From Nitrospira sp. (GTDB lineage Bacteria > Nitrospirota > Nitrospiria > Nitrospirales > Nitrospiraceae): a stretch of DNA of 64,000 nucleotides. The stretch is taken from the NCBI GenBank assembly GCA_030123625.1, contig CP126121.1:4194179-4258178 (forward strand), written 5' to 3'. The translations under genes and the position numbers were made by a program. The notes beneath the pieces were generated by a model. It worked only from the letters and a program-made list of their open reading frames with translations. It made no database searches and was not told where the DNA came from. How positions within the stretch are numbered: position 1 is the stretch's first letter; each line of letters begins with the position of its first letter. Below are positions 1-64,000 of this stretch, piece after piece.

Positions 1-167
1 ATCATTCGGTTGGTCATTGGTGCCAGAAAGAACTGGCTGGTAGGGCCGGTCGCTCCTTTTCCGGCCACGTTGTGCAGCTCGCTGAAGGCGCTCACCTCGT
101 AGTCGTTCAACAAGGCATGCACCTGTTCCACGAGCGATTCCCGAAAGACGATCACCAACATTTTCAT
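1..167 (-). CDS. P-II-like protein (PG0541-type, transporter-associated), 3' part outside window
   Basis: The reading frame starts at an ATG whose first base is 167 and runs off the left edge, giving 55 residues. It opens MKMLVIVFRESL and contains a conserved stretch ending SAFSELHNVAGKG. This resembles the small P-II-like family usually encoded beside RND efflux genes; its binding function is inferred from the fold, not known. An AGGAG lies about eight bases before the ATG and supports the start. The partner transporter, if any, would lie outside the window. The family call comes from recognising the N-terminal pattern only. Confidence 0.6.
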   Translation of the reverse strand, partial: MKMLVIVFRESLVEQVHALLNDYEVSAFSELHNVAGKGATGPTSQFFLAPMTNRM

Positions 168-315
168 AGGCAGCTCTCCTGTGCACAGGCCGTGGTGTCA
201 TCGAACTTTTGGAACTTTTGATTCCAGCCAGTATTCCATCCATTGTCGGGGGCTATCGGCAAATACAAGGTCAAGGGTCTTCTCGCATCAGACAGGATGG
301 ACCGATGGGTCTACA

Positions 316-361
316 GGACCTGAGGTCCGGCTCGACAAGAGTGGAGGCGATACGCTATAAA
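316..361 (+). promoter_or_regulatory. Probable sigma-70 promoter with an upstream palindrome
   Basis: TCGACA at 332-337 and TATAAA at 356-361 are separated by 18 bases, a good match to a housekeeping promoter for the small membrane protein at 408. Just upstream, GGACCT-G-AGGTCC (316-328) is a perfect inverted repeat that could be an operator. No regulator is encoded next to it. Confidence 0.45.
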
Positions 362-407
362 TTGAGCTACTCAACGACCTCGTGAGAGTATCAACCAGGA
401 CGGTTTT

Positions 408-713
408 ATGCAAGAATACGCAGCGTATTACGGTACTGCCTGTATCATCTTTTCCGCCTATCTCCTCATCAAGGGGTTCCTTGCCGCGTCAAGACAGCGA
501 AGCGAAGATCATTCCACGACGTTGGTCCCGGCCTATCTCTATGGAATCCTGGCCTCGATTCTGCTGACCGTTGGGTTGGGATTTTTTCGGCCGAGCTTGC
601 CCTGGTGGGGATATCGATTGATTTTCCCCGGTACGACGATGCTCTTTCCAGGCGTCATCTATCTCGTCGGTCGGCGACCTCCGAAGCCCGATCTCGATCG
701 CGTCGACGCCTAA
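408..713 (+). CDS. Small hypothetical membrane protein (101 aa)
   Basis: I do not recognise a named family. The protein has about three hydrophobic segments, near residues 5-27, 45-62 and 70-88, so it is probably an inner-membrane protein. It ends in a short charged tail (RRPPKPDLDRVDA). AGGA lies seven bases before the ATG and a promoter-like sequence lies at 332-361. It is transcribed away from the P-II-like gene and converges on the minus-strand lipoprotein gene at 755-1969, so it probably stands alone. Confidence 0.6.
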   Translation: MQEYAAYYGTACIIFSAYLLIKGFLAASRQRSEDHSTTLVPAYLYGILASILLTVGLGFFRPSLPWWGYRLIFPGTTMLFPGVIYLVGRRPPKPDLDRVDA

Positions 714-754
714 CCGGGCGCCATTCATTGTAGACAGCCGGATATCTATCCCGT

Positions 755-1969
755 TTATTTGGGGATGGTAATGCTTGGTACGCCGGCGCGTGGAACCTCA
801 GTGACGGTCATCTGAAATAACTGTGACAAGAGCTTGAACGCTTCTCGGTTCCAGCGGGCCTGTGGCCCGGTCGTGTTGACGGCGTAATACTGCCCATGGG
901 ATTTCATCACGAGATCCAATCCCGTCGGCGATGATGATGACACGAGCAGATCCATCGTCTTGACGGGATTCTCCGCCACCTCGGGAGTGCGGAGATCTTT
1001 GTCGACATGATATTCCGGTTCCTCAGCGATGGAATGCCCCAGAAAGTTCAACATCGCGTTGAAGCTGCGCAATCGAAAGTCGCCTCTAATCGGCCAGTCA
1101 CCGCCATAATGTCCCGGGCGAATATCAAACGTCACGTCATTGACTAGCACCTGTTCGTCCTCCTGGTGCAAGCGGAGCCGCTCTTCTTTGGATAGTGAAT
1201 CGGGATCGTAGTTGGTGATCAGCGTGCCGCCTTCAACTTGTTTTCGCAATGTGTACGTCTTGTGTTGCCTGTTATACTCCACCTGGTATTCCTGTTCGAG
1301 CGCTTTGAATCCTTCCGCGGTGATCGAGTCGGCGGGGATGGTCCAGCTTCGTTCAATGATCAACGGTTCAACATGCAGCCTATTGTGGTCTTGAATGGCC
1401 GAAAGATGAAGAACCACACGCCGAAACATTTCATAGCCGATCTTGTCGGACGGATTATTCCGATAGGCGATTACTCCCCCGTCTCCTTTCAATCGAAGTT
1501 CGTTGGCCATCAGGCGGAGGAGAAGATCGATATCGATGCCCTGCCGTAGGAGCAGCGTCAGTTTGGATTCTTGAAATGGAGTAAGTAAGCGCTTGGTAAA
1601 GTCTTCCCCCTCGATCGGCGCAATGCTGATGGTCGGATTCTCGGCCACGTTTCCGCTGATGAGGGGCAGGATCTGCGTACTAGCCAGACCCGCGAGAGCC
1701 GGTGTGGCGCCGGCCGTGAAACGAAAATCGAAGGTCGCGGCGACGTTGGAGACGCCGGTAAAGTGAACCGGCTGATGGTGTTGTGCCCGCGCGATATTGA
1801 TAAGCAGTTGCTTGGATTGTGCATCCGTGATGGCCTCATCATAGGCAATCACCGCTCGAGTCAACGTGACCGGCGAGAGACATCCTGACAGCAAGATCAC
1901 ATAGATAAAGGCAAGGGAGATGAGAGGTACGGAAGGGAAGACTTTCCTTGTCATCGTCGGTTGGCCCAT
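755..1969 (-). CDS. Hypothetical lipoprotein (404 aa)
   Basis: The N-terminus has basic residues, a hydrophobic core and the lipobox LLSGC near residues 27-31, so the product is predicted to be exported and lipidated. The mature part starts with a conserved-looking segment (AYDEAITDAQSKQLLINIARAQ) and continues with mixed polar sequence. No enzymatic motif is seen. A second ATG lies five codons downstream, and neither start has a strong ribosome site. It lies downstream of the P450 gene on the same strand, about 90 bases away, but nothing links their functions. The lipoprotein call is sound; the function is unknown. Confidence 0.65.
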   Translation of the reverse strand: MGQPTMTRKVFPSVPLISLAFIYVILLSGCLSPVTLTRAVIAYDEAITDAQSKQLLINIARAQHHQPVHFTGVSNVAATFDFRFTAGATPALAGLASTQILPLISGNVAENPTISIAPIEGEDFTKRLLTPFQESKLTLLLRQGIDIDLLLRLMANELRLKGDGGVIAYRNNPSDKIGYEMFRRVVLHLSAIQDHNRLHVEPLIIERSWTIPADSITAEGFKALEQEYQVEYNRQHKTYTLRKQVEGGTLITNYDPDSLSKEERLRLHQEDEQVLVNDVTFDIRPGHYGGDWPIRGDFRLRSFNAMLNFLGHSIAEEPEYHVDKDLRTPEVAENPVKTMDLLVSSSSPTGLDLVMKSHGQYYAVNTTGPQARWNREAFKLLSQLFQMTVTEVPRAGVPSITIPK

Positions 1970-2058
1970 TATTCGATTGCCTCACGCAATCGGACGCGAG
2001 TTGTACCATACTAATGAGAAGATGCCCAGTACGGAGGAACGGATTCGAGCAGGGTGAT

Positions 2059-3474
2059 CTAGGCGTGGGCGTGAACCGGCTCCGCAGTCGCAACCCGTTG
2101 AACGATCATCTGCACCGGAACATCGGGGCGTAGCGTCATGACGGGCTCCGGTCGAATTACCTGGCCGTCAACGAGGCGCAACCGAACTTTGGACGCGATC
2201 GTCGCCAAGATCAATAGTCCTTCCAACTCCGCAAAGGACTCTCCGAGGCACCGACGTCCACCGGCACCGAACGGGATGTAGCTGAACGGCGGCCGGGTCC
2301 GGTTTGCCTCTTCCGAAAATCGCTCAGGATCAAATCGGTTGGGATCCGGGAACCATCGCGCATTGCGGTGCAGACTCCAGGGGCTGATGAAGACCCACGC
2401 GCCCGACGGCAGTATTGCGCCGGATGGAAGGTGGTCCTGAGTGTGCGCAAGACGGGTATGGAGGCTCCAGGCTGGAGGGTAGAGGCGCAATGACTCGTTC
2501 CAGACCATCTTCGTATACCGCAAACGAGGCACATCAGCCGCAGTTGGAAGACGGTCACCTAAAACCTCGTTCAATTCGCACGTAAACCGTTCCCATACCG
2601 ATCGACATTGCGACAACAAATACCAGGTCCAGGTCAGCGCATTCGTGGTGGTTTCGTGGCCGGCGAGCAAGAACGTCATGAGCTCGTCGCGGATCTCTTC
2701 GTCACTCAGTTGCCGACCGTCCATATCCGTCGCAGCTAATAATAGCGACAGCACATCCTCGTTCCGATGAGACGACGCGCGCCTTTCCTCGATAAACAGG
2801 TGAATCATCGACTCCATAGCCCCCAGTCCGCGAGTAAGCCGGCGATGAGTAGGTATCGGCACCCACAGTGGGATCAAGGTCGCGAGAAGGGAATCATACT
2901 GTAGCTTGATCAAGCTTTGGCCGACCGCAATGGTCTGCCGTATAGTATCGGCTTCGGTACCGACTTCACGTCTGAAGAGCAGACGCCAGATCACCGATAG
3001 AGTGAGATAGGCCATTTCCTGTCCGATATCGATGATCGTCCCATCGTGCCAGTGTCCCAGGAGGTCTTGAGTCTTGTTCGTTATCAGGTCGGTATACGCA
3101 GTCACGTGATTTCCATGAAAGAAGGGAAGCAACAGCCGCCGCTGATGGTGATGCATTTCGCCTTCCGAATGGAGGACGCCCTGGCCGAAGATGCGCGATT
3201 CAGCCGGAGCGACCGGAGCCTTCCGATAATTGTCTTGATTCGTCACCAGCACATGCTTGACGTCGGCCGGATGGTTCAGCACATACATGGCGGCATCGCG
3301 CTGACGCAAGAGCAGTTCGAGAACAAGCCCCAACGGGAGTTTGACCACATCGCCGTAAGTTTGGCAGTGCAAGAGGAAGCCGAGGGTGTCTCGCCGAAGT
3401 TGGGGGAAAGGACCTCTCCAACGAGAGACGCGTGGGCCGGAAAAGATGGGAGGTGGAATGATCTGATTGGTCAT
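2059..3474 (-). CDS. Cytochrome P450
   Basis: At 471 residues this is a full-length bacterial class P450. Diagnostic motifs appear in order: the I-helix oxygen-activation motif AGHETT, the K-helix ExxR as ESLR, and the heme-ligand loop FGAGGRRCLG with Cys409 as the axial thiolate. It needs ferredoxin and reductase partners, and none is encoded next to it. The MHS-type transporter gene ends 45 bases upstream on the same strand, so the two may share a transcript. The substrate cannot be read from the sequence. There is no signal peptide and no N-terminal membrane anchor, so the enzyme should be cytosolic. No clear ribosome site precedes the chosen ATG. Confidence 0.95.
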   Translation of the reverse strand: MTNQIIPPPIFSGPRVSRWRGPFPQLRRDTLGFLLHCQTYGDVVKLPLGLVLELLLRQRDAAMYVLNHPADVKHVLVTNQDNYRKAPVAPAESRIFGQGVLHSEGEMHHHQRRLLLPFFHGNHVTAYTDLITNKTQDLLGHWHDGTIIDIGQEMAYLTLSVIWRLLFRREVGTEADTIRQTIAVGQSLIKLQYDSLLATLIPLWVPIPTHRRLTRGLGAMESMIHLFIEERRASSHRNEDVLSLLLAATDMDGRQLSDEEIRDELMTFLLAGHETTTNALTWTWYLLSQCRSVWERFTCELNEVLGDRLPTAADVPRLRYTKMVWNESLRLYPPAWSLHTRLAHTQDHLPSGAILPSGAWVFISPWSLHRNARWFPDPNRFDPERFSEEANRTRPPFSYIPFGAGGRRCLGESFAELEGLLILATIASKVRLRLVDGQVIRPEPVMTLRPDVPVQMIVQRVATAEPVHAHA

Positions 3475-3519
3475 GCAGGCTATGCGTTGGTCATGAAATG
3501 CGGCATGTTGTCCATATTG

Positions 3520-4815
3520 TCAATGAGTTTCAGCATGAATCTCGCCTGGTTCTTTCAGCTCTTCACGAATCGTAGACAGGGCGATCAACGACAGGACGGC
3601 GCATAGGCTGACATACCATCCCGGAGCAAGCACACTCCCGCTCCGTTCCATAACCACTGTGGCCATCAACGGTGCAGTCCCGCCGAACAGAGCCGAGGCA
3701 ATATTGTAGGAAGTTGAGAGGCCTGTGTAACGTCGGGCGACCGGGAAGAGAATCGCCACGATGGCAAAGAACGGACCCATATAAGCCGACACGAGCACCG
3801 TAATCAAGACTTGAGCCGTGACGATCAATGCGAGATGGCCGCTGCTCAACCACAAAAAGAACGGGACTGTGCCGAGGGCAAGACCTGCGGCACCGGCGGC
3901 CAGTACCCATCGATGCCCGACTCGATCAGACAGCTTACCCATGAACGGAATCAGTATTGCCAACAGAGCCATACACAGCGTGTTGATCAGCAATGCCGTT
4001 CCCATCGGGAGGTCGGCCACTTTTGTCAGATAGCTGGGGAGAAATACATAGAAGATGTAAAACCCGACGCCATGCAACAGGACGAGACCGATCACTTGCA
4101 GCAGCGGCGCACGGTGCGATCTGAATACCTCGCGGACCGGTGAGGAAGACACCACACCGGCTTGTTGCAGCCGCTCAAAAGCCGGCGACTCGGGAATGCG
4201 CCGGCGGAGATACCAACCCACCAATGCGATGACACTTCCCGCCACGAACGGAATGCGCCATCCCCATTCCTGAAGATCATCCGGTGAGAGGCTCGTCGTC
4301 ATCAAGGTGCCGACACCGGAGCCCGACAGCGCGCCGATCTGCGCGCTGAACCCCGCCCAGCTACCGATGTAGCCTCGCTCAGTCGATGCAGCATGCTCAA
4401 CGAGGAAGGTTACGGAGCCGGTGAATTCTCCACCGACCGATAGACCTTGAAGGAAGCGCAGAGCCGTGAGTGTCAATGGTGCCGCAAGACCGACTTGCGC
4501 ATAGGTCGGCAATAAGCCGACCAAGCAGGTGGGCAATGCCATCAAGAGAATGGACCAGGCCAAGGCCGCTCGTCGTCCCCTGGTATCGCCCCAGTATCCG
4601 AACAGCAGCGCACCCAGTGGTCTGGCAAGAAAACCGACGGCGAAGACGCCGAACGTGGCCATTAAGGATAACGACGGATCCGAAGCAGGAAAGAAGAGCC
4701 CGGACAAGACCGGCGCGAAGTATCCAAAGAGGGCAAAATCGTACCACTCCAGCACATTCCCGATCGCCCCGGCCAACACCGTCTTGCGTAATACGGTTGG
4801 TCCATCTGAGTCCAT
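3520..4815 (-). CDS. MFS transporter, metabolite:H+ symporter type
   Basis: The 431-residue protein has about twelve hydrophobic segments. It begins with the hallmark of the MHS family (GNVLEWYDFALFGYFAP), followed by an RPLGALLFGYWGDTRGRR loop, the family's version of the MFS signature between helices 2 and 3. Relatives move organic acids, betaine or proline together with protons. An in-frame ATG lies 16 codons upstream of the chosen start. The one at 4815 is preferred because GAGGGTG precedes it at normal spacing and the shorter N-terminus matches the family. The P450 gene follows on the same strand, so the transporter may import or export its substrate or product. That link is inference. 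Confidence 0.88.
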   Translation of the reverse strand: MDSDGPTVLRKTVLAGAIGNVLEWYDFALFGYFAPVLSGLFFPASDPSLSLMATFGVFAVGFLARPLGALLFGYWGDTRGRRAALAWSILLMALPTCLVGLLPTYAQVGLAAPLTLTALRFLQGLSVGGEFTGSVTFLVEHAASTERGYIGSWAGFSAQIGALSGSGVGTLMTTSLSPDDLQEWGWRIPFVAGSVIALVGWYLRRRIPESPAFERLQQAGVVSSSPVREVFRSHRAPLLQVIGLVLLHGVGFYIFYVFLPSYLTKVADLPMGTALLINTLCMALLAILIPFMGKLSDRVGHRWVLAAGAAGLALGTVPFFLWLSSGHLALIVTAQVLITVLVSAYMGPFFAIVAILFPVARRYTGLSTSYNIASALFGGTAPLMATVVMERSGSVLAPGWYVSLCAVLSLIALSTIREELKEPGEIHAETH

Positions 4816-5009
4816 GAAGACGCACCCTCGTACAGCAGCGCAAAGTCGCGGCCACCATACCATGAATGGCTATCGGCTCGCCGAGTCGTATTATGGGCAT
4901 GTGGGGAAAGGAGCGGAGCGTAGGACTTCTCTCTCTACGCAGTTCGTGGCGGCACTGTGTTCGGGCCATTGAAATGCGAGATTGCTAAGGTTCCCATCAC
5001 GTTAGAAAT

Positions 5010-6494
5010 TCATCGCCATTCAACAGCTCCAAACCCCGTCTTGCCGAGAAAGACATACATGAGGCTGATGGTTTCGACCGTCTGATCGCGGAATTCGACG
5101 TTGGGATAGCGGGCATCGCGGTGCGAGACGGCATAGCGGAGCGCTATGCCATGAGGGCCGAGAATACGGAACGTTAAGGAAGTTTCACCACGCAGAATGT
5201 TCTCTTTCCCATGCGGCTCTGCGGACAGAAGACCGCTGACATAATATTCACGTCCTGTGAAGTCGAGCATCGCACGATCCCCCAAGATCAGCCGCAGCGC
5301 GAGAAGCCCTTGACCTGTCGTTCCATAGTGGTAGTCGCGTTCTTCGATACGCTGAATGCTGCCCGCTGCGCCATAGCCGGGACCGGCGAGCGCCACGCCT
5401 TGAAGAGCAATTGAACGTGACAGCCAGGATTGCCAGATGGTGCCGAGCGAAAGCGCGACGCTGGAGGTTCGGAACACTTGCGGTGAAATATAGTCATAAC
5501 TGCCGAACAAACCCCACGCTCCACGGGTCGGTTCGCCAAGCGCGTAGGTGGTTCCGATCAACAAGCCGCGTGTATTGATGCTTTCCAGCGTATTGGTCGT
5601 GACCGCCGTAACATGAAAGTCAAAATAGTCGAACGGACGTGCATAGCGATAGCCCGGCTTACCGGGCAACCCGTACGAAAACGTGACATCGCCAATAGCG
5701 CCGTGCTCGCGAACGCCCGATGGAACGTTGTGACTGCTCGTGGAGACTATGCCGCCGAGTCGCAGACGCAAGAACGTGGCCGGCTGGCGGCTCGGGAAGA
5801 CTGTATCGAAACGATTACCGAACATCAGGCGGTTGAACCCCGTAGGAGGTGAGAGAATCGCTGCGCCAAGTTCCCGCCAGAAGCCGGGCCTTCCCTCGTC
5901 GGTTTCGAGCAACAGACTCGCCATGCGAAAGAGCGGTTCTCCCAGCAAGGTCCCACCGATAGGAGTGGCGATCATGTCGTTGATCGATGGCGGTGTGGTT
6001 TCCCCCGCGATCTCCCAAAAGAAACTCCCGGCTGAACTATAAAGCAATGATTCCCAGAAACTGAGGCCTGTCGATCGAGCGATTCCATAATAAATGCTGC
6101 CGCCGTACGGATGCAGGAACTGATTGACGGAGAACTGATCATTGTCCAGAACCCATTTGGAATCCGTGAGATGTTGCCAAATGGTATCGCCGTCCGTGCG
6201 ATAGGCGCTCTTGGGATCAGTAAAATGTCGGTCGTATTGATTGAGGAGGAAGAGATAGGCCAGGAGCTCCCCCGCGGGAATAAGATAACTGCGACCGGCA
6301 CCGGTTTCCCAATTGAGGACCGTGCTTCCACTGGTGAAAGTCGTGTGATGACCGTTCGTATCATGATCGGGAAGGGTGGGACCAATCAGCTGATCCGGGT
6401 GACTCTTCTCGGATTGCGGGATGGAGACATCGGCTGAGCCGATAGTCGGCATTAAGAGTATCAAGGCCAGGACGGCTGATAAGAGGCGCTCCAT
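5010..6494 (-). CDS. DUF3943 family exported protein
   Basis: From the ATG at 6494 the protein is 494 residues and starts with a clear signal peptide (MERLLSAVLALILLMPTIGSA). A longer frame begins 31 codons upstream, but that extension is arginine-rich and would bury the signal. The region HPYGGSIYYGIARSTG and the following WEIAGETTPPSINDMI stretch match the core of DUF3943. The C-terminal half has alternating aromatic and polar residues typical of outer-membrane beta strands. The function of the family is not known. The transglycosylase gene lies 89 bases upstream on the same strand, so both may act at the cell envelope. Confidence 0.75.
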   Translation of the reverse strand: MERLLSAVLALILLMPTIGSADVSIPQSEKSHPDQLIGPTLPDHDTNGHHTTFTSGSTVLNWETGAGRSYLIPAGELLAYLFLLNQYDRHFTDPKSAYRTDGDTIWQHLTDSKWVLDNDQFSVNQFLHPYGGSIYYGIARSTGLSFWESLLYSSAGSFFWEIAGETTPPSINDMIATPIGGTLLGEPLFRMASLLLETDEGRPGFWRELGAAILSPPTGFNRLMFGNRFDTVFPSRQPATFLRLRLGGIVSTSSHNVPSGVREHGAIGDVTFSYGLPGKPGYRYARPFDYFDFHVTAVTTNTLESINTRGLLIGTTYALGEPTRGAWGLFGSYDYISPQVFRTSSVALSLGTIWQSWLSRSIALQGVALAGPGYGAAGSIQRIEERDYHYGTTGQGLLALRLILGDRAMLDFTGREYYVSGLLSAEPHGKENILRGETSLTFRILGPHGIALRYAVSHRDARYPNVEFRDQTVETISLMYVFLGKTGFGAVEWR

Positions 6495-6583
6495 GCTTGC
6501 AGGAGTGGATAATACACGAGGTTCGAGAAATACTAGGTATTCCCCTAGGGCGGGGGAGCGTCTTGGTTTCAATCTGAGAGGGC

Positions 6584-7447
6584 TCAACGATGGATACTGG
6601 TGGGAATCGACCCGGCCGCCAACATCGTAAAGATCCGGTACATGGTCCTGACTCTCGTGAGGTAAGCTTTCACATCATGGTCACCGCAGCGCTGGTTAGC
6701 CAGGAGACGAAAGTTCCGTTTTGCGTAGTCACGGCCCGCCCCGGCGCCGCAGAGGTGGATGACCGCAGCCAGATCCTGTTTCTGTTGGAATGTCGCCGGT
6801 CGCTCTCCGATTGCTTTCGCGACATGGCGGTCGAGGTATGCGGCGGTCAGCTCGATGGCGTGGCCTGGGATGACTCTGGTGTAGAGACTGTTGAACCAAC
6901 AGGAGTTGAAGTTGTGCCATGGTCCCTCTTCAACGACCACATGGTTGTGAATGCAGTAGCGTTTCCCTTCTTGAAACGTACCGTCGGTAATTTGGAACAT
7001 GCCGACTGCCGTCGAGGCTGGTTGATACCACTCTAACGGATTCGAGGAGACAAAGCGCCACCGCCAGTAGGTCCGCGCCACAGGATTACCGGAGCCCTCG
7101 GCTTGGGCCAAAGCGGCCAGCAGTTCCGCTGTAATAATGGCTGTCGAATGCGCCTCAAACAACGCACCGTATTCTCTCCATGTCTCGCGGGGACTCTTGG
7201 TGAGCGCATTCTCCACCGGAAAGAACAATTCCGTCGGTTTGTAGACCGTATGATAGGCCCAATTGATGCCCAACAGGACGACGAAGAGAAGGCTGGTACT
7301 GATGGCCAGCCGTGCCGCTGGCGGTGTTCGGCTGACGGCCCAGAGAAATAAGCAGAGATTCTGCCACCGCCGATGAGCGAAGCGCGCCATCGACATCAAT
7401 GGATGAGGATGGCGTGAACGAGAACGGGTGTGGCGGCGACGGCGCAT
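6584..7447 (-). CDS. SLT-type lytic transglycosylase-like protein
   Basis: The 287-residue protein has a very basic N-terminus, one membrane segment at about residues 45-63, and then a lysozyme-like domain facing the periplasm. The segment LLAALAQAEGSGNP places the likely catalytic glutamate at residue 117, and ASTAVGMFQIT is the typical motif that follows in SLT domains. Such enzymes cut peptidoglycan between MurNAc and GlcNAc, forming 1,6-anhydro ends. The long insert with several cysteines (around EGKRYCIHNH and FNSCWF) is unusual and could form a disulfide. The start is uncertain: no ribosome site is evident, and an internal ATG at 7396 would still leave the anchor intact. Confidence 0.78.
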   Translation of the reverse strand: MRRRRHTRSRSRHPHPLMSMARFAHRRWQNLCLFLWAVSRTPPAARLAISTSLLFVVLLGINWAYHTVYKPTELFFPVENALTKSPRETWREYGALFEAHSTAIITAELLAALAQAEGSGNPVARTYWRWRFVSSNPLEWYQPASTAVGMFQITDGTFQEGKRYCIHNHVVVEEGPWHNFNSCWFNSLYTRVIPGHAIELTAAYLDRHVAKAIGERPATFQQKQDLAAVIHLCGAGAGRDYAKRNFRLLANQRCGDHDVKAYLTRVRTMYRIFTMLAAGSIPTSIHR

Positions 7448-7635
7448 GTGGCAGAGTAACAGAAAACAGATACATTCTTCCTGTCAGAGGTTATGTGCTA
7501 AAGGGTACACAATGGTTCTGTAAAACGCCGAATGTATGAACGATCTTGCATTGTCGTCCGGACGGGATCAATATGGCCAAGCAACCGTGATCACATCATT
7601 CATGCATGGTGACCTGTAGGCTCTGGGAGGCTTGT

Positions 7636-8145
7636 ATGCAACGACTCGTGGCGCTGAGCATCATCCTGTGGGCGATCTTTGTATCCTCCTCCGCATTCTC
7701 GCAATCATTTACCGACAAGGCCAAGAAAGACAATGCAGTCGACATGAGTGACGACGATCCGGCAATGCAGAAAGCTATGGAGCGCGCACGGGCGGGATTG
7801 GAAGCTTTTCTTCGAAAAGCCGAGGCACCGCCACCCAACACCGACCAGTATTCGGTCAAGGTCAGAGTAAGCGAGGGCGATAACCAGGAGTATCTGTGGG
7901 TCTCCAATCTGAAAGCACAAGGAGAACTCTGGTCTGGGCGGATCGACAACCTCCCGATGATTCGTTCAGTCAAAAAAGGGCAATCATACTCATTTGCAAA
8001 GACAGAAATCGTCGATTGGACTTATATTGATAAGAGCAAGAAGAAGATTTTCGGAAATTTCACCACATGTGCGCTTCTTACCAGGGAGCCGCCGAGTGTC
8101 GCAGAGTCGATTCAGAAGCAATATGGCCTCGACTGCGATCGCTGA
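7636..8145 (+). CDS. DUF2314 (YegJ-like) exported protein
   Basis: From the ATG at 7636 the product is 169 residues with a signal peptide ending near SSSAFSQ. GGGAGG lies about seven bases before this ATG, which favours it over the in-frame ATG ten codons upstream. The mature part contains VKVRVSEGDNQEYLWV, then FSGR/WSGRIDN-type and DWTYID segments characteristic of DUF2314, a small periplasmic family of unknown function. It is monocistronic: the gene before it is divergent and the next gene is on the other strand. Confidence 0.75.
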   Translation: MQRLVALSIILWAIFVSSSAFSQSFTDKAKKDNAVDMSDDDPAMQKAMERARAGLEAFLRKAEAPPPNTDQYSVKVRVSEGDNQEYLWVSNLKAQGELWSGRIDNLPMIRSVKKGQSYSFAKTEIVDWTYIDKSKKKIFGNFTTCALLTREPPSVAESIQKQYGLDCDR

Positions 8146-8294
8146 TGTCGCACGTCCACAATTTCTGAATGCCGCACCGTTCCGATTCGCAAATCTGTTC
8201 GTTAACCGGCTGTCCCGCTGATCACTTTTCACGCCATGCGGAGCTTTTAATTTTCTGCCTGCGGAAGGGGAGGATGGTGTGGTGTCCGCAAATC

Positions 8295-8378
8295 TCAGAT
8301 ATTGTTCTTGTCTATGAATAAGGTAGACACGACGATTAATAAACCAATACACACAAAGAAGGCGACGATAATGTGCAT
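8295..8378 (-). CDS. 27-residue single-pass membrane peptide
   Basis: On the minus strand an ATG at 8378 opens a 27-codon frame ending in TGA at 8295-8297. Residues 3-22 are almost all Ile, Val, Phe, Leu, Ala, Gly, Cys, Ser or Thr, enough for one membrane span, followed by the polar tail IDKNNI. AAAGGAG ends seven bases before the ATG, one of the best ribosome sites in the window, which is the main reason to believe the gene is real. It resembles small hydrophobic subunits or stress peptides in general form, but I recognise no family. No larger gene overlaps it. Confidence 0.55.
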   Translation of the reverse strand: MHIIVAFFVCIGLLIVVSTLFIDKNNI

Positions 8379-8751
8379 ATTCAACTCCTTTGCAATTCCC
8401 TTAGGACGAAGGACTTGGTTGTCGCATCGCGACCTCCAAGTTCCTCATGACTCGTGCGTGTTGCCGCTCCGCTTTCCACATACGGCTCCGATCCGCCTTC
8501 GGCCCGTCACCCAACTAGTGTAGCCAACACTTCAAATACATGCGTAAGCGATTGAAATCGTAAATTAAAATTATCAGAGTTTCTTTAACTTCAGACGGTC
8601 GTGGTGAGCGAGCGCCGATCGTAAAGCAGATCGGTCTCATGCCGCATAGTGCCGTGAGGATATGGGGACGCTTGCAAGGTAGAAGAGGCCGTACCTATAA
8701 TGCATGCCGTTGAAGAGGGTGCTTTAACTATGTGGAGGAAACAGAGCGATC
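8379..8751. other. 373-base intergenic region
   Basis: Apart from the ribosome site of the 27-residue peptide at its left end and the ndk promoter at 8672-8701, I see no coding sequence, RNA gene or strong repeat here. It includes an AT-rich stretch around 8560-8595 that could hold the promoter of the minus-strand peptide. Confidence 0.5.
8672..8701 (+). promoter_or_regulatory. Probable ndk promoter
   Basis: A perfect TATAAT lies at 8696-8701, with TTGCAA at 8672-8677 eighteen bases upstream. Transcription would begin about 45 bases before the ndk start codon. Confidence 0.5.
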
Positions 8752-9171
8752 ATGAGTGAGCGAACGTTGGCCATCATCAAGCCGGACGCAGTCAAGAAAA
8801 ACGCCATCGGGGACATTATGCATCGGTATGAACAAGCGGGATTGAAGCCGATCGCCATCAGGATGATTCACATGTCTCAGTCGGTGGCGGAAGGATTTTA
8901 TGCCGTACACAAAGCACGCCCTTTTTTCCCAAGCCTCTGCACCTTCATGTCTTCCGGACCTGCGGTCGTCCTCGTGTTGCAGGGTGACAATGCCATCAAG
9001 AAGAATCGCGAGCTGATGGGGGCGACCGACCCGGAAAAAGCCGATGCTGGAACTATCCGCAAAACACACGGAACGAATATCGAATTCAACGCCGTGCATG
9101 GTTCCGACTCTCCGGAAACCGCGCAATTCGAGATTGGATATTTTTTCCCCGGCATGGAGATTTTCCGCTGA
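8752..9171 (+). CDS. ndk: Nucleoside diphosphate kinase
   Basis: The 139-residue protein has the normal family length and begins [14 protein letters not shown]. The active-site segment NAVHGSDS places the phosphorylated histidine at residue 116. The enzyme moves the gamma phosphate of ATP onto other nucleoside diphosphates through a phosphohistidine and keeps NTP and dNTP pools balanced in the cytosol. A perfect -10 box lies upstream and two strong hairpins follow, so it is probably transcribed alone. Confidence 0.97.
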
Positions 9172-9180
9172 CCTTCCCGT

Positions 9181-9242
9181 GTGGGAAGAGCGGATATCCT
9201 CGCTCTTCCCACTCCAGAAGAACGGCGCTGGTGCCGTTCTTC
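9181..9242 (+). terminator. Two consecutive perfect hairpins after ndk
   Basis: GTGGGAAGAGCG (9181-9192) pairs exactly with CGCTCTTCCCAC (9201-9212) around an eight-base loop. Four bases later GAAGAACGGC (9217-9226) pairs exactly with GCCGTTCTTC (9233-9242) around a six-base loop. The tail after the second hairpin is only moderately T-rich, so termination is likely but not textbook. Confidence 0.6.
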
Positions 9243-9380
9243 GATTTCTGTTTGCGGGCACCGTTTCGGAATTGAACCGGTTCTGGTTTCGATGATTTAG
9301 AGATCTTTCCTTCGACCCTAGTCCAGATCGTTCCTTGACAATGCCGGTCGGCCCCAACTACCATCCGAAAGTATCTCTCA

Positions 9381-9437
9381 GGTTAAGGTTGAGGTAGCAG
9401 TAAAATGCCTTTTCCCCCTTAACCTCAACCTTTAGCC
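9381..9437. repeat. Inverted GGTTAAGGTTGAGG repeat upstream of gcvH
   Basis: GGTTAAGGTTGAGG (9381-9394) and CCTCAACCTTTAGCC (9423-9437) form a near-perfect hairpin just before gcvH. Related GGTTAAGG and GGTTGAGG words recur right after gcvH (about 9844-9863). This looks like a small intergenic repeat family. Confidence 0.5.
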
Positions 9438-9459
9438 CTGTTTTCGCAATGGAGCCGAC

Positions 9460-9849
9460 ATGATTCCATCCGATTTGTGGTTTCACAAAGAGCATGAGTG
9501 GGTTCGCCTCGATGGGAAGCGAGCGACTGTGGGTATCAGCGACTTTGCGCAGGATGCCTTAGGCGATATCGTTTTTCTGGAATTGCCCAAAGTGGGCGTC
9601 TCGGTCAAAGTCGGCCAACAGATCGGTGAAGTCGAGTCGACGAAAACGACATCGACGATTTATACACCGGTGAGTGGAACGGTGAGCCAGATTAATACCG
9701 CCCTTAAAGACAATCCTGAGGTGGTGAATTCCGACCCCTACGGTAAAGGGTGGATCGCCGTGATTGAGCTTGCCGATCCTGGAGAAGTCAATCAATTGAT
9801 GACGGCCTCGCAGTACGAAGCCTTCCTTGCCAGTCAGAAGAAAGGTTAA
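9460..9849 (+). CDS. gcvH: Glycine cleavage system H protein
   Basis: The 129-residue protein matches the usual length. The lipoylation site ESTKTTS places the modified lysine at residue 62, and the fold's other landmarks (KEHEWVRL, GYGKGW-like YGKGWIAVI) are present. H protein carries the aminomethyl group between the P, T and L proteins, and in some bacteria it also passes lipoyl groups to other enzymes. No other glycine cleavage gene is adjacent. It is flanked on both sides by copies of an intergenic repeat motif. Confidence 0.95.
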   Translation: MIPSDLWFHKEHEWVRLDGKRATVGISDFAQDALGDIVFLELPKVGVSVKVGQQIGEVESTKTTSTIYTPVSGTVSQINTALKDNPEVVNSDPYGKGWIAVIELADPGEVNQLMTASQYEAFLASQKKG

Positions 9850-10020
9850 GGCTCAGGTTGAGGCTGGGTATCGAAATTCTCATTTCAAACTCATAACCTC
9901 GCCCTGACTCTTACCTGCGATGTCCGATCAAACCCACGTCCGCGATCTTTGCGCTGGACCCGGCAGAGATGTCGCGGCTTAAGTGGCCGGCATTCGCCAC
10001 ATTCGGAAAAGGGTAGTTGC

Positions 10021-10503
10021 GTGATTAGATCTCTGCTTCTGAAACTTGGTCTGTTGGCCGTGACAATCGCCGTGGTTTTTGGGATCCGCTGGACTCCACA
10101 ACCGTCGGTTCAAGACGTCCCATCAGCAACCGAAAAACAGCTCGTCGCCTCTCGGACGACGGAATCGGAAAAGCGCGGAAACCGGTCTGCCGGCTCGTCT
10201 AGTCGGAACGTACAGGGTCCGAACATAACGGCCGGCGCAGAGACAGCGTCGTCAAAAACGGCGATTCGTTCACGGCTCGACCTCAATCGTGCAAGTGCCG
10301 ATGAACTGGAGGCGTTGCCCGGCATCGGAGCTGTGCTGGCTCAACGTGTGATCGTTTTTCGGGAGTCCGTCGGAAGATTTCAAAAGATCGAAGATCTTCG
10401 TGGAGTGAAAGGTATCGGGGCAAAGAAATTCGAACACCTTAAATCCTTCGTGATGGTCTCGGCAACGAATTCCAAACAGACGGCGGCGCACGGGGAGTTA
10501 TGA
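10021..10503 (+). CDS. ComEA-like helix-hairpin-helix DNA-binding protein
   Basis: I start the gene at the GTG at 10021, giving 160 residues that begin with a membrane segment ([18 protein letters not shown]). The ATG 24 codons upstream would put a polar, cysteine-containing stretch before the anchor. After a low-complexity linker, residues from about 85 carry two helix-hairpin-helix units: [21 protein letters not shown] and [16 protein letters not shown]. ComEA proteins bind incoming double-stranded DNA in the periplasm during natural transformation, but many such small proteins have no tested role. Its stop overlaps the tyrS start by four bases, so the two are translationally coupled. Confidence 0.8.
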
Positions 10504-11726
10504 CTGATATAGACCGGCACTTAGATCTGATCCGGCGTGGGGCGGTGGAGGTGATTCAGCCAGTCGAACTGGAAGCGAAGCTCAAGCGGGCGCTCACGGA
10601 AAATCGTCCCTTGCGGATCAAGGCGGGATTCGATCCGACGGCGCCGGATCTTCATCTTGGACATACGGTCCTGATTCATAAATTGAAGCACTTCCAAGAT
10701 CTCGGCCACCAAGTCATCTTCCTCATCGGTGATTTTACCGGCATGATCGGCGATCCAACCGGCGTATCCGAGACTCGTAAAGCATTGACCAAGGAACAAG
10801 TGTTGGAAAATGCCACGACCTACCAGAGGCAGATCTTCAAAATTCTTGACCCGGCGAGGACCAAAATCGAGTTCAATAGTCGATGGATGAGTGAGATGTC
10901 GGCTGACGGGTTGATTCAGTTGGCAGCGCACTATCGGGTCGCACGGATGATGGAACGGGACGACTTCCATAAGCGCTATCAGGAGCAGAAGCCGATCAGT
11001 CTCCATGAGTTCTTGTATCCTTTGGTACAAGGCTATGATTCCGTCGTCCTCAAGGCCGATGTAGAGCTCGGGGGAACGGATCAAAAATTCAACTTGCTCG
11101 TCGGACGAGAATTACAACGGGACTACGGTCAGGAATCGCAAGTCGTGATCACGATGCCGTTGCTCGAAGGTACGGACGGTGTCAAGAAAATGAGCAAGAG
11201 TGTCGGCAATTACATCGCCCTGGAAGATAAACCGGGGGAGATGTTCGGAAAAGTCATGTCGATCAGCGACACGCTGATGTATCGATACTATGAATTGCTC
11301 ACGACGGAAGAGTTGGGGCGAGTCAAAGCACTCCACCCGATGGAAGCGAAACAGGCACTCGCGGAATTGATCGTGGTGCGCTATCACGGAGCGGATGCCG
11401 GTCGACAGGCAAGAAATGAGTTTCAACAGAAATTCCAAGCCAGGGAATTTCCGGACGAGCCCGACAAACGCATCGATCTGAAGCCGGAAGATCTGTCAGA
11501 AATTGGCGTTATTCAGGGTAGCGGCATAAAGCTTGCGCGGTTGATTGCTAAAACCGGCTTGGTTTCCAGCAGTAGTGAAGCGCGGCGGTTGATCATTCAA
11601 GGTGGAGTTGAAGTAGACGGTGTGAAGGAAACGAATCCCGATAAGTTAATCTCTTTTGAACTTCATCAACAGCGCCGTCTAAAGGTGGGGAAGAAAAAGT
11701 TCGCCGTTGCGGAGTTTAGACCTTAA
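10500..11726 (+). CDS. tyrS: Tyrosyl-tRNA synthetase
   Basis: The 408-residue protein carries the class I signatures HLGH (residues 52-55, the HIGH motif) and KMSKS (230-234), and ends with an S4-type RNA-binding domain ([20 protein letters not shown]). It charges tRNA-Tyr in the cytosol. Length and motif spacing fit the TyrZ-like branch of bacterial enzymes. It overlaps the ComEA-like gene in an ATGA arrangement and is probably the last gene of that pair, since about 240 non-coding bases follow. Confidence 0.97.
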
Positions 11727-11964
11727 AGTGAAAGAGTCGCTTCCTTGACTTGAGTCCCAGAGCCAATTTCATTGTAGTTCGACTTCACGCCGGTTCACTG
11801 CACTTCAGTCCGTTTGCCGCTCTTGCTAACACCGTATTAACACCTGTCACCTCATTGAACCGGCACCCCTTCCCTCATACAGGAAAGGGTCCCTTTGCCT
11901 TTGCACCTCCGTTGACAAAGAAGACTCGCTTAGACACTGGACAGCTCACACCCACATACGCAGC

Positions 11965-12525
11965 TCAGCGCAGGGACATAAGAGCAGTCGAGGGCCGAGA
12001 CTTGCCAAGCTTCAGGTCAATATCAGAGATACCGGTCTCTTGGTGTTTAATCGTATCGGATTCGAGTCTGCCATATCCTTCGGACCACGCTGCATTCACA
12101 ATGCGTAGCCTCACTTCACGAGGCAGGAGGGATTCGTCGAACATCGTCGAATAGGTCTCGCGCATGTTCTGTTCAAATCGAGCACGTCGATCCGAAGGAA
12201 TGCCTGCAAGGACAGCGAGAGAAGCAATGTGTTCTCCAGATCCTCTTGCGATTTCGGCCCGCAAGTGCTCATACGAATAGCCCACAAAGAGTTCCGTTTT
12301 CTCCCTGGCACGCGTGAAGCGGTCAATCGCGGCTGTTCCCGGAGTCGTGCTCGATAGAAACTTTTGCGTTGGCTCAAGCAGTTCGCCTACGGCTCTGGAT
12401 GTACCATCGGTCAACGCCGTTGTCGCATCGAATGGGGCTTTAGTCAGTTCCAGCGTCGCTTCTGTGATGCAGCCGGACAATAGTAACATTCCAAACAGTA
12501 AGCCATACAATTTGATGTTTTTCAT
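11965..12525 (-). CDS. DUF3015-like lipoprotein
   Basis: Starting at the ATG at 12525, preceded by GAGGG, the protein is 186 residues with the lipobox LLLSGC near residues 13-18. The middle contains EHLRAEIARGSGEHIASLAVLAGI, which resembles the conserved ARG-GEYL-LA-L pattern of DUF3015. The function of that family is unknown. An in-frame ATG eleven codons upstream lacks a ribosome site. The gene is isolated, with non-coding DNA of roughly 240-290 bases on each side. Confidence 0.65.
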   Translation of the reverse strand: MKNIKLYGLLFGMLLLSGCITEATLELTKAPFDATTALTDGTSRAVGELLEPTQKFLSSTTPGTAAIDRFTRAREKTELFVGYSYEHLRAEIARGSGEHIASLAVLAGIPSDRRARFEQNMRETYSTMFDESLLPREVRLRIVNAAWSEGYGRLESDTIKHQETGISDIDLKLGKSRPSTALMSLR

Positions 12526-12814
12526 AATATGCCCTCTAGTTATTATCCATATAGCCATTCTATCGAGGTCGTCTAATACACCATATTTATGTTCACCCCG
12601 TTTTGAACCTAGGAGAAACTATAGGCGGGGGAAGTTGATGAGCCCGCCAGGAATCTCTTGAGCAGAAGCACGCGTGGTTCTGCTCCAATCATGGGTTGTG
12701 CCGAGAGTGGGAATGGATTTGAATCCTCGCTTCGCATGCGCGTGAAAGCCCGCCGGTAGATGTATCATGAGAGGGGGAAGCAAGCGCAAAGCAAGGCGTG
12801 GAAGGGTAGCAAGT

Positions 12815-13474
12815 CTAATAGGAGGCGACTTTTCTTAACTCCAGGTCATGCGAGAGCTCGTCCTGAATTTGATGAACGGCTTCGGACAAAGCACGATTGA
12901 GGAAAGTACCTGCGCGAGGCCCCTCTTTTTTAGTAGGGGTGAAGGTTTCCTTGAAGCTCGATTGGCCGGTATAGGTACCAAGGACCTCGCCCGTAGCTTT
13001 CAAGATGAATAGCGTCAGATGGACCTTCCCAGTACTGACGTGTGTCTTCAATCGAAGCATCTGCGCTATGGTTCCGCCGTAAGGGACCACATCTTTAATC
13101 TTGGCCCAACTCTGAGGTTGATAGTGCTCATGCAAGGCAATGATTCGCCCGGAGAGAATCACATCGGGATTGGGGTCGAATCTGGTTACTCGTGAAAACA
13201 CTCCCGCCGCATCGAATTTCGCGAGCAATTCATTTTCGACTTGACGGGTAAGCTCACTGGGTTCGACCCGTTCTGCCGTGGGTGCGTCGAGACCGAACGT
13301 CTCCTTTCCCGACAACAAAGCATACACCGGGTAGAGATTATGGAACTCGGCTATCGCATCGATGGTCGGGCCGGTTTTGGTGAGCGTGATAGTAGGGACA
13401 TATTTCTGTTCCCCGCCACATCCGCTGGCGAGGAGGATCAACGTGAATACACAAGGACACAGAATTCGGCTCAT
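12815..13474 (-). CDS. Hypothetical lipoprotein (219 aa)
   Basis: The N-terminus MSRILCPCVFTLILLASGC is a lipoprotein signal with lipobox LASGC. The mature domain has an alpha/beta look with a central VILSGRIIALHEHY and KVHLTLFILKATGEVLGTYTG, similar in layout to periplasmic lipoproteins that assemble on the outer membrane. I cannot place it in a named family. No strong ribosome site precedes the ATG. Confidence 0.6.
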   Translation of the reverse strand: MSRILCPCVFTLILLASGCGGEQKYVPTITLTKTGPTIDAIAEFHNLYPVYALLSGKETFGLDAPTAERVEPSELTRQVENELLAKFDAAGVFSRVTRFDPNPDVILSGRIIALHEHYQPQSWAKIKDVVPYGGTIAQMLRLKTHVSTGKVHLTLFILKATGEVLGTYTGQSSFKETFTPTKKEGPRAGTFLNRALSEAVHQIQDELSHDLELRKVASY

Positions 13475-13606
13475 TGAGCAGTCAGATAGATCACACCAAT
13501 GAAAGCCGCTTCGTGATGACTCGCTGCGTGAATTGTGGAGGGCGGTTCAAGCACTCCTCAATCAGCATCGACGGCGATGATTCCGATCGTTCGCAGCAAA
13601 CATCGG

Positions 13607-13966
13607 TCAATTATGCTCACGCTCATTCGTTAAAAATGAGTACGCATGGTTGTTGTGTTTATTATATTGCGCGATAACATAATCTCCCAAGTCAGGTTTG
13701 AGCCTGAAGTTTTTTCTCGTGGTATCCTTGTCGATGTGAAGTACCACTATTTCGCCTGTTTCCCGGTCTGCTACCGACACGTTCCAGGACAGTGAGGACT
13801 TTTCGTCGACATCCATCACCTTCCCTTGGATAATCTTCCCAGTTTGCAATGTTGGCTTATCATAAACCGTTCTGTCCGTGCCTGAAAAGGCCAACGTGGA
13901 TAGGCCCATACCAATCGTAACTGTTAAAACGGTGGCTCCCAATGTCGTCCTTGACATGAAAGTCAT
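13607..13966 (-). CDS. Small exported hypothetical protein (119 aa)
   Basis: A signal peptide (through STLAFSG) precedes a beta-rich domain of about 90 residues containing IIQGKVMDVDEKSS, GEIVVLHIDKDT and LKPDLGDYVIAQYNKHNNHAYSF. The pattern of a short beta barrel closed by a 'GDYVIA' strand suggests an OB-like fold. GAGGAGG sits seven bases before the ATG. It is probably periplasmic; I do not recognise a named family. Confidence 0.6.
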   Translation of the reverse strand: MTFMSRTTLGATVLTVTIGMGLSTLAFSGTDRTVYDKPTLQTGKIIQGKVMDVDEKSSLSWNVSVADRETGEIVVLHIDKDTTRKNFRLKPDLGDYVIAQYNKHNNHAYSFLTNEREHN

Positions 13967-14289
13967 ATCTTTTCCTCCTCACATAGTGTTCATGTTGTAT
14001 AGTGCTCATGTTTACTTCATCTTGCTAATGTAATTCATGTGCCTCATATTGAGAGCTGGAAGAATAACTAGGGCCTGTCATCAATTAATTTTCAGGATTC
14101 ACAAGCCCACAGCAGACCCCTCCCCGAGGGCTGGAAAAATCAGAAGCGATACTGAGCACTGGGAGGAACAGGAAGGGCATCGTCTACAGACCGGCTGCTC
14201 AGAACTACACTTGCATAATTTGTTGGGGACCCTGTCTCTATACAGAGCATCAATCAATGTGGCACGAAGCCCACAATTTTGTCTCGTCA
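13967..14289. other. 323-base region before the integrase remnant
   Basis: The right half may include eroded upstream parts of the integrase, but I could not align it with confidence. The left end holds the promoter region of the minus-strand exported protein. No RNA gene is evident. Confidence 0.4.
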
Positions 14290-14730
14290 CAGATGCGACG
14301 GCTGCCACTATTGCATATGGGGTCAGGCCCGAAGGGCGAACTGCTAAGGCTGGAATGGTCCGATGTGGACATGAAGCCGGAAAACTCACGCTACGGCATA
14401 CCAAGAACGAAGAAGCTCGTGTGGGACCTATGGCTCCTTAGTGCATCAAATCCTCATGGAACTCTGACAAGACCTTCGGCTGGACACCAACCGGGGGGTT
14501 CCTGTATAAAGATAAGCTGTCCTTCGCATTGGGACCGCATTCAAGGCGGCTTGTAGGCGGCAGTATCATTGGATTGAGAATCCACGACTTTCGCCATGCG
14601 GCCAGCACAAACCTAAGGTGAGCAGGTAGACACGGCGACTGCCATGAAGATCGTGGGACGGCGGTACAACACGATTGCAAAGCTCCATGCGTATAGAATT
14701 AACACTTCAATAACATCTGCCTTAGTTGCC
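14290..14730 (+). pseudogene. Tyrosine recombinase (phage-type integrase) remnant
   Basis: Pieces of an integrase catalytic domain appear in order but in different frames. KGELLRLEWSDVDM (about 14332-14373) is followed after a frameshift by AGKLTLRHTKNEEARVGPM. Then, after further shifts, come GLRIHDFRHAASTNLR (the H-x-x-R region, about 14574-14620) and VDTATAMKIVG with RYNTIAKLHAY. Internal stops also break the frame. The gene is not functional. It lies directly before tRNA-Gly and an IS5-type element, and marks an old integration event. Confidence 0.8.
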
Positions 14731-14769
14731 GCTGGTGCTGAATATCAAACTGCCGGTAAATCAGCGAGA

Positions 14770-14844
14770 GCGGGCGTAGCTCAGTGGTAGAGTCCTAGCT
14801 TCCCAAGCTAGTTGTCGTGGGTTCAAATCCCATCGCCCGCTCCA
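14770..14844 (+). tRNA. tRNA-Gly (anticodon CCC)
   Basis: A 75-base cloverleaf is visible. The acceptor arms are GCGGGCG (14770-14776) and CGCCCGC (14834-14840), followed by U73 and an encoded CCA. The anticodon stem CTAGC/GCTAG encloses the loop TTCCCAA, giving CCC at positions 34-36, which reads GGG. The T arm holds the standard GTTCAAATC loop. Confidence 0.95.
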
Positions 14845-14914
14845 AACCGCACTTCGTGTGGGCCGACGGCTCACCCGGCGCAGCCGTTCTCATCCTTGCC
14901 CGACCGCAAGTCTA

Positions 14915-15758
14915 GATAGTGTAGTCACGAGATTGTGAGCCACAGGGCGAGGCATCTGATTTGAACGGCGGCTAGGAAGGACGTGGAGTTTTTGGCGTAT
15001 CGTGTGGCGATCCCGCGCCAGCGTTTGAGATGAAGGAATGCATTCTCGACCAGATGGCGCAGCTTGTAGAGATCTTCGTCGTAGGGGCGTTGAACGATTC
15101 TATTTTTCTTCGGCGGTATAACAACGCCCGTGCCTTGCGCGGCGGCCTGTTCAATGATGGCATCCGTATCGTACCCCCGATCGGCGATCAGCTGATCGGC
15201 GTCAATACCTTCGATCAGCTTTGAAGCTTGCGTGCAATCAGCCGCGGTCCCTTGTGTAAGAATAACTCGGACCGGCATACCAAGCGCATCCACGGCCAGA
15301 TGTATTTTTGTGTTGAGCCCCCTTTGGTGCGGCTCATCTCCTGATTGCCTCCCCGGGCTCCTGCGGCATGAGGATGGACTTTGCAATGGCTGGCGTCGAT
15401 CATCAACCATTCGTAATCCGGCTCGTCGATCAGACGCTCAAGAAGTTTCTCCCAGATGCCCGCATCGCGCCATCGGATAAAGCGACGATGCGTATTGCTC
15501 CATCCGCCATATCCCGGCGGCAGGTCGCGCCAGGGCGCACCGGTCCTCAAAATCCAGAACACCGCATTGATAAACAGGCGGTTATCCTGGGCCACGCCGC
15601 CCCAGGCGCCTTTGCGCCCCGGCAAATGCGGCTCCAGCCGCTTCCAGGTTTCATCGGAGAGATCGTGACGGCGATAGGCAGGAACCGGGGACTTCATGTG
15701 GCCTCCTTCTCTGGCCCCATGATCCTCTCATAATCTCTAATCTCGTGACTACACGCCC
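14915..15758 (-). mobile_element. IS5-family insertion sequence (IS427-like group), 844 bp
   Basis: A 15-base perfect terminal inverted repeat, TGTAGTCACGAGATT, lies at 14920-14934 and inverted at 15739-15753. The outermost bases differ (GATAG versus GGGCG). TA at 14913-14914 and 15759-15760 is the likely duplicated target. The transposase is encoded in two frames on the minus strand. The length is typical of the group. The element lies 70 bases past the tRNA-Gly gene. Confidence 0.9.
14925..15697 (-). CDS. IS5-family DDE transposase made by -1 frameshift
   Basis: The first frame (15697 to 15215) encodes the N-terminal part (HDLSDETWKRLEPHLPG), including the first catalytic Asp in LMIDASH. 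The second (to 14925) carries IADRGYDTD with the second Asp and HLVENAFLHLKRW with the Glu. The overlap contains AAAGGGGG (minus strand, 15325-15318). A -1 slip there restores the family sequence KGGLNTKIHLAVD and yields a 257-residue protein. All three DDE residues remain, so the copy may still be active. Confidence 0.88.
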
Positions 15759-15959
15759 TAGTAAACGGTCTCTTTACTATTCCTTCAGCCAAGATTTTTC
15801 CTTATGAAATCGGCCATCCTGCCCAATTTTGAACCAGCAAATTAGAGCTCAATTCTCCTGCCCCCCATCTTGAGAGGGGTTGGAGTCTTCCTACGCAGCC
15901 TGTTAGGAATGCTGCCTCATTTTTGCACAGGATCAGACTTCCTTTATAAGGAGACCAGC

Positions 15960-16742
15960 ATGCATAGAAGTCGGATGGTGATTTTAGTTTTCGGCCTGTT
16001 ATTCGTTTCCTATCTTTCCGCCTGTAGCGGTGGTAGTGATACGGCGCCATCTCCTACAGCGCTCCCGGCAGCCTCCGCCGAGGGGCTTTGGGCTGGGACT
16101 ACCGACACCAACCGTACTGTGACGGGGGTTGTACTCGATGACGGCGTCTATTGGTTTTTGTATTCGGCGGCTGGCGATCCCTCGCTCATCGCGGGCGTCG
16201 TTCAAGGGGATAGCAGCTCACAAAGTGGTGCCCTGACTTCTTCAAACGCCACGGACTTCAGTGTGGAACGAGCAATACCACTAATAACACTCAAGGCTAC
16301 AGTCGATGGCACCTATACGACCAAGCAAAGTTTGAATGGCAAGATCGTCTATCAGAACAACGTGCAGGGGCAAGACTCATTTAAGGCGACATACGATAAC
16401 GATTATGAGTCGGCCCCAGATATCAACGCAGTGGCGGGGATTTATACCGGACCGGTGGCTGCAGGTGAAATCGTGTCCGTTACCGTATCCGCCACTGGAG
16501 ACATCACTGGTCACTCTATTACTGATCCCTCTCCTACTGGATGCACCTTCAGCGGTTTATTTAAGCCGCGAGTACATGGAAATGTATTTGATGTGACCAT
16601 CACATTCAATGGACAGCAGGGTTGTAGTAATGGAACCGCTACTGTGAAGGGAGTTGGGTTTTTTCATGCAGGAAAACTCTACAGCGCTGCATTGAATAGT
16701 GACAAGACGAACGGAGTTGTCTTTATCGGCACGAAGTCATAA
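15960..16742 (+). CDS. Hypothetical lipoprotein (260 aa)
   Basis: AAGGAG lies six bases before the ATG at 15960, which is preferred over an in-frame ATG 30 codons upstream. The signal sequence ends in the lipobox YLSAC. The mature protein is rich in Gly, Ser and Thr with many short beta strands (LWAGTTDTNRTVTGVVLDDG, IYTGPVAAGEIVSVTVSATG) arranged as two similar-looking halves. It is likely a beta-sandwich or small barrel on the cell surface or in the periplasm. No enzyme motif is seen. Confidence 0.65.
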   Translation: MHRSRMVILVFGLLFVSYLSACSGGSDTAPSPTALPAASAEGLWAGTTDTNRTVTGVVLDDGVYWFLYSAAGDPSLIAGVVQGDSSSQSGALTSSNATDFSVERAIPLITLKATVDGTYTTKQSLNGKIVYQNNVQGQDSFKATYDNDYESAPDINAVAGIYTGPVAAGEIVSVTVSATGDITGHSITDPSPTGCTFSGLFKPRVHGNVFDVTITFNGQQGCSNGTATVKGVGFFHAGKLYSAALNSDKTNGVVFIGTKS

Positions 16743-17063
16743 TCGATAGAGCGCGAGACAGGATGCTCTCTCGGGCGGCGAGGTCAGCTTGAGGCGTTCA
16801 TTTCGGAAGCCGCCGCCGGTCTCGTCCTGATAACGCACAACCTGCACATCAGAAACGCCAGAAACGCCGAAAGGGATACGAGCTTCCCTCATCTATAGAC
16901 ACCGTTATAGACACCGTCCCAATTTTCAGTCCCTTCCTATCAAAACTGACCAGAGTGACGGCCTATTGGATGCTTGGGGGGCCGGTGCCGTTGAATGACG
17001 CCTCGCATAAGATCCTCTGATGTTGCACAATTGTCATCGCGTTGTCTTTCACGAAAGGTGATC
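16743..17063. other. 321-base intergenic region with a tandem 12-base repeat
   Basis: TATAGACACCGT occurs twice back to back at 16894-16917, followed by CCCAATTTT. On the minus strand a 48-codon frame (start 16892) lacks a ribosome site and is not called. The ribosome site of the next gene lies at the right end. Confidence 0.45.
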
Positions 17064-17378
17064 ATGATGCCCAAACAGATACTCGCGCTTTGCGCAGCGG
17101 CATTTCTCGGTGGAATCGTCGGTGGTGTGCTTAGCACTCAGTTGCTGTTACCAAGGTCGGTTGAAGCGCAGAAACCTAATGGAATACATGCCGAGGAGTT
17201 CTTACTGTTGGATGCAAAAGGGAAGGCTCGTGCCGGCTTGGGGTTAGATGCGAACGGCGAAGTCGGGCTCGTACTACGGAGCAAAGACGGCAACCGTACC
17301 TTGACACTCTCTCCGGACGAACCGTCGGTCATCAAGTTGGTCGAACGAGGAGGTCGGATTCTCTGGGAAGCGCCGTAA
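17064..17378 (+). CDS. Small membrane-anchored hypothetical protein (104 aa)
   Basis: The start at 17064 follows AAAGGTG at good spacing. One hydrophobic segment (LALCAAAFLGGIVGGVLSTQLLL) anchors the protein. After it come FLLLDAKGKARAGLGLDANGEVGLVLRSKDGNRTLTLSPD, which has repeating 'LxDxxGKxRAxL' beta hairpins. I have seen this kind of repeat in hypothetical proteins but know no function for it. It converges with rpmB. Confidence 0.6.
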   Translation: MMPKQILALCAAAFLGGIVGGVLSTQLLLPRSVEAQKPNGIHAEEFLLLDAKGKARAGLGLDANGEVGLVLRSKDGNRTLTLSPDEPSVIKLVERGGRILWEAP

Positions 17379-17401
17379 CTTCTGTGCGAAGAGAAACGCC
17401 T

Positions 17402-17593
17402 TCAGACCGCTTTGCGGACTAATCCGGAACGCAAACAGCGGGTGCATACCCGAATACGCCGATGGCTCTTACCGACCAGGGCACGAACAGTCTGAATATT
17501 AGGATTGAACACTCGCCTGGTCTTATTGTTCGCGTGACTGACATTGTTGCCGGATACGGGCTTCTTTTGGCAAATCTCACATTGTAACGCCAC
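17402..17593 (-). CDS. rpmB: Ribosomal protein L28 (bL28)
   Basis: The 63-residue protein is the usual length and begins with the conserved pattern of bL28 ([23 protein letters not shown]). It has the four-cysteine, zinc-binding form with C5, C8, C50 and C53. It is a structural protein of the large ribosomal subunit. rpmG (L33), often its neighbour elsewhere, is not adjacent here. Confidence 0.95.
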
Positions 17594-17734
17594 AGTCGTA
17601 CTCCCTTTTCACTGAGTGAATCGAAGTCAGCGTGCGGATAGTACCATAGCCTGCTGAGTGCTCACAAGCGTCAGACGCTTCCGTGATAGAGTTGAATAAA
17701 AGCTGAACATTATTGAGCTTGACAAGTTTCGATG

Positions 17735-17990
17735 CCGTCTCCTATTGTGCTGTCCGTTGTAACTTCTGAGTAAGGGAAGAGGGTGTGAATCCCTCGCGGT
17801 CCCGCCGCTGTCAATGGGGACGAAACCCGTTATGCCACTGTCTCGATAGGACGTTAACCGTGATTCGTTAATCGTTATACGTAATTTTTTGCGATTAACG
17901 TTTAACGATTCACGTTGAACGTCCATGAAGAGATGGGAAGGCCGGGGAGTAGGGTGAACCATGAGCCAGAAGACCTGCTCGGAGAATTGA
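17735..17990 (+). promoter_or_regulatory. Cobalamin riboswitch 1 (before btuF)
   Basis: Conserved cobalamin-riboswitch segments occur in order: AAGGGAAGAGGGTGTGAATC and CCTCGCGGTCCCGCCGCTGT (17772-17811), GCCACTG (17834-17840), GGGAAGGC (17936-17943) and the B12 box GAGCCAGAAGACCTGC (17963-17978). It lies just upstream of btuF in the same direction and should lower expression of the uptake genes when adenosylcobalamin is plentiful. The variable arm between GCCACTG and GGGAAGGC holds an extra hairpin (17851-17922). The outer limits given are approximate. Confidence 0.9.
17851..17922. repeat. Imperfect palindrome inserted in riboswitch 1
   Basis: Two arms of about 31 bases (17851-17881 and 17892-17922) are inverted copies with about six mismatches. 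They share ACGTT, CGTGA, TCGTTAA and CGTTA words and are separated by a T-rich loop. The composition is AT-richer than the riboswitch around it. It looks like a small dispersed palindromic repeat that landed in a tolerant loop. Confidence 0.65.
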
Positions 17991-18024
17991 CTGTCGTTCC
18001 CTCGAGGCTGGGGAGCGGGTGAGG

Positions 18025-19077
18025 ATGAAGAAGCGGGTGCAATCCTCAGGGTCTATTCAGGCCTTGGGGATTTTTCTTTTGAGCCGATGGCATCGATATC
18101 GCCCCGTCATGAGCATGTGGTTTTTGACGGTGCTGTCGGCGTTTCTTACACAGGCCGCTGAATGCGGGCAAGGAGATGATAGTGAGATGAAGCGACGGCC
18201 ACAGGGAATCCTCACCGGCATGCCCTTTATGGCACATGTGTCGTCACGATCCTTTGTAGACGATGCTGGACATAGGATCTATCTTGCCAAGCCGCCGGCT
18301 CGCGTTGTTTCGCTCGCTCCGAGTATCACCGAAATGCTGTTTTCTCTCGGACTGGATGACCAGATCGTCGGGGTAACCGATTTTTGTGACTACCCAGACG
18401 CAGCAAAATCGAAAGCCAGGGTGGGATATTCGAATCCTAGTACGGAAGCTTTGATTGCACTCCGACCGGAACTCGTGCTGGCCCCCAAAGATTTTCTTCG
18501 TCCTGATCTCCAGACCAAACTCGACCAATTGAAAATTCCCCTTTTCGTTCTTGACGCTCAAACATTGGAGGATATCCTGCTCCAAATTCAAACATTGGGA
18601 AAAATGTTTGAGAAAACGTCGGCGGCGAATGAAGTGACCCAGAGGATGCGCCAACGTATCGTCGAAATTCGACGCAAAGTTGAAACACTGCCGGCAAGGC
18701 GCGTGTTGTATGTCCTGAATAGCCGGCCATTGATAGCCGTGGGACCTGGAAGTTTCATCCATCCGATGATCGGTCTAGCGGGAGGTGTCAACATTGCGGC
18801 ACGGGCAGGCGTTGCCTATCCAAAACTCAGTATGGAGACGGTGTTGAAGGAAGATCCGGAGGTGTTGATCTTCCCGAGTGAAACGGTGCCGCGCAGCGAG
18901 CAACAACAATGGCTGCGGTGGGACTCTCTCTCAGCCGTCAAACTGCGGCGTTTTCACGAAGTCTCTTCCAGCTTATTGAATCGTCCGGGCCCTCGAATCA
19001 TCGAGGGCTTGGAACAACTCGCCCGTGCCATCCATCCTGAAACATTCGGTTCGGGTGAAGGTGCCGTTCATCCGTGA
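18025..19077 (+). CDS. btuF: Cobalamin ABC transporter, substrate-binding protein
   Basis: The 350-residue protein has an N-terminal hydrophobic segment (about 28-45) for export. A periplasmic-binding domain of the TroA/BtuF type follows, starting FVDDAGHRIYLAKPPARVVSLAPSITEMLFSLG. It should capture cobalamin or other cobamides in the periplasm and hand them to BtuCD. The ATG at 18025 is preferred, with GGGAG nine bases before it; a GTG two codons upstream is possible. The upstream riboswitch and the following permease and ATPase genes make the cobalamin assignment much firmer than the sequence family alone, which also includes iron-chelate binders. Confidence 0.9.
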   Translation: MKKRVQSSGSIQALGIFLLSRWHRYRPVMSMWFLTVLSAFLTQAAECGQGDDSEMKRRPQGILTGMPFMAHVSSRSFVDDAGHRIYLAKPPARVVSLAPSITEMLFSLGLDDQIVGVTDFCDYPDAAKSKARVGYSNPSTEALIALRPELVLAPKDFLRPDLQTKLDQLKIPLFVLDAQTLEDILLQIQTLGKMFEKTSAANEVTQRMRQRIVEIRRKVETLPARRVLYVLNSRPLIAVGPGSFIHPMIGLAGGVNIAARAGVAYPKLSMETVLKEDPEVLIFPSETVPRSEQQQWLRWDSLSAVKLRRFHEVSSSLLNRPGPRIIEGLEQLARAIHPETFGSGEGAVHP

Positions 19078-19084
19078 TATTCCT

Positions 19085-20227
19085 ATGAAGCCGCCGCCTG
19101 CCAGGGTTCAATCTGATTCATGTGCCGGAGCCTTATCCGGGAAAGCATGCCGTGCGTACCCAACAGGCGGCCTTGTCGCTCAAGGCGCCATTCTCACGAA
19201 TTCCCGCTGGATTGCGACGCTGGGAATTCTTAGTCTCGCGGCAATAGTGGTTAGCCTCCTCTGTCTTCACTTCGGTACACAACCTATTCCGTATAGCGAG
19301 ATCCTGCGCGTGTTTGTCGACGCCATGAGCCGCAAGGAAATCGACGGCGGGGCATCAGATATCACGAGAACCATTCTCCTGCAGGTTCGATTACCGAGAA
19401 TGCTGTTGGGTTTCTTAATCGGATGTTCCCTGGCAACGGTGGGCGTTGCCTTGCAGGCACTGTTACGCAATCCGTTGGCGGATCCCTATGTGCTTGGTGT
19501 TTCCAGTGGAGCTGCGCTTGGAGCAGCGGTTGGAGTCTTGTTCGGAGCGGGCACCACATTTTTGGCAGAAACCGCTCTGCCGGCCTGCGGATTTGCCGGG
19601 GGCCTATTGGCGCTCGTGATCGTGTATCGAATGGCCGCTCACTATGAGCAATTGCCCATTCACAGTCTGTTGCTGGCCGGAGTGATCTTGAACGCTATCT
19701 TTTCAGCTGTGATCATGTTCATCACGTCGGTCTTAGAGCCGAACCGTTCATACGGCATGATGGCGTGGCTGATGGGAACGCTGACTGCTCCTACCTATGG
19801 TGGTTTGGTTGGACTCGTTGTCTATCTTTCAATCGGGCTTTTCCTCCTGTTTAGCCAAATGCGGACACTCAATGTTTTGGCTTTAGGGGAAGAATCCGCT
19901 CGCACCCTCGGTATCGATACGGAACAGACAAAGCGGTTTATCTTTGTATTAACGGCATTGTTGACGGGAGCGGTCGTATCGGTCAGCGGAATGATCGGAT
20001 TTATCGGGATGGTCGTGCCCCATGCGGTGCGTTTGGTCACAGGTGCCGATCATCGGCTGCTTCTTCCGGCATCGGCTCTGGTCGGCGGCACATTTCTTAT
20101 GGGTGCCGATACGATCGCCCGGACGCTGATATCACCGGCAGAAATTCCAGTCGGTATCATCACGGCCCTGGCTGGTGGGCCGTTCTTTGTCTATCTCTTA
20201 ATTTGGCGAAAGGATCGTTTAGCGTGA
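19085..20227 (+). CDS. btuC: Cobalamin ABC transporter, permease
   Basis: From the ATG at 19085 the protein is 380 residues of the FecCD family. It has about ten membrane segments, the conserved RLPRMLLGFLIGCSLATVGVALQALLRNPLADPYVLGVSSGAALGA, and the late GMIGFIGMVVPHAVRL region that couples to the ATPase. It forms the channel through the inner membrane. The start has no strong ribosome site and lies seven bases after the btuF stop, so translation is probably coupled. A basic N-terminal extension of about 38 residues precedes the first helix and is longer than usual. Confidence 0.9.
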   Translation: MKPPPARVQSDSCAGALSGKACRAYPTGGLVAQGAILTNSRWIATLGILSLAAIVVSLLCLHFGTQPIPYSEILRVFVDAMSRKEIDGGASDITRTILLQVRLPRMLLGFLIGCSLATVGVALQALLRNPLADPYVLGVSSGAALGAAVGVLFGAGTTFLAETALPACGFAGGLLALVIVYRMAAHYEQLPIHSLLLAGVILNAIFSAVIMFITSVLEPNRSYGMMAWLMGTLTAPTYGGLVGLVVYLSIGLFLLFSQMRTLNVLALGEESARTLGIDTEQTKRFIFVLTALLTGAVVSVSGMIGFIGMVVPHAVRLVTGADHRLLLPASALVGGTFLMGADTIARTLISPAEIPVGIITALAGGPFFVYLLIWRKDRLA

Positions 20228-21126
20228 GTGCCTTGCATGACTGCCGGTCAATGCGAGAGATGACTGTAGATTCAGTCAGCGTCGCCGAACGAAGTCCGGC
20301 GTATGACGTACGCTCGGTTCATTTCCGCTACCAGTCAAGGGAATCGGATGCGGCCAAGTGGATTCTTGATGACCTTTCCTTTCGCGTTCAAGAGGGTGAA
20401 GTGCTGGGTGTCGTCGGTCCCAATGGATCTGGAAAAACCTCCTTGCTCAAAGTATTGGCGCGGCTCATGAATCCGGTGCAAGGCCGCATTGATTTATTCG
20501 GACAGCCGTTGGTCTCTATGGCTCAACGAGAGGTGGCCTGTTCAGTCGGGGTCGTTCCACAAGATTCACAGCAGTTGTTTCCGTTCACGGTCGCGGAAAC
20601 CGTATTGATGGGACGATTTCCCCATCGCCCTCGGAGCCGTTGGGTCGGAGGATTTGGATGGGAAAGCCGAGACGATATCGCCATCGCGGAGCAGGCGATG
20701 ATGACGATGGACATCATGCATTTGGCTCATCGTACGGTAACGGATCTTTCCGGCGGCGAGCGGCAACGAACCGTCATCGCCCGTGCCTTGGCGCAATCTC
20801 CCATGGTCCTGTTGCTTGATGAACCGACGGCCTTCCTTGACTTACAGCACCAAATCGATATCTGTCGGGTCATACGACAGCTCAAGGAAGAACGAGGACT
20901 CACCATTGTTCTTGTATCCCATGATTTGAATCTGGTGAGTCAATATTGCGATCGAATCCTGTTGTTGAATCGCGGCCGAGTGATACGGCTTGGTTGTCCT
21001 GAAGAGGTCATTGAGCCGGAAGCGTTGGAAGCCGTATATCGATGCCGGGTATTGGTGGATCGGCATCCGGATACCGCCTTGCCTCGGGTGACGCTTCCTG
21101 GACATTCCCTATCCGGCAGGACGTGA
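20224..21126 (+). CDS. btuD: Cobalamin ABC transporter, ATP-binding protein
   Basis: The GTG at 20224 overlaps the btuC stop in a GTGA arrangement and follows AAAGGA. The 300-residue product has Walker A GPNGSGKTS (65-73), the signature LSGGERQR, Walker B VLLLDEPTAFLD and the switch His in VSHDLN. It powers BtuC. The first 30 residues precede the ABC fold and look unstructured. Confidence 0.92.
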   Translation: MSALHDCRSMREMTVDSVSVAERSPAYDVRSVHFRYQSRESDAAKWILDDLSFRVQEGEVLGVVGPNGSGKTSLLKVLARLMNPVQGRIDLFGQPLVSMAQREVACSVGVVPQDSQQLFPFTVAETVLMGRFPHRPRSRWVGGFGWESRDDIAIAEQAMMTMDIMHLAHRTVTDLSGGERQRTVIARALAQSPMVLLLDEPTAFLDLQHQIDICRVIRQLKEERGLTIVLVSHDLNLVSQYCDRILLLNRGRVIRLGCPEEVIEPEALEAVYRCRVLVDRHPDTALPRVTLPGHSLSGRT

Positions 21127-21127
21127 T

Positions 21128-21898
21128 ATGAGAACGGGCAAGATCGCGCTGCTTCATCTTGAGACGGTTCCAGGGGCAATCGAGCGGAACCGATACGTGA
21201 TTGTCGAGGCCATCAAACACGCTGCCGGAAAAGGCGCCGAGTGGATTGTGACGCCGGAGCTGGCTGTTTGTGGACTTCAGTTCGCACACGTCGTCGGGTC
21301 CGATTGGATACAGCCGCAACCCGACCCCTGGATGCAGCAGGTGTGCAAACTGATCAAGACATTGAAACGAACCGTATTTCTTGGCTGCCCTGAGCGGGAA
21401 GGCAATCGGTTCTACAATTCGGTGTTTGTCATCGGTCCGACCGGTGAAATCCTGGGTAAACATCGCAAGATCAATGTGGTAAGCGATTCGCTGTCATGGT
21501 CAAGCCCCGGGGACATTATCGCTCCGATCGAGTGTGATGGGGTCAAGGTCGGCGTACTTATCTGTAGCGACGTCTATACATCGAATATTGCCCGAGCGCT
21601 TAAGTTTGAGGGTGCGCAAATGTTCGTGTCGCCCGCTTCGTGGGGACCCGGCATTCACGGTCCGAACGGAGAATGGGAGCAGCGGACTTATGAAACCGGA
21701 CTTCCATTGATTGTCTGTAATCGAACCGGCGCAGAGAAGACGCTGGATTTCTGGAACGCTCCGAGTCTGGTCGTACAGAACGGCATGCGGTTGCTCGCAC
21801 ACACCTCCAAGAAATCCGCCGTGCTCACATTCAATTGGGATTTCGGCGGCATGATGCCGCGTTCAGCAAGGTACTCCATCGATTACATTCGACATTGA
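21128..21898 (+). CDS. Nitrilase-superfamily (carbon-nitrogen) hydrolase in the cobalamin uptake operon
   Basis: The 256-residue protein has the complete nitrilase triad: Glu44 in TPELAVCG, Lys114 in GKHRKINV and Cys146 in GVLICSDVY. Family members hydrolyse or transfer amides, nitriles and carbamoyl groups through a cysteine thioester. The gene begins one base after the btuD stop and is the last one under riboswitch 1, so it should respond to cobalamin. Corrinoids carry several side-chain amides, so an amidase acting on them or on a related amide is a reasonable guess, but the sequence does not show the substrate. It is not related to CbiZ, which is encoded further on. Confidence 0.85.
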   Translation: MRTGKIALLHLETVPGAIERNRYVIVEAIKHAAGKGAEWIVTPELAVCGLQFAHVVGSDWIQPQPDPWMQQVCKLIKTLKRTVFLGCPEREGNRFYNSVFVIGPTGEILGKHRKINVVSDSLSWSSPGDIIAPIECDGVKVGVLICSDVYTSNIARALKFEGAQMFVSPASWGPGIHGPNGEWEQRTYETGLPLIVCNRTGAEKTLDFWNAPSLVVQNGMRLLAHTSKKSAVLTFNWDFGGMMPRSARYSIDYIRH

Positions 21899-21916
21899 TA
21901 CGACGGTTGATCGTGG

Positions 21917-21944
21917 GCAGGAAGAGAGGCACCCACTCTCCTGC
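21917..21944 (+). terminator. Possible hairpin terminator after the nitrilase gene
   Basis: GCAGGAAGAG and CTCTCCTGC form a nine-pair stem with one bulged base. No T run follows, so its role is uncertain. Its place between the nitrilase gene and riboswitch 2 fits the end of a first transcript. Confidence 0.3.
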
Positions 21945-21984
21945 AGAAGAAACCGGGTGCGTAACATTTTTCTGGAGGATTCTT

Positions 21985-22142
21985 TAAGACCAGACCGTCA
22001 GCGACGGGGAAGATGGTGCAAATCCATCACGGTGCCGCCACTGTAAGCGGGGAGTGACTCTGCAAGATGTCACTGTGTGCCTCGGCACATGGGAAGGCGC
22101 AGAGACGCGACGAGCCGCAAGTCAGGAGACCCAACTGCCGGA
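21985..22142 (+). promoter_or_regulatory. Cobalamin riboswitch 2 (before btuB)
   Basis: The full set of conserved segments is present and compact: GGGGAAGATGGTGCAAATCC, GGTGCCGCCACTGTAAGCGG, CACTGTGTGCCTCGGCACATGGGAAGGC (with its own GTGCC/GGCAC helix) and the B12 box AAGTCAGGAGACC near 22119-22131. It lies 35 bases before the btuB start codon and should control btuB and the synthesis genes that follow. Confidence 0.95.
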
Positions 22143-22176
22143 TTATCGACACCCTTCGAGTCAAAGGGAGGTTTTC

Positions 22177-24201
22177 ATGGTAGGGTTCGGAGCTCGTCGT
22201 GTTTTTCCTATATGTGTTCTTTTCTCGTGTGTCGCGGTTCTCGCGTATCCCGCCTCGGCTCAGGAAATCGCGATGGCCGACCAACCGGAGCTCGAAGCTC
22301 CGGACGTCGTCGTGAGCGCGACCAAGACCCCCACCCCGGCCAAACAAGTTACCAGTGCCGTCGAGGTGATCACTGGCGAGGACATGCAACAACGAAGACT
22401 CAAAACCGTTGCAGATGCGCTTCGCTGGGCACAAGGACTTTCAGTCAACCAGAGCGGCGGGCCCGGTACTGCCGTAGACGTACGGATGCGCGGAGGAACA
22501 CCGGAGCAGACGCTCGTCCTGATCGATGGCGCCATCGTCAACAGTGCGACCATCGGCAATTACGATTTTGCCAACCTGACCTCCGACAATATCGAGCGGA
22601 TCGAAATTTTGCGTGGAAGCCAAAGCATGCTCTGGGGTTCGGACGCCATGGGCGGTGTCATCAACATCACGACAAAGCGAGGACGGGACACACCCAATCT
22701 CTCCGCGTTTACTGAATACGGATCCTTCAATACCATTCGAGGCGGAGCCAGTCTATCCGGTAAGAAGGGACCTATAGACTTCTCCGGCTCAATCACCCGG
22801 TGGGACACGGCAGGCTTTTCGGCGATCAATTATCGGCGCGGCGCATCGGAGCGTGACGGATACCACAACTGGCAAGGCTCGCTTCGCCTCGGCGCCGACC
22901 TTCCTAAAGATGGCAGGCTGGAGTTCAATTTTAGGTGGCTGCACGGCATTGTGAATTTTGACGGATTTGCATTCAATCCGGTGACCTTTGCATCCGATCC
23001 GGCGGATGTGTTGGGAGCCATATCATCAGATGCACAGTACATTTTTTCCGGAAACTACACGCAGCCGATGACCTCATGGTGGTGGCAACGGCTGACGTTG
23101 TCGCGCGCGACCGACACGCTTGTGAGTGACGGGGGAACAGTCGAACGCAATGTCGTGACGGGAGCCATAGCGCCGATTGGCTTTCCTTTTAGGTCTCAAA
23201 TCGATACCACCAGCAACCGGATTGAATGGCAACACAATTTTCAGGTCGGCAAGCCGTTGTTGTTGACGGCCGGCTATCAATTTCGCGAGCAAAAAGGCGA
23301 CAATCGCGACTTATTGACGAACACGACGACCTTTGAGAACAAAACCCTCAGCAGCCATGCCGGGTTTGGAGAAGCCCAGTTGAATCTATGGGATCGCGTC
23401 TTTGGGACGGCTGGGATCCGACAGGACCAGTACAATGTGTTCGGAAGCGCAACAACCTATCGCGTGACAGGAGGTTATTTCCATCAGGAAACCGGCACGA
23501 AACTGCGCGGCAGTTACGCGACCGGCTTTCGAGCTCCGACGATCAATCAACTGTTTTTCCCAGGGTTCGGGACCCCGAACTTGCAGCCTGAGAAGAGCCA
23601 AGCCTTCGATGCAGCCATCGAACAAACCTTACCGAATGATTGGGGTTCGATCAGCGTGGGATACTTTTGGACGCGATATCGAAACCTCATCTTGTCGGTA
23701 TTCGATCCAACCGTCTGTACGGCTCCTGGATCGTTTGGGTTTTGTGCGCAGAATGCGGGATTGGCCAGAGCGCAAGGCGTGGAAGTCAGCACGAAGTTGA
23801 AATTGTATCGTGACGGACGCTGGGTCAAAAGCTTAGATGTACAAATCCATTATACCTACGCGGCCACGCGCGATCTGACGAGCGGCCCGGATACGCGTCT
23901 TCCGAAGTGGCCGCTTCATCAAGTCACGACGATCATCAGCTATCAACCCATTGAAGGCCTGCGCGCCAATCTGGAGGGACGCTACTTTGGCCAGCGGTTT
24001 AACAACGTTGGGAACGAAGGATCGATCCCTTCGCTATTCGTCTGGAATCTGTCCGCCAGTTATGATGTCACGAAGCAGGTCCAGGCCTATGTGCGTTTCG
24101 ATAATATGTTTAATGAGAAGTACGAGGAGGTTCTCTTCTTCGGAACCCCCATTCGCTCTATTTTTGGAGGCGTGCGGATCAATTATGATCTGCCGCTCTA
24201 G
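22177..24201 (+). CDS. btuB: TonB-dependent cobalamin receptor
   Basis: The start at 22177 follows AGGGAGG at ideal spacing; a longer frame would run into the riboswitch. The 674-residue protein has a signal peptide ending PASAQ, a TonB-box-like VVVSATKTPTP, a plug domain (DVRMRGGTPEQTLVLIDGA) and a 22-stranded barrel ending in the typical ...RINYDLPL. It imports cobamides across the outer membrane using energy relayed by TonB. The riboswitch directly upstream makes the substrate assignment strong. Confidence 0.95.
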   Translation: MVGFGARRVFPICVLFSCVAVLAYPASAQEIAMADQPELEAPDVVVSATKTPTPAKQVTSAVEVITGEDMQQRRLKTVADALRWAQGLSVNQSGGPGTAVDVRMRGGTPEQTLVLIDGAIVNSATIGNYDFANLTSDNIERIEILRGSQSMLWGSDAMGGVINITTKRGRDTPNLSAFTEYGSFNTIRGGASLSGKKGPIDFSGSITRWDTAGFSAINYRRGASERDGYHNWQGSLRLGADLPKDGRLEFNFRWLHGIVNFDGFAFNPVTFASDPADVLGAISSDAQYIFSGNYTQPMTSWWWQRLTLSRATDTLVSDGGTVERNVVTGAIAPIGFPFRSQIDTTSNRIEWQHNFQVGKPLLLTAGYQFREQKGDNRDLLTNTTTFENKTLSSHAGFGEAQLNLWDRVFGTAGIRQDQYNVFGSATTYRVTGGYFHQETGTKLRGSYATGFRAPTINQLFFPGFGTPNLQPEKSQAFDAAIEQTLPNDWGSISVGYFWTRYRNLILSVFDPTVCTAPGSFGFCAQNAGLARAQGVEVSTKLKLYRDGRWVKSLDVQIHYTYAATRDLTSGPDTRLPKWPLHQVTTIISYQPIEGLRANLEGRYFGQRFNNVGNEGSIPSLFVWNLSASYDVTKQVQAYVRFDNMFNEKYEEVLFFGTPIRSIFGGVRINYDLPL

Positions 24202-24207
24202 CGTCGG

Positions 24208-25590
24208 ATGAAGTATTATCCCCGACTGGTTATTGCTGGCACATCAAGCGGCGTCGGAAAGACGACGGCCACATTGGCGATCCTGGCGGCCTTGCGCGAG
24301 CGAGGCCGCCAAGTCCAGCCGTTCAAGGTGGGTCCCGACTTTATCGATCCGAGTCATCACCGGGCGGCCACAGGCCGCCCGTCTCGAAATCTCGACGGGT
24401 GGATGCTTGGACCGGAGCTTAATCACTCGATCTTTGCTCGCGCCGCAGCCGATGCGGATATCTCCATTATCGAAGGGATGATGGGGTTGTTTGACGGCAG
24501 CTCGCCGGTGGACGAAGTCGGCAGCACGGCCGAATTGGCGAAGCAGTTGAGTGCTCCGGTGCTGCTGGTTGTTGATGGAAGCGCCATGGTTCGTTCCGCT
24601 GCGGCGATGGTGGCGGGTTACGCACGTTTCGATCCTGCGTTGCGCGTTGCGGGGGTTTTGTTCAATCGTGTTGGAAGCGAGGGACATTACCGCCTGCTGA
24701 AGGCGGCGGTGGAACAAGAAACCGATGTGGTTCCCGTGGGATATTTGCGTTCGGATGTCGCCATGGCAATTCCGGATCGGCATCTGGGGTTGATCACGGC
24801 AATGGAACAAGACGATAGTCAGCTCTACCGGCGATTGGCCAAAGCAGCGCTGGAGACTGTCGACCTAGATCGTATCGAGTTACTCGCCCATTCATGCGTC
24901 ACGTTGCCACAAGCGTTCTCTCAACCGATGATCAAAAAACACGGTCGTACGGTTCGCATCGGTGTCGCGCACGATCGGGCGTTTTGTTTTTACTATCCGG
25001 ACAATCTTGAAGTGCTGGAAGCTGCCGGTGCTGAAGTCGTGAAGTTTTCTCCGTTAAGCGATCAGGCATTGCCGGACGTCGAGATGCTGTATCTTGGCGG
25101 CGGATATCCGGAATTGCATGGCGAAGCATTAGCCAAGAACGCAACCATGCGAGCGGCCGTCAAGCGGTTTGCCGAGTGCGGCGGCGTCATTTATGCGGAG
25201 TGCGGCGGATTGATGTATCTCACGGAATCGATCCGCGATTTCGAAGGCTGCTCACATGAAATGACCGGCATCTTTCCGGCCGAAGCAGTCATGCGGAAAC
25301 AGAGCCTCACGTTAGGGTATAGAACGGTGGAATGTACACGACGCTGCATCCTTGGTGAGATCGGCGTCACGGCACGAGGCCATGAATTCCATTATTCCAC
25401 GCTGGTTGCAAGAGGGCCTCTACAGTACGCCTGTGCACTGAACGATGCCGGAGGCAATTCAACGGGGCGGGACGGACTGACAAGACACAACGTGCTGGCG
25501 CTCTACACCCATCTGCACTTTGCCGGCCAGCCGCAAGTCGGGACAGCACTGGTGGAGGCTGCCCGTAATCTCCCGCTCCGATGTCCTTGA
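24208..25590 (+). CDS. cobB: Cobyrinic acid a,c-diamide synthase
   Basis: The 460-residue protein has an N-terminal ATP-binding domain (AGTSSGVGKTT at residues 10-20, then FKVGPDFIDPSHH). A C-terminal class I glutamine amidotransferase domain follows with the nucleophile Cys332 in YAECGGLMYL. It amidates the a and c side chains of cobyrinic acid or its hydrogenobyrinic form using glutamine and ATP. The start follows the btuB stop by six bases. CobB/CbiA members of both the aerobic and anaerobic routes look alike, so the route cannot be told from this gene. Confidence 0.95.
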   Translation: MKYYPRLVIAGTSSGVGKTTATLAILAALRERGRQVQPFKVGPDFIDPSHHRAATGRPSRNLDGWMLGPELNHSIFARAAADADISIIEGMMGLFDGSSPVDEVGSTAELAKQLSAPVLLVVDGSAMVRSAAAMVAGYARFDPALRVAGVLFNRVGSEGHYRLLKAAVEQETDVVPVGYLRSDVAMAIPDRHLGLITAMEQDDSQLYRRLAKAALETVDLDRIELLAHSCVTLPQAFSQPMIKKHGRTVRIGVAHDRAFCFYYPDNLEVLEAAGAEVVKFSPLSDQALPDVEMLYLGGGYPELHGEALAKNATMRAAVKRFAECGGVIYAECGGLMYLTESIRDFEGCSHEMTGIFPAEAVMRKQSLTLGYRTVECTRRCILGEIGVTARGHEFHYSTLVARGPLQYACALNDAGGNSTGRDGLTRHNVLALYTHLHFAGQPQVGTALVEAARNLPLRCP

Positions 25591-25605
25591 TGCAGGTCGA
25601 TCGAC

Positions 25606-26205
25606 ATGATGGATCAAATCGAACATAAAGCGAAAATGAAACGTCTTAAGACGTCGGTTGATCGGCGCATCGAGGAGGCGCAAGAGGAGAAAGGTCTTCT
25701 GATCGTCTACACCGGCGCCGGCAAAGGAAAGACGACCGCCGCGCTGGGAATGGTGCTGCGCTGTGTCGGACATGGCCGGAAGGTCGCGGTGGTGCAATTC
25801 ATCAAGGGCGCCATCGACACTGCGGAAGAGCGCGCTCTAAAATCTTTTGGCGATCGGGTCATCTTCCTCCGGATGGGAGAAGGCTATACCTGGGAAACTC
25901 AAGATCGTGCGCGAGATACGCAGTTCGCACAACAGGCCTGGAAAACGGCTTGTGAATTTCTGCGCGATGCGTCCTATGCCATGGTCATCCTCGACGAATT
26001 CAATATCGCCCTGCAATATGGTTATGTCCGTCTTGAAGAGATCCTACCGGTGCTTCGCGATCGTCCGACGATGCAACATGTGGTGATCACCGGTAGAGGA
26101 GGACCGGCGGCACTTCTGGAAGAGGCCGATCTGGTGACGGAGATGAAGCAAGTCAAGCATCCGTTCCGGAAAGGCATCAAGGCGCAGCCGGGAGTTGAAT
26201 TTTGA
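25606..26205 (+). CDS. cobO: Cob(I)yrinic acid a,c-diamide adenosyltransferase (CobO/BtuR type)
   Basis: The 199-residue protein has the P-loop VYTGAGKGKTTAALG (about 35-48) and the conserved LDEFNIALQYGYV of the CobA/CobO/BtuR family. It moves the adenosyl group of ATP onto cob(I)alt corrinoids. A second, unrelated adenosyltransferase (PduO type) lies five genes on. Its last codon overlaps the TTG start of the CWC gene. Confidence 0.95.
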   Translation: MMDQIEHKAKMKRLKTSVDRRIEEAQEEKGLLIVYTGAGKGKTTAALGMVLRCVGHGRKVAVVQFIKGAIDTAEERALKSFGDRVIFLRMGEGYTWETQDRARDTQFAQQAWKTACEFLRDASYAMVILDEFNIALQYGYVRLEEILPVLRDRPTMQHVVITGRGGPAALLEEADLVTEMKQVKHPFRKGIKAQPGVEF

Positions 26206-26420
26206 GAGGCCCGGTCCAGAAAACCTGCGAGCGCTGCGGACAGGCGTTTCAATGCGGCGGATATCAGTGTTGGTGCGGGACGATCGGTGTGACAGAAGAA
26301 CAAATGGATTGGATCGCAGCCCGGTATGAGGATTGCCTCTGTCCCGCCTGTTTGGGAAAGATCGCAATCGGTGAACTCGGGACTCATCCGGATCCAACAG
26401 GCAATAGGCAAGCCGACTGA
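26202..26420 (+). CDS. Cysteine-rich CWC-family small protein
   Basis: The 72-residue protein has eight cysteines in the order CERCGQAFQCGGYQCWC and CLCPACLGKI, the pattern of the CWC family. The start is a TTG at 26202 that overlaps the cobO stop (TTGA), with GGGAG at good spacing. The pairs of cysteines suggest a bound metal, most likely zinc. The function of the family is not known. It sits between cobO and bluB, with a one-base gap to bluB, so it is firmly part of the cobalamin operon. Confidence 0.8.
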   Translation: MRGPVQKTCERCGQAFQCGGYQCWCGTIGVTEEQMDWIAARYEDCLCPACLGKIAIGELGTHPDPTGNRQAD

Positions 26421-26421
26421 G

Positions 26422-27108
26422 ATGATACAGATTGACGGTCGATTTTCAGACGCGGAGCGCGATGCCGTCTACCGGGCGATCTTCGAGCGCCGTGATGTCC
26501 GTCGCAATTTTCTATCGACGCCGATTCCGGATCACATTTTGATGCGCGTGTTGACCGCAGCCCACCATGCCGGGTCCGTTGGATTCATGCAGCCTTGGGA
26601 TTTCGTAGTGGTCAGGGATCGAGCCATCAAGCGCGCGGTCAAGAAACTGTTCCTAAAAGCCAATGCCGAAGCCGCCACACGCTACCAGGGGAAACGCGCT
26701 GCGCTCTACCGAAATCTCAAGCTTGAAGGGATCGAGGAAGCTCCGATCAATATCGGCGTGACCTGCAGTCGCCAGCGGGGTGGGCCTCATGTGCTGGGTC
26801 GTTCCAAGGTACGTGACACGGATCTCTATAGCACGTGCTGCGCCATTCAAAACCTCTGGCTGGCTGCGCGTGCGGAAGGCATCGGAATGGGATGGGTCAG
26901 CATTCTCGATCACAGTGCCTTAAAACGGATCCTTGGAGTGCCCAGGCCGGTCAAAGTCCTGGCGTATCTTTGCCTCGGGTATGTCTCGAACTTTGCGATA
27001 CAACCGGATTTGGCCACTGCCGGATGGCGGGAGCGGATTCCGCTGGAACGTCTTATCCACCATGAATCCTGGGGCAATACAGTGACGGATCGTAAGGGGA
27101 GACGGTGA
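26422..27108 (+). CDS. bluB: 5,6-Dimethylbenzimidazole synthase
   Basis: The 228-residue flavin-fold protein has the BluB landmarks ERRDVRRNF near the start, QPWDFVVVRD and the LWLAARAEGIGMGWVSI segment. BluB breaks down reduced FMN with oxygen to make the lower ligand of cobalamin. Its need for O2 implies that this organism lives with oxygen. The ATG at 26422 is preferred to an upstream in-frame ATG that would overlap the CWC gene for most of its length. Confidence 0.93.
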   Translation: MIQIDGRFSDAERDAVYRAIFERRDVRRNFLSTPIPDHILMRVLTAAHHAGSVGFMQPWDFVVVRDRAIKRAVKKLFLKANAEAATRYQGKRAALYRNLKLEGIEEAPINIGVTCSRQRGGPHVLGRSKVRDTDLYSTCCAIQNLWLAARAEGIGMGWVSILDHSALKRILGVPRPVKVLAYLCLGYVSNFAIQPDLATAGWRERIPLERLIHHESWGNTVTDRKGRR

Positions 27109-27704
27109 TGCGGATTACGAAGGTCTATACCAGAACAGGCGATGCAGGGAAAACGCGATTGGCCGGCGGACAGCAAGTATGGAAGGACAGTTTGCGCGTC
27201 GAAGCCTACGGCGTCGTCGATGAACTCAATGCGTCGGTCGGGGTGGTGCGGGTCATCAATGCCGACATGAAAGAGGAATCCATAGCGGCACAACAACTCG
27301 AAGACGAGTTGCGTTGGGTGCAAAATAAACTGTTCGACGTCGGGAGCATTCTCGCCACGGCGCCGGGTCAGATGTTCAAGAACATGCCGCAAGTAGTGGC
27401 GCAGGATGTGTTGCGCTTGGAGAAATTGATGGATCGCTGCCAAAAAGATCTCGAGCCGCTCAGAGAGTTCATCCTGCCGGGTGGCGGGAAAGTGTCGGGT
27501 TTTCTCCATCAGGCCAGGACGATTTGCCGCCGGGCTGAACGGGTATGCATCGCTTTGTCAAAAGTCGAGCCGGTCGATCCGGCGATCATCAAGTTTCTCA
27601 ATCGGCTGAGCGATGCGCTGTTCGTCTTGGGTCGCTGGGTGGCCAAGACACAGGGTGAACCGGAATTCTTATGGGAACGCGATGTCGCAAAGAAAGTCGA
27701 GTAA
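27108..27704 (+). CDS. pduO: PduO-type ATP:cob(I)alamin adenosyltransferase
   Basis: The 198-residue helical-bundle protein begins with the diagnostic VYTRTGDAGKTRLAGGQQVWKDSLRVEAYGVVDELNASVG and has the later PGGGKVSGFLHQARTICRRAER. It adenosylates cob(I)alamin, the same chemistry as CobO with a different fold. GGGGAG lies upstream, and its ATG overlaps the bluB stop by one base. PduO enzymes often serve salvage or deliver cofactor to adenosylcobalamin-dependent enzymes. Confidence 0.93.
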   Translation: MRITKVYTRTGDAGKTRLAGGQQVWKDSLRVEAYGVVDELNASVGVVRVINADMKEESIAAQQLEDELRWVQNKLFDVGSILATAPGQMFKNMPQVVAQDVLRLEKLMDRCQKDLEPLREFILPGGGKVSGFLHQARTICRRAERVCIALSKVEPVDPAIIKFLNRLSDALFVLGRWVAKTQGEPEFLWERDVAKKVE

Positions 27705-28242
27705 ACGTCGACCGGCGCGACGAGCACACAGCCGCATCATTCTCGTGCTTGGCGGAGCATCGTCAGGCAAAAGTGCGGCCGCTCTCCAGTTGGCCGGCTC
27801 ACGAGGGCCGCGTGCCTTCGTCGCCACGGGGCAGGGGTTGGATGATGAAATGGCGGCACGAATCGCTCGGCACCAGGCCGCACGTTCAGCGGATTGGGAG
27901 ACGGTTGAAGAGCCGCTCGAAGTGGAGGCATGGTTTGCCAAGCAGGGGCCTCGGTACCGGGCGATTCTCTTCGATTGCGTCACACTGTGGTTGAGTAATC
28001 TGGTCGGAACCGGCCTCAACGAATCTGACGTTCCGGCGCGAGTTGGAATGCTTTTGCAGACGATGCGGATTGCAGCGGCCCAGGTCATCATCGTCAGCAA
28101 TGAGCTAGGGTTCGGTCTGGTTCCGACGGAGCCGTCGGCACGAGCATTTCGTGACCTTGCCGGGCGGGTGAATCAGCAGATCGCCATCGAGGCAGATGAA
28201 GTGCATCTGGTCGTCAGCGGGTTACCGTTTCGCCTGAAATGA
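27682..28242 (+). CDS. cobU: Adenosylcobinamide kinase / guanylyltransferase
   Basis: The 186-residue protein contains the P-loop VLGGASSGKSAAA, the DCVTLWLSNL motif and VSNELGFGLVPTEPSARAFRDLAGRVNQQIA, which identify CobU. It phosphorylates adenosylcobinamide and adds GMP. The start at 27682 lies inside the end of the PduO gene (23-base overlap). A basic leader of about 17 residues precedes the P-loop. Confidence 0.93.
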   Translation: MSQRKSSKRRPARRAHSRIILVLGGASSGKSAAALQLAGSRGPRAFVATGQGLDDEMAARIARHQAARSADWETVEEPLEVEAWFAKQGPRYRAILFDCVTLWLSNLVGTGLNESDVPARVGMLLQTMRIAAAQVIIVSNELGFGLVPTEPSARAFRDLAGRVNQQIAIEADEVHLVVSGLPFRLK

Positions 28243-28256
28243 ATAGAGGAGCTGTC

Positions 28257-29309
28257 ATGTCGATACAGGAGGTGTGCCGCCGAATTCAACCTCTCGATGC
28301 GAGTCTGCACGGGAAAGCACAAGCCCGATTGGATCGGCTGACCAAGCCGCTCGGTAGTCTCGGACGTCTTGAGGAATTGGCGGCGTCCTACGTCGCCATC
28401 ACCGGCGAACTGAAGCCGCATATTCCGCGTGGTGTCGTATTTACCTTTGCAGCCGATCATGGAGTGGCTGTTGAAGGAGTGAGCGCCTATCCGCGGGAGG
28501 TCACTCCTCAAATGGTATTGAATTTTCTGCGAGGTGGTGCCGGTGTGAATGTGTTGGCCAATCATGCAGGCGTGAGCGTGCGAGTAGTGGATATCGGCGT
28601 CGATCATGAGTTCGGCACCGTGCCCGGTCTTCTCGCTCGAAAAATCATGAAGGGCACGCGCAATCTGGCGGTTGAATCGGCGATGACACGCAGTCAAGCG
28701 GAGCAGGCTGTGATGGTCGGAGTAGAACTGGCGACAGAAGCCGTGCGAGAGGGCGTCGGGCTGATCGGCACCGGTGAGATGGGCATCGGCAATACGACAC
28801 CCAGTGCCGCCATCACGGCGGTGATGACTGATCGTTCTGCAGCAGAGGTGACTGGACGTGGGACCGGCATTGACGAATCGGCCCGTATGCACAAGGCGGC
28901 ATTGATACGGCAGGCGTTGGAACTGCATCGCCCGAATCCGGCAGACCCGCTTGACGTCTTGGCGAAGGTCGGAGGACTGGAAATCGGGGGATTGGCCGGG
29001 CTGATGCTCGGGGCGGCAGCGACTCGGGTGCCTATTGTGTTGGATGGATTCATCACTGGCGCGGCGGCGCTGATTGCTGTTGCACTTCAGCCCTTGTGCC
29101 GCCAGTATCTCATTGCCTCCCATCTCTCGGTCGAGCAGGGCCATCGCATCGTCTTGGACCATCTGAGATTGAAACCGCTGTTGGACCTCGACTTGCGCCT
29201 TGGCGAGGGCACAGGAACCTGTTTAGGAATGGATCTGGTCTGTGCGGCGATCAAGATCTATACGGAGATGGCGACATTCGACGAAGCCGGTGTGTCCGAC
29301 AAGGCGTAA
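28257..29309 (+). CDS. cobT: Nicotinate-nucleotide:dimethylbenzimidazole phosphoribosyltransferase
   Basis: The 350-residue protein has CobT hallmarks: LTKPLGSLGRLEELA, FAADHGVAVEGVSAYP and GEMGIGNTTPSAAI. It makes alpha-ribazole phosphate from the lower-ligand base. The ATG at 28257 has GAGGAG eight bases upstream; an earlier ATG at 28239 overlaps the cobU stop and is a less likely alternative. A long frame on the opposite strand here is only a shadow of this gene. Confidence 0.95.
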   Translation: MSIQEVCRRIQPLDASLHGKAQARLDRLTKPLGSLGRLEELAASYVAITGELKPHIPRGVVFTFAADHGVAVEGVSAYPREVTPQMVLNFLRGGAGVNVLANHAGVSVRVVDIGVDHEFGTVPGLLARKIMKGTRNLAVESAMTRSQAEQAVMVGVELATEAVREGVGLIGTGEMGIGNTTPSAAITAVMTDRSAAEVTGRGTGIDESARMHKAALIRQALELHRPNPADPLDVLAKVGGLEIGGLAGLMLGAAATRVPIVLDGFITGAAALIAVALQPLCRQYLIASHLSVEQGHRIVLDHLRLKPLLDLDLRLGEGTGTCLGMDLVCAAIKIYTEMATFDEAGVSDKA

Positions 29310-29314
29310 TATGT

Positions 29315-30079
29315 ATGGGAACCGTGGCCCGTCCATTTATCTTTGCCTGGCATTTTTTAACGACGATCTCCTTAAGCAGGATTCATCACGAACCCACGGC
29401 ACCGGAGCTGGCCGCCTCGATGGCATGGTATCCGGTCGTCGGCTTGCTGATCGGAGGCGGGCTCATCGTGGCTGATTCGGGATTGACCGCGGTGTTATCG
29501 CCTGCCGTCGTGAATGTGCTGCTGATCGTCCTGTTGGTGCTGTTGACTCGGGGGCTTCATCAGGACGGGCTGGCCGACACATTGGATGGATTAGCGGGCG
29601 GCCGTACGCCGGCGGAACGGCTTTCGATCATGCGTGATCCGCGCATCGGTGCGATCGGCGCGACGGGCCTCTTTCTCTCGCTGATTCTCCGGTATGCCGG
29701 GTTGATGGTGCTGCCGCATGAGTTGCGGCTCCCCGCTGTGCTCTGCATGCCGGCGATGGGACGTTGGGCGATGGTCACGCTGGCTTGGATGTCGCCCTAT
29801 GCCAGAATGGAAGGAGGATTGGCGGCGCCGTTCCTCTCCCATCTATCGTGGCGGCACGTTGCCATGTCCACGGTGGCTTTGACAATGGCACTGGCAACCG
29901 GTTTCGGAGCAGTGGGTGCATGTTTGGTCCTCCTGGCCGGCACTCTGATTATCCTTGTCGGGTGGAGAGCCTGCCATCGTTGGTTCGGTGGGATCACCGG
30001 AGATACGCTTGGGGCGGCCAACGAAGTGATCGAGATTCTCTTCCTGCTGTTCGTTCCTCTCTTGCTCCGGTTACCATGA
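29315..30079 (+). CDS. cobS: Adenosylcobinamide-GDP ribazoletransferase (cobalamin synthase)
   Basis: The 254-residue protein is an integral membrane enzyme with about six to seven hydrophobic segments and the catalytic-loop signature RGLHQDGLADTLDGLAGG. It joins adenosylcobinamide-GDP and alpha-ribazole phosphate in the last stage of nucleotide-loop assembly. It ends in an ATGA overlap with cbiB. Confidence 0.95.
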   Translation: MGTVARPFIFAWHFLTTISLSRIHHEPTAPELAASMAWYPVVGLLIGGGLIVADSGLTAVLSPAVVNVLLIVLLVLLTRGLHQDGLADTLDGLAGGRTPAERLSIMRDPRIGAIGATGLFLSLILRYAGLMVLPHELRLPAVLCMPAMGRWAMVTLAWMSPYARMEGGLAAPFLSHLSWRHVAMSTVALTMALATGFGAVGACLVLLAGTLIILVGWRACHRWFGGITGDTLGAANEVIEILFLLFVPLLLRLP

Positions 30080-31032
30080 CCGGCGGCGAACTCTTCATAG
30101 CGTCCACGCTTGATGCGATATGTGGCGATCCCCGCTGGCTGCCGCATCCGGTCCGTGTGATGGGGAGGTGCATTACCTGGCTCGATCACCGAGTACGAAT
30201 GACCTGCCGGAGTGGGACGAGCCTTCGCTTCGCGGGAGTCTGTCTGGCCGGAGGATTGCCGATTATGATGTATTGTCTCGGCGCCGTCGTGATTGAAGAG
30301 GCCGAACGTTTTGCGGCATGGCTAGGGTCGGTCCTGTCGATTGGATTGGCTTCGACGACGCTGGCCGCGCGGGATCTATGGGATCATGTCCGTGCGGTGA
30401 ATGGTCCGCTTGACGCCGGCGATCTCCCGGCTGCACGCCGGTCCGTCGCCATGATCGTCGGCCGAGACACGGCGGAGCTGTCCGAATCCGAGGTGGCCCG
30501 CGCGACGGTGGAAACGGTCGCGGAAAGCGCGGCGGACGGCGTGATTGCTCCGCTGTTTTATTTGGCCGTCGGCGGCGCCCCATTGGCCTTGGCCTATAAG
30601 GCCATCAACACTCTGGATTCGATGATCGGTCACCAAGACCAGCGCTATGCGGATTTTGGATGGGCATCGGCCCGGCTCGACGACCTGACCAACTGGATTC
30701 CGGCTCGCATAACGGCGGTCTTGCTCATTGTTGGTGCCGGATTGACCACCGGGCGACTGAAAGAGGTCCGCAATGGATGGGAGGTGTTTCGTCGTGACGG
30801 GAGCAAACATCCCAGTCCCAACAGCGGTAGACCCGAAGCGGCCATGGCAGGGATCTTAGGAGTAAAATTGGGAGGCACCAACTTCTATGACGGCATCGCA
30901 CAAGAACGCCCCGTTCTGGGCCAAGAAGGACGGGACGCTGGACCAGGCGACATCATGTCGGCAGTGAAAGTCATGGTAGCAGCCTCTGCGCTAGGTGTCT
31001 CTCTAGCCGTAGGTTTCAGATGCCTCGCCTGA
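30076..31032 (+). CDS. cbiB: Adenosylcobinamide-phosphate synthase
   Basis: The 318-residue membrane protein shows the family start DAICGDPRWLPHPVRVMGR and the conserved end PSPNSGRPEAAMAGILGVKLGG. It attaches aminopropanol phosphate to adenosylcobyric acid. It overlaps cobS by four bases and the decarboxylase gene by 13, so the three are tightly coupled. In the Pseudomonas naming system it is CobD; I use cbiB to avoid confusion with the next gene. Confidence 0.95.
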   Translation: MTGGELFIASTLDAICGDPRWLPHPVRVMGRCITWLDHRVRMTCRSGTSLRFAGVCLAGGLPIMMYCLGAVVIEEAERFAAWLGSVLSIGLASTTLAARDLWDHVRAVNGPLDAGDLPAARRSVAMIVGRDTAELSESEVARATVETVAESAADGVIAPLFYLAVGGAPLALAYKAINTLDSMIGHQDQRYADFGWASARLDDLTNWIPARITAVLLIVGAGLTTGRLKEVRNGWEVFRRDGSKHPSPNSGRPEAAMAGILGVKLGGTNFYDGIAQERPVLGQEGRDAGPGDIMSAVKVMVAASALGVSLAVGFRCLA

Positions 31033-32135
31033 AGAAACTCGTGCATGGCGGGGATATCTACGGTGCCGCACGAGAACTGAACCGCGATCCCGCCGAGATT
31101 CTTGATTTCAGCGCCAGCATCAACCCGCTGGGGCCCTCTTCGCAAGTCTGGAAAGCCATCACGGCGTCCAGGCATCTGTTGAACCACTATCCCGATCCCC
31201 ATTGTTGGGATCTACGGCAGGCGCTGGCCGAGTTCTGGCATATCGATCCGGAACAGATCGTGATCGGTAATGGTTCCACGGAGTTGATCGATGTGCTTCC
31301 ACGTGCATTGGGCCTTCATCGGCTCCTCGTCGTCCAGCCTACCTTTTCCGAATATGCCGCTGCGGTGGGACGAGCGGGAGGACAAGCCATCCCGCTCTAT
31401 GCGAGCCGAAGCCGTCAGTACGCTCTTCCGATTGAACGTCTCCGCCAAATGATGGAAACGGGACGAAGCGACGGCCGTTCCATTGATGGAATCGTCATCT
31501 GCCATCCCAATAGCCCGACAGGACAAGCCTGCTCAGCCGATGATATCGCGCGGGTAGCCTCCATCGCCAGGCGGCAAGGTCTTTGGCTAATGATCGACGA
31601 AGCCTTTGCCGACTATTGTCCAGAGCGATCTGTCCTCCCGCATGCGGCGTCCTGGCCGCATGTCGTCGTCTTACGCAGCATGACCAAATTCTATGCCTTG
31701 CCGGGACTGCGTGTGGGATATGCAGTGGCAACGCTTACCGTTGCCAGGCGATTGCGACGGCAGTTGCCGCCTTGGTCAATCAGTATGATGGGACAGATTG
31801 CTGCATTGGCTGCTCTCAGCGATGCGGCACATGCACAAAAAAGTCTGAGATTTATGGAGCGAGAGCGCGAACGGTTGAAAAGATTGTTTGCTGCCTTGCC
31901 GGGCTGTTCAGTGTTGCCGACATATGCCAATTATTTCCTCATGGAATTGCCTCGTGGGTGGCACGCGCGCGAAGTGGTCGAGCAATTGCGAAATGAGGGG
32001 CTGTTGATTCGGGACTGTTCATCCGTTCCCGGATGCAACACTCGTTCTATCCGACTTGCCGTACGATCTCCGCAAGAGAACGACCGGCTCATCCAAGCCT
32101 TATCGAACCTCATTCACCACGAAGTGTTGCAATGA
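31020..32135 (+). CDS. cobD: L-threonine-O-3-phosphate decarboxylase (PLP)
   Basis: The 371-residue fold-type I aminotransferase-like protein has VHGGDIYGAARELN and DFSASINPLGPS near the start, CHPNSPTGQ, and the PLP lysine in LRSMTKFYALPGLRVGY. It makes aminopropanol phosphate, the linker that CbiB uses. The sequence family overlaps with HisC, but the N-terminal HGGD pattern and the operon context settle the call. A cysteine-rich C-terminal extension found in some fused versions is absent. Confidence 0.93.
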   Translation: MPRLKKLVHGGDIYGAARELNRDPAEILDFSASINPLGPSSQVWKAITASRHLLNHYPDPHCWDLRQALAEFWHIDPEQIVIGNGSTELIDVLPRALGLHRLLVVQPTFSEYAAAVGRAGGQAIPLYASRSRQYALPIERLRQMMETGRSDGRSIDGIVICHPNSPTGQACSADDIARVASIARRQGLWLMIDEAFADYCPERSVLPHAASWPHVVVLRSMTKFYALPGLRVGYAVATLTVARRLRRQLPPWSISMMGQIAALAALSDAAHAQKSLRFMERERERLKRLFAALPGCSVLPTYANYFLMELPRGWHAREVVEQLRNEGLLIRDCSSVPGCNTRSIRLAVRSPQENDRLIQALSNLIHHEVLQ

Positions 32136-32854
32136 AGGGAACTTCCAGACATGTCCGCACTAGGCATCAAGTGATTGGACGCACGCTCGTGATCCATCTC
32201 GGAGGTCGGAGGCGTGTCCTTTCATCTGCGCCGCAGGGTGGTGGATTCAGATGTGCTTCGCACATCATCAATCATCAAGTTGACGTGAACCCCAATATGA
32301 ATGGACACTTCCCCGATCCAGCTCGCTTTCTACGAGGGCTGGCTTCACAACTCAGCATTGGTGACCACACTGTCGGACTCATGACTGCCGTACCAATGAC
32401 ACAGCTTGCCACGTCCCAAGTATCCGCAGAGGGACTCTGGGTAGAATGTTTCGCCACAGTGGGGGTTACGAATGCGGTCCGTGCCGGGCAGTGGCCACTG
32501 ATTCTCAGTTCTCGAAAGATAACACATTCGACGAGAGTCGGAACGATCAATCTCATCCTGATCACGAATGGCAGTCTCTCGGCCTCCGCCATGGTCGGCG
32601 CGGTGCAGGTTGCTACAGAGGCAAAGACAGGGGTCTTGCGTGACCACACCATACCGAGTTGGAAAGGCAGAGATCTTGCGACTGGGACAGGGACCGATGC
32701 GGTTGTCATTGCATGCCGCTTGCGCGGTGAGGGGCCGCTGCATACTTACAGCGGAACCCACACTATTATGGGCGCACTAGTCGGAAGAGCGGTCTCAAAT
32801 TGTGTCTCCCTCGGTTTAGCCAAGGCACGGAAGTGGCCGAGGATTCGTCGATGA
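32132..32854 (+). CDS. cbiZ: Adenosylcobinamide amidohydrolase
   Basis: The 240-residue protein shows the CbiZ pattern: VLSSAPQGGGFRCASHIINHQV, GLMTAVPMTQL, TVGVTNAVRAG, INLILITNGSLSASAMVGAVQVATEAKT and TGTGTDAVVIAC. CbiZ removes the aminopropanol side of cobinamide or of pseudo-cobamides to give cobyric acid, letting the cell rebuild scavenged cobamides with its own lower ligand. It overlaps cobD and cobQ through ATGA junctions. Confidence 0.93.
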   Translation: MKGTSRHVRTRHQVIGRTLVIHLGGRRRVLSSAPQGGGFRCASHIINHQVDVNPNMNGHFPDPARFLRGLASQLSIGDHTVGLMTAVPMTQLATSQVSAEGLWVECFATVGVTNAVRAGQWPLILSSRKITHSTRVGTINLILITNGSLSASAMVGAVQVATEAKTGVLRDHTIPSWKGRDLATGTGTDAVVIACRLRGEGPLHTYSGTHTIMGALVGRAVSNCVSLGLAKARKWPRIRR

Positions 32855-34380
32855 CGGCGAGAGCCCTTGCAATTCTTGGTACCGGCTCGGATGTAGGGAA
32901 AAGTTTGATCACGGCCGGAATCTGTCGCCTGCTTCGTCGGAACGGTGTCCGAGTGGCACCATTCAAAGCCCAAAACATGTCGTTGAATTCGTTCGTCACT
33001 CCTCACGGTCATGAAATCGGACGAGCTCAAGCCCTTCAGGCAGAGGCCTGCGGGATTTCACCGCATGTTGATATGAATCCGATTCTCCTCAAGCCGGAAT
33101 CCGACAATTGCTCACAGATCATTGTCCTTGGCAAGGTGTTGGGAAAACGTGAGGCATCGGCGTACTTCGGCGACCGGCAAGGACTCTGGTCTGTGGTCGA
33201 AGAAAGCTACGCTCGGTTGGCTAGTCAGTACGAAGTACTCGTGATTGAGGGGGCAGGCAGTGCGGCAGAAGTCAACCTCCGTGAGCATGATCTGGTCAAT
33301 TGGCCGGTCGTCAAACTGTCCGATGCGCAGGTCCTACTGGTGGCCGATATCGATCGGGGCGGGGTCTTTGCGCAAGTTCTGGGAACCTTAGATTTATTGG
33401 GACCTGACGAGCGCGCCAGAGTCTGTGGCGTCATCATCAATAAATTCCGTGGTGATGCCAAGTTATTTGCCGACGGGGTGAGGTTCTTGAAAGCACGAAG
33501 CGGGCTGCCGGTGTTGGGTGTTGTGCCGTTTCTTCGCGATCTGATGATCGATCAAGAAGATAGCCTCGATCTCAGGCAGCATTCACAAACAAGTTTTGTA
33601 TCCGACCGAGTCAATATTGCCGTCATTTTGCTGCCGCATATGAGCAACTTTACCGATTTTAATATGTTGGCGTCGGAAACAGATGTTGCCTTGAAATATG
33701 TCGCCTTCCCATCCACGCTTGCCGAAGCCGACGTCGTGATAATTCCCGGTAGCAAAAATACCCTGGCAGATCTCGCCTATTTGAAGGACAAAGGATATGT
33801 CCCTGCATTGGATAATCATTTGCGCAATGGGCGAGAACTGATCGGTATTTGTGGCGGCTATCAAATGCTCGGCCGAACAATCTCGGATCCTTGCGCGGTC
33901 GAGCAAGGTGGAATGAGCGGTGGACTCGGCTACTTGAATACAGAAACGGAGCTCACGCAAGCAAAATGCACCACGCAAGTGGAAGCTAGCTTGGAAAATG
34001 TTTTTGTGGGCGGTCAGCTGGTGCGGGGATATCAAATTCATATGGGCGTCACGCGACGCGTGAACGAACTTCCCTGTTTTAGAGTTCGCCACCGTCATTC
34101 AGCACTGAGGGAGGAAACTCGCCTCTCGAACGCTATGAAAGAAGAAGAGTTCGATGGAGCCATTGGAAAAGACGGTCTTGTGTGGGGCACGTACATCCAT
34201 GGTGTGTTTGATGAGCCTGGCTTTCGTCGTGTCTGGCTCAATCGCGCTCGTATGAGGAAAAAGCTTCCCCCTCTTGATATTCAGGCTTCGAAATCGGTGA
34301 CCTCTCGATTGCAGGGTGAACTCGATCGGTGGGCCGATCATCTATCGAGCAATGTCGACCTGTCCGATCTTCTTCGATGA
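32851..34380 (+). CDS. cobQ: Cobyric acid synthase
   Basis: The 509-residue protein has the N-terminal ATP domain (LGTGSDVGKSLITAGICRLL, then FKAQNMSLNS, typical of CobQ rather than CobB). Its C-terminal amidotransferase domain has the nucleophile in LIGICGGYQMLGR. It amidates four side chains of the corrin. It is the last gene of the cobalamin run, with about 270 non-coding bases after it. Confidence 0.95.
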   Translation: MTARALAILGTGSDVGKSLITAGICRLLRRNGVRVAPFKAQNMSLNSFVTPHGHEIGRAQALQAEACGISPHVDMNPILLKPESDNCSQIIVLGKVLGKREASAYFGDRQGLWSVVEESYARLASQYEVLVIEGAGSAAEVNLREHDLVNWPVVKLSDAQVLLVADIDRGGVFAQVLGTLDLLGPDERARVCGVIINKFRGDAKLFADGVRFLKARSGLPVLGVVPFLRDLMIDQEDSLDLRQHSQTSFVSDRVNIAVILLPHMSNFTDFNMLASETDVALKYVAFPSTLAEADVVIIPGSKNTLADLAYLKDKGYVPALDNHLRNGRELIGICGGYQMLGRTISDPCAVEQGGMSGGLGYLNTETELTQAKCTTQVEASLENVFVGGQLVRGYQIHMGVTRRVNELPCFRVRHRHSALREETRLSNAMKEEEFDGAIGKDGLVWGTYIHGVFDEPGFRRVWLNRARMRKKLPPLDIQASKSVTSRLQGELDRWADHLSSNVDLSDLLR

Positions 34381-34648
34381 AGTAGTCTTCTCTGCATTCG
34401 TCAAGTTCATCCCCGCACTCGTTCCCGCATCAGCATTCACATTCACCCACCTCGTACAAATAAATGTCGATATTCACCGTTTTCTTGCCAACCATCAACA
34501 AGTCGTTACACTGCTTGAGAACAGCACGAATCGGATTTGTAAGGATACGGACACATACCTTGGACGCGAGCATGTCGCCGGTGTCGCATGTCCAGTATGA
34601 CCTATTGTGCATGAAGAATGGATTTATTGATGAGAGGGGAAGGGGTGT

Positions 34649-35011
34649 ATGAGCAAAATCATGGTTGTCGATGACTCGTACGCAGAACTGCAGTTGATCG
34701 AGTCGTATCTGAAGGCTGCCCAACACACCGTGGTCTCGTTTTCAACCGCAGATGGGTTGGAGGACAAAATCGCCTCTGAAAAACCGGACCTCATCGTCTT
34801 GGATGTGGTCATGCCGGGCCGCAATGGATTTCAGGCATGCAGGGATTTGAAAACCGATGCTCGCTTCAAGAGCATTCCGATTGTGCTCTGCACCTCGAAG
34901 GGACAAGAAAGCGACAAGTTTTGGGGGCAGCAACAGGGAGCCAATGGACATGTGGTGAAGCCCTTCAAATCGGAGGACCTCCTGCAAGCTGTGAAGCTTG
35001 CACTACGCTGA
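34649..35011 (+). CDS. Single-domain response regulator (CheY/PilG-H type)
   Basis: The 120-residue receiver has the acidic pair D8-D9, the phospho-acceptor Asp52 in LIVLDVVMP, a conserved CTS switch region and Lys104 in VVKPF. It has no output domain, so it should act by binding a partner, as CheY or PilG/PilH do. GAGGGGAAGGGG precedes the ATG. It opens the chemosensory cluster. Confidence 0.9.
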   Translation: MSKIMVVDDSYAELQLIESYLKAAQHTVVSFSTADGLEDKIASEKPDLIVLDVVMPGRNGFQACRDLKTDARFKSIPIVLCTSKGQESDKFWGQQQGANGHVVKPFKSEDLLQAVKLALR

Positions 35012-35041
35012 GGGAGCCGATACCGCGCGGACCGCGACACG

Positions 35042-35551
35042 ATGATTGCCATAGATGAGTTGCCTCAACTTCATTCGGACTCAGTCCCAGCACAGACACG
35101 ATCCACCGAATCATTGAGGGTTTGCCTGGTCGCACTGGGAGAAGAAACCTTCGCCATAGACTTACGCCAAGTCGTCGAGGTCTTCGTGCCTGAATCGATT
35201 ACGCCTGTGCCAGGGATGTCTGCTGCATTGGTCGGTGTCACCAATCTACGTGGAACCATCGTTCCTCTTGCGGATGTGAGGGCCGTTTTGGGCATATCCG
35301 CTTCCGGCCTTCCGAAATACGCGGTGATTATTCGTCATGGGACTCAACGAGTCGGTATTCTAGTCGAAAACGTACCGGAAATTCGCACGATTCCATCTGA
35401 CGATCTCGTGACCACTTCGGTTCGCACTGCGACCGAAAGCCTCCCCCTGTTCTCTGGGTTCGTCAAAACCGACAAGAAACCCAGCGCCATATTAGAAATG
35501 TCGCGACTGTTGGCGTCCATAGAAAGGACGACCAATGATCAGAATCCATAA
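35042..35551 (+). CDS. cheW: CheW-type adaptor protein
   Basis: The 169-residue protein has a full CheW fold: LRVCLVALGEETFAIDLRQVVEVF, a GVTNLRGTIVPLADVRAVLG segment and a second beta subdomain ending ILEMSRLLASIE. It should link the receptor at 35617 to the CheA kinase. It is the first of three CheW-like genes in the cluster and the only one with all family landmarks clear. Confidence 0.9.
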   Translation: MIAIDELPQLHSDSVPAQTRSTESLRVCLVALGEETFAIDLRQVVEVFVPESITPVPGMSAALVGVTNLRGTIVPLADVRAVLGISASGLPKYAVIIRHGTQRVGILVENVPEIRTIPSDDLVTTSVRTATESLPLFSGFVKTDKKPSAILEMSRLLASIERTTNDQNP

Positions 35552-35616
35552 CGTCATATTTGATGATTGAGCCGACAAGGTAAGCCCTATCACGAGCAGT
35601 GAGCAGGAGGACAATC

Positions 35617-37506
35617 ATGGCGAAGGTTAGGGAGACATGGAAATGGTCGCCTCGTGCATGGTTTAAAAATCTGAAGGCCCTGCATAAGATCCTTATAGGG
35701 TTTTCCGTCATCATTGTCGGCATGCTGGCGATCGGCTTGATCGGTTTGACGGGCCTCAGTCGGCTGCAGGGCCAGCTGAGTTCCATCTATGACGAATCAA
35801 CCGTGGGAGTGTCGCACGTCGCGGTGAGCAGCACGAATCTCAGCCTTTATCACAATGCGTTATTGAGCGTGGCGGACCAGAGACAAAAGAGTGATTTCGA
35901 CGAGGCCATCATTCCCCTTGCCGAATTGAAGAGGCGCACCCTGACGCCGCTTGAGGCATATCGAACCTCCGCCACGCACGAGACGGTGGATGGCCGCCGT
36001 GACGGACAAGAGTTGGACGTCCTCCTTTTTACGTTGAGAGAATACTTCGCGTCGGCTGAAAGCGCAGTGGGAGCGTTACACGATAGCTTCGATCCTTCGC
36101 TCACGGATGAACAGAGGCAGTCGATGAGGGAATTGGCTACGACGCTGCTGTCAACTGAAGTGACGTTGTGGCACGGACGATCGATATGGCGCTTCCAATG
36201 GGTCGCGCAGCTCATTCGAGACGTGGCGAGCGAGTTGAATGACAGCGGCCAACGCATGGCCGTATACCTTACCAAGGTGATGCTCGGTGGAGCAGTTGTG
36301 GCACTTCTTCTGGCGATCGCCATCGGCTATTTCCTCGCGCACAGCATCGTAAGGGACATCATTCATGTAGCCGACGTTGCGACACAGGCCGCCGCAGGAA
36401 ATTTGCGGGCCCGCGCAAAATTGGAGAGCGATGATGAAGTCGGTCATATGGCCAAGGCGTTCAACATCATGTTGGATCGAATCACGACTCTGGTCTCGAC
36501 GGAAGAAGAGCGGGACAGAATGCAAAAACAACTCGTGCAGTTTCTTGTGTTGGTATCCGATGTCGGGAAAGGAGATTTGACCAAGCGCGGTGAAGTGACG
36601 GCCGATATGTTTGGAAATCTGGCGGATGGATTCAATCTCATGATTCAACGCTTTTCACAGTTGATGAAACAAGTTCGCCAGGCGGCGGAACGCGTCAACA
36701 CGTCGGCGAGCAAGCTGAGGGACAATGCCGGACAAATGGCCGGGACCGCGAGACATCAAGCCGATGAATCGATCAAGGCACTCGGCGCAGTCGAACAGTT
36801 GGCATCATCGATGCGCCAAGTGACGGAGACGGCGGGAGCATCATCCGAAGCAGCCCGCGAAGTCTTACAGGCCACTGAAGCCGGTCGGCTCGCGGTGCAG
36901 GAGACCGTTCAGGATATGCAGCGCATTCAATTGGCAGTCCAACGTATGTCGAAACAGATCAAGGCGCTCGGTGACCGTTCATTGGAAATTTCACAAATCG
37001 TATCGACCATTCGGGATATCGCCAATCAAACCAACCTCTTGGCGCTCAACGCCGCAATAGAAGCAGCCGGTGCCGGTGAGGCCGGAGCACGCTTCGCCGT
37101 GGTCGCCGATCAAGTTCGAAAGCTTGCGGAGAGCTCGACGCAGGCGACCCGAGAGATTGCGGACCTGGTGAAAGTTATCCAGAGCGAAACTCAACATGCC
37201 GTCGTTGCGATGGAGCATGAAACTCAAGCGGTCGAGGCCGGGTCGGCCTCGGCCTTGCGTACAGGCGATGTATTTAAGGAAATTTCGAAGATCGCTCAGC
37301 GGTCTGCGGAACTCGCCCAAAGCATTGCGGCATCGGCGGCTACCCAAACGGTTTCAACCGAGCAGGTCGGACGCTCAATCAAGGACTTTACCGGAGGTGC
37401 CGTGGCGACACAAAAGGCCACCGATTCGGCGCGGGCGACGGTAGAGGACATGGTGACGTTGGCTGAAGGTCTGACGACGTCGGTGTCACAGTTTAAGCTA
37501 GCCTGA
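35617..37506 (+). CDS. Methyl-accepting chemotaxis protein, double-HAMP (PilJ-like)
   Basis: The start at 35617 follows AGGAGG; a GTG six codons upstream lies within that site. The 629-residue receptor has a membrane segment at about 28-50, a periplasmic helical domain, and a second membrane segment at about 220-243. A HAMP domain follows, then a second HAMP-like stretch ([30 protein letters not shown]). The signalling domain has the hairpin [24 protein letters not shown]. The double HAMP is reminiscent of PilJ. No CheR or CheB is encoded nearby, so adaptation by methylation is not evident locally. Confidence 0.9.
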
Positions 37507-37559
37507 GAATTTCCCTCATCCGTTGAGCGTGGAAAGTCTTCCAGTGTAAAGAGGGGCCG

Positions 37560-40500
37560 ATGAGCTCGGAATTCGACAGGCAAAATCTCATCAGCATTTT
37601 TGTCCTTGAAGCATCGGATGGGCTGGATGTCTTGACCAAGGCATTGCATCCTGCCGGCGGTGCTGTTCCTTCTCCTCAAGAACTTGCCGACCAATATATT
37701 ATCGCCCACCGTATTTGCGGAGCCGCTGCCTTATATGGCTACAGCGGAGTCGCCCAGCTGGCTGAGTACTTGGAGACGCTGCTTGAACAAGCGACGCCGA
37801 TTCCTGCGTCTGAATGGGATCGAGCAGTAGGCTCGATGCGGAACATTACGCAAAGCCTTCGGGTAGTCGTTCGAGCTATCGGGCAGAGCGGCGTTGAGGA
37901 TGCAGAGATCGTAGAACGCTGTTGGACATCGATAAAACAACGAGAAGAAAAAACAGGTGATACGACAGCATCGACATCCTCTGCGCCAACAATCAATGAA
38001 GACTACCTGTTCCCCGGACTCGATGCTGAGATCTTATCCTATTTCATCCCCGAAGCTGAGGAATATCTCGGCACCATTGACGAGTTGCTTGGTCTCCTTA
38101 GAGACAAGCGGGATGATGCAGACTCGATCTACCGGCTCTTTCGTGCGGCACATACACTGAAGGGTTCAGCTTACACCGTAGGATTTCACGTCATCGGAGA
38201 TATCGCTCACCCGATGGAACATTGCGTGGCAGCGGTTCATGAACATCGTCTTCCCCTCAGCAATGACCTTTTGGGCTGGTTTGTGAAGGCAGCTGAATTG
38301 ATCCGACTCATTCTCCGGCATGAGCCGGCAAATAGTCAGCAACTCCGACATGATATACCACTTCTTCTCAATCGCCTCACCGGAGCGGTGAGAGGTATAA
38401 CCGTTTCCCTTGTGTCGATGACCCCTTCTCACGGCCTCGATGCGGATAGCTCGAATCCTGTCCGACATGAGCCGGTTGTCAGCGGAGAATCACCGGCCGC
38501 GGACTTACTCGATGAGTATTTGATCCCGGATTTGGATCCGGAAGTGCTCTCCTACTTTATTCCTGAGGCACAGGAGTATCTGGAACTATTGGAAGCCAAT
38601 CTCCTGCGATTGGACAAAGATCCGCAAAACAAGGAACTGATCAATCAGTTGTTTAGAAGCGCGCACACCTTGAAGGGCTCCGCCTACACCGTTGGGTTTC
38701 AATCAATCGGCGACCTCATCCATCATGTCGAAGACTTCATGGGAGCGGTGCGTGACGGTACCCTCAGCGTGTTGCCTGGGCATACAGACCTTATGCTTCG
38801 CTCCATCGATGTTGTACGAGTACTCATGCGAAGAGACCTCGACCAGTTGGACGACACGAAGCAACGGTTCAGCGCTGCGCGTACCGAACTGAGACGATTG
38901 GATCAGGGTGTCGCAGACGAGGCGACGCCAGCACAGCAACAGGATGACAGCTCCGGTTCAGCGACTATAGGACAGACGGAAAGCGATGAGCCTCGTGCAC
39001 AGGATGACAGAGTTCAAAGTGAGAAGTCGCGAGAGGAACGCGAGGTCATCCGTGTCAGTTATGCGCGGCTCGAGCGGCTGATGAACCTCATAGGAGAACT
39101 CGTCATCGGACGCGGCAGATTGGAACAGCGGCTGCGAATCCTGGAGCAACGGTCACAGCAAGTATTGGTATTCAAGAGTCGCTTAGTGGACTCCGTCCAA
39201 TCCTTTGCAGACAAACATACCTTTAGCTATCAGGACACATCGAGTAATCCGACCGCGCCGGCGAGTCAAGGGCTTCCCGTATTCGGCGATTTTGGAAGTC
39301 TCGAGTTGGATAAGTACGACGATTTCAATATTTTGGCTCGGCGCATCGTGGAAGTCACCGCCGATATCGGTGAGTCAATGTCGCAGCTGGATGAGTCCAT
39401 CAAACGATCTCATGACGAGATGAATCATCTCCAACACTTGACATTGTTGATGCGCGACGAAATCGCGCGTGCCCGCATGGTTCCGATCGGGACACCGTTC
39501 ACGAGGTATCGTCGAGCGGTAAGAGAGAGCTCCCGAGCCTTAAATAAGGAAGTGTCCTTGGTCACATCGGGTGAGCAGACGGAAGTCGACACCGGAGTCG
39601 TAGAACGATTGGTGGATCCATTGGTGCATTTGGTTAGAAACGCTGTCTATCACGGTATCGAGCCGAGGGCCGACCGAATCGCGAAGGGTAAACCGGCCGT
39701 CGGAACCGTCTACCTCCATGCGGCTCATCGGGGGAATTCGGTCATCATCGAGGTGGAAGATGATGGAGCCGGGTTGGATTTGGAGAAAATACGGGGCAAA
39801 GCCGCAAAGATGGGACTTGCACCATCACACCAGATACAAGCGATGTCGGACGCAGACCTCCTTCGATTGATTTTCATGCCTGGTTTTTCCACAGCCGACA
39901 AGGTAGGCGATCAAGCGGGTCGGGGCGTAGGACTAGACGTGGTCAAGCGAGCCATTGAAGGCATGAACGGCCATATCGACGTGGAATCTGAGTCCGGTGT
40001 CGGCACCAAATTTACCTTGAATCTTCCTCTCACCCTTCTCATCGCGACCGCATTGCTCGTACGAGTGGGTACCGAGATATATGCCATTCCATTACTGAGC
40101 ATTCAAGAAGTGACGATGTCGGCGCTATCATCCGTGCGAGAGGAAGGCGATCGTCGGCTCTTACAGCTCGATGAGCAAGTTGTTGAATTGCAATCTCTTT
40201 ATCACATCCTTCACCGAAAACGAGGAACCGTCGATTGGACCATGCCGGTCGTGATCGTTCGGACGGCTGGCGCGCCGATAGGGTTAGCGGTCGACGAACT
40301 GTTGGGCCGCCAAGAAATCGTCATTAAGCCGCTCGGACCACCGTTGGAACATTCGTTTTTCGGAGGAGCGACCATTGATCCGGAAGGACGAGTAGTGCTT
40401 GTTATCGATCCAAGCCGTTTGACGTCGAGAGGAGCGAAGGAATCGACCGTTCCCGTTCGCTTTTCCAAGACCACACCACTTCATAAAGTGTCCTTACCAG

Positions 40501-40913
40501 AAGAAGAGCTGTTGTCGAATACGCCGCACGAGGCGCGCCTGCTTTTGATAGACGATTCCTTAAGTATTCGTAAATTCGTCGGAAGAATGTTGGAGTCGGC
40601 GGGATATTCGTTCGATACAGCCGTTGATGGAGAAGATGGGCTCCGAAAAGCGTCGACGACTCATTATCGGATGATCCTCACCGATCTCGAGATGCCGAAG
40701 CTTAACGGATTCGAAGTCATTCAAGCTCTTAGAAGTCGTCCGGAAACCAGGCACACGCCGGTGGTTGTCATGACGACGAGGGCTCGAGACAAGCATCGGC
40801 GAATGGCGATGAGCCTCGGTGCCAATTCATACATTCCCAAGCCGGTAGAAGAACGGTCGTTGCTGCATGAGGTTGAACGGTGGCTCGGACATGCTCCGAT
40901 GCTGCGCAAGTAA
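37560..40913 (+). CDS. cheA: Hybrid CheA/ChpA-type histidine kinase with three Hpt-like domains
   Basis: The 1117-residue protein holds an N-terminal Hpt-like helix bundle with His50 (IIAHRICGAAAL). Two canonical Hpt domains follow with His198 and His369, both in AHTLKGSAYTVGF. Next come a dimerisation region, a HATPase domain (HLVRNAVYHGIEP, DDGAGLDLEKI, GRGVGLDVVKRAIEG), a CheW-like regulatory domain and a C-terminal receiver (LLLIDDSLSIRKF, TDLEMPKLNG). This plan is like ChpA of the Pseudomonas Pil-Chp system. The two canonical Hpt domains are so alike that they probably arose by duplication. Phosphate may pass among the Hpt domains, the built-in receiver and the small receiver at 34649. 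Confidence 0.92.
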   Translation: MSSEFDRQNLISIFVLEASDGLDVLTKALHPAGGAVPSPQELADQYIIAHRICGAAALYGYSGVAQLAEYLETLLEQATPIPASEWDRAVGSMRNITQSLRVVVRAIGQSGVEDAEIVERCWTSIKQREEKTGDTTASTSSAPTINEDYLFPGLDAEILSYFIPEAEEYLGTIDELLGLLRDKRDDADSIYRLFRAAHTLKGSAYTVGFHVIGDIAHPMEHCVAAVHEHRLPLSNDLLGWFVKAAELIRLILRHEPANSQQLRHDIPLLLNRLTGAVRGITVSLVSMTPSHGLDADSSNPVRHEPVVSGESPAADLLDEYLIPDLDPEVLSYFIPEAQEYLELLEANLLRLDKDPQNKELINQLFRSAHTLKGSAYTVGFQSIGDLIHHVEDFMGAVRDGTLSVLPGHTDLMLRSIDVVRVLMRRDLDQLDDTKQRFSAARTELRRLDQGVADEATPAQQQDDSSGSATIGQTESDEPRAQDDRVQSEKSREEREVIRVSYARLERLMNLIGELVIGRGRLEQRLRILEQRSQQVLVFKSRLVDSVQSFADKHTFSYQDTSSNPTAPASQGLPVFGDFGSLELDKYDDFNILARRIVEVTADIGESMSQLDESIKRSHDEMNHLQHLTLLMRDEIARARMVPIGTPFTRYRRAVRESSRALNKEVSLVTSGEQTEVDTGVVERLVDPLVHLVRNAVYHGIEPRADRIAKGKPAVGTVYLHAAHRGNSVIIEVEDDGAGLDLEKIRGKAAKMGLAPSHQIQAMSDADLLRLIFMPGFSTADKVGDQAGRGVGLDVVKRAIEGMNGHIDVESESGVGTKFTLNLPLTLLIATALLVRVGTEIYAIPLLSIQEVTMSALSSVREEGDRRLLQLDEQVVELQSLYHILHRKRGTVDWTMPVVIVRTAGAPIGLAVDELLGRQEIVIKPLGPPLEHSFFGGATIDPEGRVVLVIDPSRLTSRGAKESTVPVRFSKTTPLHKVSLPEEELLSNTPHEARLLLIDDSLSIRKFVGRMLESAGYSFDTAVDGEDGLRKASTTHYRMILTDLEMPKLNGFEVIQALRSRPETRHTPVVVMTTRARDKHRRMAMSLGANSYIPKPVEERSLLHEVERWLGHAPMLRK

Positions 40914-40988
40914 CCTTGCGGAAATACTCGTATCAATTGACGAAATGCAACTTGTTACAGAAAATGGGCAGGAAGGTCTAGCCTAGGT

Positions 40989-41465
40989 ATGAGCATCCGA
41001 GAACCGATAATGGAAACTCCGTCGCCCGCTTCTCCATTACGATTTCTCATCGTGACATTGTGCGGACGGTATCTGGCGTTGGATGCCGAATCTATATGCG
41101 GGTTGTTGACTTTCGAAGAGGCGGGAAACGTTGAGAATCCGATGATTCACGGCATAATGTACGGAGCCATCAATCTGGCCGATCGATTGGGCTTGCCGGA
41201 TGATCAGGGTGACACGAACACACATGTCCTGCTGCTTTCTGAACGAGAAGCGCGGGGGAGCGTTCGAGTCACCACGGTGGAGGGACTTCTTGAACTCTCA
41301 CTGTCTCAAGTCCTGCCGATTCCCATGCAGTTCCGTGGACCGGAACGACACTGGTATCGAGGCATGATCCTAGTCGCAAAAAGCATTGCGTTGGTTCTGA
41401 ATACGAGCTGGGTTTTCAATGAGGAAGGTCCGGCTAAGAGGGGCAGTGGGGACGTGGTCGTCTGA
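40989..41465 (+). CDS. CheW-like protein, divergent
   Basis: The 158-residue protein has the CheW pattern in a weak form: RFLIVTLCGRYLALDAESICGLL, then IHGIMYGAINLADRLGLP where CheW has 'G.v.lRG..ipv.dL'. The usual Arg-Gly is missing, so receptor or kinase contacts may differ. It lies between cheA and another CheW gene. The start could instead be an ATG seven codons later. Confidence 0.65.
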   Translation: MSIREPIMETPSPASPLRFLIVTLCGRYLALDAESICGLLTFEEAGNVENPMIHGIMYGAINLADRLGLPDDQGDTNTHVLLLSEREARGSVRVTTVEGLLELSLSQVLPIPMQFRGPERHWYRGMILVAKSIALVLNTSWVFNEEGPAKRGSGDVVV

Positions 41466-41490
41466 ACATTTCGGTGGACGGCAATCGGAT

Positions 41491-41937
41491 ATGCTGAGAA
41501 CCGGTCACAAGTATCAGCGGGAAACAGTACGTCAGTCATGGCCGATCTTGGTGTTTTCGGTGGGAGGAAGGCGACTTGCAGTGAAGGCAGTTGATGTGTC
41601 GGGTATTTCTCTGTGGAATGAATCTATCCCAGTCGCTGGTCGAACCCCTTTTGTCACAGGACTCGTTCGTCAGGGACAAACTGTGCTACCGGTATTCGAT
41701 CTGGCTGCGTCCCTTCGACTTACCGTACAAGGGAGCAGTCCCTTATGTTTAACGATAAAGCATCCCCTCGGAGAGATGGCGATGCGCATTGATGAGGAGA
41801 TTCCGGTCCTTCATACCTGTGATCCTGCCACGATTCAGACATACCAAAACAAGGATTTGCCGGCCGAAGGCAGTTATACCAATGGCCTAGATGAGATCCC
41901 GATTCTTTCGGTATCACGACTTGGGACGACTGTGTGA
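41491..41937 (+). CDS. CheW-like protein
   Basis: From the ATG at 41491 the product is 148 residues: WPILVFSVGGRRLAVKAVDVSGISLW, then VTGLVRQGQTVLPVFDLAASL and a second subdomain ending LPAEGSYTNGLDEIPILSVSRLG. The pattern fits CheW, with RQGQTV in place of LRG.ivP. An in-frame ATG 24 codons upstream would overlap the preceding gene; neither start has a strong ribosome site. Confidence 0.7.
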   Translation: MLRTGHKYQRETVRQSWPILVFSVGGRRLAVKAVDVSGISLWNESIPVAGRTPFVTGLVRQGQTVLPVFDLAASLRLTVQGSSPLCLTIKHPLGEMAMRIDEEIPVLHTCDPATIQTYQNKDLPAEGSYTNGLDEIPILSVSRLGTTV

Positions 41938-41976
41938 CGATTCCCTGTGCTTTCAGAATGGGCGAAAGGTGCAGGC

Positions 41977-43341
41977 ATGCCGAAGATCTTAATAGCCGAT
42001 GACAGCATCGCAGTTCGCAAAGTGGCAGAGCGACTGTTGACCGAGGCCGGCCTCGGCGTCACTCTTGCGGCAAACGGAGAAGAAGCATTGGCCTATCTGG
42101 AAAAAGAACAGCCGGACGTTGTTGTGTCCGACGTCATCATGCCGGATAAGAGCGGGTATGAAGTCTGTGCGTTTATCCGTGGAAATGCGACTCTCGCAGG
42201 GACGCCCGTGTTACTCATCTCGGGAATCGTGAATGATGAAGTGACCAGACAGGCCGACTCCTGTCGAGCCGACGGAGTATTGAAAAAACCATTTCAGGGT
42301 ACATCCCTAAAAGATCGAGTCCTCGAGCTGATTGCAAAACGGCAGGAATCGGCGCCGGCCGCCGTCGCCGGGCCTGCTGCCGCCCCTGCAGCGGCTCCAT
42401 CTGAGAAAATGATGAAGATGCCGGACCAATCTCCACTGAGCCTGAGCCAGGAGGCCGGGAAACTCAAGGAGATTGGAGAGCAATTACGGGAAGAACGAGT
42501 TCGCTGTGAAGAGTTGGCTAAACGACTGGCTGAATCCACTGAGCAACTCGCCAGAGCCAAGGAAAACGAAGCGCTGTTGGAAACCGAGCGCAAACGTGCC
42601 AACGGTCTTCAGGAGACACTGGCCAAGGTAGAGCAACACGTATCGAGAATCCCTGAACTGGAATCGGCACTGAAGACGGAGCAGGATGCGGTCGCCACCT
42701 ATAGACAGGAAGCCGTGAACTGGCAAAAGATCGCCGGTCGAATTGCAGAATTGGAGTCCGCTCTGCACGCTGAACGGTCGGTGGCAGAACAACTCGTGCA
42801 ACAACTATCAAGAATCCCTGAGCTGGAATCGGCACTGAAGGCGGAACAGGATGCGGTCGATGCATTCAAACAAGAAGCCGCCAACTGGCAAAAGGCTTCC
42901 GGTCGAATTGCAGAATTGGAATCCGCTCTATACGCTGAACGATCGGCGGCAGAACAACTCGTGCAACAACTGGCTGATTTGGAGAAGGTTTCGATTAAGG
43001 CAAAGGATGCCGAAGCAAAACTTGCGACTGCGGAACAGCAGGAAGCCGAACTTCATCGAAACATTCACAATCTAGAAGCCGAACTCGCGATGGAACGACG
43101 AAAAGTGGAAGAGATAATGGGGCGACTTTACGAAGTGGAGAAAGTGGCGACGAGAGTTCGGGAGATGGAAGGGCTTCTGACCGCAGAACAAGATCGCAAC
43201 GGAATGCTCACTCGGCAAGTGGTGGAAGCCGAACAAGCCTCCGAGAACGCCACAAAACGACTTGAGGAAATGGCGCGCAAGTTAAGTGAGATCGCAGGAT
43301 TGGCCTCCCAGCTTGGAAATGGGAGGGGACAGTCAGCCTGA
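41977..43341 (+). CDS. Response regulator receiver fused to a long coiled coil
   Basis: AAAGGTG precedes the ATG at 41977. Residues 1-125 form a receiver with D8-D9, phospho-acceptor Asp52 (VVVSDVIMP) and Lys103/104. An Ala/Pro linker follows (about 128-145). The remaining 300 residues are almost wholly Glu/Lys/Ala/Leu/Gln-rich heptads. Two consecutive units of 55 residues, each starting RIPELESALK, form a direct repeat (42646-42975 in DNA). The output is therefore a rod, not a DNA-binding or enzymatic domain. It may tether or space parts of the chemosensory complex. No close named family is known to me. Confidence 0.8.
   Translation: MPKILIADDSIAVRKVAERLLTEAGLGVTLAANGEEALAYLEKEQPDVVVSDVIMPDKSGYEVCAFIRGNATLAGTPVLLISGIVNDEVTRQADSCRADGVLKKPFQGTSLKDRVLELIAKRQESAPAAVAGPAAAPAAAPSEKMMKMPDQSPLSLSQEAGKLKEIGEQLREERVRCEELAKRLAESTEQLARAKENEALLETERKRANGLQETLAKVEQHVSRIPELESALKTEQDAVATYRQEAVNWQKIAGRIAELESALHAERSVAEQLVQQLSRIPELESALKAEQDAVDAFKQEAANWQKASGRIAELESALYAERSAAEQLVQQLADLEKVSIKAKDAEAKLATAEQQEAELHRNIHNLEAELAMERRKVEEIMGRLYEVEKVATRVREMEGLLTAEQDRNGMLTRQVVEAEQASENATKRLEEMARKLSEIAGLASQLGNGRGQSA
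42646..42975 (+). repeat. Tandem 165-base repeat in the coiled-coil gene
   Basis: Two in-frame units (42646-42810 and 42811-42975) encode closely similar 55-residue segments. They share long exact stretches such as CCTGA(A/G)CTGGAATCGGCACTG, which indicates a recent duplication. Copy number may vary among strains. Confidence 0.8.
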
Positions 43342-43375
43342 ACATCGAGATGGTATTGCTGAAGAGTCGAAGCCG

Positions 43376-44314
43376 ATGTCCGTTGAAACCGAAGATGCGT
43401 TCCAGAAAGAGCTCGTTGAACTGTTCGTTCAAGAAGCACAGGAATGGCTCCAGCAAATTCATGTTGCGCTCGATGAATTACAGCAAGCTCCGCCTTTCGA
43501 ACGCCATCGCGCCTTGGCCCAGACGATCAAGATCGGCATTACGAACCTCGGTGGGTCCGCAGCCACACTCACACTAAGCGATGTCGAACGGGCTAGTTTC
43601 GCAGCCCTTCCCTTCGTTGAAGCCGTTCAAGACCCTTCCGTCCGAATCTCCGTTGATGACTTCATCGCGCTCTGTAAGCAGCTGGGGCATGTTCATGGAG
43701 CTCTGACCAGAGCGACGGGTGTGGCATTTGATGAGAAACATGTACCGGCTTCCGACGAAGCCCCACCCATGATGATCGAGACAAAAACATTTCTAGCGTT
43801 GCTCCGCGGGCTTCAAGATCAATGCACGACGGGCGACACATTCCATCGGAATGTGGTTCAGACGATGATGGCCCAGGCTGAGGAATTGGTGGAGCGCGGG
43901 GTGGAGCAATGCAATGTCGCTTCCATCCAGGAGTTCCTCGACCGGTCGGCCGAAGGAGATGAGGGTTTTCTCCAAGTCGTTCGACAAGAGCTTCCCCATC
44001 TGAAGGCTGTCCTTCAGACCCTCAAGAACGATGGCATTGCCCCGGGCCCACCGTCCTCTGACTCACGAGATGTCGTTGAACTTGTCGCACAGCTATGGTC
44101 TGCCGCTCAGCAGGTCAATGCTTCCCAAGCAATGGTGTTTTTTATGGGGTTGCATAGTTTCCTCACGATCGTGACCCATCGCCGCTTGGTGGTGGACGCG
44201 AAAAACTATGACGCGATCCAATCACGGCTGGACCAGAGCGTGAAGTGGCTTGAGGAATGGGCGACAAGCGGACGGACGGAGCGCATGGCTATACAAGGCA
44301 TATTGCCTCATTGA
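43376..44314 (+). CDS. Hpt-like protein lacking the phospho-accepting histidine
   Basis: The 312-residue protein starts with a helical domain (FQKELVELFVQEAQEWLQQIHVALDELQQ) like the first helix of Hpt domains in CheA. Aligned with AHTLKGSA of the neighbouring kinase, its sequence reads ITNLGGSA, putting Thr56 where the histidine should be. It therefore cannot take phosphate in the usual way. The C-terminal half is helical and unrecognised. It may compete with, or bind alongside, the Hpt domains of CheA. The start is one of several possible and has only a weak ribosome site. Confidence 0.65.
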   Translation: MSVETEDAFQKELVELFVQEAQEWLQQIHVALDELQQAPPFERHRALAQTIKIGITNLGGSAATLTLSDVERASFAALPFVEAVQDPSVRISVDDFIALCKQLGHVHGALTRATGVAFDEKHVPASDEAPPMMIETKTFLALLRGLQDQCTTGDTFHRNVVQTMMAQAEELVERGVEQCNVASIQEFLDRSAEGDEGFLQVVRQELPHLKAVLQTLKNDGIAPGPPSSDSRDVVELVAQLWSAAQQVNASQAMVFFMGLHSFLTIVTHRRLVVDAKNYDAIQSRLDQSVKWLEEWATSGRTERMAIQGILPH

Positions 44315-44321
44315 ATCAGCT

Positions 44322-44519
44322 ATGCGGAAGGTCCGCTCCGAGCGCGATACAATTGGATGTGCCGCATCCGAAGTTTTTTATGTCCCATTGACCAAACATG
44401 AAGCGGCAATTGGACGGAGGCTGTACGGAATTCATACCCGTAAAGGAATCGTCACACTCACCGGTAAGATCGGAAGGGGAGACTCTTCTCAATCACTGTG
44501 CTTTGTGACGGAACAATAA
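44322..44519 (+). CDS. Possible short ORF with BON-like end (doubtful)
   Basis: A 65-codon frame lies between the Hpt-like gene and the HD-GYP-like gene. Its C-terminal half (IHTRKGIVTLTGKIG) resembles the beginning of a BON domain, but the domain is cut short and no ribosome site precedes the ATG. It may be a fragment or simply chance. Confidence 0.25.
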   Translation: MRKVRSERDTIGCAASEVFYVPLTKHEAAIGRRLYGIHTRKGIVTLTGKIGRGDSSQSLCFVTEQ

Positions 44520-44537
44520 CGGCGCAAGGGTGATGTC

Positions 44538-45614
44538 TTGACGAACTGGTATCATGAGGCAGAATACGCATTGGGCGAGATCGCGACCGCCGTTCAGGAA
44601 CACCGTTCCATATCACTAGAACCACTTGAAGCCCTTGCGAAAGACGTCGTTTCATCGCTGCAGCGCAACGATGAGCTCGTGGTGCAAGCACTAGCCGGAC
44701 CGTCAGGCTCACCACTCATCACCAATCTGATCAATGTGGCCATACTCGGAACGAAAGTCGGAATCGGCCTTGGGTACTACGGGGAAGAGCTACACCGGTT
44801 GGCACTGGCCGGATTCGTCCATGATATTGGGTTATTTGCCGTGCCGAAATCCTTAATCACCAAGGCCGGTCGTTTGACCCAGGAAGAGCGGGAACTCATC
44901 GAACGGCATCCCGAGCTGGGATATCAGGTTGTCGAGAATTGCGGACCAACCTATCACTGGTTGGCACAATTGACGCGGCAGGCTCACGAACGCTTCAATG
45001 GAGAGGGATATCCCAATCGACTCGCGGGAAGAGAGATCAGTGAAATGGCCCAGATTTTGGGAGTGGTGGACGTATTCGATGCATTAGTGAGCGATCGTCC
45101 CTATCGCCGCCGCCTGCTTCCGCACGAAGCGGTCAAGGAACTTCTGGTTGTTGAACGAAGGACTTTTCCTCGAGAAATCCTGAAGGCGCTCGTCGAGCAA
45201 TTTTCGGTTTACCCACTTGGGACGACCGTGCGATTGACGACCGGAGAAGTAGGAACGGTGGCCAAAGTGAATAGCCGCTATCCCCTTCGCCCGGTCGTGC
45301 GGATGGATGATCAGCAGGAATATGAAGGAAGTTGTTCCTGTGAGATTGATTTGAGCCGCATGCCATTAGTGTCGATTGGGGAGATTCTACATCCTCCCGC
45401 GGTCGGACGCATCACATTTCCGGAAGCATCCCCCAAACCGGCAATATCTGTTGTGCCGACCGCCGTTTCTGATTCTTTCACCTTGTTGCTCGAAAGTCTT
45501 GACGCGGTTGCGTTAGCACTACAAGGTGTGGTGGACAGCAAAAGAATCTCGTTGAAGTCACCAGATGTTGATACCGATACCTGCCCCGCACGCGTGCAAA
45601 GACCAGATCAATAA
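44538..45614 (+). CDS. HD-GYP-like protein, possibly altered active site
   Basis: The 358-residue protein starts at TTG, with AGGGTGAT just upstream. It contains the HD pair H95-D96 in FVHDIGLFAVP and the GYP motif in AHERFNGEGYP (157-159). HD-GYP enzymes hydrolyse cyclic di-GMP. Two family positions differ: the residue before HER is Ala where His is usual, and Asn63 appears where the first-helix His is expected. Activity may therefore be reduced or lost. The C-terminal 120 residues carry a small beta domain (LGTTVRLTTGEVGTVAKV) seen in other HD-GYP proteins. It ends the chemosensory cluster and may tie it to c-di-GMP. Confidence 0.8.
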   Translation: MTNWYHEAEYALGEIATAVQEHRSISLEPLEALAKDVVSSLQRNDELVVQALAGPSGSPLITNLINVAILGTKVGIGLGYYGEELHRLALAGFVHDIGLFAVPKSLITKAGRLTQEERELIERHPELGYQVVENCGPTYHWLAQLTRQAHERFNGEGYPNRLAGREISEMAQILGVVDVFDALVSDRPYRRRLLPHEAVKELLVVERRTFPREILKALVEQFSVYPLGTTVRLTTGEVGTVAKVNSRYPLRPVVRMDDQQEYEGSCSCEIDLSRMPLVSIGEILHPPAVGRITFPEASPKPAISVVPTAVSDSFTLLLESLDAVALALQGVVDSKRISLKSPDVDTDTCPARVQRPDQ

Positions 45615-45737
45615 CGCCGCACTCTGTTCATGGTGGCTTACGAGCAGGACCTTGCTCTGCTCTTTGCTGTAGAGATCCGGATGGTTATAATGGCAGGCCT
45701 AACCTTCGAGTGTCTTGACGATCGTAAAGGGAATCAC

Positions 45738-46277
45738 GTGCCGAAACTCATCAACGTTCATCATCCACAGCATACGATGCAGCAAGCCCAGGGGTACATA
45801 AAAACGTACATCCTCATGCCATCCGGCCTTTTCGGGCTCATCTGTATGATCGGGGCGATCGGTGGTCTAGGATACCAATGGCTCTCAACCGACGGCTATA
45901 CCTTGGATACCTTTTATCAGAGTTCAGGGTTGCTCATGGCGGGTGTAGGCTTGGGAGCGTTGCAGACGCTCTATCAACGGTATCTCTTGCGGGAGTTTCC
46001 CGAAGCACTGGCGGCCCGCATGAAAGAAAGGCTGAATCGGCAGAGAGGAACGCTCAAGAAGAGATCGGACGCGACGACTATCGAGCATCCAGGACGTCAG
46101 TTCGTGCCGCTTGTGTATCTGCTGGGCGTGATGATTTTAATCGGAGGGACCATTGCGGCATATGCCTACGGCCGTGTAAGCATGGTTCCGGCACTCTTGA
46201 TGCCCTGGGCTGGGTTCTTTTGGATAAGGCTGTTCTTGTGGCGGAGAGTGATCAAAGTAGAAAAAGTCGAGAGATAA
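45738..46277 (+). CDS. Hypothetical membrane protein (179 aa)
   Basis: I choose the GTG at 45738 because AAAGGGA lies just before it; an in-frame ATG at 45690 is possible but has no ribosome site. The protein has four hydrophobic segments in two pairs (about residues 29-50, 58-80, 122-145 and 150-165) separated by a basic loop (MKERLNRQRGTLKKRS). No family is recognised. It converges with lpxD. Confidence 0.55.
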   Translation: MPKLINVHHPQHTMQQAQGYIKTYILMPSGLFGLICMIGAIGGLGYQWLSTDGYTLDTFYQSSGLLMAGVGLGALQTLYQRYLLREFPEALAARMKERLNRQRGTLKKRSDATTIEHPGRQFVPLVYLLGVMILIGGTIAAYAYGRVSMVPALLMPWAGFFWIRLFLWRRVIKVEKVER

Positions 46278-46284
46278 AGCGCCT

Positions 46285-46380
46285 GCAGGCTGTTCCAAAA
46301 TCCGTCCGGCAAGGTCGCAGCAAAGTCCGCGACGCGAAGAATAATGAGGCGCACGGCGCGATGAAGAAAGAGCGTCACGT
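46285..46380. repeat. Possible dispersed intergenic repeat
   Basis: The sequence from GCAGGCTGTTCCAAAATCC through GTCCGGCAAGGTCGCAGC to AGAGCGTCACG resembles, from memory, an intergenic repeat common in Nitrospira genomes. There is only one copy in this window, so repeat status cannot be shown from the window itself. Confidence 0.3.
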
Positions 46381-46382
46381 GC

Positions 46383-46471
46383 CTTAGAGGCGAAGAGTAA
46401 CAACTTTTACCAGGCCCATCCGTTGCCTGTCGGAACAGGCGTTTACCCGAGCAGTCCGTTGAGCCTCTAAG
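46383..46471. other. Nested inverted repeats at the lpxD 3' end
   Basis: CTTAGAGGC (46383-46391) pairs exactly with GCCTCTAAG (46463-46471). Inside it GCCTGT-CGGA-ACAGGC (46425-46440) forms a tetraloop hairpin. The right arm includes the lpxD stop codon. The element sits between two convergent genes and could be a two-way terminator or a structured RNA. Confidence 0.45.
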
Positions 46472-47612
46472 CTCCGCGAGAACGCCGCTGGCGGACTTTT
46501 TTATCAGCCTGCGAGATCTTCCTAGAACGAGCTGCGGTTGATCGGGACACCCGACTCGACGTCTTTGTTAATTCTGTTTCGAGTGTCGCCACGCGCTGTT
46601 CTAAATTGCGGACCAGTTCTTTCATTTCAGGAAGCTGGAAAATACCTCCCTGGATTCGCAGAGCTTTTTCACGCGGCATTGCCGGAATGCCGCCTACCAC
46701 TTGATTGGATTCAATACTCCGATTGACTCCGGCTTTGGCTGCGATCATGACCTGATCTCCAATGGTGAGATGATCAGCAAGCCCGGCCTGGCCCCCGATC
46801 ATGACATGATGACCGATGGTTGTGCTGCCGGCGATGCCGACCTGCGCAACGAGGATGCAGTGCTCTCCCACTATGACATTGTGGGCAATCTGGACGAGAT
46901 TGTCGACTTTGGTGCCCTGCTTGACCAAGGTCAGACCGAACGTCGCGCGGTCGACCGTCACATTGGCTCCCAGTTCAACGTCGTCTTCAATGACAACGCC
47001 GCCGAGTTGCGGAATCTTATGATGGCGGCCTTGATGCTGCACGTATCCGAACCCGTCGGCTCCGATGACGGTCCCACTGTGCACGATCACCCGCGCACCA
47101 AGTGAACAGCCTTCGCGAACGACGACATTGGGATACAGAACGGAATCGTCCCCGATCCTGGAGTCCGATCCCACAAAGACCCCCGGATAGAGCGTGACAC
47201 GATCGCCGATCATCACGCGGTCACCCAAGGTGACGAAAGGCCAGATGGAAGGATCGGTTCCGATCCGCACATCGGCGCCTTGCATCACATGTTCGGCAAT
47301 GCCCCGCGGAGCCTGCGGACGAACAAAAAATGTCTGCGCGACACGCGCGAAGGCCAACATCGGATTGTCCACGACAATTTGCGGCACAGCGAGATCAGCC
47401 AAATGCCGATGGACCAGTAGCGCTGCTACGCGAAGAGCGGCCGCCGCCTTCGACATTTTGTCATTGGCGATGAACGATAACGCGTTTGGATCGGCTTCGC
47501 CGAGAGTCGTTAAGCCGGAGATCGGAGTTCGGCTGTCGCCGTGAATCGTCCCTCCGACAACCTCATGGATTTGAGCCAATGTGATCGGAGAAGGCAGTTG
47601 AGGCTTCTTCAT
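46467..47612 (-). CDS. lpxD: UDP-3-O-(3-hydroxyacyl)glucosamine N-acyltransferase
   Basis: The 381-residue protein has the LpxD uridine-binding N-domain (ISGLTTLGEADPNALSFIAN) and a left-handed beta helix of hexapeptide repeats. The catalytic-histidine region QIAHNVIVGEH follows, then a C-terminal helix (MKELVRNLEQRVATLETEL). It adds the second acyl chain in lipid A synthesis, using acyl-ACP. The last 35 residues are strongly basic (ending DKKVRQRRSRGA), beyond the usual end of the family. Its ATG overlaps the stop of the acyl carrier protein gene. Confidence 0.95.
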   Translation of the reverse strand: MKKPQLPSPITLAQIHEVVGGTIHGDSRTPISGLTTLGEADPNALSFIANDKMSKAAAALRVAALLVHRHLADLAVPQIVVDNPMLAFARVAQTFFVRPQAPRGIAEHVMQGADVRIGTDPSIWPFVTLGDRVMIGDRVTLYPGVFVGSDSRIGDDSVLYPNVVVREGCSLGARVIVHSGTVIGADGFGYVQHQGRHHKIPQLGGVVIEDDVELGANVTVDRATFGLTLVKQGTKVDNLVQIAHNVIVGEHCILVAQVGIAGSTTIGHHVMIGGQAGLADHLTIGDQVMIAAKAGVNRSIESNQVVGGIPAMPREKALRIQGGIFQLPEMKELVRNLEQRVATLETELTKTSSRVSRSTAARSRKISQADKKVRQRRSRGA

Positions 47613-48064
47613 CGGGACGCGACTTTCTTCTTCCCGGATGTCACGGCGGATGCCTTCTTCGGCTTTCTTGCGGAGGCAGGTTTTGCTGAAGCCGTCTTCT
47701 TGGTAGCCGGAGACTTGGCCGAACCTGCCTTGGTCGTGGTGGACTTGGCTGATTTCGATTTGCTTGCAGCAGTTGCGGATTTGGCCGGTTCAGGCTTGGA
47801 TTCAGCTTTAGGCTCAGCAAGCCGCCGCTGGACATAGGCAGCGACGGTACCGACGGTGCTCAACCCCGGAAGGTCTTGATCAGGAATTTGGAGTTTGAAT
47901 CGTTCCTCGATCTCGAACAGCAGTTCAATGATGGCCACCGAGTCGAGGCCGAGATCATCACGGAGATGATGAGACTCGGTAATCGACGCAGGATCTCGCT
48001 TGAGATAGCTGGCCAAAGCCTGAATGATTTTAGAGGTAATCGCGGGATCGATCGGTTCAGTCAT
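47609..48064 (-). CDS. Acyl carrier protein with a lysine/alanine-rich tail
   Basis: From the ATG at 48064 (GAAGGAG eight bases upstream) the product is 151 residues. Residues 1-80 are an acyl carrier domain with the phosphopantetheine serine Ser42 in LGLDSVAIIE. Residues 84-151 are nearly all Lys, Ala, Ser, Thr and Pro, like a histone H1 tail (for example KSATAASKSKSAKS). Ordinary ACPs are acidic and about 80 residues long, so the tail more than cancels the normal charge. It lies between fabF and lpxD, so it may supply a special acyl chain to lipid A. A longer frame starts twelve codons upstream without a ribosome site. Confidence 0.85.
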   Translation of the reverse strand: MTEPIDPAITSKIIQALASYLKRDPASITESHHLRDDLGLDSVAIIELLFEIEERFKLQIPDQDLPGLSTVGTVAAYVQRRLAEPKAESKPEPAKSATAASKSKSAKSTTTKAGSAKSPATKKTASAKPASARKPKKASAVTSGKKKVASR

Positions 48065-48142
48065 TATGGATACTCCTTCAAGTGGAATGAGGCTTTTCAC
48101 TCATGAATTTGGCCAGGATCCTCGACATCGTTTAATCATTTC

Positions 48143-49399
48143 TTATGCCACAAACTTTTTAAAGACGACCGTGGCATTGTTGCTGCCAAATCCGAATGCG
48201 TTCAAGAGGGCGTACCGCACCTTTCGTTCTTGGACGGCACGTCGGATCCCATCCAAACGACAGGCTGGGTCCGGTTCCTCGTAGTTCGCTGTGGGATGGA
48301 TTTGCCCGGTATGGATCGAAAGGGTCGTTGCCACGGCGCCGATCGCCCCAGCCGCCCCCAAGGTATGACCGATGAGTGACTTCGTAGCATTCACGGCCAT
48401 TTTGTCCGCACGATTCTTAAAAAGACCTCTGATCGCTTTGGTCTCGACGGCATCGCCGATCGTCGTGGAAGTCGCATGGGCATTGATGTAGTCGACTTGA
48501 TCCGGCCCGATGCCTGCAGAGCCGAGACCGATTTTCATGGTCGTGGAAATTTCCTGACCATCCTCCTGAGGAATGACCATGTGATAGGCTTCGCTGGTGG
48601 CGGCATATCCGGCGAGCTCGGCATAAACTCTCGCTTTCCGCTTCTTGGCATGCGCCCATGATTCCACGATTAATGTGGCAGCACCCTCGCCCATGACGAA
48701 TCCATCGCGACGTCGGTCGAAGGGACGTGAGGCTCGCTCAGGAGCATCGTTAAACTCGCTGGAGAGGGCGCGCAAGGAACAGAACCCCGCAAAAACCAAC
48801 GGCGTAATGCTCGCGTCGGCTCCGACGACGATAATGACGTCGGCCTGGCCGCTGCGGATACATTGCAGGGCTTGGCCAAGAGCATGGGCACTGGAGGAGC
48901 AGGCCGTCGAGATCGTGAGATTCGGTCCTTTGGCGCCGTGTGCCATCGCGACGATGCCCGAAGCGGAATTCAACGTGATCGTGGGAATGAAATTGGGATG
49001 TACGCGATGCGGTCGTTGAGTCTTAAAGAGTTGTGTGATCTCACGCTCGCCCATGACCATCCCACCCATGCCGGCTCCGACAATGACGCCGACGCGGTGG
49101 GGAGCTTCCTTGGCCATACTCAGATCGGCATCGGCGAGCGCTTCTTTCGTCGAAACCAAGGCGAATTGCGCGTAACGATCCACACGACTCGCTTGCGTGG
49201 TCGGCAAGTACTGTTCCGGTGAGAAATTATGAACTTGCCCGGCAACGCGTGAACGATAGCCGGACATAGGAAACCATCCTAGGGAAGGGATCGCGGTAAC
49301 TCCAGAGCGACCTGTGAGGGCCGCCTTCCAAAATTCGCTGACGCCGATCCCGATGGGGGATACTACTCCAAGACCGGTAATGACCACGCGCGAGGCCAT
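48143..49399 (-). CDS. fabF: 3-Oxoacyl-ACP synthase II-type enzyme
   Basis: The 418-residue condensing enzyme has the nucleophile Cys167 in STACSSSAHALGQ and the two histidines in NAHATSTTIGDAVE and KSLIGHTLGAAGA. It extends acyl-ACP chains with malonyl-ACP. It is followed after 78 bases by the tailed ACP gene, so the two may work as a pair. Another fabF for bulk fatty acid synthesis may exist elsewhere in the genome. Confidence 0.92.
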   Translation of the reverse strand: MASRVVITGLGVVSPIGIGVSEFWKAALTGRSGVTAIPSLGWFPMSGYRSRVAGQVHNFSPEQYLPTTQASRVDRYAQFALVSTKEALADADLSMAKEAPHRVGVIVGAGMGGMVMGEREITQLFKTQRPHRVHPNFIPTITLNSASGIVAMAHGAKGPNLTISTACSSSAHALGQALQCIRSGQADVIIVVGADASITPLVFAGFCSLRALSSEFNDAPERASRPFDRRRDGFVMGEGAATLIVESWAHAKKRKARVYAELAGYAATSEAYHMVIPQEDGQEISTTMKIGLGSAGIGPDQVDYINAHATSTTIGDAVETKAIRGLFKNRADKMAVNATKSLIGHTLGAAGAIGAVATTLSIHTGQIHPTANYEEPDPACRLDGIRRAVQERKVRYALLNAFGFGSNNATVVFKKFVA

Positions 49400-49476
49400 A
49401 TTTTTCCCTCCTTATGGGCGCTCACGGCGCCTTTCTTACCGGAAGACCGATAGACAGTCAACTAGGAAACCTCTGT

Positions 49477-50568
49477 TCAATGCCTGACTTTTAACAACAG
49501 ATAGAGGCCGAAGCTAAGAAACAGCGCATTGGCCATCCAACCGGCCAACATGGGAGCCAAGGCTCCTCCTCGCCCGAGTGCAATGGCGACGGAGTGTGTC
49601 GTCCAGTAGCAGAATCCGATGATGAACGCTTGTCCGATACCCGCGGCCATGCTTCCCCCCCGGACTCCGCTTCGCCGCAAACTCAACGCAATTCCGACGA
49701 GCACCATCACGACCGTCACTAATGGGAATGCGACACGGCCGTAGTAGTCCGTCAGCAGACGAGCGAACGAGAAACCTTCGTGCCGAAAACGCTCGAGGTA
49801 ATTTCGGATTTCCCGAAACGTCATGGTCTCCGAGTTCCCCACGAGCGAAGAGGAGAAATCATCGGGAATCAACTGGATGTTGATCGTCTGCTCCGTGAAC
49901 AAAGCCAACTCAACGGTATCATCCGATTGGAATCGGCGATGATTTCCGTTCAGCAGGATCCAGCCTTCAGGAGTATAGCGGGCTTCAGCCGCTTCCGTAA
50001 TCCGATGGAGTTTAAACGGCGGACGAAAATAAAAGATTCGTACGCCTCGAAGGACCTTGCCTGCGACATCGATCTCATTGACTTCCATCAGGCCGTCGGC
50101 GCTGATACGGACCCATGGCTGGGTGGCTTTGACGGTGACCGGTGTCGGTCTTTGCTCGATCTGGACGGCACGGACTTCTTCGGCCTTCTCTGAGGCGAGC
50201 GGGATGACGGTCGAGCTGAAGAGGAAGAGAATCATGGACACGGCGCCGGCAAACAGGAGAAACGGCGAGGTCATCCACAACAAGCTGATCCCGCAGCTGC
50301 GCATAGCGGTGATTTCATTGCTGCGCATGAATAAACCGAGCGTCAGCAAGGTCGCCACCAAGATCGCGAACGGAGCGACTTGGAACGAAATAGAGGGAAT
50401 CTTCAACGCGAAGTACGTGAGGATGGGAACGATTCCCGATTCATAGCGCAAGAATCGGCGCACTTTCTCAAAAAAATCGATCACGAGATAGATGGTCACC
50501 AAGCCGGAAAAGCACATGCCGAAAATTTTGGAGTATTCACGAAGGATGTACCGGAATAGGATCGTCAT
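49477..50568 (-). CDS. lptG: LPS export permease LptG
   Basis: The 363-residue protein of the YjgP/YjgQ family has three membrane helices at each end and a beta-jellyroll periplasmic domain between them. It begins ILFRYILREYSKIF and has RSNEITAMRSCGISL, the coupling helix region for the LptB ATPase. With LptF and LptB it extracts LPS from the inner membrane. It starts four bases after the lptF stop. Confidence 0.88.
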   Translation of the reverse strand: MTILFRYILREYSKIFGMCFSGLVTIYLVIDFFEKVRRFLRYESGIVPILTYFALKIPSISFQVAPFAILVATLLTLGLFMRSNEITAMRSCGISLLWMTSPFLLFAGAVSMILFLFSSTVIPLASEKAEEVRAVQIEQRPTPVTVKATQPWVRISADGLMEVNEIDVAGKVLRGVRIFYFRPPFKLHRITEAAEARYTPEGWILLNGNHRRFQSDDTVELALFTEQTINIQLIPDDFSSSLVGNSETMTFREIRNYLERFRHEGFSFARLLTDYYGRVAFPLVTVVMVLVGIALSLRRSGVRGGSMAAGIGQAFIIGFCYWTTHSVAIALGRGGALAPMLAGWMANALFLSFGLYLLLKVRH

Positions 50569-50572
50569 GATG

Positions 50573-51664
50573 CTATTGCTTGCTCATCCGCCAGAATAAA
50601 ACGATGGTGATGACGACGAAGATAATATTGGGCAACCAAGCTCCCCAAAAAGGATGAAGGACCAATGCCGTCACCAAAAAGTCGCACCCCACATTCAGGA
50701 TATAAAACGCGATGATGATGCCCACGCCGACGGCAAACCCGCCCACACGTCCGGATCGTTTCGAGACAATGCCGACCGGCACGCCGAGCAGACAGAAAAC
50801 GAGCGAAGCGGTCGGAAAGGCCAAGTCTTTATAGTATTCCATTAGACGGCGAAGAGAGCCGGCATCCTTGCCGCCGGACTCGGCCAGCCGGGCCATGATC
50901 TGCTCATAGGACGGGCGCTCTTCGGAGGCTGAATAGCTGCTGAGGTTCAGATCGATCTTGAGGTCGTAACTGGCGAACGTAATCTGCCGATACTGATCGT
51001 CTCGGCTCGGTCGGCTATGAATCACGCCATTTACCAGCTGGAGCGCGACTTGCGCATGGGCGGTATCCATAAAGACGTGATATTGCTCCGCCACGATGAC
51101 GCGAGGTTCATCGGGCAAACGTTCATCCGAGATGAAGATACCCTCGGCCGAACGGCCCGGCTCTCCCTCCGGAACATAGATCGTCATGCGCGGAATTGGC
51201 TCATTGAATGTGCCCCGTTCCAAAGCCAGCACAAGCTGATCTTTGAGCAGATTGAGAGCCACCTTCTTGAGATTCAATGAACTCCATGGCTGCCCCCATT
51301 GTGACAAGACCAGGGTCAGCATAAAGACGCACACCGAAAAGAGGAGTACCGGCTGCGACAGGCGGAACAGGCTGAGCCCAGTTGCGCGCATAGCGACCAG
51401 TTCCTTGTCAAAGGACAGCCGGCCGAATGCCGTAATCGACGCGATCAGCCCTGCGATCGGAAGCGTGAGCACGAGACCCGAGGGGAGCAGCATAGCGATC
51501 ACTTTGAGAATTGCCCAGAACCCAACTCCTTTGGACACCAGCAGCTCGACAAGACGCAAGAGCTCCCTGGTCAGCATAACAAAGCAGAGCGCGCCGAGGC
51601 TGAGACCAAACGGAGAGAGAAGTTCCGTGAAAATGTAGCGATCGAGCAGTGTTCGTAAGATCAC
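50573..51664 (-). CDS. lptF: LPS export permease LptF
   Basis: The 363-residue paralogue of LptG has the same helix-jellyroll-helix plan. The N-terminus (LLDRYIFTELLSPFGLSLGALCFVMLTRELLRLVELLV) and the FGRLSFDKELVAMRATGLSL coupling segment fit LptF. It is first in a minus-strand run lptF-lptG-fabF-acp-lpxD devoted to lipid A and LPS. Confidence 0.88.
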   Translation of the reverse strand: MILRTLLDRYIFTELLSPFGLSLGALCFVMLTRELLRLVELLVSKGVGFWAILKVIAMLLPSGLVLTLPIAGLIASITAFGRLSFDKELVAMRATGLSLFRLSQPVLLFSVCVFMLTLVLSQWGQPWSSLNLKKVALNLLKDQLVLALERGTFNEPIPRMTIYVPEGEPGRSAEGIFISDERLPDEPRVIVAEQYHVFMDTAHAQVALQLVNGVIHSRPSRDDQYRQITFASYDLKIDLNLSSYSASEERPSYEQIMARLAESGGKDAGSLRRLMEYYKDLAFPTASLVFCLLGVPVGIVSKRSGRVGGFAVGVGIIIAFYILNVGCDFLVTALVLHPFWGAWLPNIIFVVITIVLFWRMSKQ

Positions 51665-51957
51665 AGAATATCTGAATCGGAGAAATGTTGAACACTATAG
51701 GATAGTCCTTCTCCCCTGTAAACACAGGAGAAATATCCTCGCCTTAAAGATTTCCTTGACAGAGCATGAAGCCTATGTTACATGCAGCGCGACTTCTCCT
51801 CAAATGATGGGTTCCGTGAGCGATGTATCATTCCTTCAGGTGCCCGTCCCATCTCCCAGCCGAATTCTTGCCCAATCTATTTTGGATTTTGATGCCGAGA
51901 CGATTGAGTGTGGCCGCTACGTAACCAGCCGTAGTTGTTGACAAAAGGAGGGCTTCT
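51665..51957. other. 293-base divergent region between lptF and the cold-shock gene
   Basis: It should hold promoters for both directions and the 5' leader of the cold-shock mRNA. TTGACA words occur near 51753 and 51938 but no convincing -10 box follows at the right spacing. A 61-codon frame inside it lacks protein-like features. Confidence 0.4.
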
Positions 51958-52176
51958 GTGAAGACAAAAGGAACGGTCAAGTGGTTCAACGATCGAAAAG
52001 GTTTTGGATTCATCCGACTGGATAGCGGGGAAGACGTCTTCGTCCATTACTCCGCGTTACAAGGAGACGGTTTTAAGACTCTCAAGGAGGGAGAAAACGT
52101 CGAGTTTGATATCGTACAGGGAGCCAAAGGCCCTCAAGCGGCCAATGTGCTCAAGTCCGCGATCGCCGCATCCTAA
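51958..52176 (+). CDS. csp: Cold-shock domain protein (CspA family)
   Basis: The 72-residue protein starts at GTG after AAAGGAGG. It has both RNA-binding motifs, KGFGFIR (14-20) and VFVHY (27-31), within the usual five-stranded domain. It binds single-stranded nucleic acids and acts as an RNA chaperone. A long leader and a following hairpin suggest a single-gene transcript. Confidence 0.95.
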
Positions 52177-52203
52177 ATCGTCATATCTTCCGTTTGACTC
52201 GGT

Positions 52204-52242
52204 AGAAGTGCCGATCTTCTTGCAAGAGTGATCGGCGCTTCT
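52204..52242 (+). terminator. Hairpin after the cold-shock gene
   Basis: AGAAGTGCCGATC (52204-52216) pairs with GATCGGCGCTTCT (52230-52242) with one G-T pair in thirteen. The downstream sequence is not a clean T run, so efficiency is uncertain. Confidence 0.55.
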
Positions 52243-52328
52243 GCATGAGTGTTTCCATGTCTGAATCCGCCATTTCCTAGACAAAAATAATTGACACTGT
52301 TAGCGTTTAGCGTCGAGGAGGTATCGTT

Positions 52329-54314
52329 GTGCCTTCGGACCGAAGTCGTGTTCTTCAACAAGCTCAGCTCCTGGCATCCCGCGGACAGTACGAAGCGGCC
52401 ATAGCTGAATGGAAGAGGTTGGCCTCAGAAACCCCTGCTGACGGCACCATTCACAATACAATCGGTGATTTGCAATTGAAGCGAAACGCTCCAGGGGAAG
52501 CCGCCTCTGCGTTCTTGCAGGCTGCTTCAGCCTTCCGGGCCGAAGGCGCCACCCTTAAGGCCATTGCTGCCTTTAAAAAAGCCCTTAAATGCGATCCCTC
52601 TCGATACGAAGTTTATCGCCACCTTGGAGACCTGAATGTTGAACGCGGACTCATCAGTAGTGCGGTCCAGGATTACCTCACCCTAGGGAAGTACTATCTG
52701 AAAGAACGTCGAGGAAAAGACGCGCTTGAAATCTACAAGAAGATCGTCCTCCAAGATCCATCGAATCTCGACGCCCAGCAGCGCGTCGCCGAACTCTGTG
52801 TCCAGGAAAACCAACAGGATGAAGCCACCAAAGTGTATCTCCAGTTGGGACGTGAACGATCGGCGCAAGGGCGATACGATGAGGCAAAAGACGCGTATCT
52901 CGCCGTACTCAGGATCGATCCGGCGAACAACGAGGCGGTTCAGTTTGTGGAGAGCATAAAGAAAGGTGGAACCGGGTCGATCAAAACGGTCAAACCAGGA
53001 TCCGCCGTACCGATGCAGAAACCGTCCGAACCGGTCGACTTACTGGCTGAGGCCGTTCGTCGCATTGACGAAAAGCAGTATGCCGGCGCCGAAGCGATTC
53101 TGAACCAAATGCTCACACGGGAACCAGGGAACCCCCAAGTCTGTCAACTCCTGGCTCGGCTTCATTTGCAACGCGGTGATGTGCAAGTGGCATTGGGGGA
53201 ATATCGCTTCTTGGCCGGGGCGGCGTTAAGGGCACATGACCTGACTCTTGCTGAATCGCTGATTCAGGAATTCTTGTCCGCTGACCCAAACTCCGTTCCC
53301 TTGCTGGAACTGAATGGAGAACTGTACGAAGAAAAAGGCGATAACGGAGGAGCCGCACTGCAGTATGCAAAGGCCATCGAACTCTTGTTGGAGCATCCAG
53401 AGCCCGGCATGGAAAGCCTGCACGAAGAGCTTTTCGAAAAGGTACGGTCGCTGTCCGGTGATGCAGGCTTGGTGAATCGTCTGGCGGCAAGGATGAAAGG
53501 AGAGTCTACGGTCGATCGGATCGAATCTGCTCAGAATGCTTCTGAGGCGGGGACGCCGCCGAATCTCGTCCATCCGATATTAGCGGATGATGGATCACTG
53601 GAAACTGGTTCTGACGGTATTCAGGCAGTCCATTCACATGGCCGGATGAGGGACGATCGAGAGTGTTCGCCGGCAGATGCGGAGCCAGACGACGGCGGCC
53701 TGTTTACGAAGGACAATGGCCGGCGTCAAACCGGCGTCGAGTCGGTGAAGACTGCATCAAGTGGAAAAGTATCCGCATCACAAACACGCGACGTGCACAA
53801 AGCCGAAGGTCACGCATCACCCGTTGCCCATCCAACCGAGTTTGCGTCTGGCCCCGCTTCAACCGGATCGGCAATCCTCAGTGAACCAGCCGTTGCTTCG
53901 TCGACAAAAGCATCGGCTGCGCCGCCCGACTACGAAGCGCACTATACCTTAGGGGTGGCATACAAAAACATGGGATTGTACGAAGAGGCAAAGGAAGAAT
54001 TTCAGGTGTCGATGAACAGTGACTCGTTTTATCTCGATTCGGCGCTGATAACTGCGGTCTGCCTCAAAGAGGAACGGCACATCGCCCAGGCGATTCAGGA
54101 ATTGGAGACCGTCATGGCCGATCCGCGGTGCCAAGGTGCGAAGGCGCAAGCCATTCGCTATGAGTTGGGCTTACTCTATGAAGCGGAGGAACAGTGGGAA
54201 AAGGCCGCTCACGCATTTGGGTCTATTCCTTCGTTTCATGACGTCCCTGAGCGACTGGCAACCCTCAGGAATCGGCGAGTGGGAAGGGAAGCCGGTTTTC
54301 GATATGCCTCATAG
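52329..54314 (+). CDS. TPR-repeat protein (661 aa)
   Basis: The gene starts at GTG, with GAGGAGG nine bases before. Tetratricopeptide repeats fill residues about 5-210 (for example ARGQYEAAIAEWKRLA, YYLKERRGKDALEIYKKI, GRYDEAKDAYLAVLRIDP) and continue through about 340. A low-complexity linker follows (about 400-530), then another TPR pair near 535-600 (YTLGVAYKNMGLYEEAKEEF). There is no signal peptide, so it is probably a cytosolic scaffold. No catalytic domain is seen. Its partner is unknown. Confidence 0.85.
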   Translation: MPSDRSRVLQQAQLLASRGQYEAAIAEWKRLASETPADGTIHNTIGDLQLKRNAPGEAASAFLQAASAFRAEGATLKAIAAFKKALKCDPSRYEVYRHLGDLNVERGLISSAVQDYLTLGKYYLKERRGKDALEIYKKIVLQDPSNLDAQQRVAELCVQENQQDEATKVYLQLGRERSAQGRYDEAKDAYLAVLRIDPANNEAVQFVESIKKGGTGSIKTVKPGSAVPMQKPSEPVDLLAEAVRRIDEKQYAGAEAILNQMLTREPGNPQVCQLLARLHLQRGDVQVALGEYRFLAGAALRAHDLTLAESLIQEFLSADPNSVPLLELNGELYEEKGDNGGAALQYAKAIELLLEHPEPGMESLHEELFEKVRSLSGDAGLVNRLAARMKGESTVDRIESAQNASEAGTPPNLVHPILADDGSLETGSDGIQAVHSHGRMRDDRECSPADAEPDDGGLFTKDNGRRQTGVESVKTASSGKVSASQTRDVHKAEGHASPVAHPTEFASGPASTGSAILSEPAVASSTKASAAPPDYEAHYTLGVAYKNMGLYEEAKEEFQVSMNSDSFYLDSALITAVCLKEERHIAQAIQELETVMADPRCQGAKAQAIRYELGLLYEAEEQWEKAAHAFGSIPSFHDVPERLATLRNRRVGREAGFRYAS

Positions 54315-54349
54315 GACTCAGCCGCATTTCCAACATATCTGAGTTCACC

Positions 54350-55306
54350 TTAGTTCACCTGATTCGGTGCCGGTCGGCCTCCCAATACAGCTGCAATATT
54401 ATCGAGACAAATAAGTCCCATACGGACACGGGTCTCGAGTGTGGCTGATCCCAGATGAGGAAGAAGGATCACGTTTGGCAGAGACACCAACCGAACGGGA
54501 ACAACCGGTTCATACTCGTAGACATCAAGGCCGGCTCCTGCGATGGTTTTTGTCTCAAGTGCCGACATCAAGGCGGCTTCGTCGATGACCGGGCCGCGCG
54601 ATGTGTTGATGAGAAAGGCGGTCGGCTTCATCAGGCCAAGCCTACGCCGGTCGATGAGATGACGAGTGGCCTCGGTGAGCGGAACATGAAGCGAAACAAC
54701 ATCAGACTCCGCGAGTACGTCATCGAGAGGGCGCCGAGTCCATGAGACGCCGGGCGGGCTGGGAACGCTGTGACGGCCTGCATAGATCACCGGCATCCGA
54801 AACCCAACCGCTCGTTGCGCGACCGCTTGTCCGATCCGCCCCATGCCGATGATTCCCAACGTCTTCCCTGACACATCGGCACCCAGCATCTGTGTCGGGG
54901 TCCATCCCGGCCAGTGACCGGTTCGAACCCAGGCATCTCCTTCAACAACCCGCCTCGGCAACGCGAGCAATAGAGCCCAGGTCAGGTCAGCGGTGGCATC
55001 GGTCAGCACATCCGGTGTATTGGTCACGATGATGCCGCGCTGAGCTGCGGCAGGAAGATCGATATTGTTGTAGCCCACCGCATAGTTGGCGATGATTTTC
55101 AATTTCGTCGCGTGGGACAACACTGATGCATCGATACGATCCGTCAGCGTACAGATAACCGCATGCGCCTCGGCGAAACCACGGCGCAGCTCTTCCTCCG
55201 TCGGTGACCCATCTGTCGGTTCGGTCAGCATCCGATACTGTCTGGGAATTGCATCCAGCACCGGTTGAGGCAACAGGCGGGTAATATATAAGGTCGGACG
55301 CTCCAT
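54350..55306 (-). CDS. 2-Hydroxyacid dehydrogenase (glyoxylate/hydroxypyruvate reductase type)
   Basis: From the ATG at 55306 the protein is 318 residues and begins ERPTLYITRLLP like GhrB-type enzymes; an ATG nine codons upstream is also possible. The NAD(P) site is GIIGMGRIGQ. The catalytic set comprises Arg in NTSRGPVID, Glu in YEYEP and His in LLPHLGSAT. It should reduce glyoxylate or hydroxypyruvate, or run the reverse reaction. It diverges from the fused oxidase gene at 55395, which probably handles a related 2-hydroxy acid. Confidence 0.9.
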   Translation of the reverse strand: MERPTLYITRLLPQPVLDAIPRQYRMLTEPTDGSPTEEELRRGFAEAHAVICTLTDRIDASVLSHATKLKIIANYAVGYNNIDLPAAAQRGIIVTNTPDVLTDATADLTWALLLALPRRVVEGDAWVRTGHWPGWTPTQMLGADVSGKTLGIIGMGRIGQAVAQRAVGFRMPVIYAGRHSVPSPPGVSWTRRPLDDVLAESDVVSLHVPLTEATRHLIDRRRLGLMKPTAFLINTSRGPVIDEAALMSALETKTIAGAGLDVYEYEPVVPVRLVSLPNVILLPHLGSATLETRVRMGLICLDNIAAVLGGRPAPNQVN

Positions 55307-55394
55307 GGAAGCTGTCCATTGTAGGGGATTCATCGGCGACCGACAACGGCCCTGGTGCTTCGAAGAACCTCTGAGCTAAGATGCATGATTATTT

Positions 55395-58232
55395 ATGACG
55401 GCTTCATCGACATTGATCTTACCGACGAGAACTCACCCAGTCGCCCGTGATCTTCGCGCGCTGCTGGGAGCCGAGAAAGTCAAGGACGACGTGCCGACGG
55501 TCACGGCCTATGCCGTGGATGCCAGTATCTATCGGATTCCTCCGCAGGCGGTCGTCCTTGTTGAGTCAGAAGACGACATCGCTACGACCGTCGGCTATGC
55601 CGTATCACGAGGTATTCCACTCACGCCTCGGGCGGCCGGCACGAACCTCACCGGTTCCGCCATCGGCTCAGGCATCATTCTCGACGTATCGCATCTGAAT
55701 CGAATCCTTGAAGTAAATCGGGAAGAGAGATGGGCCAGGGTGCAGCCGGGAATCGTGCTGGCCGAATTGAATAAACAGCTCAGCTTGCAGGGGTTGTTGT
55801 TCGGGCCGGACCCGTCGAGCGGGGACATGTGCAAGCTGGGCGGCATGGTGGCCAATAATTCTTCGGGACCGCACACGCTTCGTTACGGGTCGGTAAAGGA
55901 CAACGTTCAAAGTCTTCGGCTTTGCCTCACCTCGTCCTCCTGGATCGAGGCGCGATCCTATGCACTCGATGATCCGGCGCTTGAGCGCCTCCTGACGACA
56001 GTGCCGGCCCTGCGAGACGTCCTGATAATGACACAAGCCCATGCGGAACTCATTGCCGCGAAGCGGCCTACGGTCAGCAAAAATAGTTGCGGGTACAATC
56101 TCTTTGGGCTGGCCAGTGGGCTCGCGCGAGGCTCGTTCGATCTCCAGAAGTTGTTCGTCGGGAGCGAAGGGACGCTGGGTGTGGTGAGTGAAGCCAGGCT
56201 CACATTGGTCGACAAGCCCAAGGCCACGATGACCGCGCTCATTCACTTTCAGAGTCTCGAAGAAGTCGGCGAGGCCGTGCCTCAGCTCCTGATGCTCCAA
56301 CCCAGCGCCCTGGAGGTCATGGATGCCAATACGCTCAACTTAATAGGTCGAGAGAAGCACGGCATCCCGGCTGATGCGGCGGCCACGTTGCTGGTCGAGC
56401 TGGACGCTGATTCACTCGAGACCGATCTCTGTGAGCGGGCCGAAGCCATGGCCGCCCTCTGTCGGTCTTACAAGCTCGCGTCGGAGCCGACACTCGCGTT
56501 CGATGCCGAACGGCGTGAGCAACTCTGGAAAGCGCGGAAGGCGCTGTATCCGACGCTCTACCGCTTCGATCCGAAGAAGAAGCCCATTAATTTTGTCGAT
56601 GATGTCGTCGTGCCGGCGGGACGCATCAGCGAGCTGATCCGATACCTGGAGGACTTTTTTGAAGGGCAGCGAGTGCCGGTGGCGATCTTCGGTCATATTG
56701 GAAACGGGAACGCACACATCGTCCCCCTGTTGGACGTGAACGATCGCGGCGATTTCGCAAAGATGGTGAGCGCCTATCGGGACATCCATACGACCGTCCT
56801 GAATCGTTTCGATGGGTCGATCTGTGGCGAACATGGCGACGGCCGTGTCCGTGCCGAGTTCGTCAAAGAGATGTTCGGCGAAGAACTGTACGATCTCTTC
56901 GTTCAAGTCAAAAAATCGTTCGACCCGGGCAACGTGCTCAATCCCGGCATCAAGCTGAGCGGGGCCTCGTTTACCGATCATATTGACTACACCAGACTCT
57001 CCAAATCCTGCGCCACCTGTGCCAAATGCAACTCCGTCTGTCCGGTGTATGATGTCTTTCAATCCGAGGACATGAGTTCACGAGGTTGGTTTGAGATCGT
57101 CACGGCGAAGGATTACAGCTATCTCAATTCCAAACGGGTGGTGGAGGCCTGCCTGAACTGCAAATCCTGCCGTACCATCTGTCCGGCCGGTGTGGACGTG
57201 TCCGACCTGATTCTGCAGAAACGGGCAGAGCATCCGAACCGGTTAGCCGGGTGGATATTCAGGCAACAAGCGAAGGGAACAGCCTTTGAATCGTTCTTGC
57301 GGTTCCTGGGCGGTACACAAAGAATCTGGGATCGCCCATTCATAAGACGGCTGCTCGAACAGATCACGACACCGATCATGAAGGCCTTGGCCCCGACGGC
57401 ACGCTTGCCGCACGACCTCATGCTGCCGAAACTGGCTCCACGACACTTGCGCGAACGGTATGCGCATTTGATTCCTAATGGAACCGACGCATCGCCGAGC
57501 CGTTCGGTGGCTTATTTTCATGGCTGCGCCGCCAATTATTTCGATGATGGAGTGGGGGACGCCGTCATGGAGGTGTTGAAGAAACATGGGGTAGAGCCCG
57601 CCCTGCCGCCTCAACGCTGCTCGGGAACTCCGATTCAAACCTATGGACACGTCGATCTTGTTCGTGACGGAGCGCGATATAATATCCGGTCGTTGACTCC
57701 GTATGAGACGATCGTGACCGGCTGTGCCTCTTGCACGCTGATGTTGAAAGACTATCCGGCACTTTTCCCAGAAGGAAGCGAACGGCAGCAAGCCGAAGAA
57801 CTCGCCAAGAAAGTGGTGCATATTTCGGAATTCGTCGCCCGCTCGCCGCAGCATCCTCCTATGGCCAAAGTGGAAGGAACGACGAAACGCGTCACCTATC
57901 ATTCATCCTGCCATCTGCGGGCGGCCGGAGTGACAAAAGAGCCTCGACAAGTGCTGTCGTCCTTGCCCGGTGTCGACTTCGTGGAGATGCAGGATGCCGA
58001 CCGTTGTGCCGGTGGTGCGGGCACCTACCTCATAAAAGACTACGACACGTCACAAAAGATCTTCGACCGCAAGGCGCGCGCGATTGCACAAGCCGATGCG
58101 AACGTGGTCGCCACCAGTTGTCCGGCCTGCATGATTCAACTCAAGAACGGAGTGGGGGACTCGGTACAGGTTCAGCATATCGCCCAACTGCTGAAAGAAG
58201 CTTATCAGGCGGCAGAACGCGAGCGAAGCTGA
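55395..58232 (+). CDS. Fused FAD-linked 2-hydroxyacid oxidase / Fe-S subunit (GlcD-GlcF-like)
   Basis: The 945-residue protein joins two units. Residues 1-530 are a VAO-type FAD domain (PRAAGTNLTGSAIGSGI, GSEGTLGVVSEARLTL, FGHIGNGNAHI and EHGDGRVRAEF). From 530 onward lie two ferredoxin clusters (CATCAKCNSVCP and CLNCKSCRTICP) and then CCG-type repeats (HGCAANYFDDG, RCSGTPIQTYG, SSCHLRAAG and DRCAGGAGTY). Such fusions oxidise glycolate, D-lactate or D-2-hydroxyglutarate and pass electrons to quinone. The first CCG repeat has lost some of its cysteines. The divergent dehydrogenase next door suggests glycolate-glyoxylate turnover; the exact substrate is not certain. Confidence 0.88.
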   Translation: MTASSTLILPTRTHPVARDLRALLGAEKVKDDVPTVTAYAVDASIYRIPPQAVVLVESEDDIATTVGYAVSRGIPLTPRAAGTNLTGSAIGSGIILDVSHLNRILEVNREERWARVQPGIVLAELNKQLSLQGLLFGPDPSSGDMCKLGGMVANNSSGPHTLRYGSVKDNVQSLRLCLTSSSWIEARSYALDDPALERLLTTVPALRDVLIMTQAHAELIAAKRPTVSKNSCGYNLFGLASGLARGSFDLQKLFVGSEGTLGVVSEARLTLVDKPKATMTALIHFQSLEEVGEAVPQLLMLQPSALEVMDANTLNLIGREKHGIPADAAATLLVELDADSLETDLCERAEAMAALCRSYKLASEPTLAFDAERREQLWKARKALYPTLYRFDPKKKPINFVDDVVVPAGRISELIRYLEDFFEGQRVPVAIFGHIGNGNAHIVPLLDVNDRGDFAKMVSAYRDIHTTVLNRFDGSICGEHGDGRVRAEFVKEMFGEELYDLFVQVKKSFDPGNVLNPGIKLSGASFTDHIDYTRLSKSCATCAKCNSVCPVYDVFQSEDMSSRGWFEIVTAKDYSYLNSKRVVEACLNCKSCRTICPAGVDVSDLILQKRAEHPNRLAGWIFRQQAKGTAFESFLRFLGGTQRIWDRPFIRRLLEQITTPIMKALAPTARLPHDLMLPKLAPRHLRERYAHLIPNGTDASPSRSVAYFHGCAANYFDDGVGDAVMEVLKKHGVEPALPPQRCSGTPIQTYGHVDLVRDGARYNIRSLTPYETIVTGCASCTLMLKDYPALFPEGSERQQAEELAKKVVHISEFVARSPQHPPMAKVEGTTKRVTYHSSCHLRAAGVTKEPRQVLSSLPGVDFVEMQDADRCAGGAGTYLIKDYDTSQKIFDRKARAIAQADANVVATSCPACMIQLKNGVGDSVQVQHIAQLLKEAYQAAERERS

Positions 58233-58312
58233 GTCCATTCTCGCTGATCATGTAGAGTATGCACCACGCTTCCGGCGAGGCGAGGTAGTCGATTCACTCA
58301 ATAGAGGATTCA

Positions 58313-58591
58313 ATGGTTTCGGTACAAATTTTTGGCCAAACATTGCGTGCGGTTGTCGATGAAAGTGAGCTGGATGTGCCGGCTAGCGGCGTGACCACTG
58401 TGAAACAATTCATTGAGGCAAACCAGGCGCAACTGGGTGGGCTGCTTCAATACATCAAGAGCCGCGAAGCACTCATTACGATCAACAAGAAGATCGGGTC
58501 GGAAGATTCGCCCGTCCGGGATGGCGACGTTGTCAAGTTCTCGTTTCAATCCCGTACCACCTACGACGGCACCCGCGATATTCCTACGTGA
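58313..58591 (+). CDS. MoaD/ThiS-like beta-grasp protein without terminal GG
   Basis: The 92-residue protein has a ubiquitin-like pattern: VSVQIFGQTLRAVVD, a helix TVKQFIEANQAQLGGLLQYI, ALITINKKI and the loop SPVRDGDVVKFSF, which matches the 'L.dGDeV...' strand of ThiS and MoaD. True sulfur carriers end in Gly-Gly; this one continues past the barrel and ends RDIPT. It may be a regulatory relative or a carrier that needs trimming. AGAGGA precedes the ATG. It sits about 80 bases after the oxidase gene. Confidence 0.65.
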   Translation: MVSVQIFGQTLRAVVDESELDVPASGVTTVKQFIEANQAQLGGLLQYIKSREALITINKKIGSEDSPVRDGDVVKFSFQSRTTYDGTRDIPT

Positions 58592-58735
58592 ATACTCGTC
58601 TTTAACTATTCAAGCGACTTAAGTGATTCGGGCTTCGCCCCCGCCACATATCAGCAACACACTCACAGCAATTCTTATTTATATAACATCCCCTTGCATC
58701 ATTCTATTTTGCTTGAGAACATATCTGTACAGGCT

Positions 58736-59617
58736 ATGAGTAACGGAAAGACGCGAGAGGAAAGTGGGACGAGATGGCGCTGCTGCCGGCTATGGTGTCT
58801 CGCTGTAATCTCAGTAGTCCTGGCAGGCTGCTCTTTCACCACGACGGCCTATCGGTACGCCGACCGAATCATCCTCTGGAAGCTCGATCACTACTTTGAC
58901 CTGAATATCCATCAGCGCCATGATGTGGCACAACGCCTCGCCCCTTTACTTGACAGGCATCGGCACGAAGCTTTGCCGGAGTATGAAACGTTCCTCCGAG
59001 AGATCGGTCAACGAGTCGAACGAGGGCTCACCGGTTCTGATATCGACTGGGCCTATGCCACCTATGATCGTCTGCGCACGGACCTCTTTGAGCGTGTCGT
59101 GGCCGACAGCGGGGTCTTCCTCGCCTCCATTGATGCTCGGCAAGTGCATACCTTCGAATCGGCGTTGGAGAAGGACAATGCCAAAGCCACGCACCTCATT
59201 CAGACACCTGCGACGGAGCGGCTCAAAGAAAGGGCTCAGACCACCCTGGAGTTGGCAAAAGACTGGCTGGGTCGGTTGACCAAAGAGCAGCAGGCACAGA
59301 TCCGCGAGCGGAGCCTCACGCTTCCCGATGTGGAACCGATGTGGATCGCCTATCAGCAGCAACGCCGGCAGGAGCTCGTGACCCTCCTCCATCGGCCCAG
59401 GACTCCCGAACAGATCTCCCGAGAACTTCGCTCCATGTTCGTGTACCACGATCAGACTGCGCCCCAGTCTTATCAAAATGCGGTCCGACAAATGCGCGAG
59501 AATGCCAAGGTCATGGCCCTGGCCATCGATCAGCGCATGACTCCCGACCAACGCCGCCACACCGTCCAGAAACTCCAACGGCTCATCGACCAAGTGCACG
59601 ACCTCCAGGCCGGGTAG
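58736..59617 (+). CDS. DUF6279-family lipoprotein
   Basis: The 293-residue protein has a lipoprotein signal with lipobox VLAGC near residue 32. A segment typical of DUF6279 follows (YRYADRIILWKLDHYFDLNIHQR). The mature part is nearly all helix and rich in Arg and Gln. The family's role is unknown; it is probably anchored in the outer membrane facing the periplasm. The start is the ATG at 58736, with a weak AGG before it. Confidence 0.75.
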   Translation: MSNGKTREESGTRWRCCRLWCLAVISVVLAGCSFTTTAYRYADRIILWKLDHYFDLNIHQRHDVAQRLAPLLDRHRHEALPEYETFLREIGQRVERGLTGSDIDWAYATYDRLRTDLFERVVADSGVFLASIDARQVHTFESALEKDNAKATHLIQTPATERLKERAQTTLELAKDWLGRLTKEQQAQIRERSLTLPDVEPMWIAYQQQRRQELVTLLHRPRTPEQISRELRSMFVYHDQTAPQSYQNAVRQMRENAKVMALAIDQRMTPDQRRHTVQKLQRLIDQVHDLQAG

Positions 59618-59762
59618 CCTTTAGCCTTACGGTTTCGAGAAGCACCCCTCGAACGGTTGGTGACGTAAATCCTACCGCGGGTGACCTTCGGACAATTGGA
59701 TCCTGAGGAGCCTTGCCTATCATTCTGAGCGTATTAATACCCATCTTTCTCGCTGATTGCGC

Positions 59763-59791
59763 TTGCCCAGGCTGAAAGCCTGTAGTACAGT
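59763..59791 (+). promoter_or_regulatory. vapBC promoter with an overlapping operator palindrome
   Basis: TTGCCC (59763-59768) and TACAGT (59786-59791) are 17 bases apart. The spacer holds the perfect palindrome CAGGCT-GAA-AGCCTG (59768-59782). Its place over the promoter is what is expected for autorepression by the VapB-VapC complex. Confidence 0.6.
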
Positions 59792-59820
59792 AGCGTCATA
59801 CAAGGTCATGAGGAGAAGTG

Positions 59821-60084
59821 ATGCCGCTTACCGTCCGCGTTGACCAAAAAACTGAACGTTTGATTCAACGGTTGGCTCGCAAAAGGGGCCGGAGCAAGTC
59901 AGAGGTCATTCGAGATGCCATTGGGGTTCTGGCGAAGCAAATTCAAGGAGAGGAGGAGACCGAACGCCCCTATGAAGCAGTTCGAGACTTGATCGGCAGC
60001 ATCCGTGGTGGTCCTTCCGATCTATCAGTGCGAACGGGCGAGCACTTTCGCCGAAAAGTCCATGCCAAGCAGCGCGGGATCTGA
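59821..60084 (+). CDS. vapB: Ribbon-helix-helix antitoxin (VapB-like)
   Basis: The 87-residue protein begins with a ribbon-helix-helix domain (PLTVRVDQKTERLIQRLARKRGRSKSEVIRDAIG). An acidic middle and a C-terminal tail follow that should wrap the toxin. GAGGAG lies seven bases before the ATG. It is followed two bases later by a PIN toxin gene, which fixes its role. It probably represses its own promoter through the palindrome at 59768-59782. Confidence 0.85.
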   Translation: MPLTVRVDQKTERLIQRLARKRGRSKSEVIRDAIGVLAKQIQGEEETERPYEAVRDLIGSIRGGPSDLSVRTGEHFRRKVHAKQRGI

Positions 60085-60086
60085 GC

Positions 60087-60494
60087 ATGATCCTGGTGGA
60101 TGCCGGTCCTCTCATCGCGCTGATCCATGCCGACGACCGGCATCACGAACATTGCGTCGCGGCCTTTCGAGATGTGACGGAACCGCTCGGAACTGTATGG
60201 CCCGTCCTGACGGAGGCGATGTATCTCTTGAATTTCTCCTGGAAGGCGCAGGAGGCGCTGTGGGAAATGCTTGAACGGGGCGTGGTAGCGCTTCTCCCAA
60301 TGGAAAATGAGGAGTTGTCACGGATGAGAGAACTCATGAAGAAATACAAGGATCTCCCCATGGATTTGGCCGATGCCGCCCTGGTGGCCGTCGCCGAACG
60401 AGAAAGGATCCGGCGTATCTTCACCCTCGACCGCCGTGACTTTGAGGTGTATCGACCAGCCAAGCTTGGCCGATTTATATTGCTACCCCATTAA
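60087..60494 (+). CDS. vapC: PIN-domain ribonuclease toxin (VapC-like)
   Basis: The 135-residue protein has the PIN acidic residues: Asp5 in ILVDAGPLIAL, Glu43 in VLTEAMYLL, Asp in LPMDLADAALVAVAE and Asp in IFTLDRRDF. VapC toxins cut specific RNAs, often tRNA or 23S rRNA. The gene is intact with a two-base gap after the antitoxin. All active-site positions are kept, so the pair is likely functional. Confidence 0.88.
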   Translation: MILVDAGPLIALIHADDRHHEHCVAAFRDVTEPLGTVWPVLTEAMYLLNFSWKAQEALWEMLERGVVALLPMENEELSRMRELMKKYKDLPMDLADAALVAVAERERIRRIFTLDRRDFEVYRPAKLGRFILLPH

Positions 60495-60579
60495 CGGTAT
60501 CACGGTAGCCGAGCATTCCATTCCCTCGGACGCAAGAAGATCGTCATGTTGACGGTAGACTTCCCCTCAGTGGCCGATC

Positions 60580-61020
60580 TTGACGATTTCAACGAGGCGG
60601 CAGACGTCTATCCCGCACACAATCGATAATGCTTCTTCCGAACGCACCTGTACTGACACAGCCGCAAGAGGTTGTGATCTGGCTGATCGGCTTGAGGCGA
60701 TGGTCCGTAAGGCGAATCTGCAGGAGAGGATCTGTGTTCTGTTTGTGACGCACATGACGGCGGCCTTGACGACCCAGGAGATCGGGGAAGGGACGGAGCA
60801 GAATCTTTTATAAGTCGTTGAGAAGACAATTCCACACATTCAGTTTCAACATGCGCGTAATCCCGTCCACATCTGGTCGGACATCGCCTCCTCGATTCTT
60901 GGACCATCACTGACGGTGCCGGTGTCAAACGGCAAGCTAGTGTTCAGCACGTGGTAATCGGTGATGCTGGTCAAACTCGACGGCCCGCGAGCGCACGGTG
61001 CACGTGGCGGTGATGCCATG
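60580..61020 (+). pseudogene. YjbQ-family (UPF0047) pseudogene
   Basis: ERICVLFVTHMTAALTTQEI (60718-60780) matches the central part of YjbQ proteins. The C-terminal part follows in another frame: HIWSDIASSILGPSLTVPVSN, then KLVFST and, past a stop, SVMLVKLDGPRARTVHV. There is thus a frameshift near 60815 and a TAA in place of the usual Gln codon after TW at about 60955. The gene cannot make a whole protein. Confidence 0.75.
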
Positions 61021-61141
61021 TTGGTGATACCAGGTACAGACTGATTCATGTCTTCAATTTTAAGATCAAGAGCTGTGTCATTCGCATGACGAAAGGCGGT
61101 TGAAGGATGAGACGATGAGCTGTCTGATGCTGCATAAGAGT

Positions 61142-61181
61142 GGTATGCTACGGCCGTTATGAGGTTTCGGCGGAGCATACC
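61142..61181 (+). promoter_or_regulatory. Inverted repeat overlapping the DUF433 gene start
   Basis: GGTATGCT (61142-61149) and AGCATACC (61174-61181) are exact inverted copies 24 bases apart. The second directly touches the ATG and covers the GGAG ribosome site. It could be an operator for autoregulation or a hairpin that limits translation. Confidence 0.4.
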
Positions 61182-61445
61182 ATGACGACAAGTCGAATCG
61201 AAATGAACGCCAAAGTAATGATGGGCAAGCCTGTTATCCGAGGTACGCGCATTCCCGTTGAACTGATCCTTCGAAAGCTCAGTCAAGGGGCAACCGAAGC
61301 TGATCTCCTCGATGCCTACCCTCGTCTGACCAAAGCCGATATTCAAGCCGCCATCGGCTATGCAGCTGACACCGTGGCACATGAAGAAACGGTGATGGTG
61401 GGTGCTCCCTCCCGCAAGAGAACCAAACGCGGACCTATGCGATAG
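61182..61445 (+). CDS. DUF433 domain protein (antitoxin-like)
   Basis: The 87-residue protein has the DUF433 core: MMGKPVIRGTRIPVELILRKLSQGATEADLLDAYPRL. DUF433 proteins are often encoded before a PIN-like DUF5615 toxin. Here no toxin gene follows; the next 80 bases are non-coding and then a decayed module lies on the other strand. It is therefore an orphan or a remnant. The tail ending SRKRTKRGPMR is basic. Confidence 0.8.
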   Translation: MTTSRIEMNAKVMMGKPVIRGTRIPVELILRKLSQGATEADLLDAYPRLTKADIQAAIGYAADTVAHEETVMVGAPSRKRTKRGPMR

Positions 61446-61473
61446 CGACTGCCACACCGCAGATTTTCGAATT

Positions 61474-61554
61474 TCACCACCCTTGTAGGGTCCTTGCGGA
61501 GAATTGATCGAGATCGCGTTGTGCGTGGGAAAAAAGGAATACTTGGTAGGTCAC
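61474..61554 (-). pseudogene. Truncated RelE/ParE-type toxin
   Basis: A GTG at 61554 overlaps the antitoxin stop (GTGA). The frame begins VTYQVFLFSHAQRDLDQF, which matches the first strand and helix of RelE-like toxins, and then stops after 26 codons. The rest of the fold is missing. Confidence 0.55.
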
Positions 61555-61825
61555 GCCGTGCGAGTCTTCTTCCTTAACCGCGCGGTACGGTAATCGAATA
61601 ACGTCATGGCTCTGCCAGCACGAATGTCTTTTAATCCGTCCTCGACTTTCTTTCTCAGCTTGGAGCTGTAGGTCCATAGGGCATCTTCAGTGTCGTCTTC
61701 TGTGACAGGAACCGCCATGGCGGGTGGGTGTCCATGTGTCATCACCAGGGCGGTATTTCCGCGTTTGACGGTTCGAAGTATCTCGGAGGTTTGGTCTTCA
61801 GTTCACGCACACTGGAAAACTTCAC
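61551..61825 (-). pseudogene. Phd/YefM-type antitoxin with a one-base deletion
   Basis: GGAGG lies four bases before a GTG at 61825. The frame opens KFSSVRELKTK, and after a single missing base continues TSEILRTVKRGNTALVMTHGHPPAMAVP, a typical Phd antitoxin, to the TGA at 61551. The 275-base span is one short of a multiple of three, as expected for a one-base loss. The downstream toxin is also broken, so the module is dead. Confidence 0.7.
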
Positions 61826-61991
61826 CTGACCTCCTGTAGTTGCAACTGTAATCGCAATCTAGAGAAAGCTGTGGTGAAGTCAAGAAGGAGCCTAGGAGGT
61901 TGTCAGAGGCGAAACAAATGGGTCCGGAAGCTTTTCTCGCTGTACGCCATCGCTGACGATCTGGCAACTGCTTTGGACACAAGTGACAGGC

Positions 61992-62687
61992 CTATCGCCG
62001 CAGGAACCCAATCCAGCGCCACAAGTTCAGCAGACTGGCGAGGGAGGCGGCGACATACGTCAGCGCGGCTGCGGTGAGTATGCTGCGAGCGCCCGGCTCA
62101 TCCTCAGGCGAGAGATACTGGCCCTGCCGGAGTACGGGCAGGGCGCGCCTGAAGCTGGCGTCCCATTCGACCGGCAGCGTGACGAGGTGGATCAGCGTGG
62201 AGATTCCCATCGTCGCCATTCCGGCCATCATGACGACGACACTCGCAACCGGTGTTCGGGCTACGGCCGCCGCGACGGGAATTCCCATCATCAGGACCGC
62301 CCCGGCCTTCTCCGCGCCTTGTGCGAACCGAACGAGCTTTGTCCGTTCTGCAAGCGGCTGGTATCCTAGGTGGTCTTGAATGGCGTGCCCGACTTCGTGA
62401 GCGGCGATGGTAATCGCCGTGAGGGATTTTCCATCGAAAATAGCGGGTGTCAGGCGGACCGCTTTCATGACAGGATCGTAGTGGTCCCCCTTCTCGGTCG
62501 GTTCGACTGTGATGTGCTGCAGCTCGAACCGATTGAGCAGGTGCCGAGCCAATTCACCTCCCGTGCCCGGATAGTCGGCACGGAGCGCGCTATGCTTGGC
62601 AAACACCCGCCTGGTCCAAAGTTGAGGTCCGACGAGGATCAGGGCGACGACGATCAAGAGTAAGACAAGACGCACCATGTATCCCAC
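61992..62687 (-). CDS. Membrane zinc metallopeptidase (YugP-like)
   Basis: The 231-residue protein has one membrane helix at the start and more in the C-terminal half. The zinc site is AAHEVGHAIQ with His97, Glu98 and His101, and it is followed by the DHLGYQPL segment typical of the YugP/DUF Zn-peptidase_2 family. It probably cuts membrane or periplasmic proteins, but no substrate is known. It diverges from the flavoprotein gene at 62868. Confidence 0.88.
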   Translation of the reverse strand: MGYMVRLVLLLIVVALILVGPQLWTRRVFAKHSALRADYPGTGGELARHLLNRFELQHITVEPTEKGDHYDPVMKAVRLTPAIFDGKSLTAITIAAHEVGHAIQDHLGYQPLAERTKLVRFAQGAEKAGAVLMMGIPVAAAVARTPVASVVVMMAGMATMGISTLIHLVTLPVEWDASFRRALPVLRQGQYLSPEDEPGARSILTAAALTYVAASLASLLNLWRWIGFLRR

Positions 62688-62867
62688 TCTCCCCGCGCGT
62701 GGCCGGCGAAGCAGCCGGTCAAGGCGATGGCTCCTTCTCCAGACAGGCTAACACACTTGAAGACGAGAACCGAAACTCGGCTATCGATCTCCAATAGCCA
62801 CATTGCACCAGATGAGTTCTGAAGTAGAAAGTACCAGGACCTCCCTGAATGGCCATATGCGTGCCGC

Positions 62868-64000
62868 ATGAACACCACCTATGACGTCATCGTGGTCGGC
62901 AGTGGACCGGCAGGGGCTTGCGCAGCGTGGCGGTTGGCGAAGGCGGGAGTGCCCGTCGCCGTACTCGAGAAAGCCTCGTTGCCGCGGTACAAGACCTGTG
63001 GGGGAGGGATCGTCGGACGAGCCATGCAAACATTGCCCATGGAGGTGCGCCAGGTAGCCGAACAGGACTGTCATACCGCGCAGCTCAATCTTCTCGATGC
63101 CGGACTATCCTTCACGACGCATCGACAGACACCTATCGTTTCCATGACGATGCGGTCTCGATTTGATTTTGCCATTCTGTCAGCCGCTCAAACCGCCGGC
63201 GCTGCCGTTCACGAACGATGCGCTGTAGAAAACGTTTCATTCCATGGAGACGTTGTTACGCTCGCCACAAGCGCAGGCTCGATACGCGCCAAGTTCGTCG
63301 TGGCCGCCGATGGAGCATTCAGCACGGTCGCGCGAACGATGGGTCTGGCCGACGGACGTATCCTCATTCCGGCGCTCGAGTACGAGGCGACGATTCCCTC
63401 TTCCCGGTTGGACAGGTTTCACGGCACGGCACGATTTGATTTTGGCCTGCTCACCCATGGGTATGCGTGGACATTTCCGAAACGTCGGCATCTGTCGATC
63501 GGTGTCCTGTCGATGGCGCAGAGAGGAAACAACCTCAAACAGGCGATGGCGCGCTATCTCGACCTGCTCGGTTGTGGTTCCGTCACGCAAATTGAGCGGC
63601 ACGGCTTTGTCATTCCCATCCGACCCCGGCAAGGGCCGCTCATCGACAAGCGCATCCTGTTGGTTGGTGATGCCGCCGGCTTCGCCGATCCCGTCACCGG
63701 AGAAGGCATTTCGTTCGCCATTCGCAGCGGTCTGATGGCGGCACAAGCCTTGATTGATGGGCAACTTGACGAGGAGTCTGTACGAAGCGCCTACACCCGT
63801 TCAGTGGCTGAGACAATCCTTCCTGAACTGCAACGAGGAAGATTGTTGGCCCGGCTGCTGTACCACTTCCCTCGCACCAGATCCTGGGCGTTTTCCCAAC
63901 ATGGTCGGCGCCTCTCCGAAGCCGTGACGGACATAATGGCCGGGAAGAGACAGTATCGAGACCTGTCGTTTAAGCCTGGAACGCTGCTCCGGCTGCTATC
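62868..64000 (+). CDS. Geranylgeranyl-reductase-family FAD-dependent oxidoreductase, 3' end outside window
   Basis: The frame starts at 62868 and is open to the window edge (377 codons). It begins with the Rossmann motif VIVVGSGPAGACAAWRLA, then YKTCGGG, and later has LVGDAAGFADPVTGEGI, the second FAD motif of the family. Relatives reduce isoprenoid side chains of quinones or lipids, or act as other flavin monooxygenase-fold enzymes. The substrate is unclear. Few residues are likely to be missing at the C-terminus. Confidence 0.88.
   Translation, partial: MNTTYDVIVVGSGPAGACAAWRLAKAGVPVAVLEKASLPRYKTCGGGIVGRAMQTLPMEVRQVAEQDCHTAQLNLLDAGLSFTTHRQTPIVSMTMRSRFDFAILSAAQTAGAAVHERCAVENVSFHGDVVTLATSAGSIRAKFVVAADGAFSTVARTMGLADGRILIPALEYEATIPSSRLDRFHGTARFDFGLLTHGYAWTFPKRRHLSIGVLSMAQRGNNLKQAMARYLDLLGCGSVTQIERHGFVIPIRPRQGPLIDKRILLVGDAAGFADPVTGEGISFAIRSGLMAAQALIDGQLDEESVRSAYTRSVAETILPELQRGRLLARLLYHFPRTRSWAFSQHGRRLSEAVTDIMAGKRQYRDLSFKPGTLLRLL

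Follow-up and report, generated by a model that had tools for sequence, protein, structure and literature searches.

Acyl carrier proteins are viewed as small, acidic and soluble proteins that are recognised through basic patches on their partners. What is an acyl carrier with a long and strongly basic tail doing in a lipid A operon of Nitrospira, the main nitrite oxidisers of waste-water treatment and of many soils? The question arose from a first-pass annotation of a 64,000-nt stretch of a Nitrospira genome (the window), which pointed to an intact acyl carrier domain at positions 47609-48064 followed by about 68 residues of Lys, Ala, Ser, Thr and Pro. We refer to this protein as ACP2.

The ACP2 gene and its cassette

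The coordinates of the gene (47609..48064; 151 aa plus stop) were correct and its strand, which had not been given, is the minus strand: the start codon is the ATG at 48064, a Shine-Dalgarno-like GAAGGAG can be read upstream of it (48073-48079, minus strand), and the plus-strand frame is interrupted by a stop. The open reading frame, Pfam, AlphaFold and PDB fold matches all describe an acyl carrier domain followed by a basic tail. ACP2 displays two features of a type II ACP, namely a match to Pfam PP-binding (PF00550) over the gathering score (52.9 bits against a cut-off of 20.8, E 4.3e-14; residues 12-78, 47831..48031, minus strand) and a DS(L/V/M) serine, Ser42 (47939-47941, minus strand), which is the 4'-phosphopantetheine serine and is a Ser in all the 127 aligned family sequences. 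The carrier domain is therefore intact, as had been claimed. Being small and acidic throughout, a usual rather than strictly defining ACP trait, does not apply to ACP2, since the whole protein has a pI of 9.9 and a net charge of +11, the domain alone having a pI of 4.8 and a net charge of -5. Several NCBIfam ACP models also matched ACP2, all of them under their cut-offs. Judged from its sequence, ACP2 is a second acyl carrier protein in nitrite-oxidising Nitrospira and their relatives, which would be loaded with 4'-phosphopantetheine and acyl chains.

The AlphaFold model of ACP2 showed block-mean pLDDT values of 87-92 across residues 11-80, with helices at residues 7-21, 42-56 and 71-83. Past residue 80 the block means were 46-68, and past residue 83 no regular secondary structure was predicted, as expected for a disordered tail. 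The closest folds in the PDB were those of ordinary ACPs, the top one being the Thermotoga maritima ACP (TM-score on target 0.90).

ACP2 is the fourth gene of a minus-strand operon that reads, 5' to 3', lptF, lptG, fabF2, ACP2 and lpxD, and its four neighbours exceed their NCBIfam cut-offs: lptF (50573..51664; TIGR04407, 230.4 bits, cut-off 230), lptG (49477..50568; TIGR04408, 259.4 bits, cut-off 240), fabF2, encoding the beta-ketoacyl-ACP synthase II paired with ACP2 (48143..49399; TIGR03150, 504.9 bits, cut-off 493.75), and lpxD (46467..47612; TIGR01853, 363.4 bits, cut-off 242.5). The cassette contains no fabG, fabZ or fabI, and ACP2 would therefore depend on the housekeeping reductases and dehydratase. 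The placement of a basic-tailed ACP in a lipid A operon is thus correct, and it is also conserved. Among the named loci (the best 80 from one named-genome scan, with 163 weaker candidates beyond them), fabF and ACP2 were adjacent, in this order and on one strand, in 80 out of 80, and the complete five-gene cassette was found at 74; at each of the other 6, the available piece lacked either lptFG or lpxD alone. All 80 were titled Nitrospira or Nitrospiraceae/Nitrospirae bacteria, save one titled uncultured Nitrosospira (L255). The lpxD ATG overlaps the ACP2 stop as ATGA, an arrangement shared by 47 of the 71 loci of the genus. The idea that the tail is a mere consequence of this overlap was rejected, because the remaining 24 loci keep the tail without it.

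Conservation and selection of the basic tail

The tail corresponds to residues 84-151 (47612..47815, minus strand), in agreement with the length and composition first reported. Its final 63 residues include 18 Lys/Arg and a single Asp/Glu. For comparison, 502 crude gene models, some of them spurious, were called mechanically on 464 kb of this genome. Among them, the net charge of these 63 residues (+17) was tied for the highest (mean 1.6, sd 4.0), and ACP2 was the only protein whose C-terminus contained at least 80% K/R/A/P/S/T; on these crude models, the idea that such tails are common in the proteins of the genome was rejected.

An ACP match was obtained at all of the 130 family loci, and the tail was kept at 125. 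The other five are cut, shifted or decayed and were excluded from tail statistics: L098 stops at a contig end, L096 continues beyond an ambiguous residue, L034 and L069 shift inside the tail, and L143 (genome G083) is decayed. The first-pass annotation had considered that relatives might stop at residue 80, the tail being a frameshift or assembly error here. They do not, and such an error is practically inconceivable given that those 125 tails come from independent assemblies, single-contig genomes included. The complete genomes of Nitrospira moscoviensis and Candidatus Nitrospira defluvii carry the ACP2 gene.

Tail length and charge varied widely, from 16 to 77 residues (median 63) and from +5 to +27 in loci of the genus (n = 71), and from 13 to 37 residues (median 18) and +4 to +12 in those of other genera (n = 54). 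Throughout the 125 loci the tail never held more than 2 acidic residues, and hydrophobic residues amounted to about 0.02 per residue. The 15 ACPs of the sister family (L201-L215) likewise have Lys/Ser/Thr/Pro-rich ends past the domain, some of them short. What is conserved in the tail is composition and charge, not the residue at each position. The ratio of summed dN to summed dS was 0.25 in the tail, compared with 0.05 in the domain, calculated on 41 close sequences (L034, L069 and L008, the last nearly identical to L009, were left out) that formed 306 non-independent pairs. Charge-changing differences in the tail were, per opportunity, one-third as common as charge-conserving ones (dR/dC 0.33). 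In a neutral simulation run to the same identity, starting from the tail of the window itself instead of an ancestor, the mean net charge was 6.8-12.9, compared with the 16-21 observed in 13 homologues; the excess had P <= 0.01 in 10 of the 13, the largest P being 0.07. Scarcity of acidic residues was weaker evidence when taken alone (P <= 0.05 in 3 of 13). As judged by these comparisons, the charge of the tail is preserved while its sequence has drifted.

At locus L034 (genome G018; the same as named locus L267), about 27 kb of a single contig separate ACP2 from lpxD and the ACP2 frame is altered within the tail, with the appearance of a large insertion in the tail-coding DNA.

LpxD also ends in a basic tail (residues 346-381; 46470..46577, minus strand). 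In the window its last 30 residues have a net charge of +10, among the highest of the 502 gene models, and the LpxD C-terminus carries +4 to +10 in all 74 readable named loci. Across the order, the basic LpxD tail does not follow the cassette: of 11 LpxD proteins from ACP2-less genomes, 6 have it, and it is weak in all 4 sister-family LpxD proteins from genomes with ACP2. Nor are basic tails a pathway-wide rule, as LpxA and LpxC of this genome have none.

FabF2 and ACP2 as a probable pair

The neighbouring fabF2, which the first-pass annotation did not mention, changes the picture to that of a dedicated synthase-carrier pair, as suggested by matched docking residues and by shared gain and loss. 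The genome contains two full FabF-type synthases, one beside the housekeeping AcpP (FabF1) and one in the cassette; a third match is weak and covers 49 positions. Folds and catalytic residues are common to both pairs. They differ in that AcpP has 77 aa, a net charge of -16 and no tail, and FabF1, with its KKxxKK docking patch, has a predicted pI of 6.2 (net -4), compared with 9.4 (net +9) for FabF2.

FabF2 scores over the TIGR03150 cut-off and has the Cys-His-His triad of a FabF, the active-site Cys and both His being present in all 86 ungapped rows of an alignment of 88. It lacks the GFGG gating loop, which reads GFGS in all 87 ungapped rows of the 88, and part of the basic patch of region 1. 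In addition, FabF2 reads HPNF where FabF1 has SPFF. The GFGS and HPNF motifs could possibly reflect a change of gating or substrate range.

According to PMC7138838, E. coli FabF contacts AcpP through Lys65/Arg68/Lys69, which face Glu13/Gln14/Asp35/Asp38, and through Arg127/Lys128/Arg206, which face Glu47/Glu48/Glu53/Asp56. These residue numbers were assigned by motif alignment to the housekeeping FabF1 and AcpP, which retain the standard docking residues, or Lys for Arg, with Asp at the Asp38 position. At the Arg68 position of FabF2, no listed row has a basic residue: 86 of the 88 carry Ser, Asn, Asp, Glu or Gly, and L233 carries Ala. At the Lys65 position the window has Thr and the four sister-family rows listed have Lys, and Arg occupies the Lys69 position in 87 out of 87 ungapped rows. 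On the carrier side, counted on 127 ACP2 sequences (L096, L098 and L143 excluded), the Asp38 position is Ala in 123 and the Glu53 position Gln in 124; the region 2 positions Glu47, Glu48 and Asp56 are acidic in all. These changes on both partners suggest that FabF2 and ACP2 share a co-altered, private interface.

FabF2 was found in 152 of the 188 genomes of the order (E <= 1e-136) and ACP2, counted by hand, in 151, their presence or absence being concordant in 185 (also a hand count). FabF2 occurred without ACP2 in G112, where the 4 kb downstream contain neither ACP2 nor lpxD, and in G154, whose FabF2 match is weaker. Among the matches listed in 197 genomes of the phylum, none outside the order had E < 1e-28; those outside had E > 1e-20 and scores like those of housekeeping AcpP.

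lpxD was present in 178 of the 188 genomes, 28 of which lacked ACP2, indicating that LpxD is independent of the pair, which argues for the pair adding a special acyl chain. Two of these 28 (G070 and G142) are uninformative because the contig ends at lpxD. In G197, lptF-lptG are followed by lpxD with nothing in between, and in G083, one of the 28, a decayed ACP, without FabF2, stands between intact lptFG and lpxD. In the latter genome (1.7 Mb; L239, L220) a fabF-like start runs into the broken ACP2, so that in this reduced genome the pair appears to decay together. In G191 (L367), the third discordant genome, fabF2 is in fragments, ACP2 with a short tail and lpxD still being open; this genome is possibly an intermediate towards the pair-less arrangement of G197. 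Finally, none of LpxD, FabF2 and ACP2 was found in G123 (1.8 Mb, 99% complete); in this member of the family, lipid A may have been lost completely.

Possible roles of the pair and of the tail

Mycobacterial AcpM, also a type II ACP, has a long extension at its C-terminus, which is not known to be lysine-rich. ACP2 scored 49.6 bits against the AcpM model NF040636, with a cut-off of 146; the 115-residue chain 1klp is presumably mycobacterial AcpM. The fold matches of ACP2 included the ACP chains in 4ihf and 4ihh, complexes of lipid A production in which the enzyme is, we assume, E. coli LpxD bound to AcpP. The proposal for ACP2 is similar, in that an ACP hands an acyl chain to LpxD; in contrast to those complexes, where the carrier is the housekeeping AcpP, Nitrospira has a dedicated carrier encoded against lpxD. 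By analogy, the ACP2 system would work like AcpXL of the Rhizobiales, the closest in principle, yet it is no member of that system, because its cassette falls outside the cluster definition and its score is far under the cut-off of NF005079 (PRK06508; 26.1 bits, cut-off 83), which we take to be the AcpXL model. The chain typical of AcpXL is a very long (omega-1)-hydroxy one. The rhizobial cluster described in PMC11901934, acpXL-fabZXL-fabF2XL-fabF1XL-adh-lpxXL, serves the very long chain fatty acid of lipid A, and its last gene encodes a late acyltransferase. Both systems combine a dedicated ACP and a FabF-type synthase outside the housekeeping set with an encoded lipid A acyltransferase; measured against the cluster in that paper (fabZXL, two fabFXL, a dehydrogenase and lpxXL), the Nitrospira cassette differs in that it has a single FabF and neither FabZ nor LpxXL, and in that its carrier bears a basic tail. 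We found no description of the ACP2 tail or cassette in the searchable open-licence literature, and the available portion of PMC3087551 mentions the phylum once, with nothing on the ACP2 gene.

ACP2 is probably part of a private route that supplies one lipid A fatty acid. FabF2 would elongate an acyl chain on ACP2 in a private step, and LpxD, the product of the adjoining gene, would receive the specialised chain, whose nature we infer rather than observe, as the one that lipid A carries in amide linkage. The disordered polybasic C-terminus would act as a leash keeping ACP2 on an anionic surface, probably the inner-membrane leaflet, where it would raise the local concentration of the carrier, of FabF2, with its high predicted pI, and of the often basic-tailed LpxD. 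The positive charge shared by the tail, FabF2 and LpxD suggests a common anionic surface, for which the inner membrane would be the natural candidate, given that the operon serves lipid A. With hardly any hydrophobic residues and no amphipathic helix in the AlphaFold model, any contact of the tail with the membrane would be purely electrostatic. The parts of this proposal differ in strength: FabF2-ACP2 as a private pair is well supported by comparison and likely, LpxD is somewhat favoured as the acceptor of its acyl chain, and the tail as a membrane anchor is a tentative and fairly doubtful element. The entire reading, with private FabF2-ACP2 elongation feeding LpxD and the tail as a polybasic membrane leash, has in our opinion slightly less than an even chance. 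Rather unlikely is a stricter form of it, where FabF2 would elongate solely on ACP2 through the re-cut interface, the ACP2 polycation would hold the chain at the inner membrane beside LpxD, and amide-linked and ester-linked chains would come from separate carriers.

The occurrence across the order of a carrier whose disordered tail is strongly basic, together with a synthase missing part of the standard patch, suggests that charge can address carriers to a place or a pathway. It provides Nitrospira with a lipid A feature that can be tested, and engineers with a candidate orthogonal carrier-synthase pair. In the stricter form of the reading, the surface-localised line would be a case of an acyl carrier whose position is set by charge.

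Membranes, LPS precursors, nucleic acid and LpxD had been put forward at the outset as partners of the tail. All remain options among which sequence does not allow a choice, although LpxD as the main partner has become less likely, being basic-tailed too in this genome and in most relatives. Instead of a membrane anchor, the tail could be a docking arm making fuzzy electrostatic contact with a protein partner, such as LpxD, the cytoplasmic parts of LptF/LptG or another enzyme. The linkage of the cassette to lptF, lptG and lpxD favours this, as do the matches of the ACP2 model to structures titled AcpM bound to transporter MmpL5 and AcpM2 bound to EmbA-EmbB, which provide a precedent for carriers docking on inner-membrane proteins. 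We nevertheless consider it unlikely, since LpxD and FabF2 of the operon are basic themselves and the tail lacks position-by-position conservation.

Less probable again is that the tail folds back in cis and covers the acidic face of ACP2, keeping housekeeping synthase enzymes away from it and thereby insulating the pair. The opposite charges of domain and whole protein would permit such shielding and the docking residues of the pair are already altered, but there is less to shield in a domain of -5 than in an AcpP of -16, and the tail is predicted at low confidence and without structure.

The tail might also be a by-product, either a cheap and tolerated solubility or low-complexity extension or DNA that preserves the overlap with lpxD, as its fast sequence drift and its range from 13 to 77 residues would allow. 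The dN/dS of 0.25, the charge retained against neutral drift, the tails kept at genus loci without the ATGA overlap and the lack of a tail in related ACPs that do not adjoin lpxD (L217-L219, three genomes) all speak against it and leave it with little probability. Binding of nucleic acid, which would give the carrier a second, regulatory role and recalls the composition of linker-histone (H1-like) tails, is improbable in a genomic context that is wholly lipid A and LPS export, with no DNA-binding domain among the reported family matches.

At three loci (L370, L371 and L372, in G140, G132 and G138), tail-less ACP relatives adjoin, by sequence reading, an alpha/beta-hydrolase-like gene, with no adjoining lpxD, and in G132 aminotransferase-like and phosphatase-like genes are found nearby. 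From these gene neighbourhoods, the tail-less relatives of the three genomes would seem to belong to a separate small pathway.
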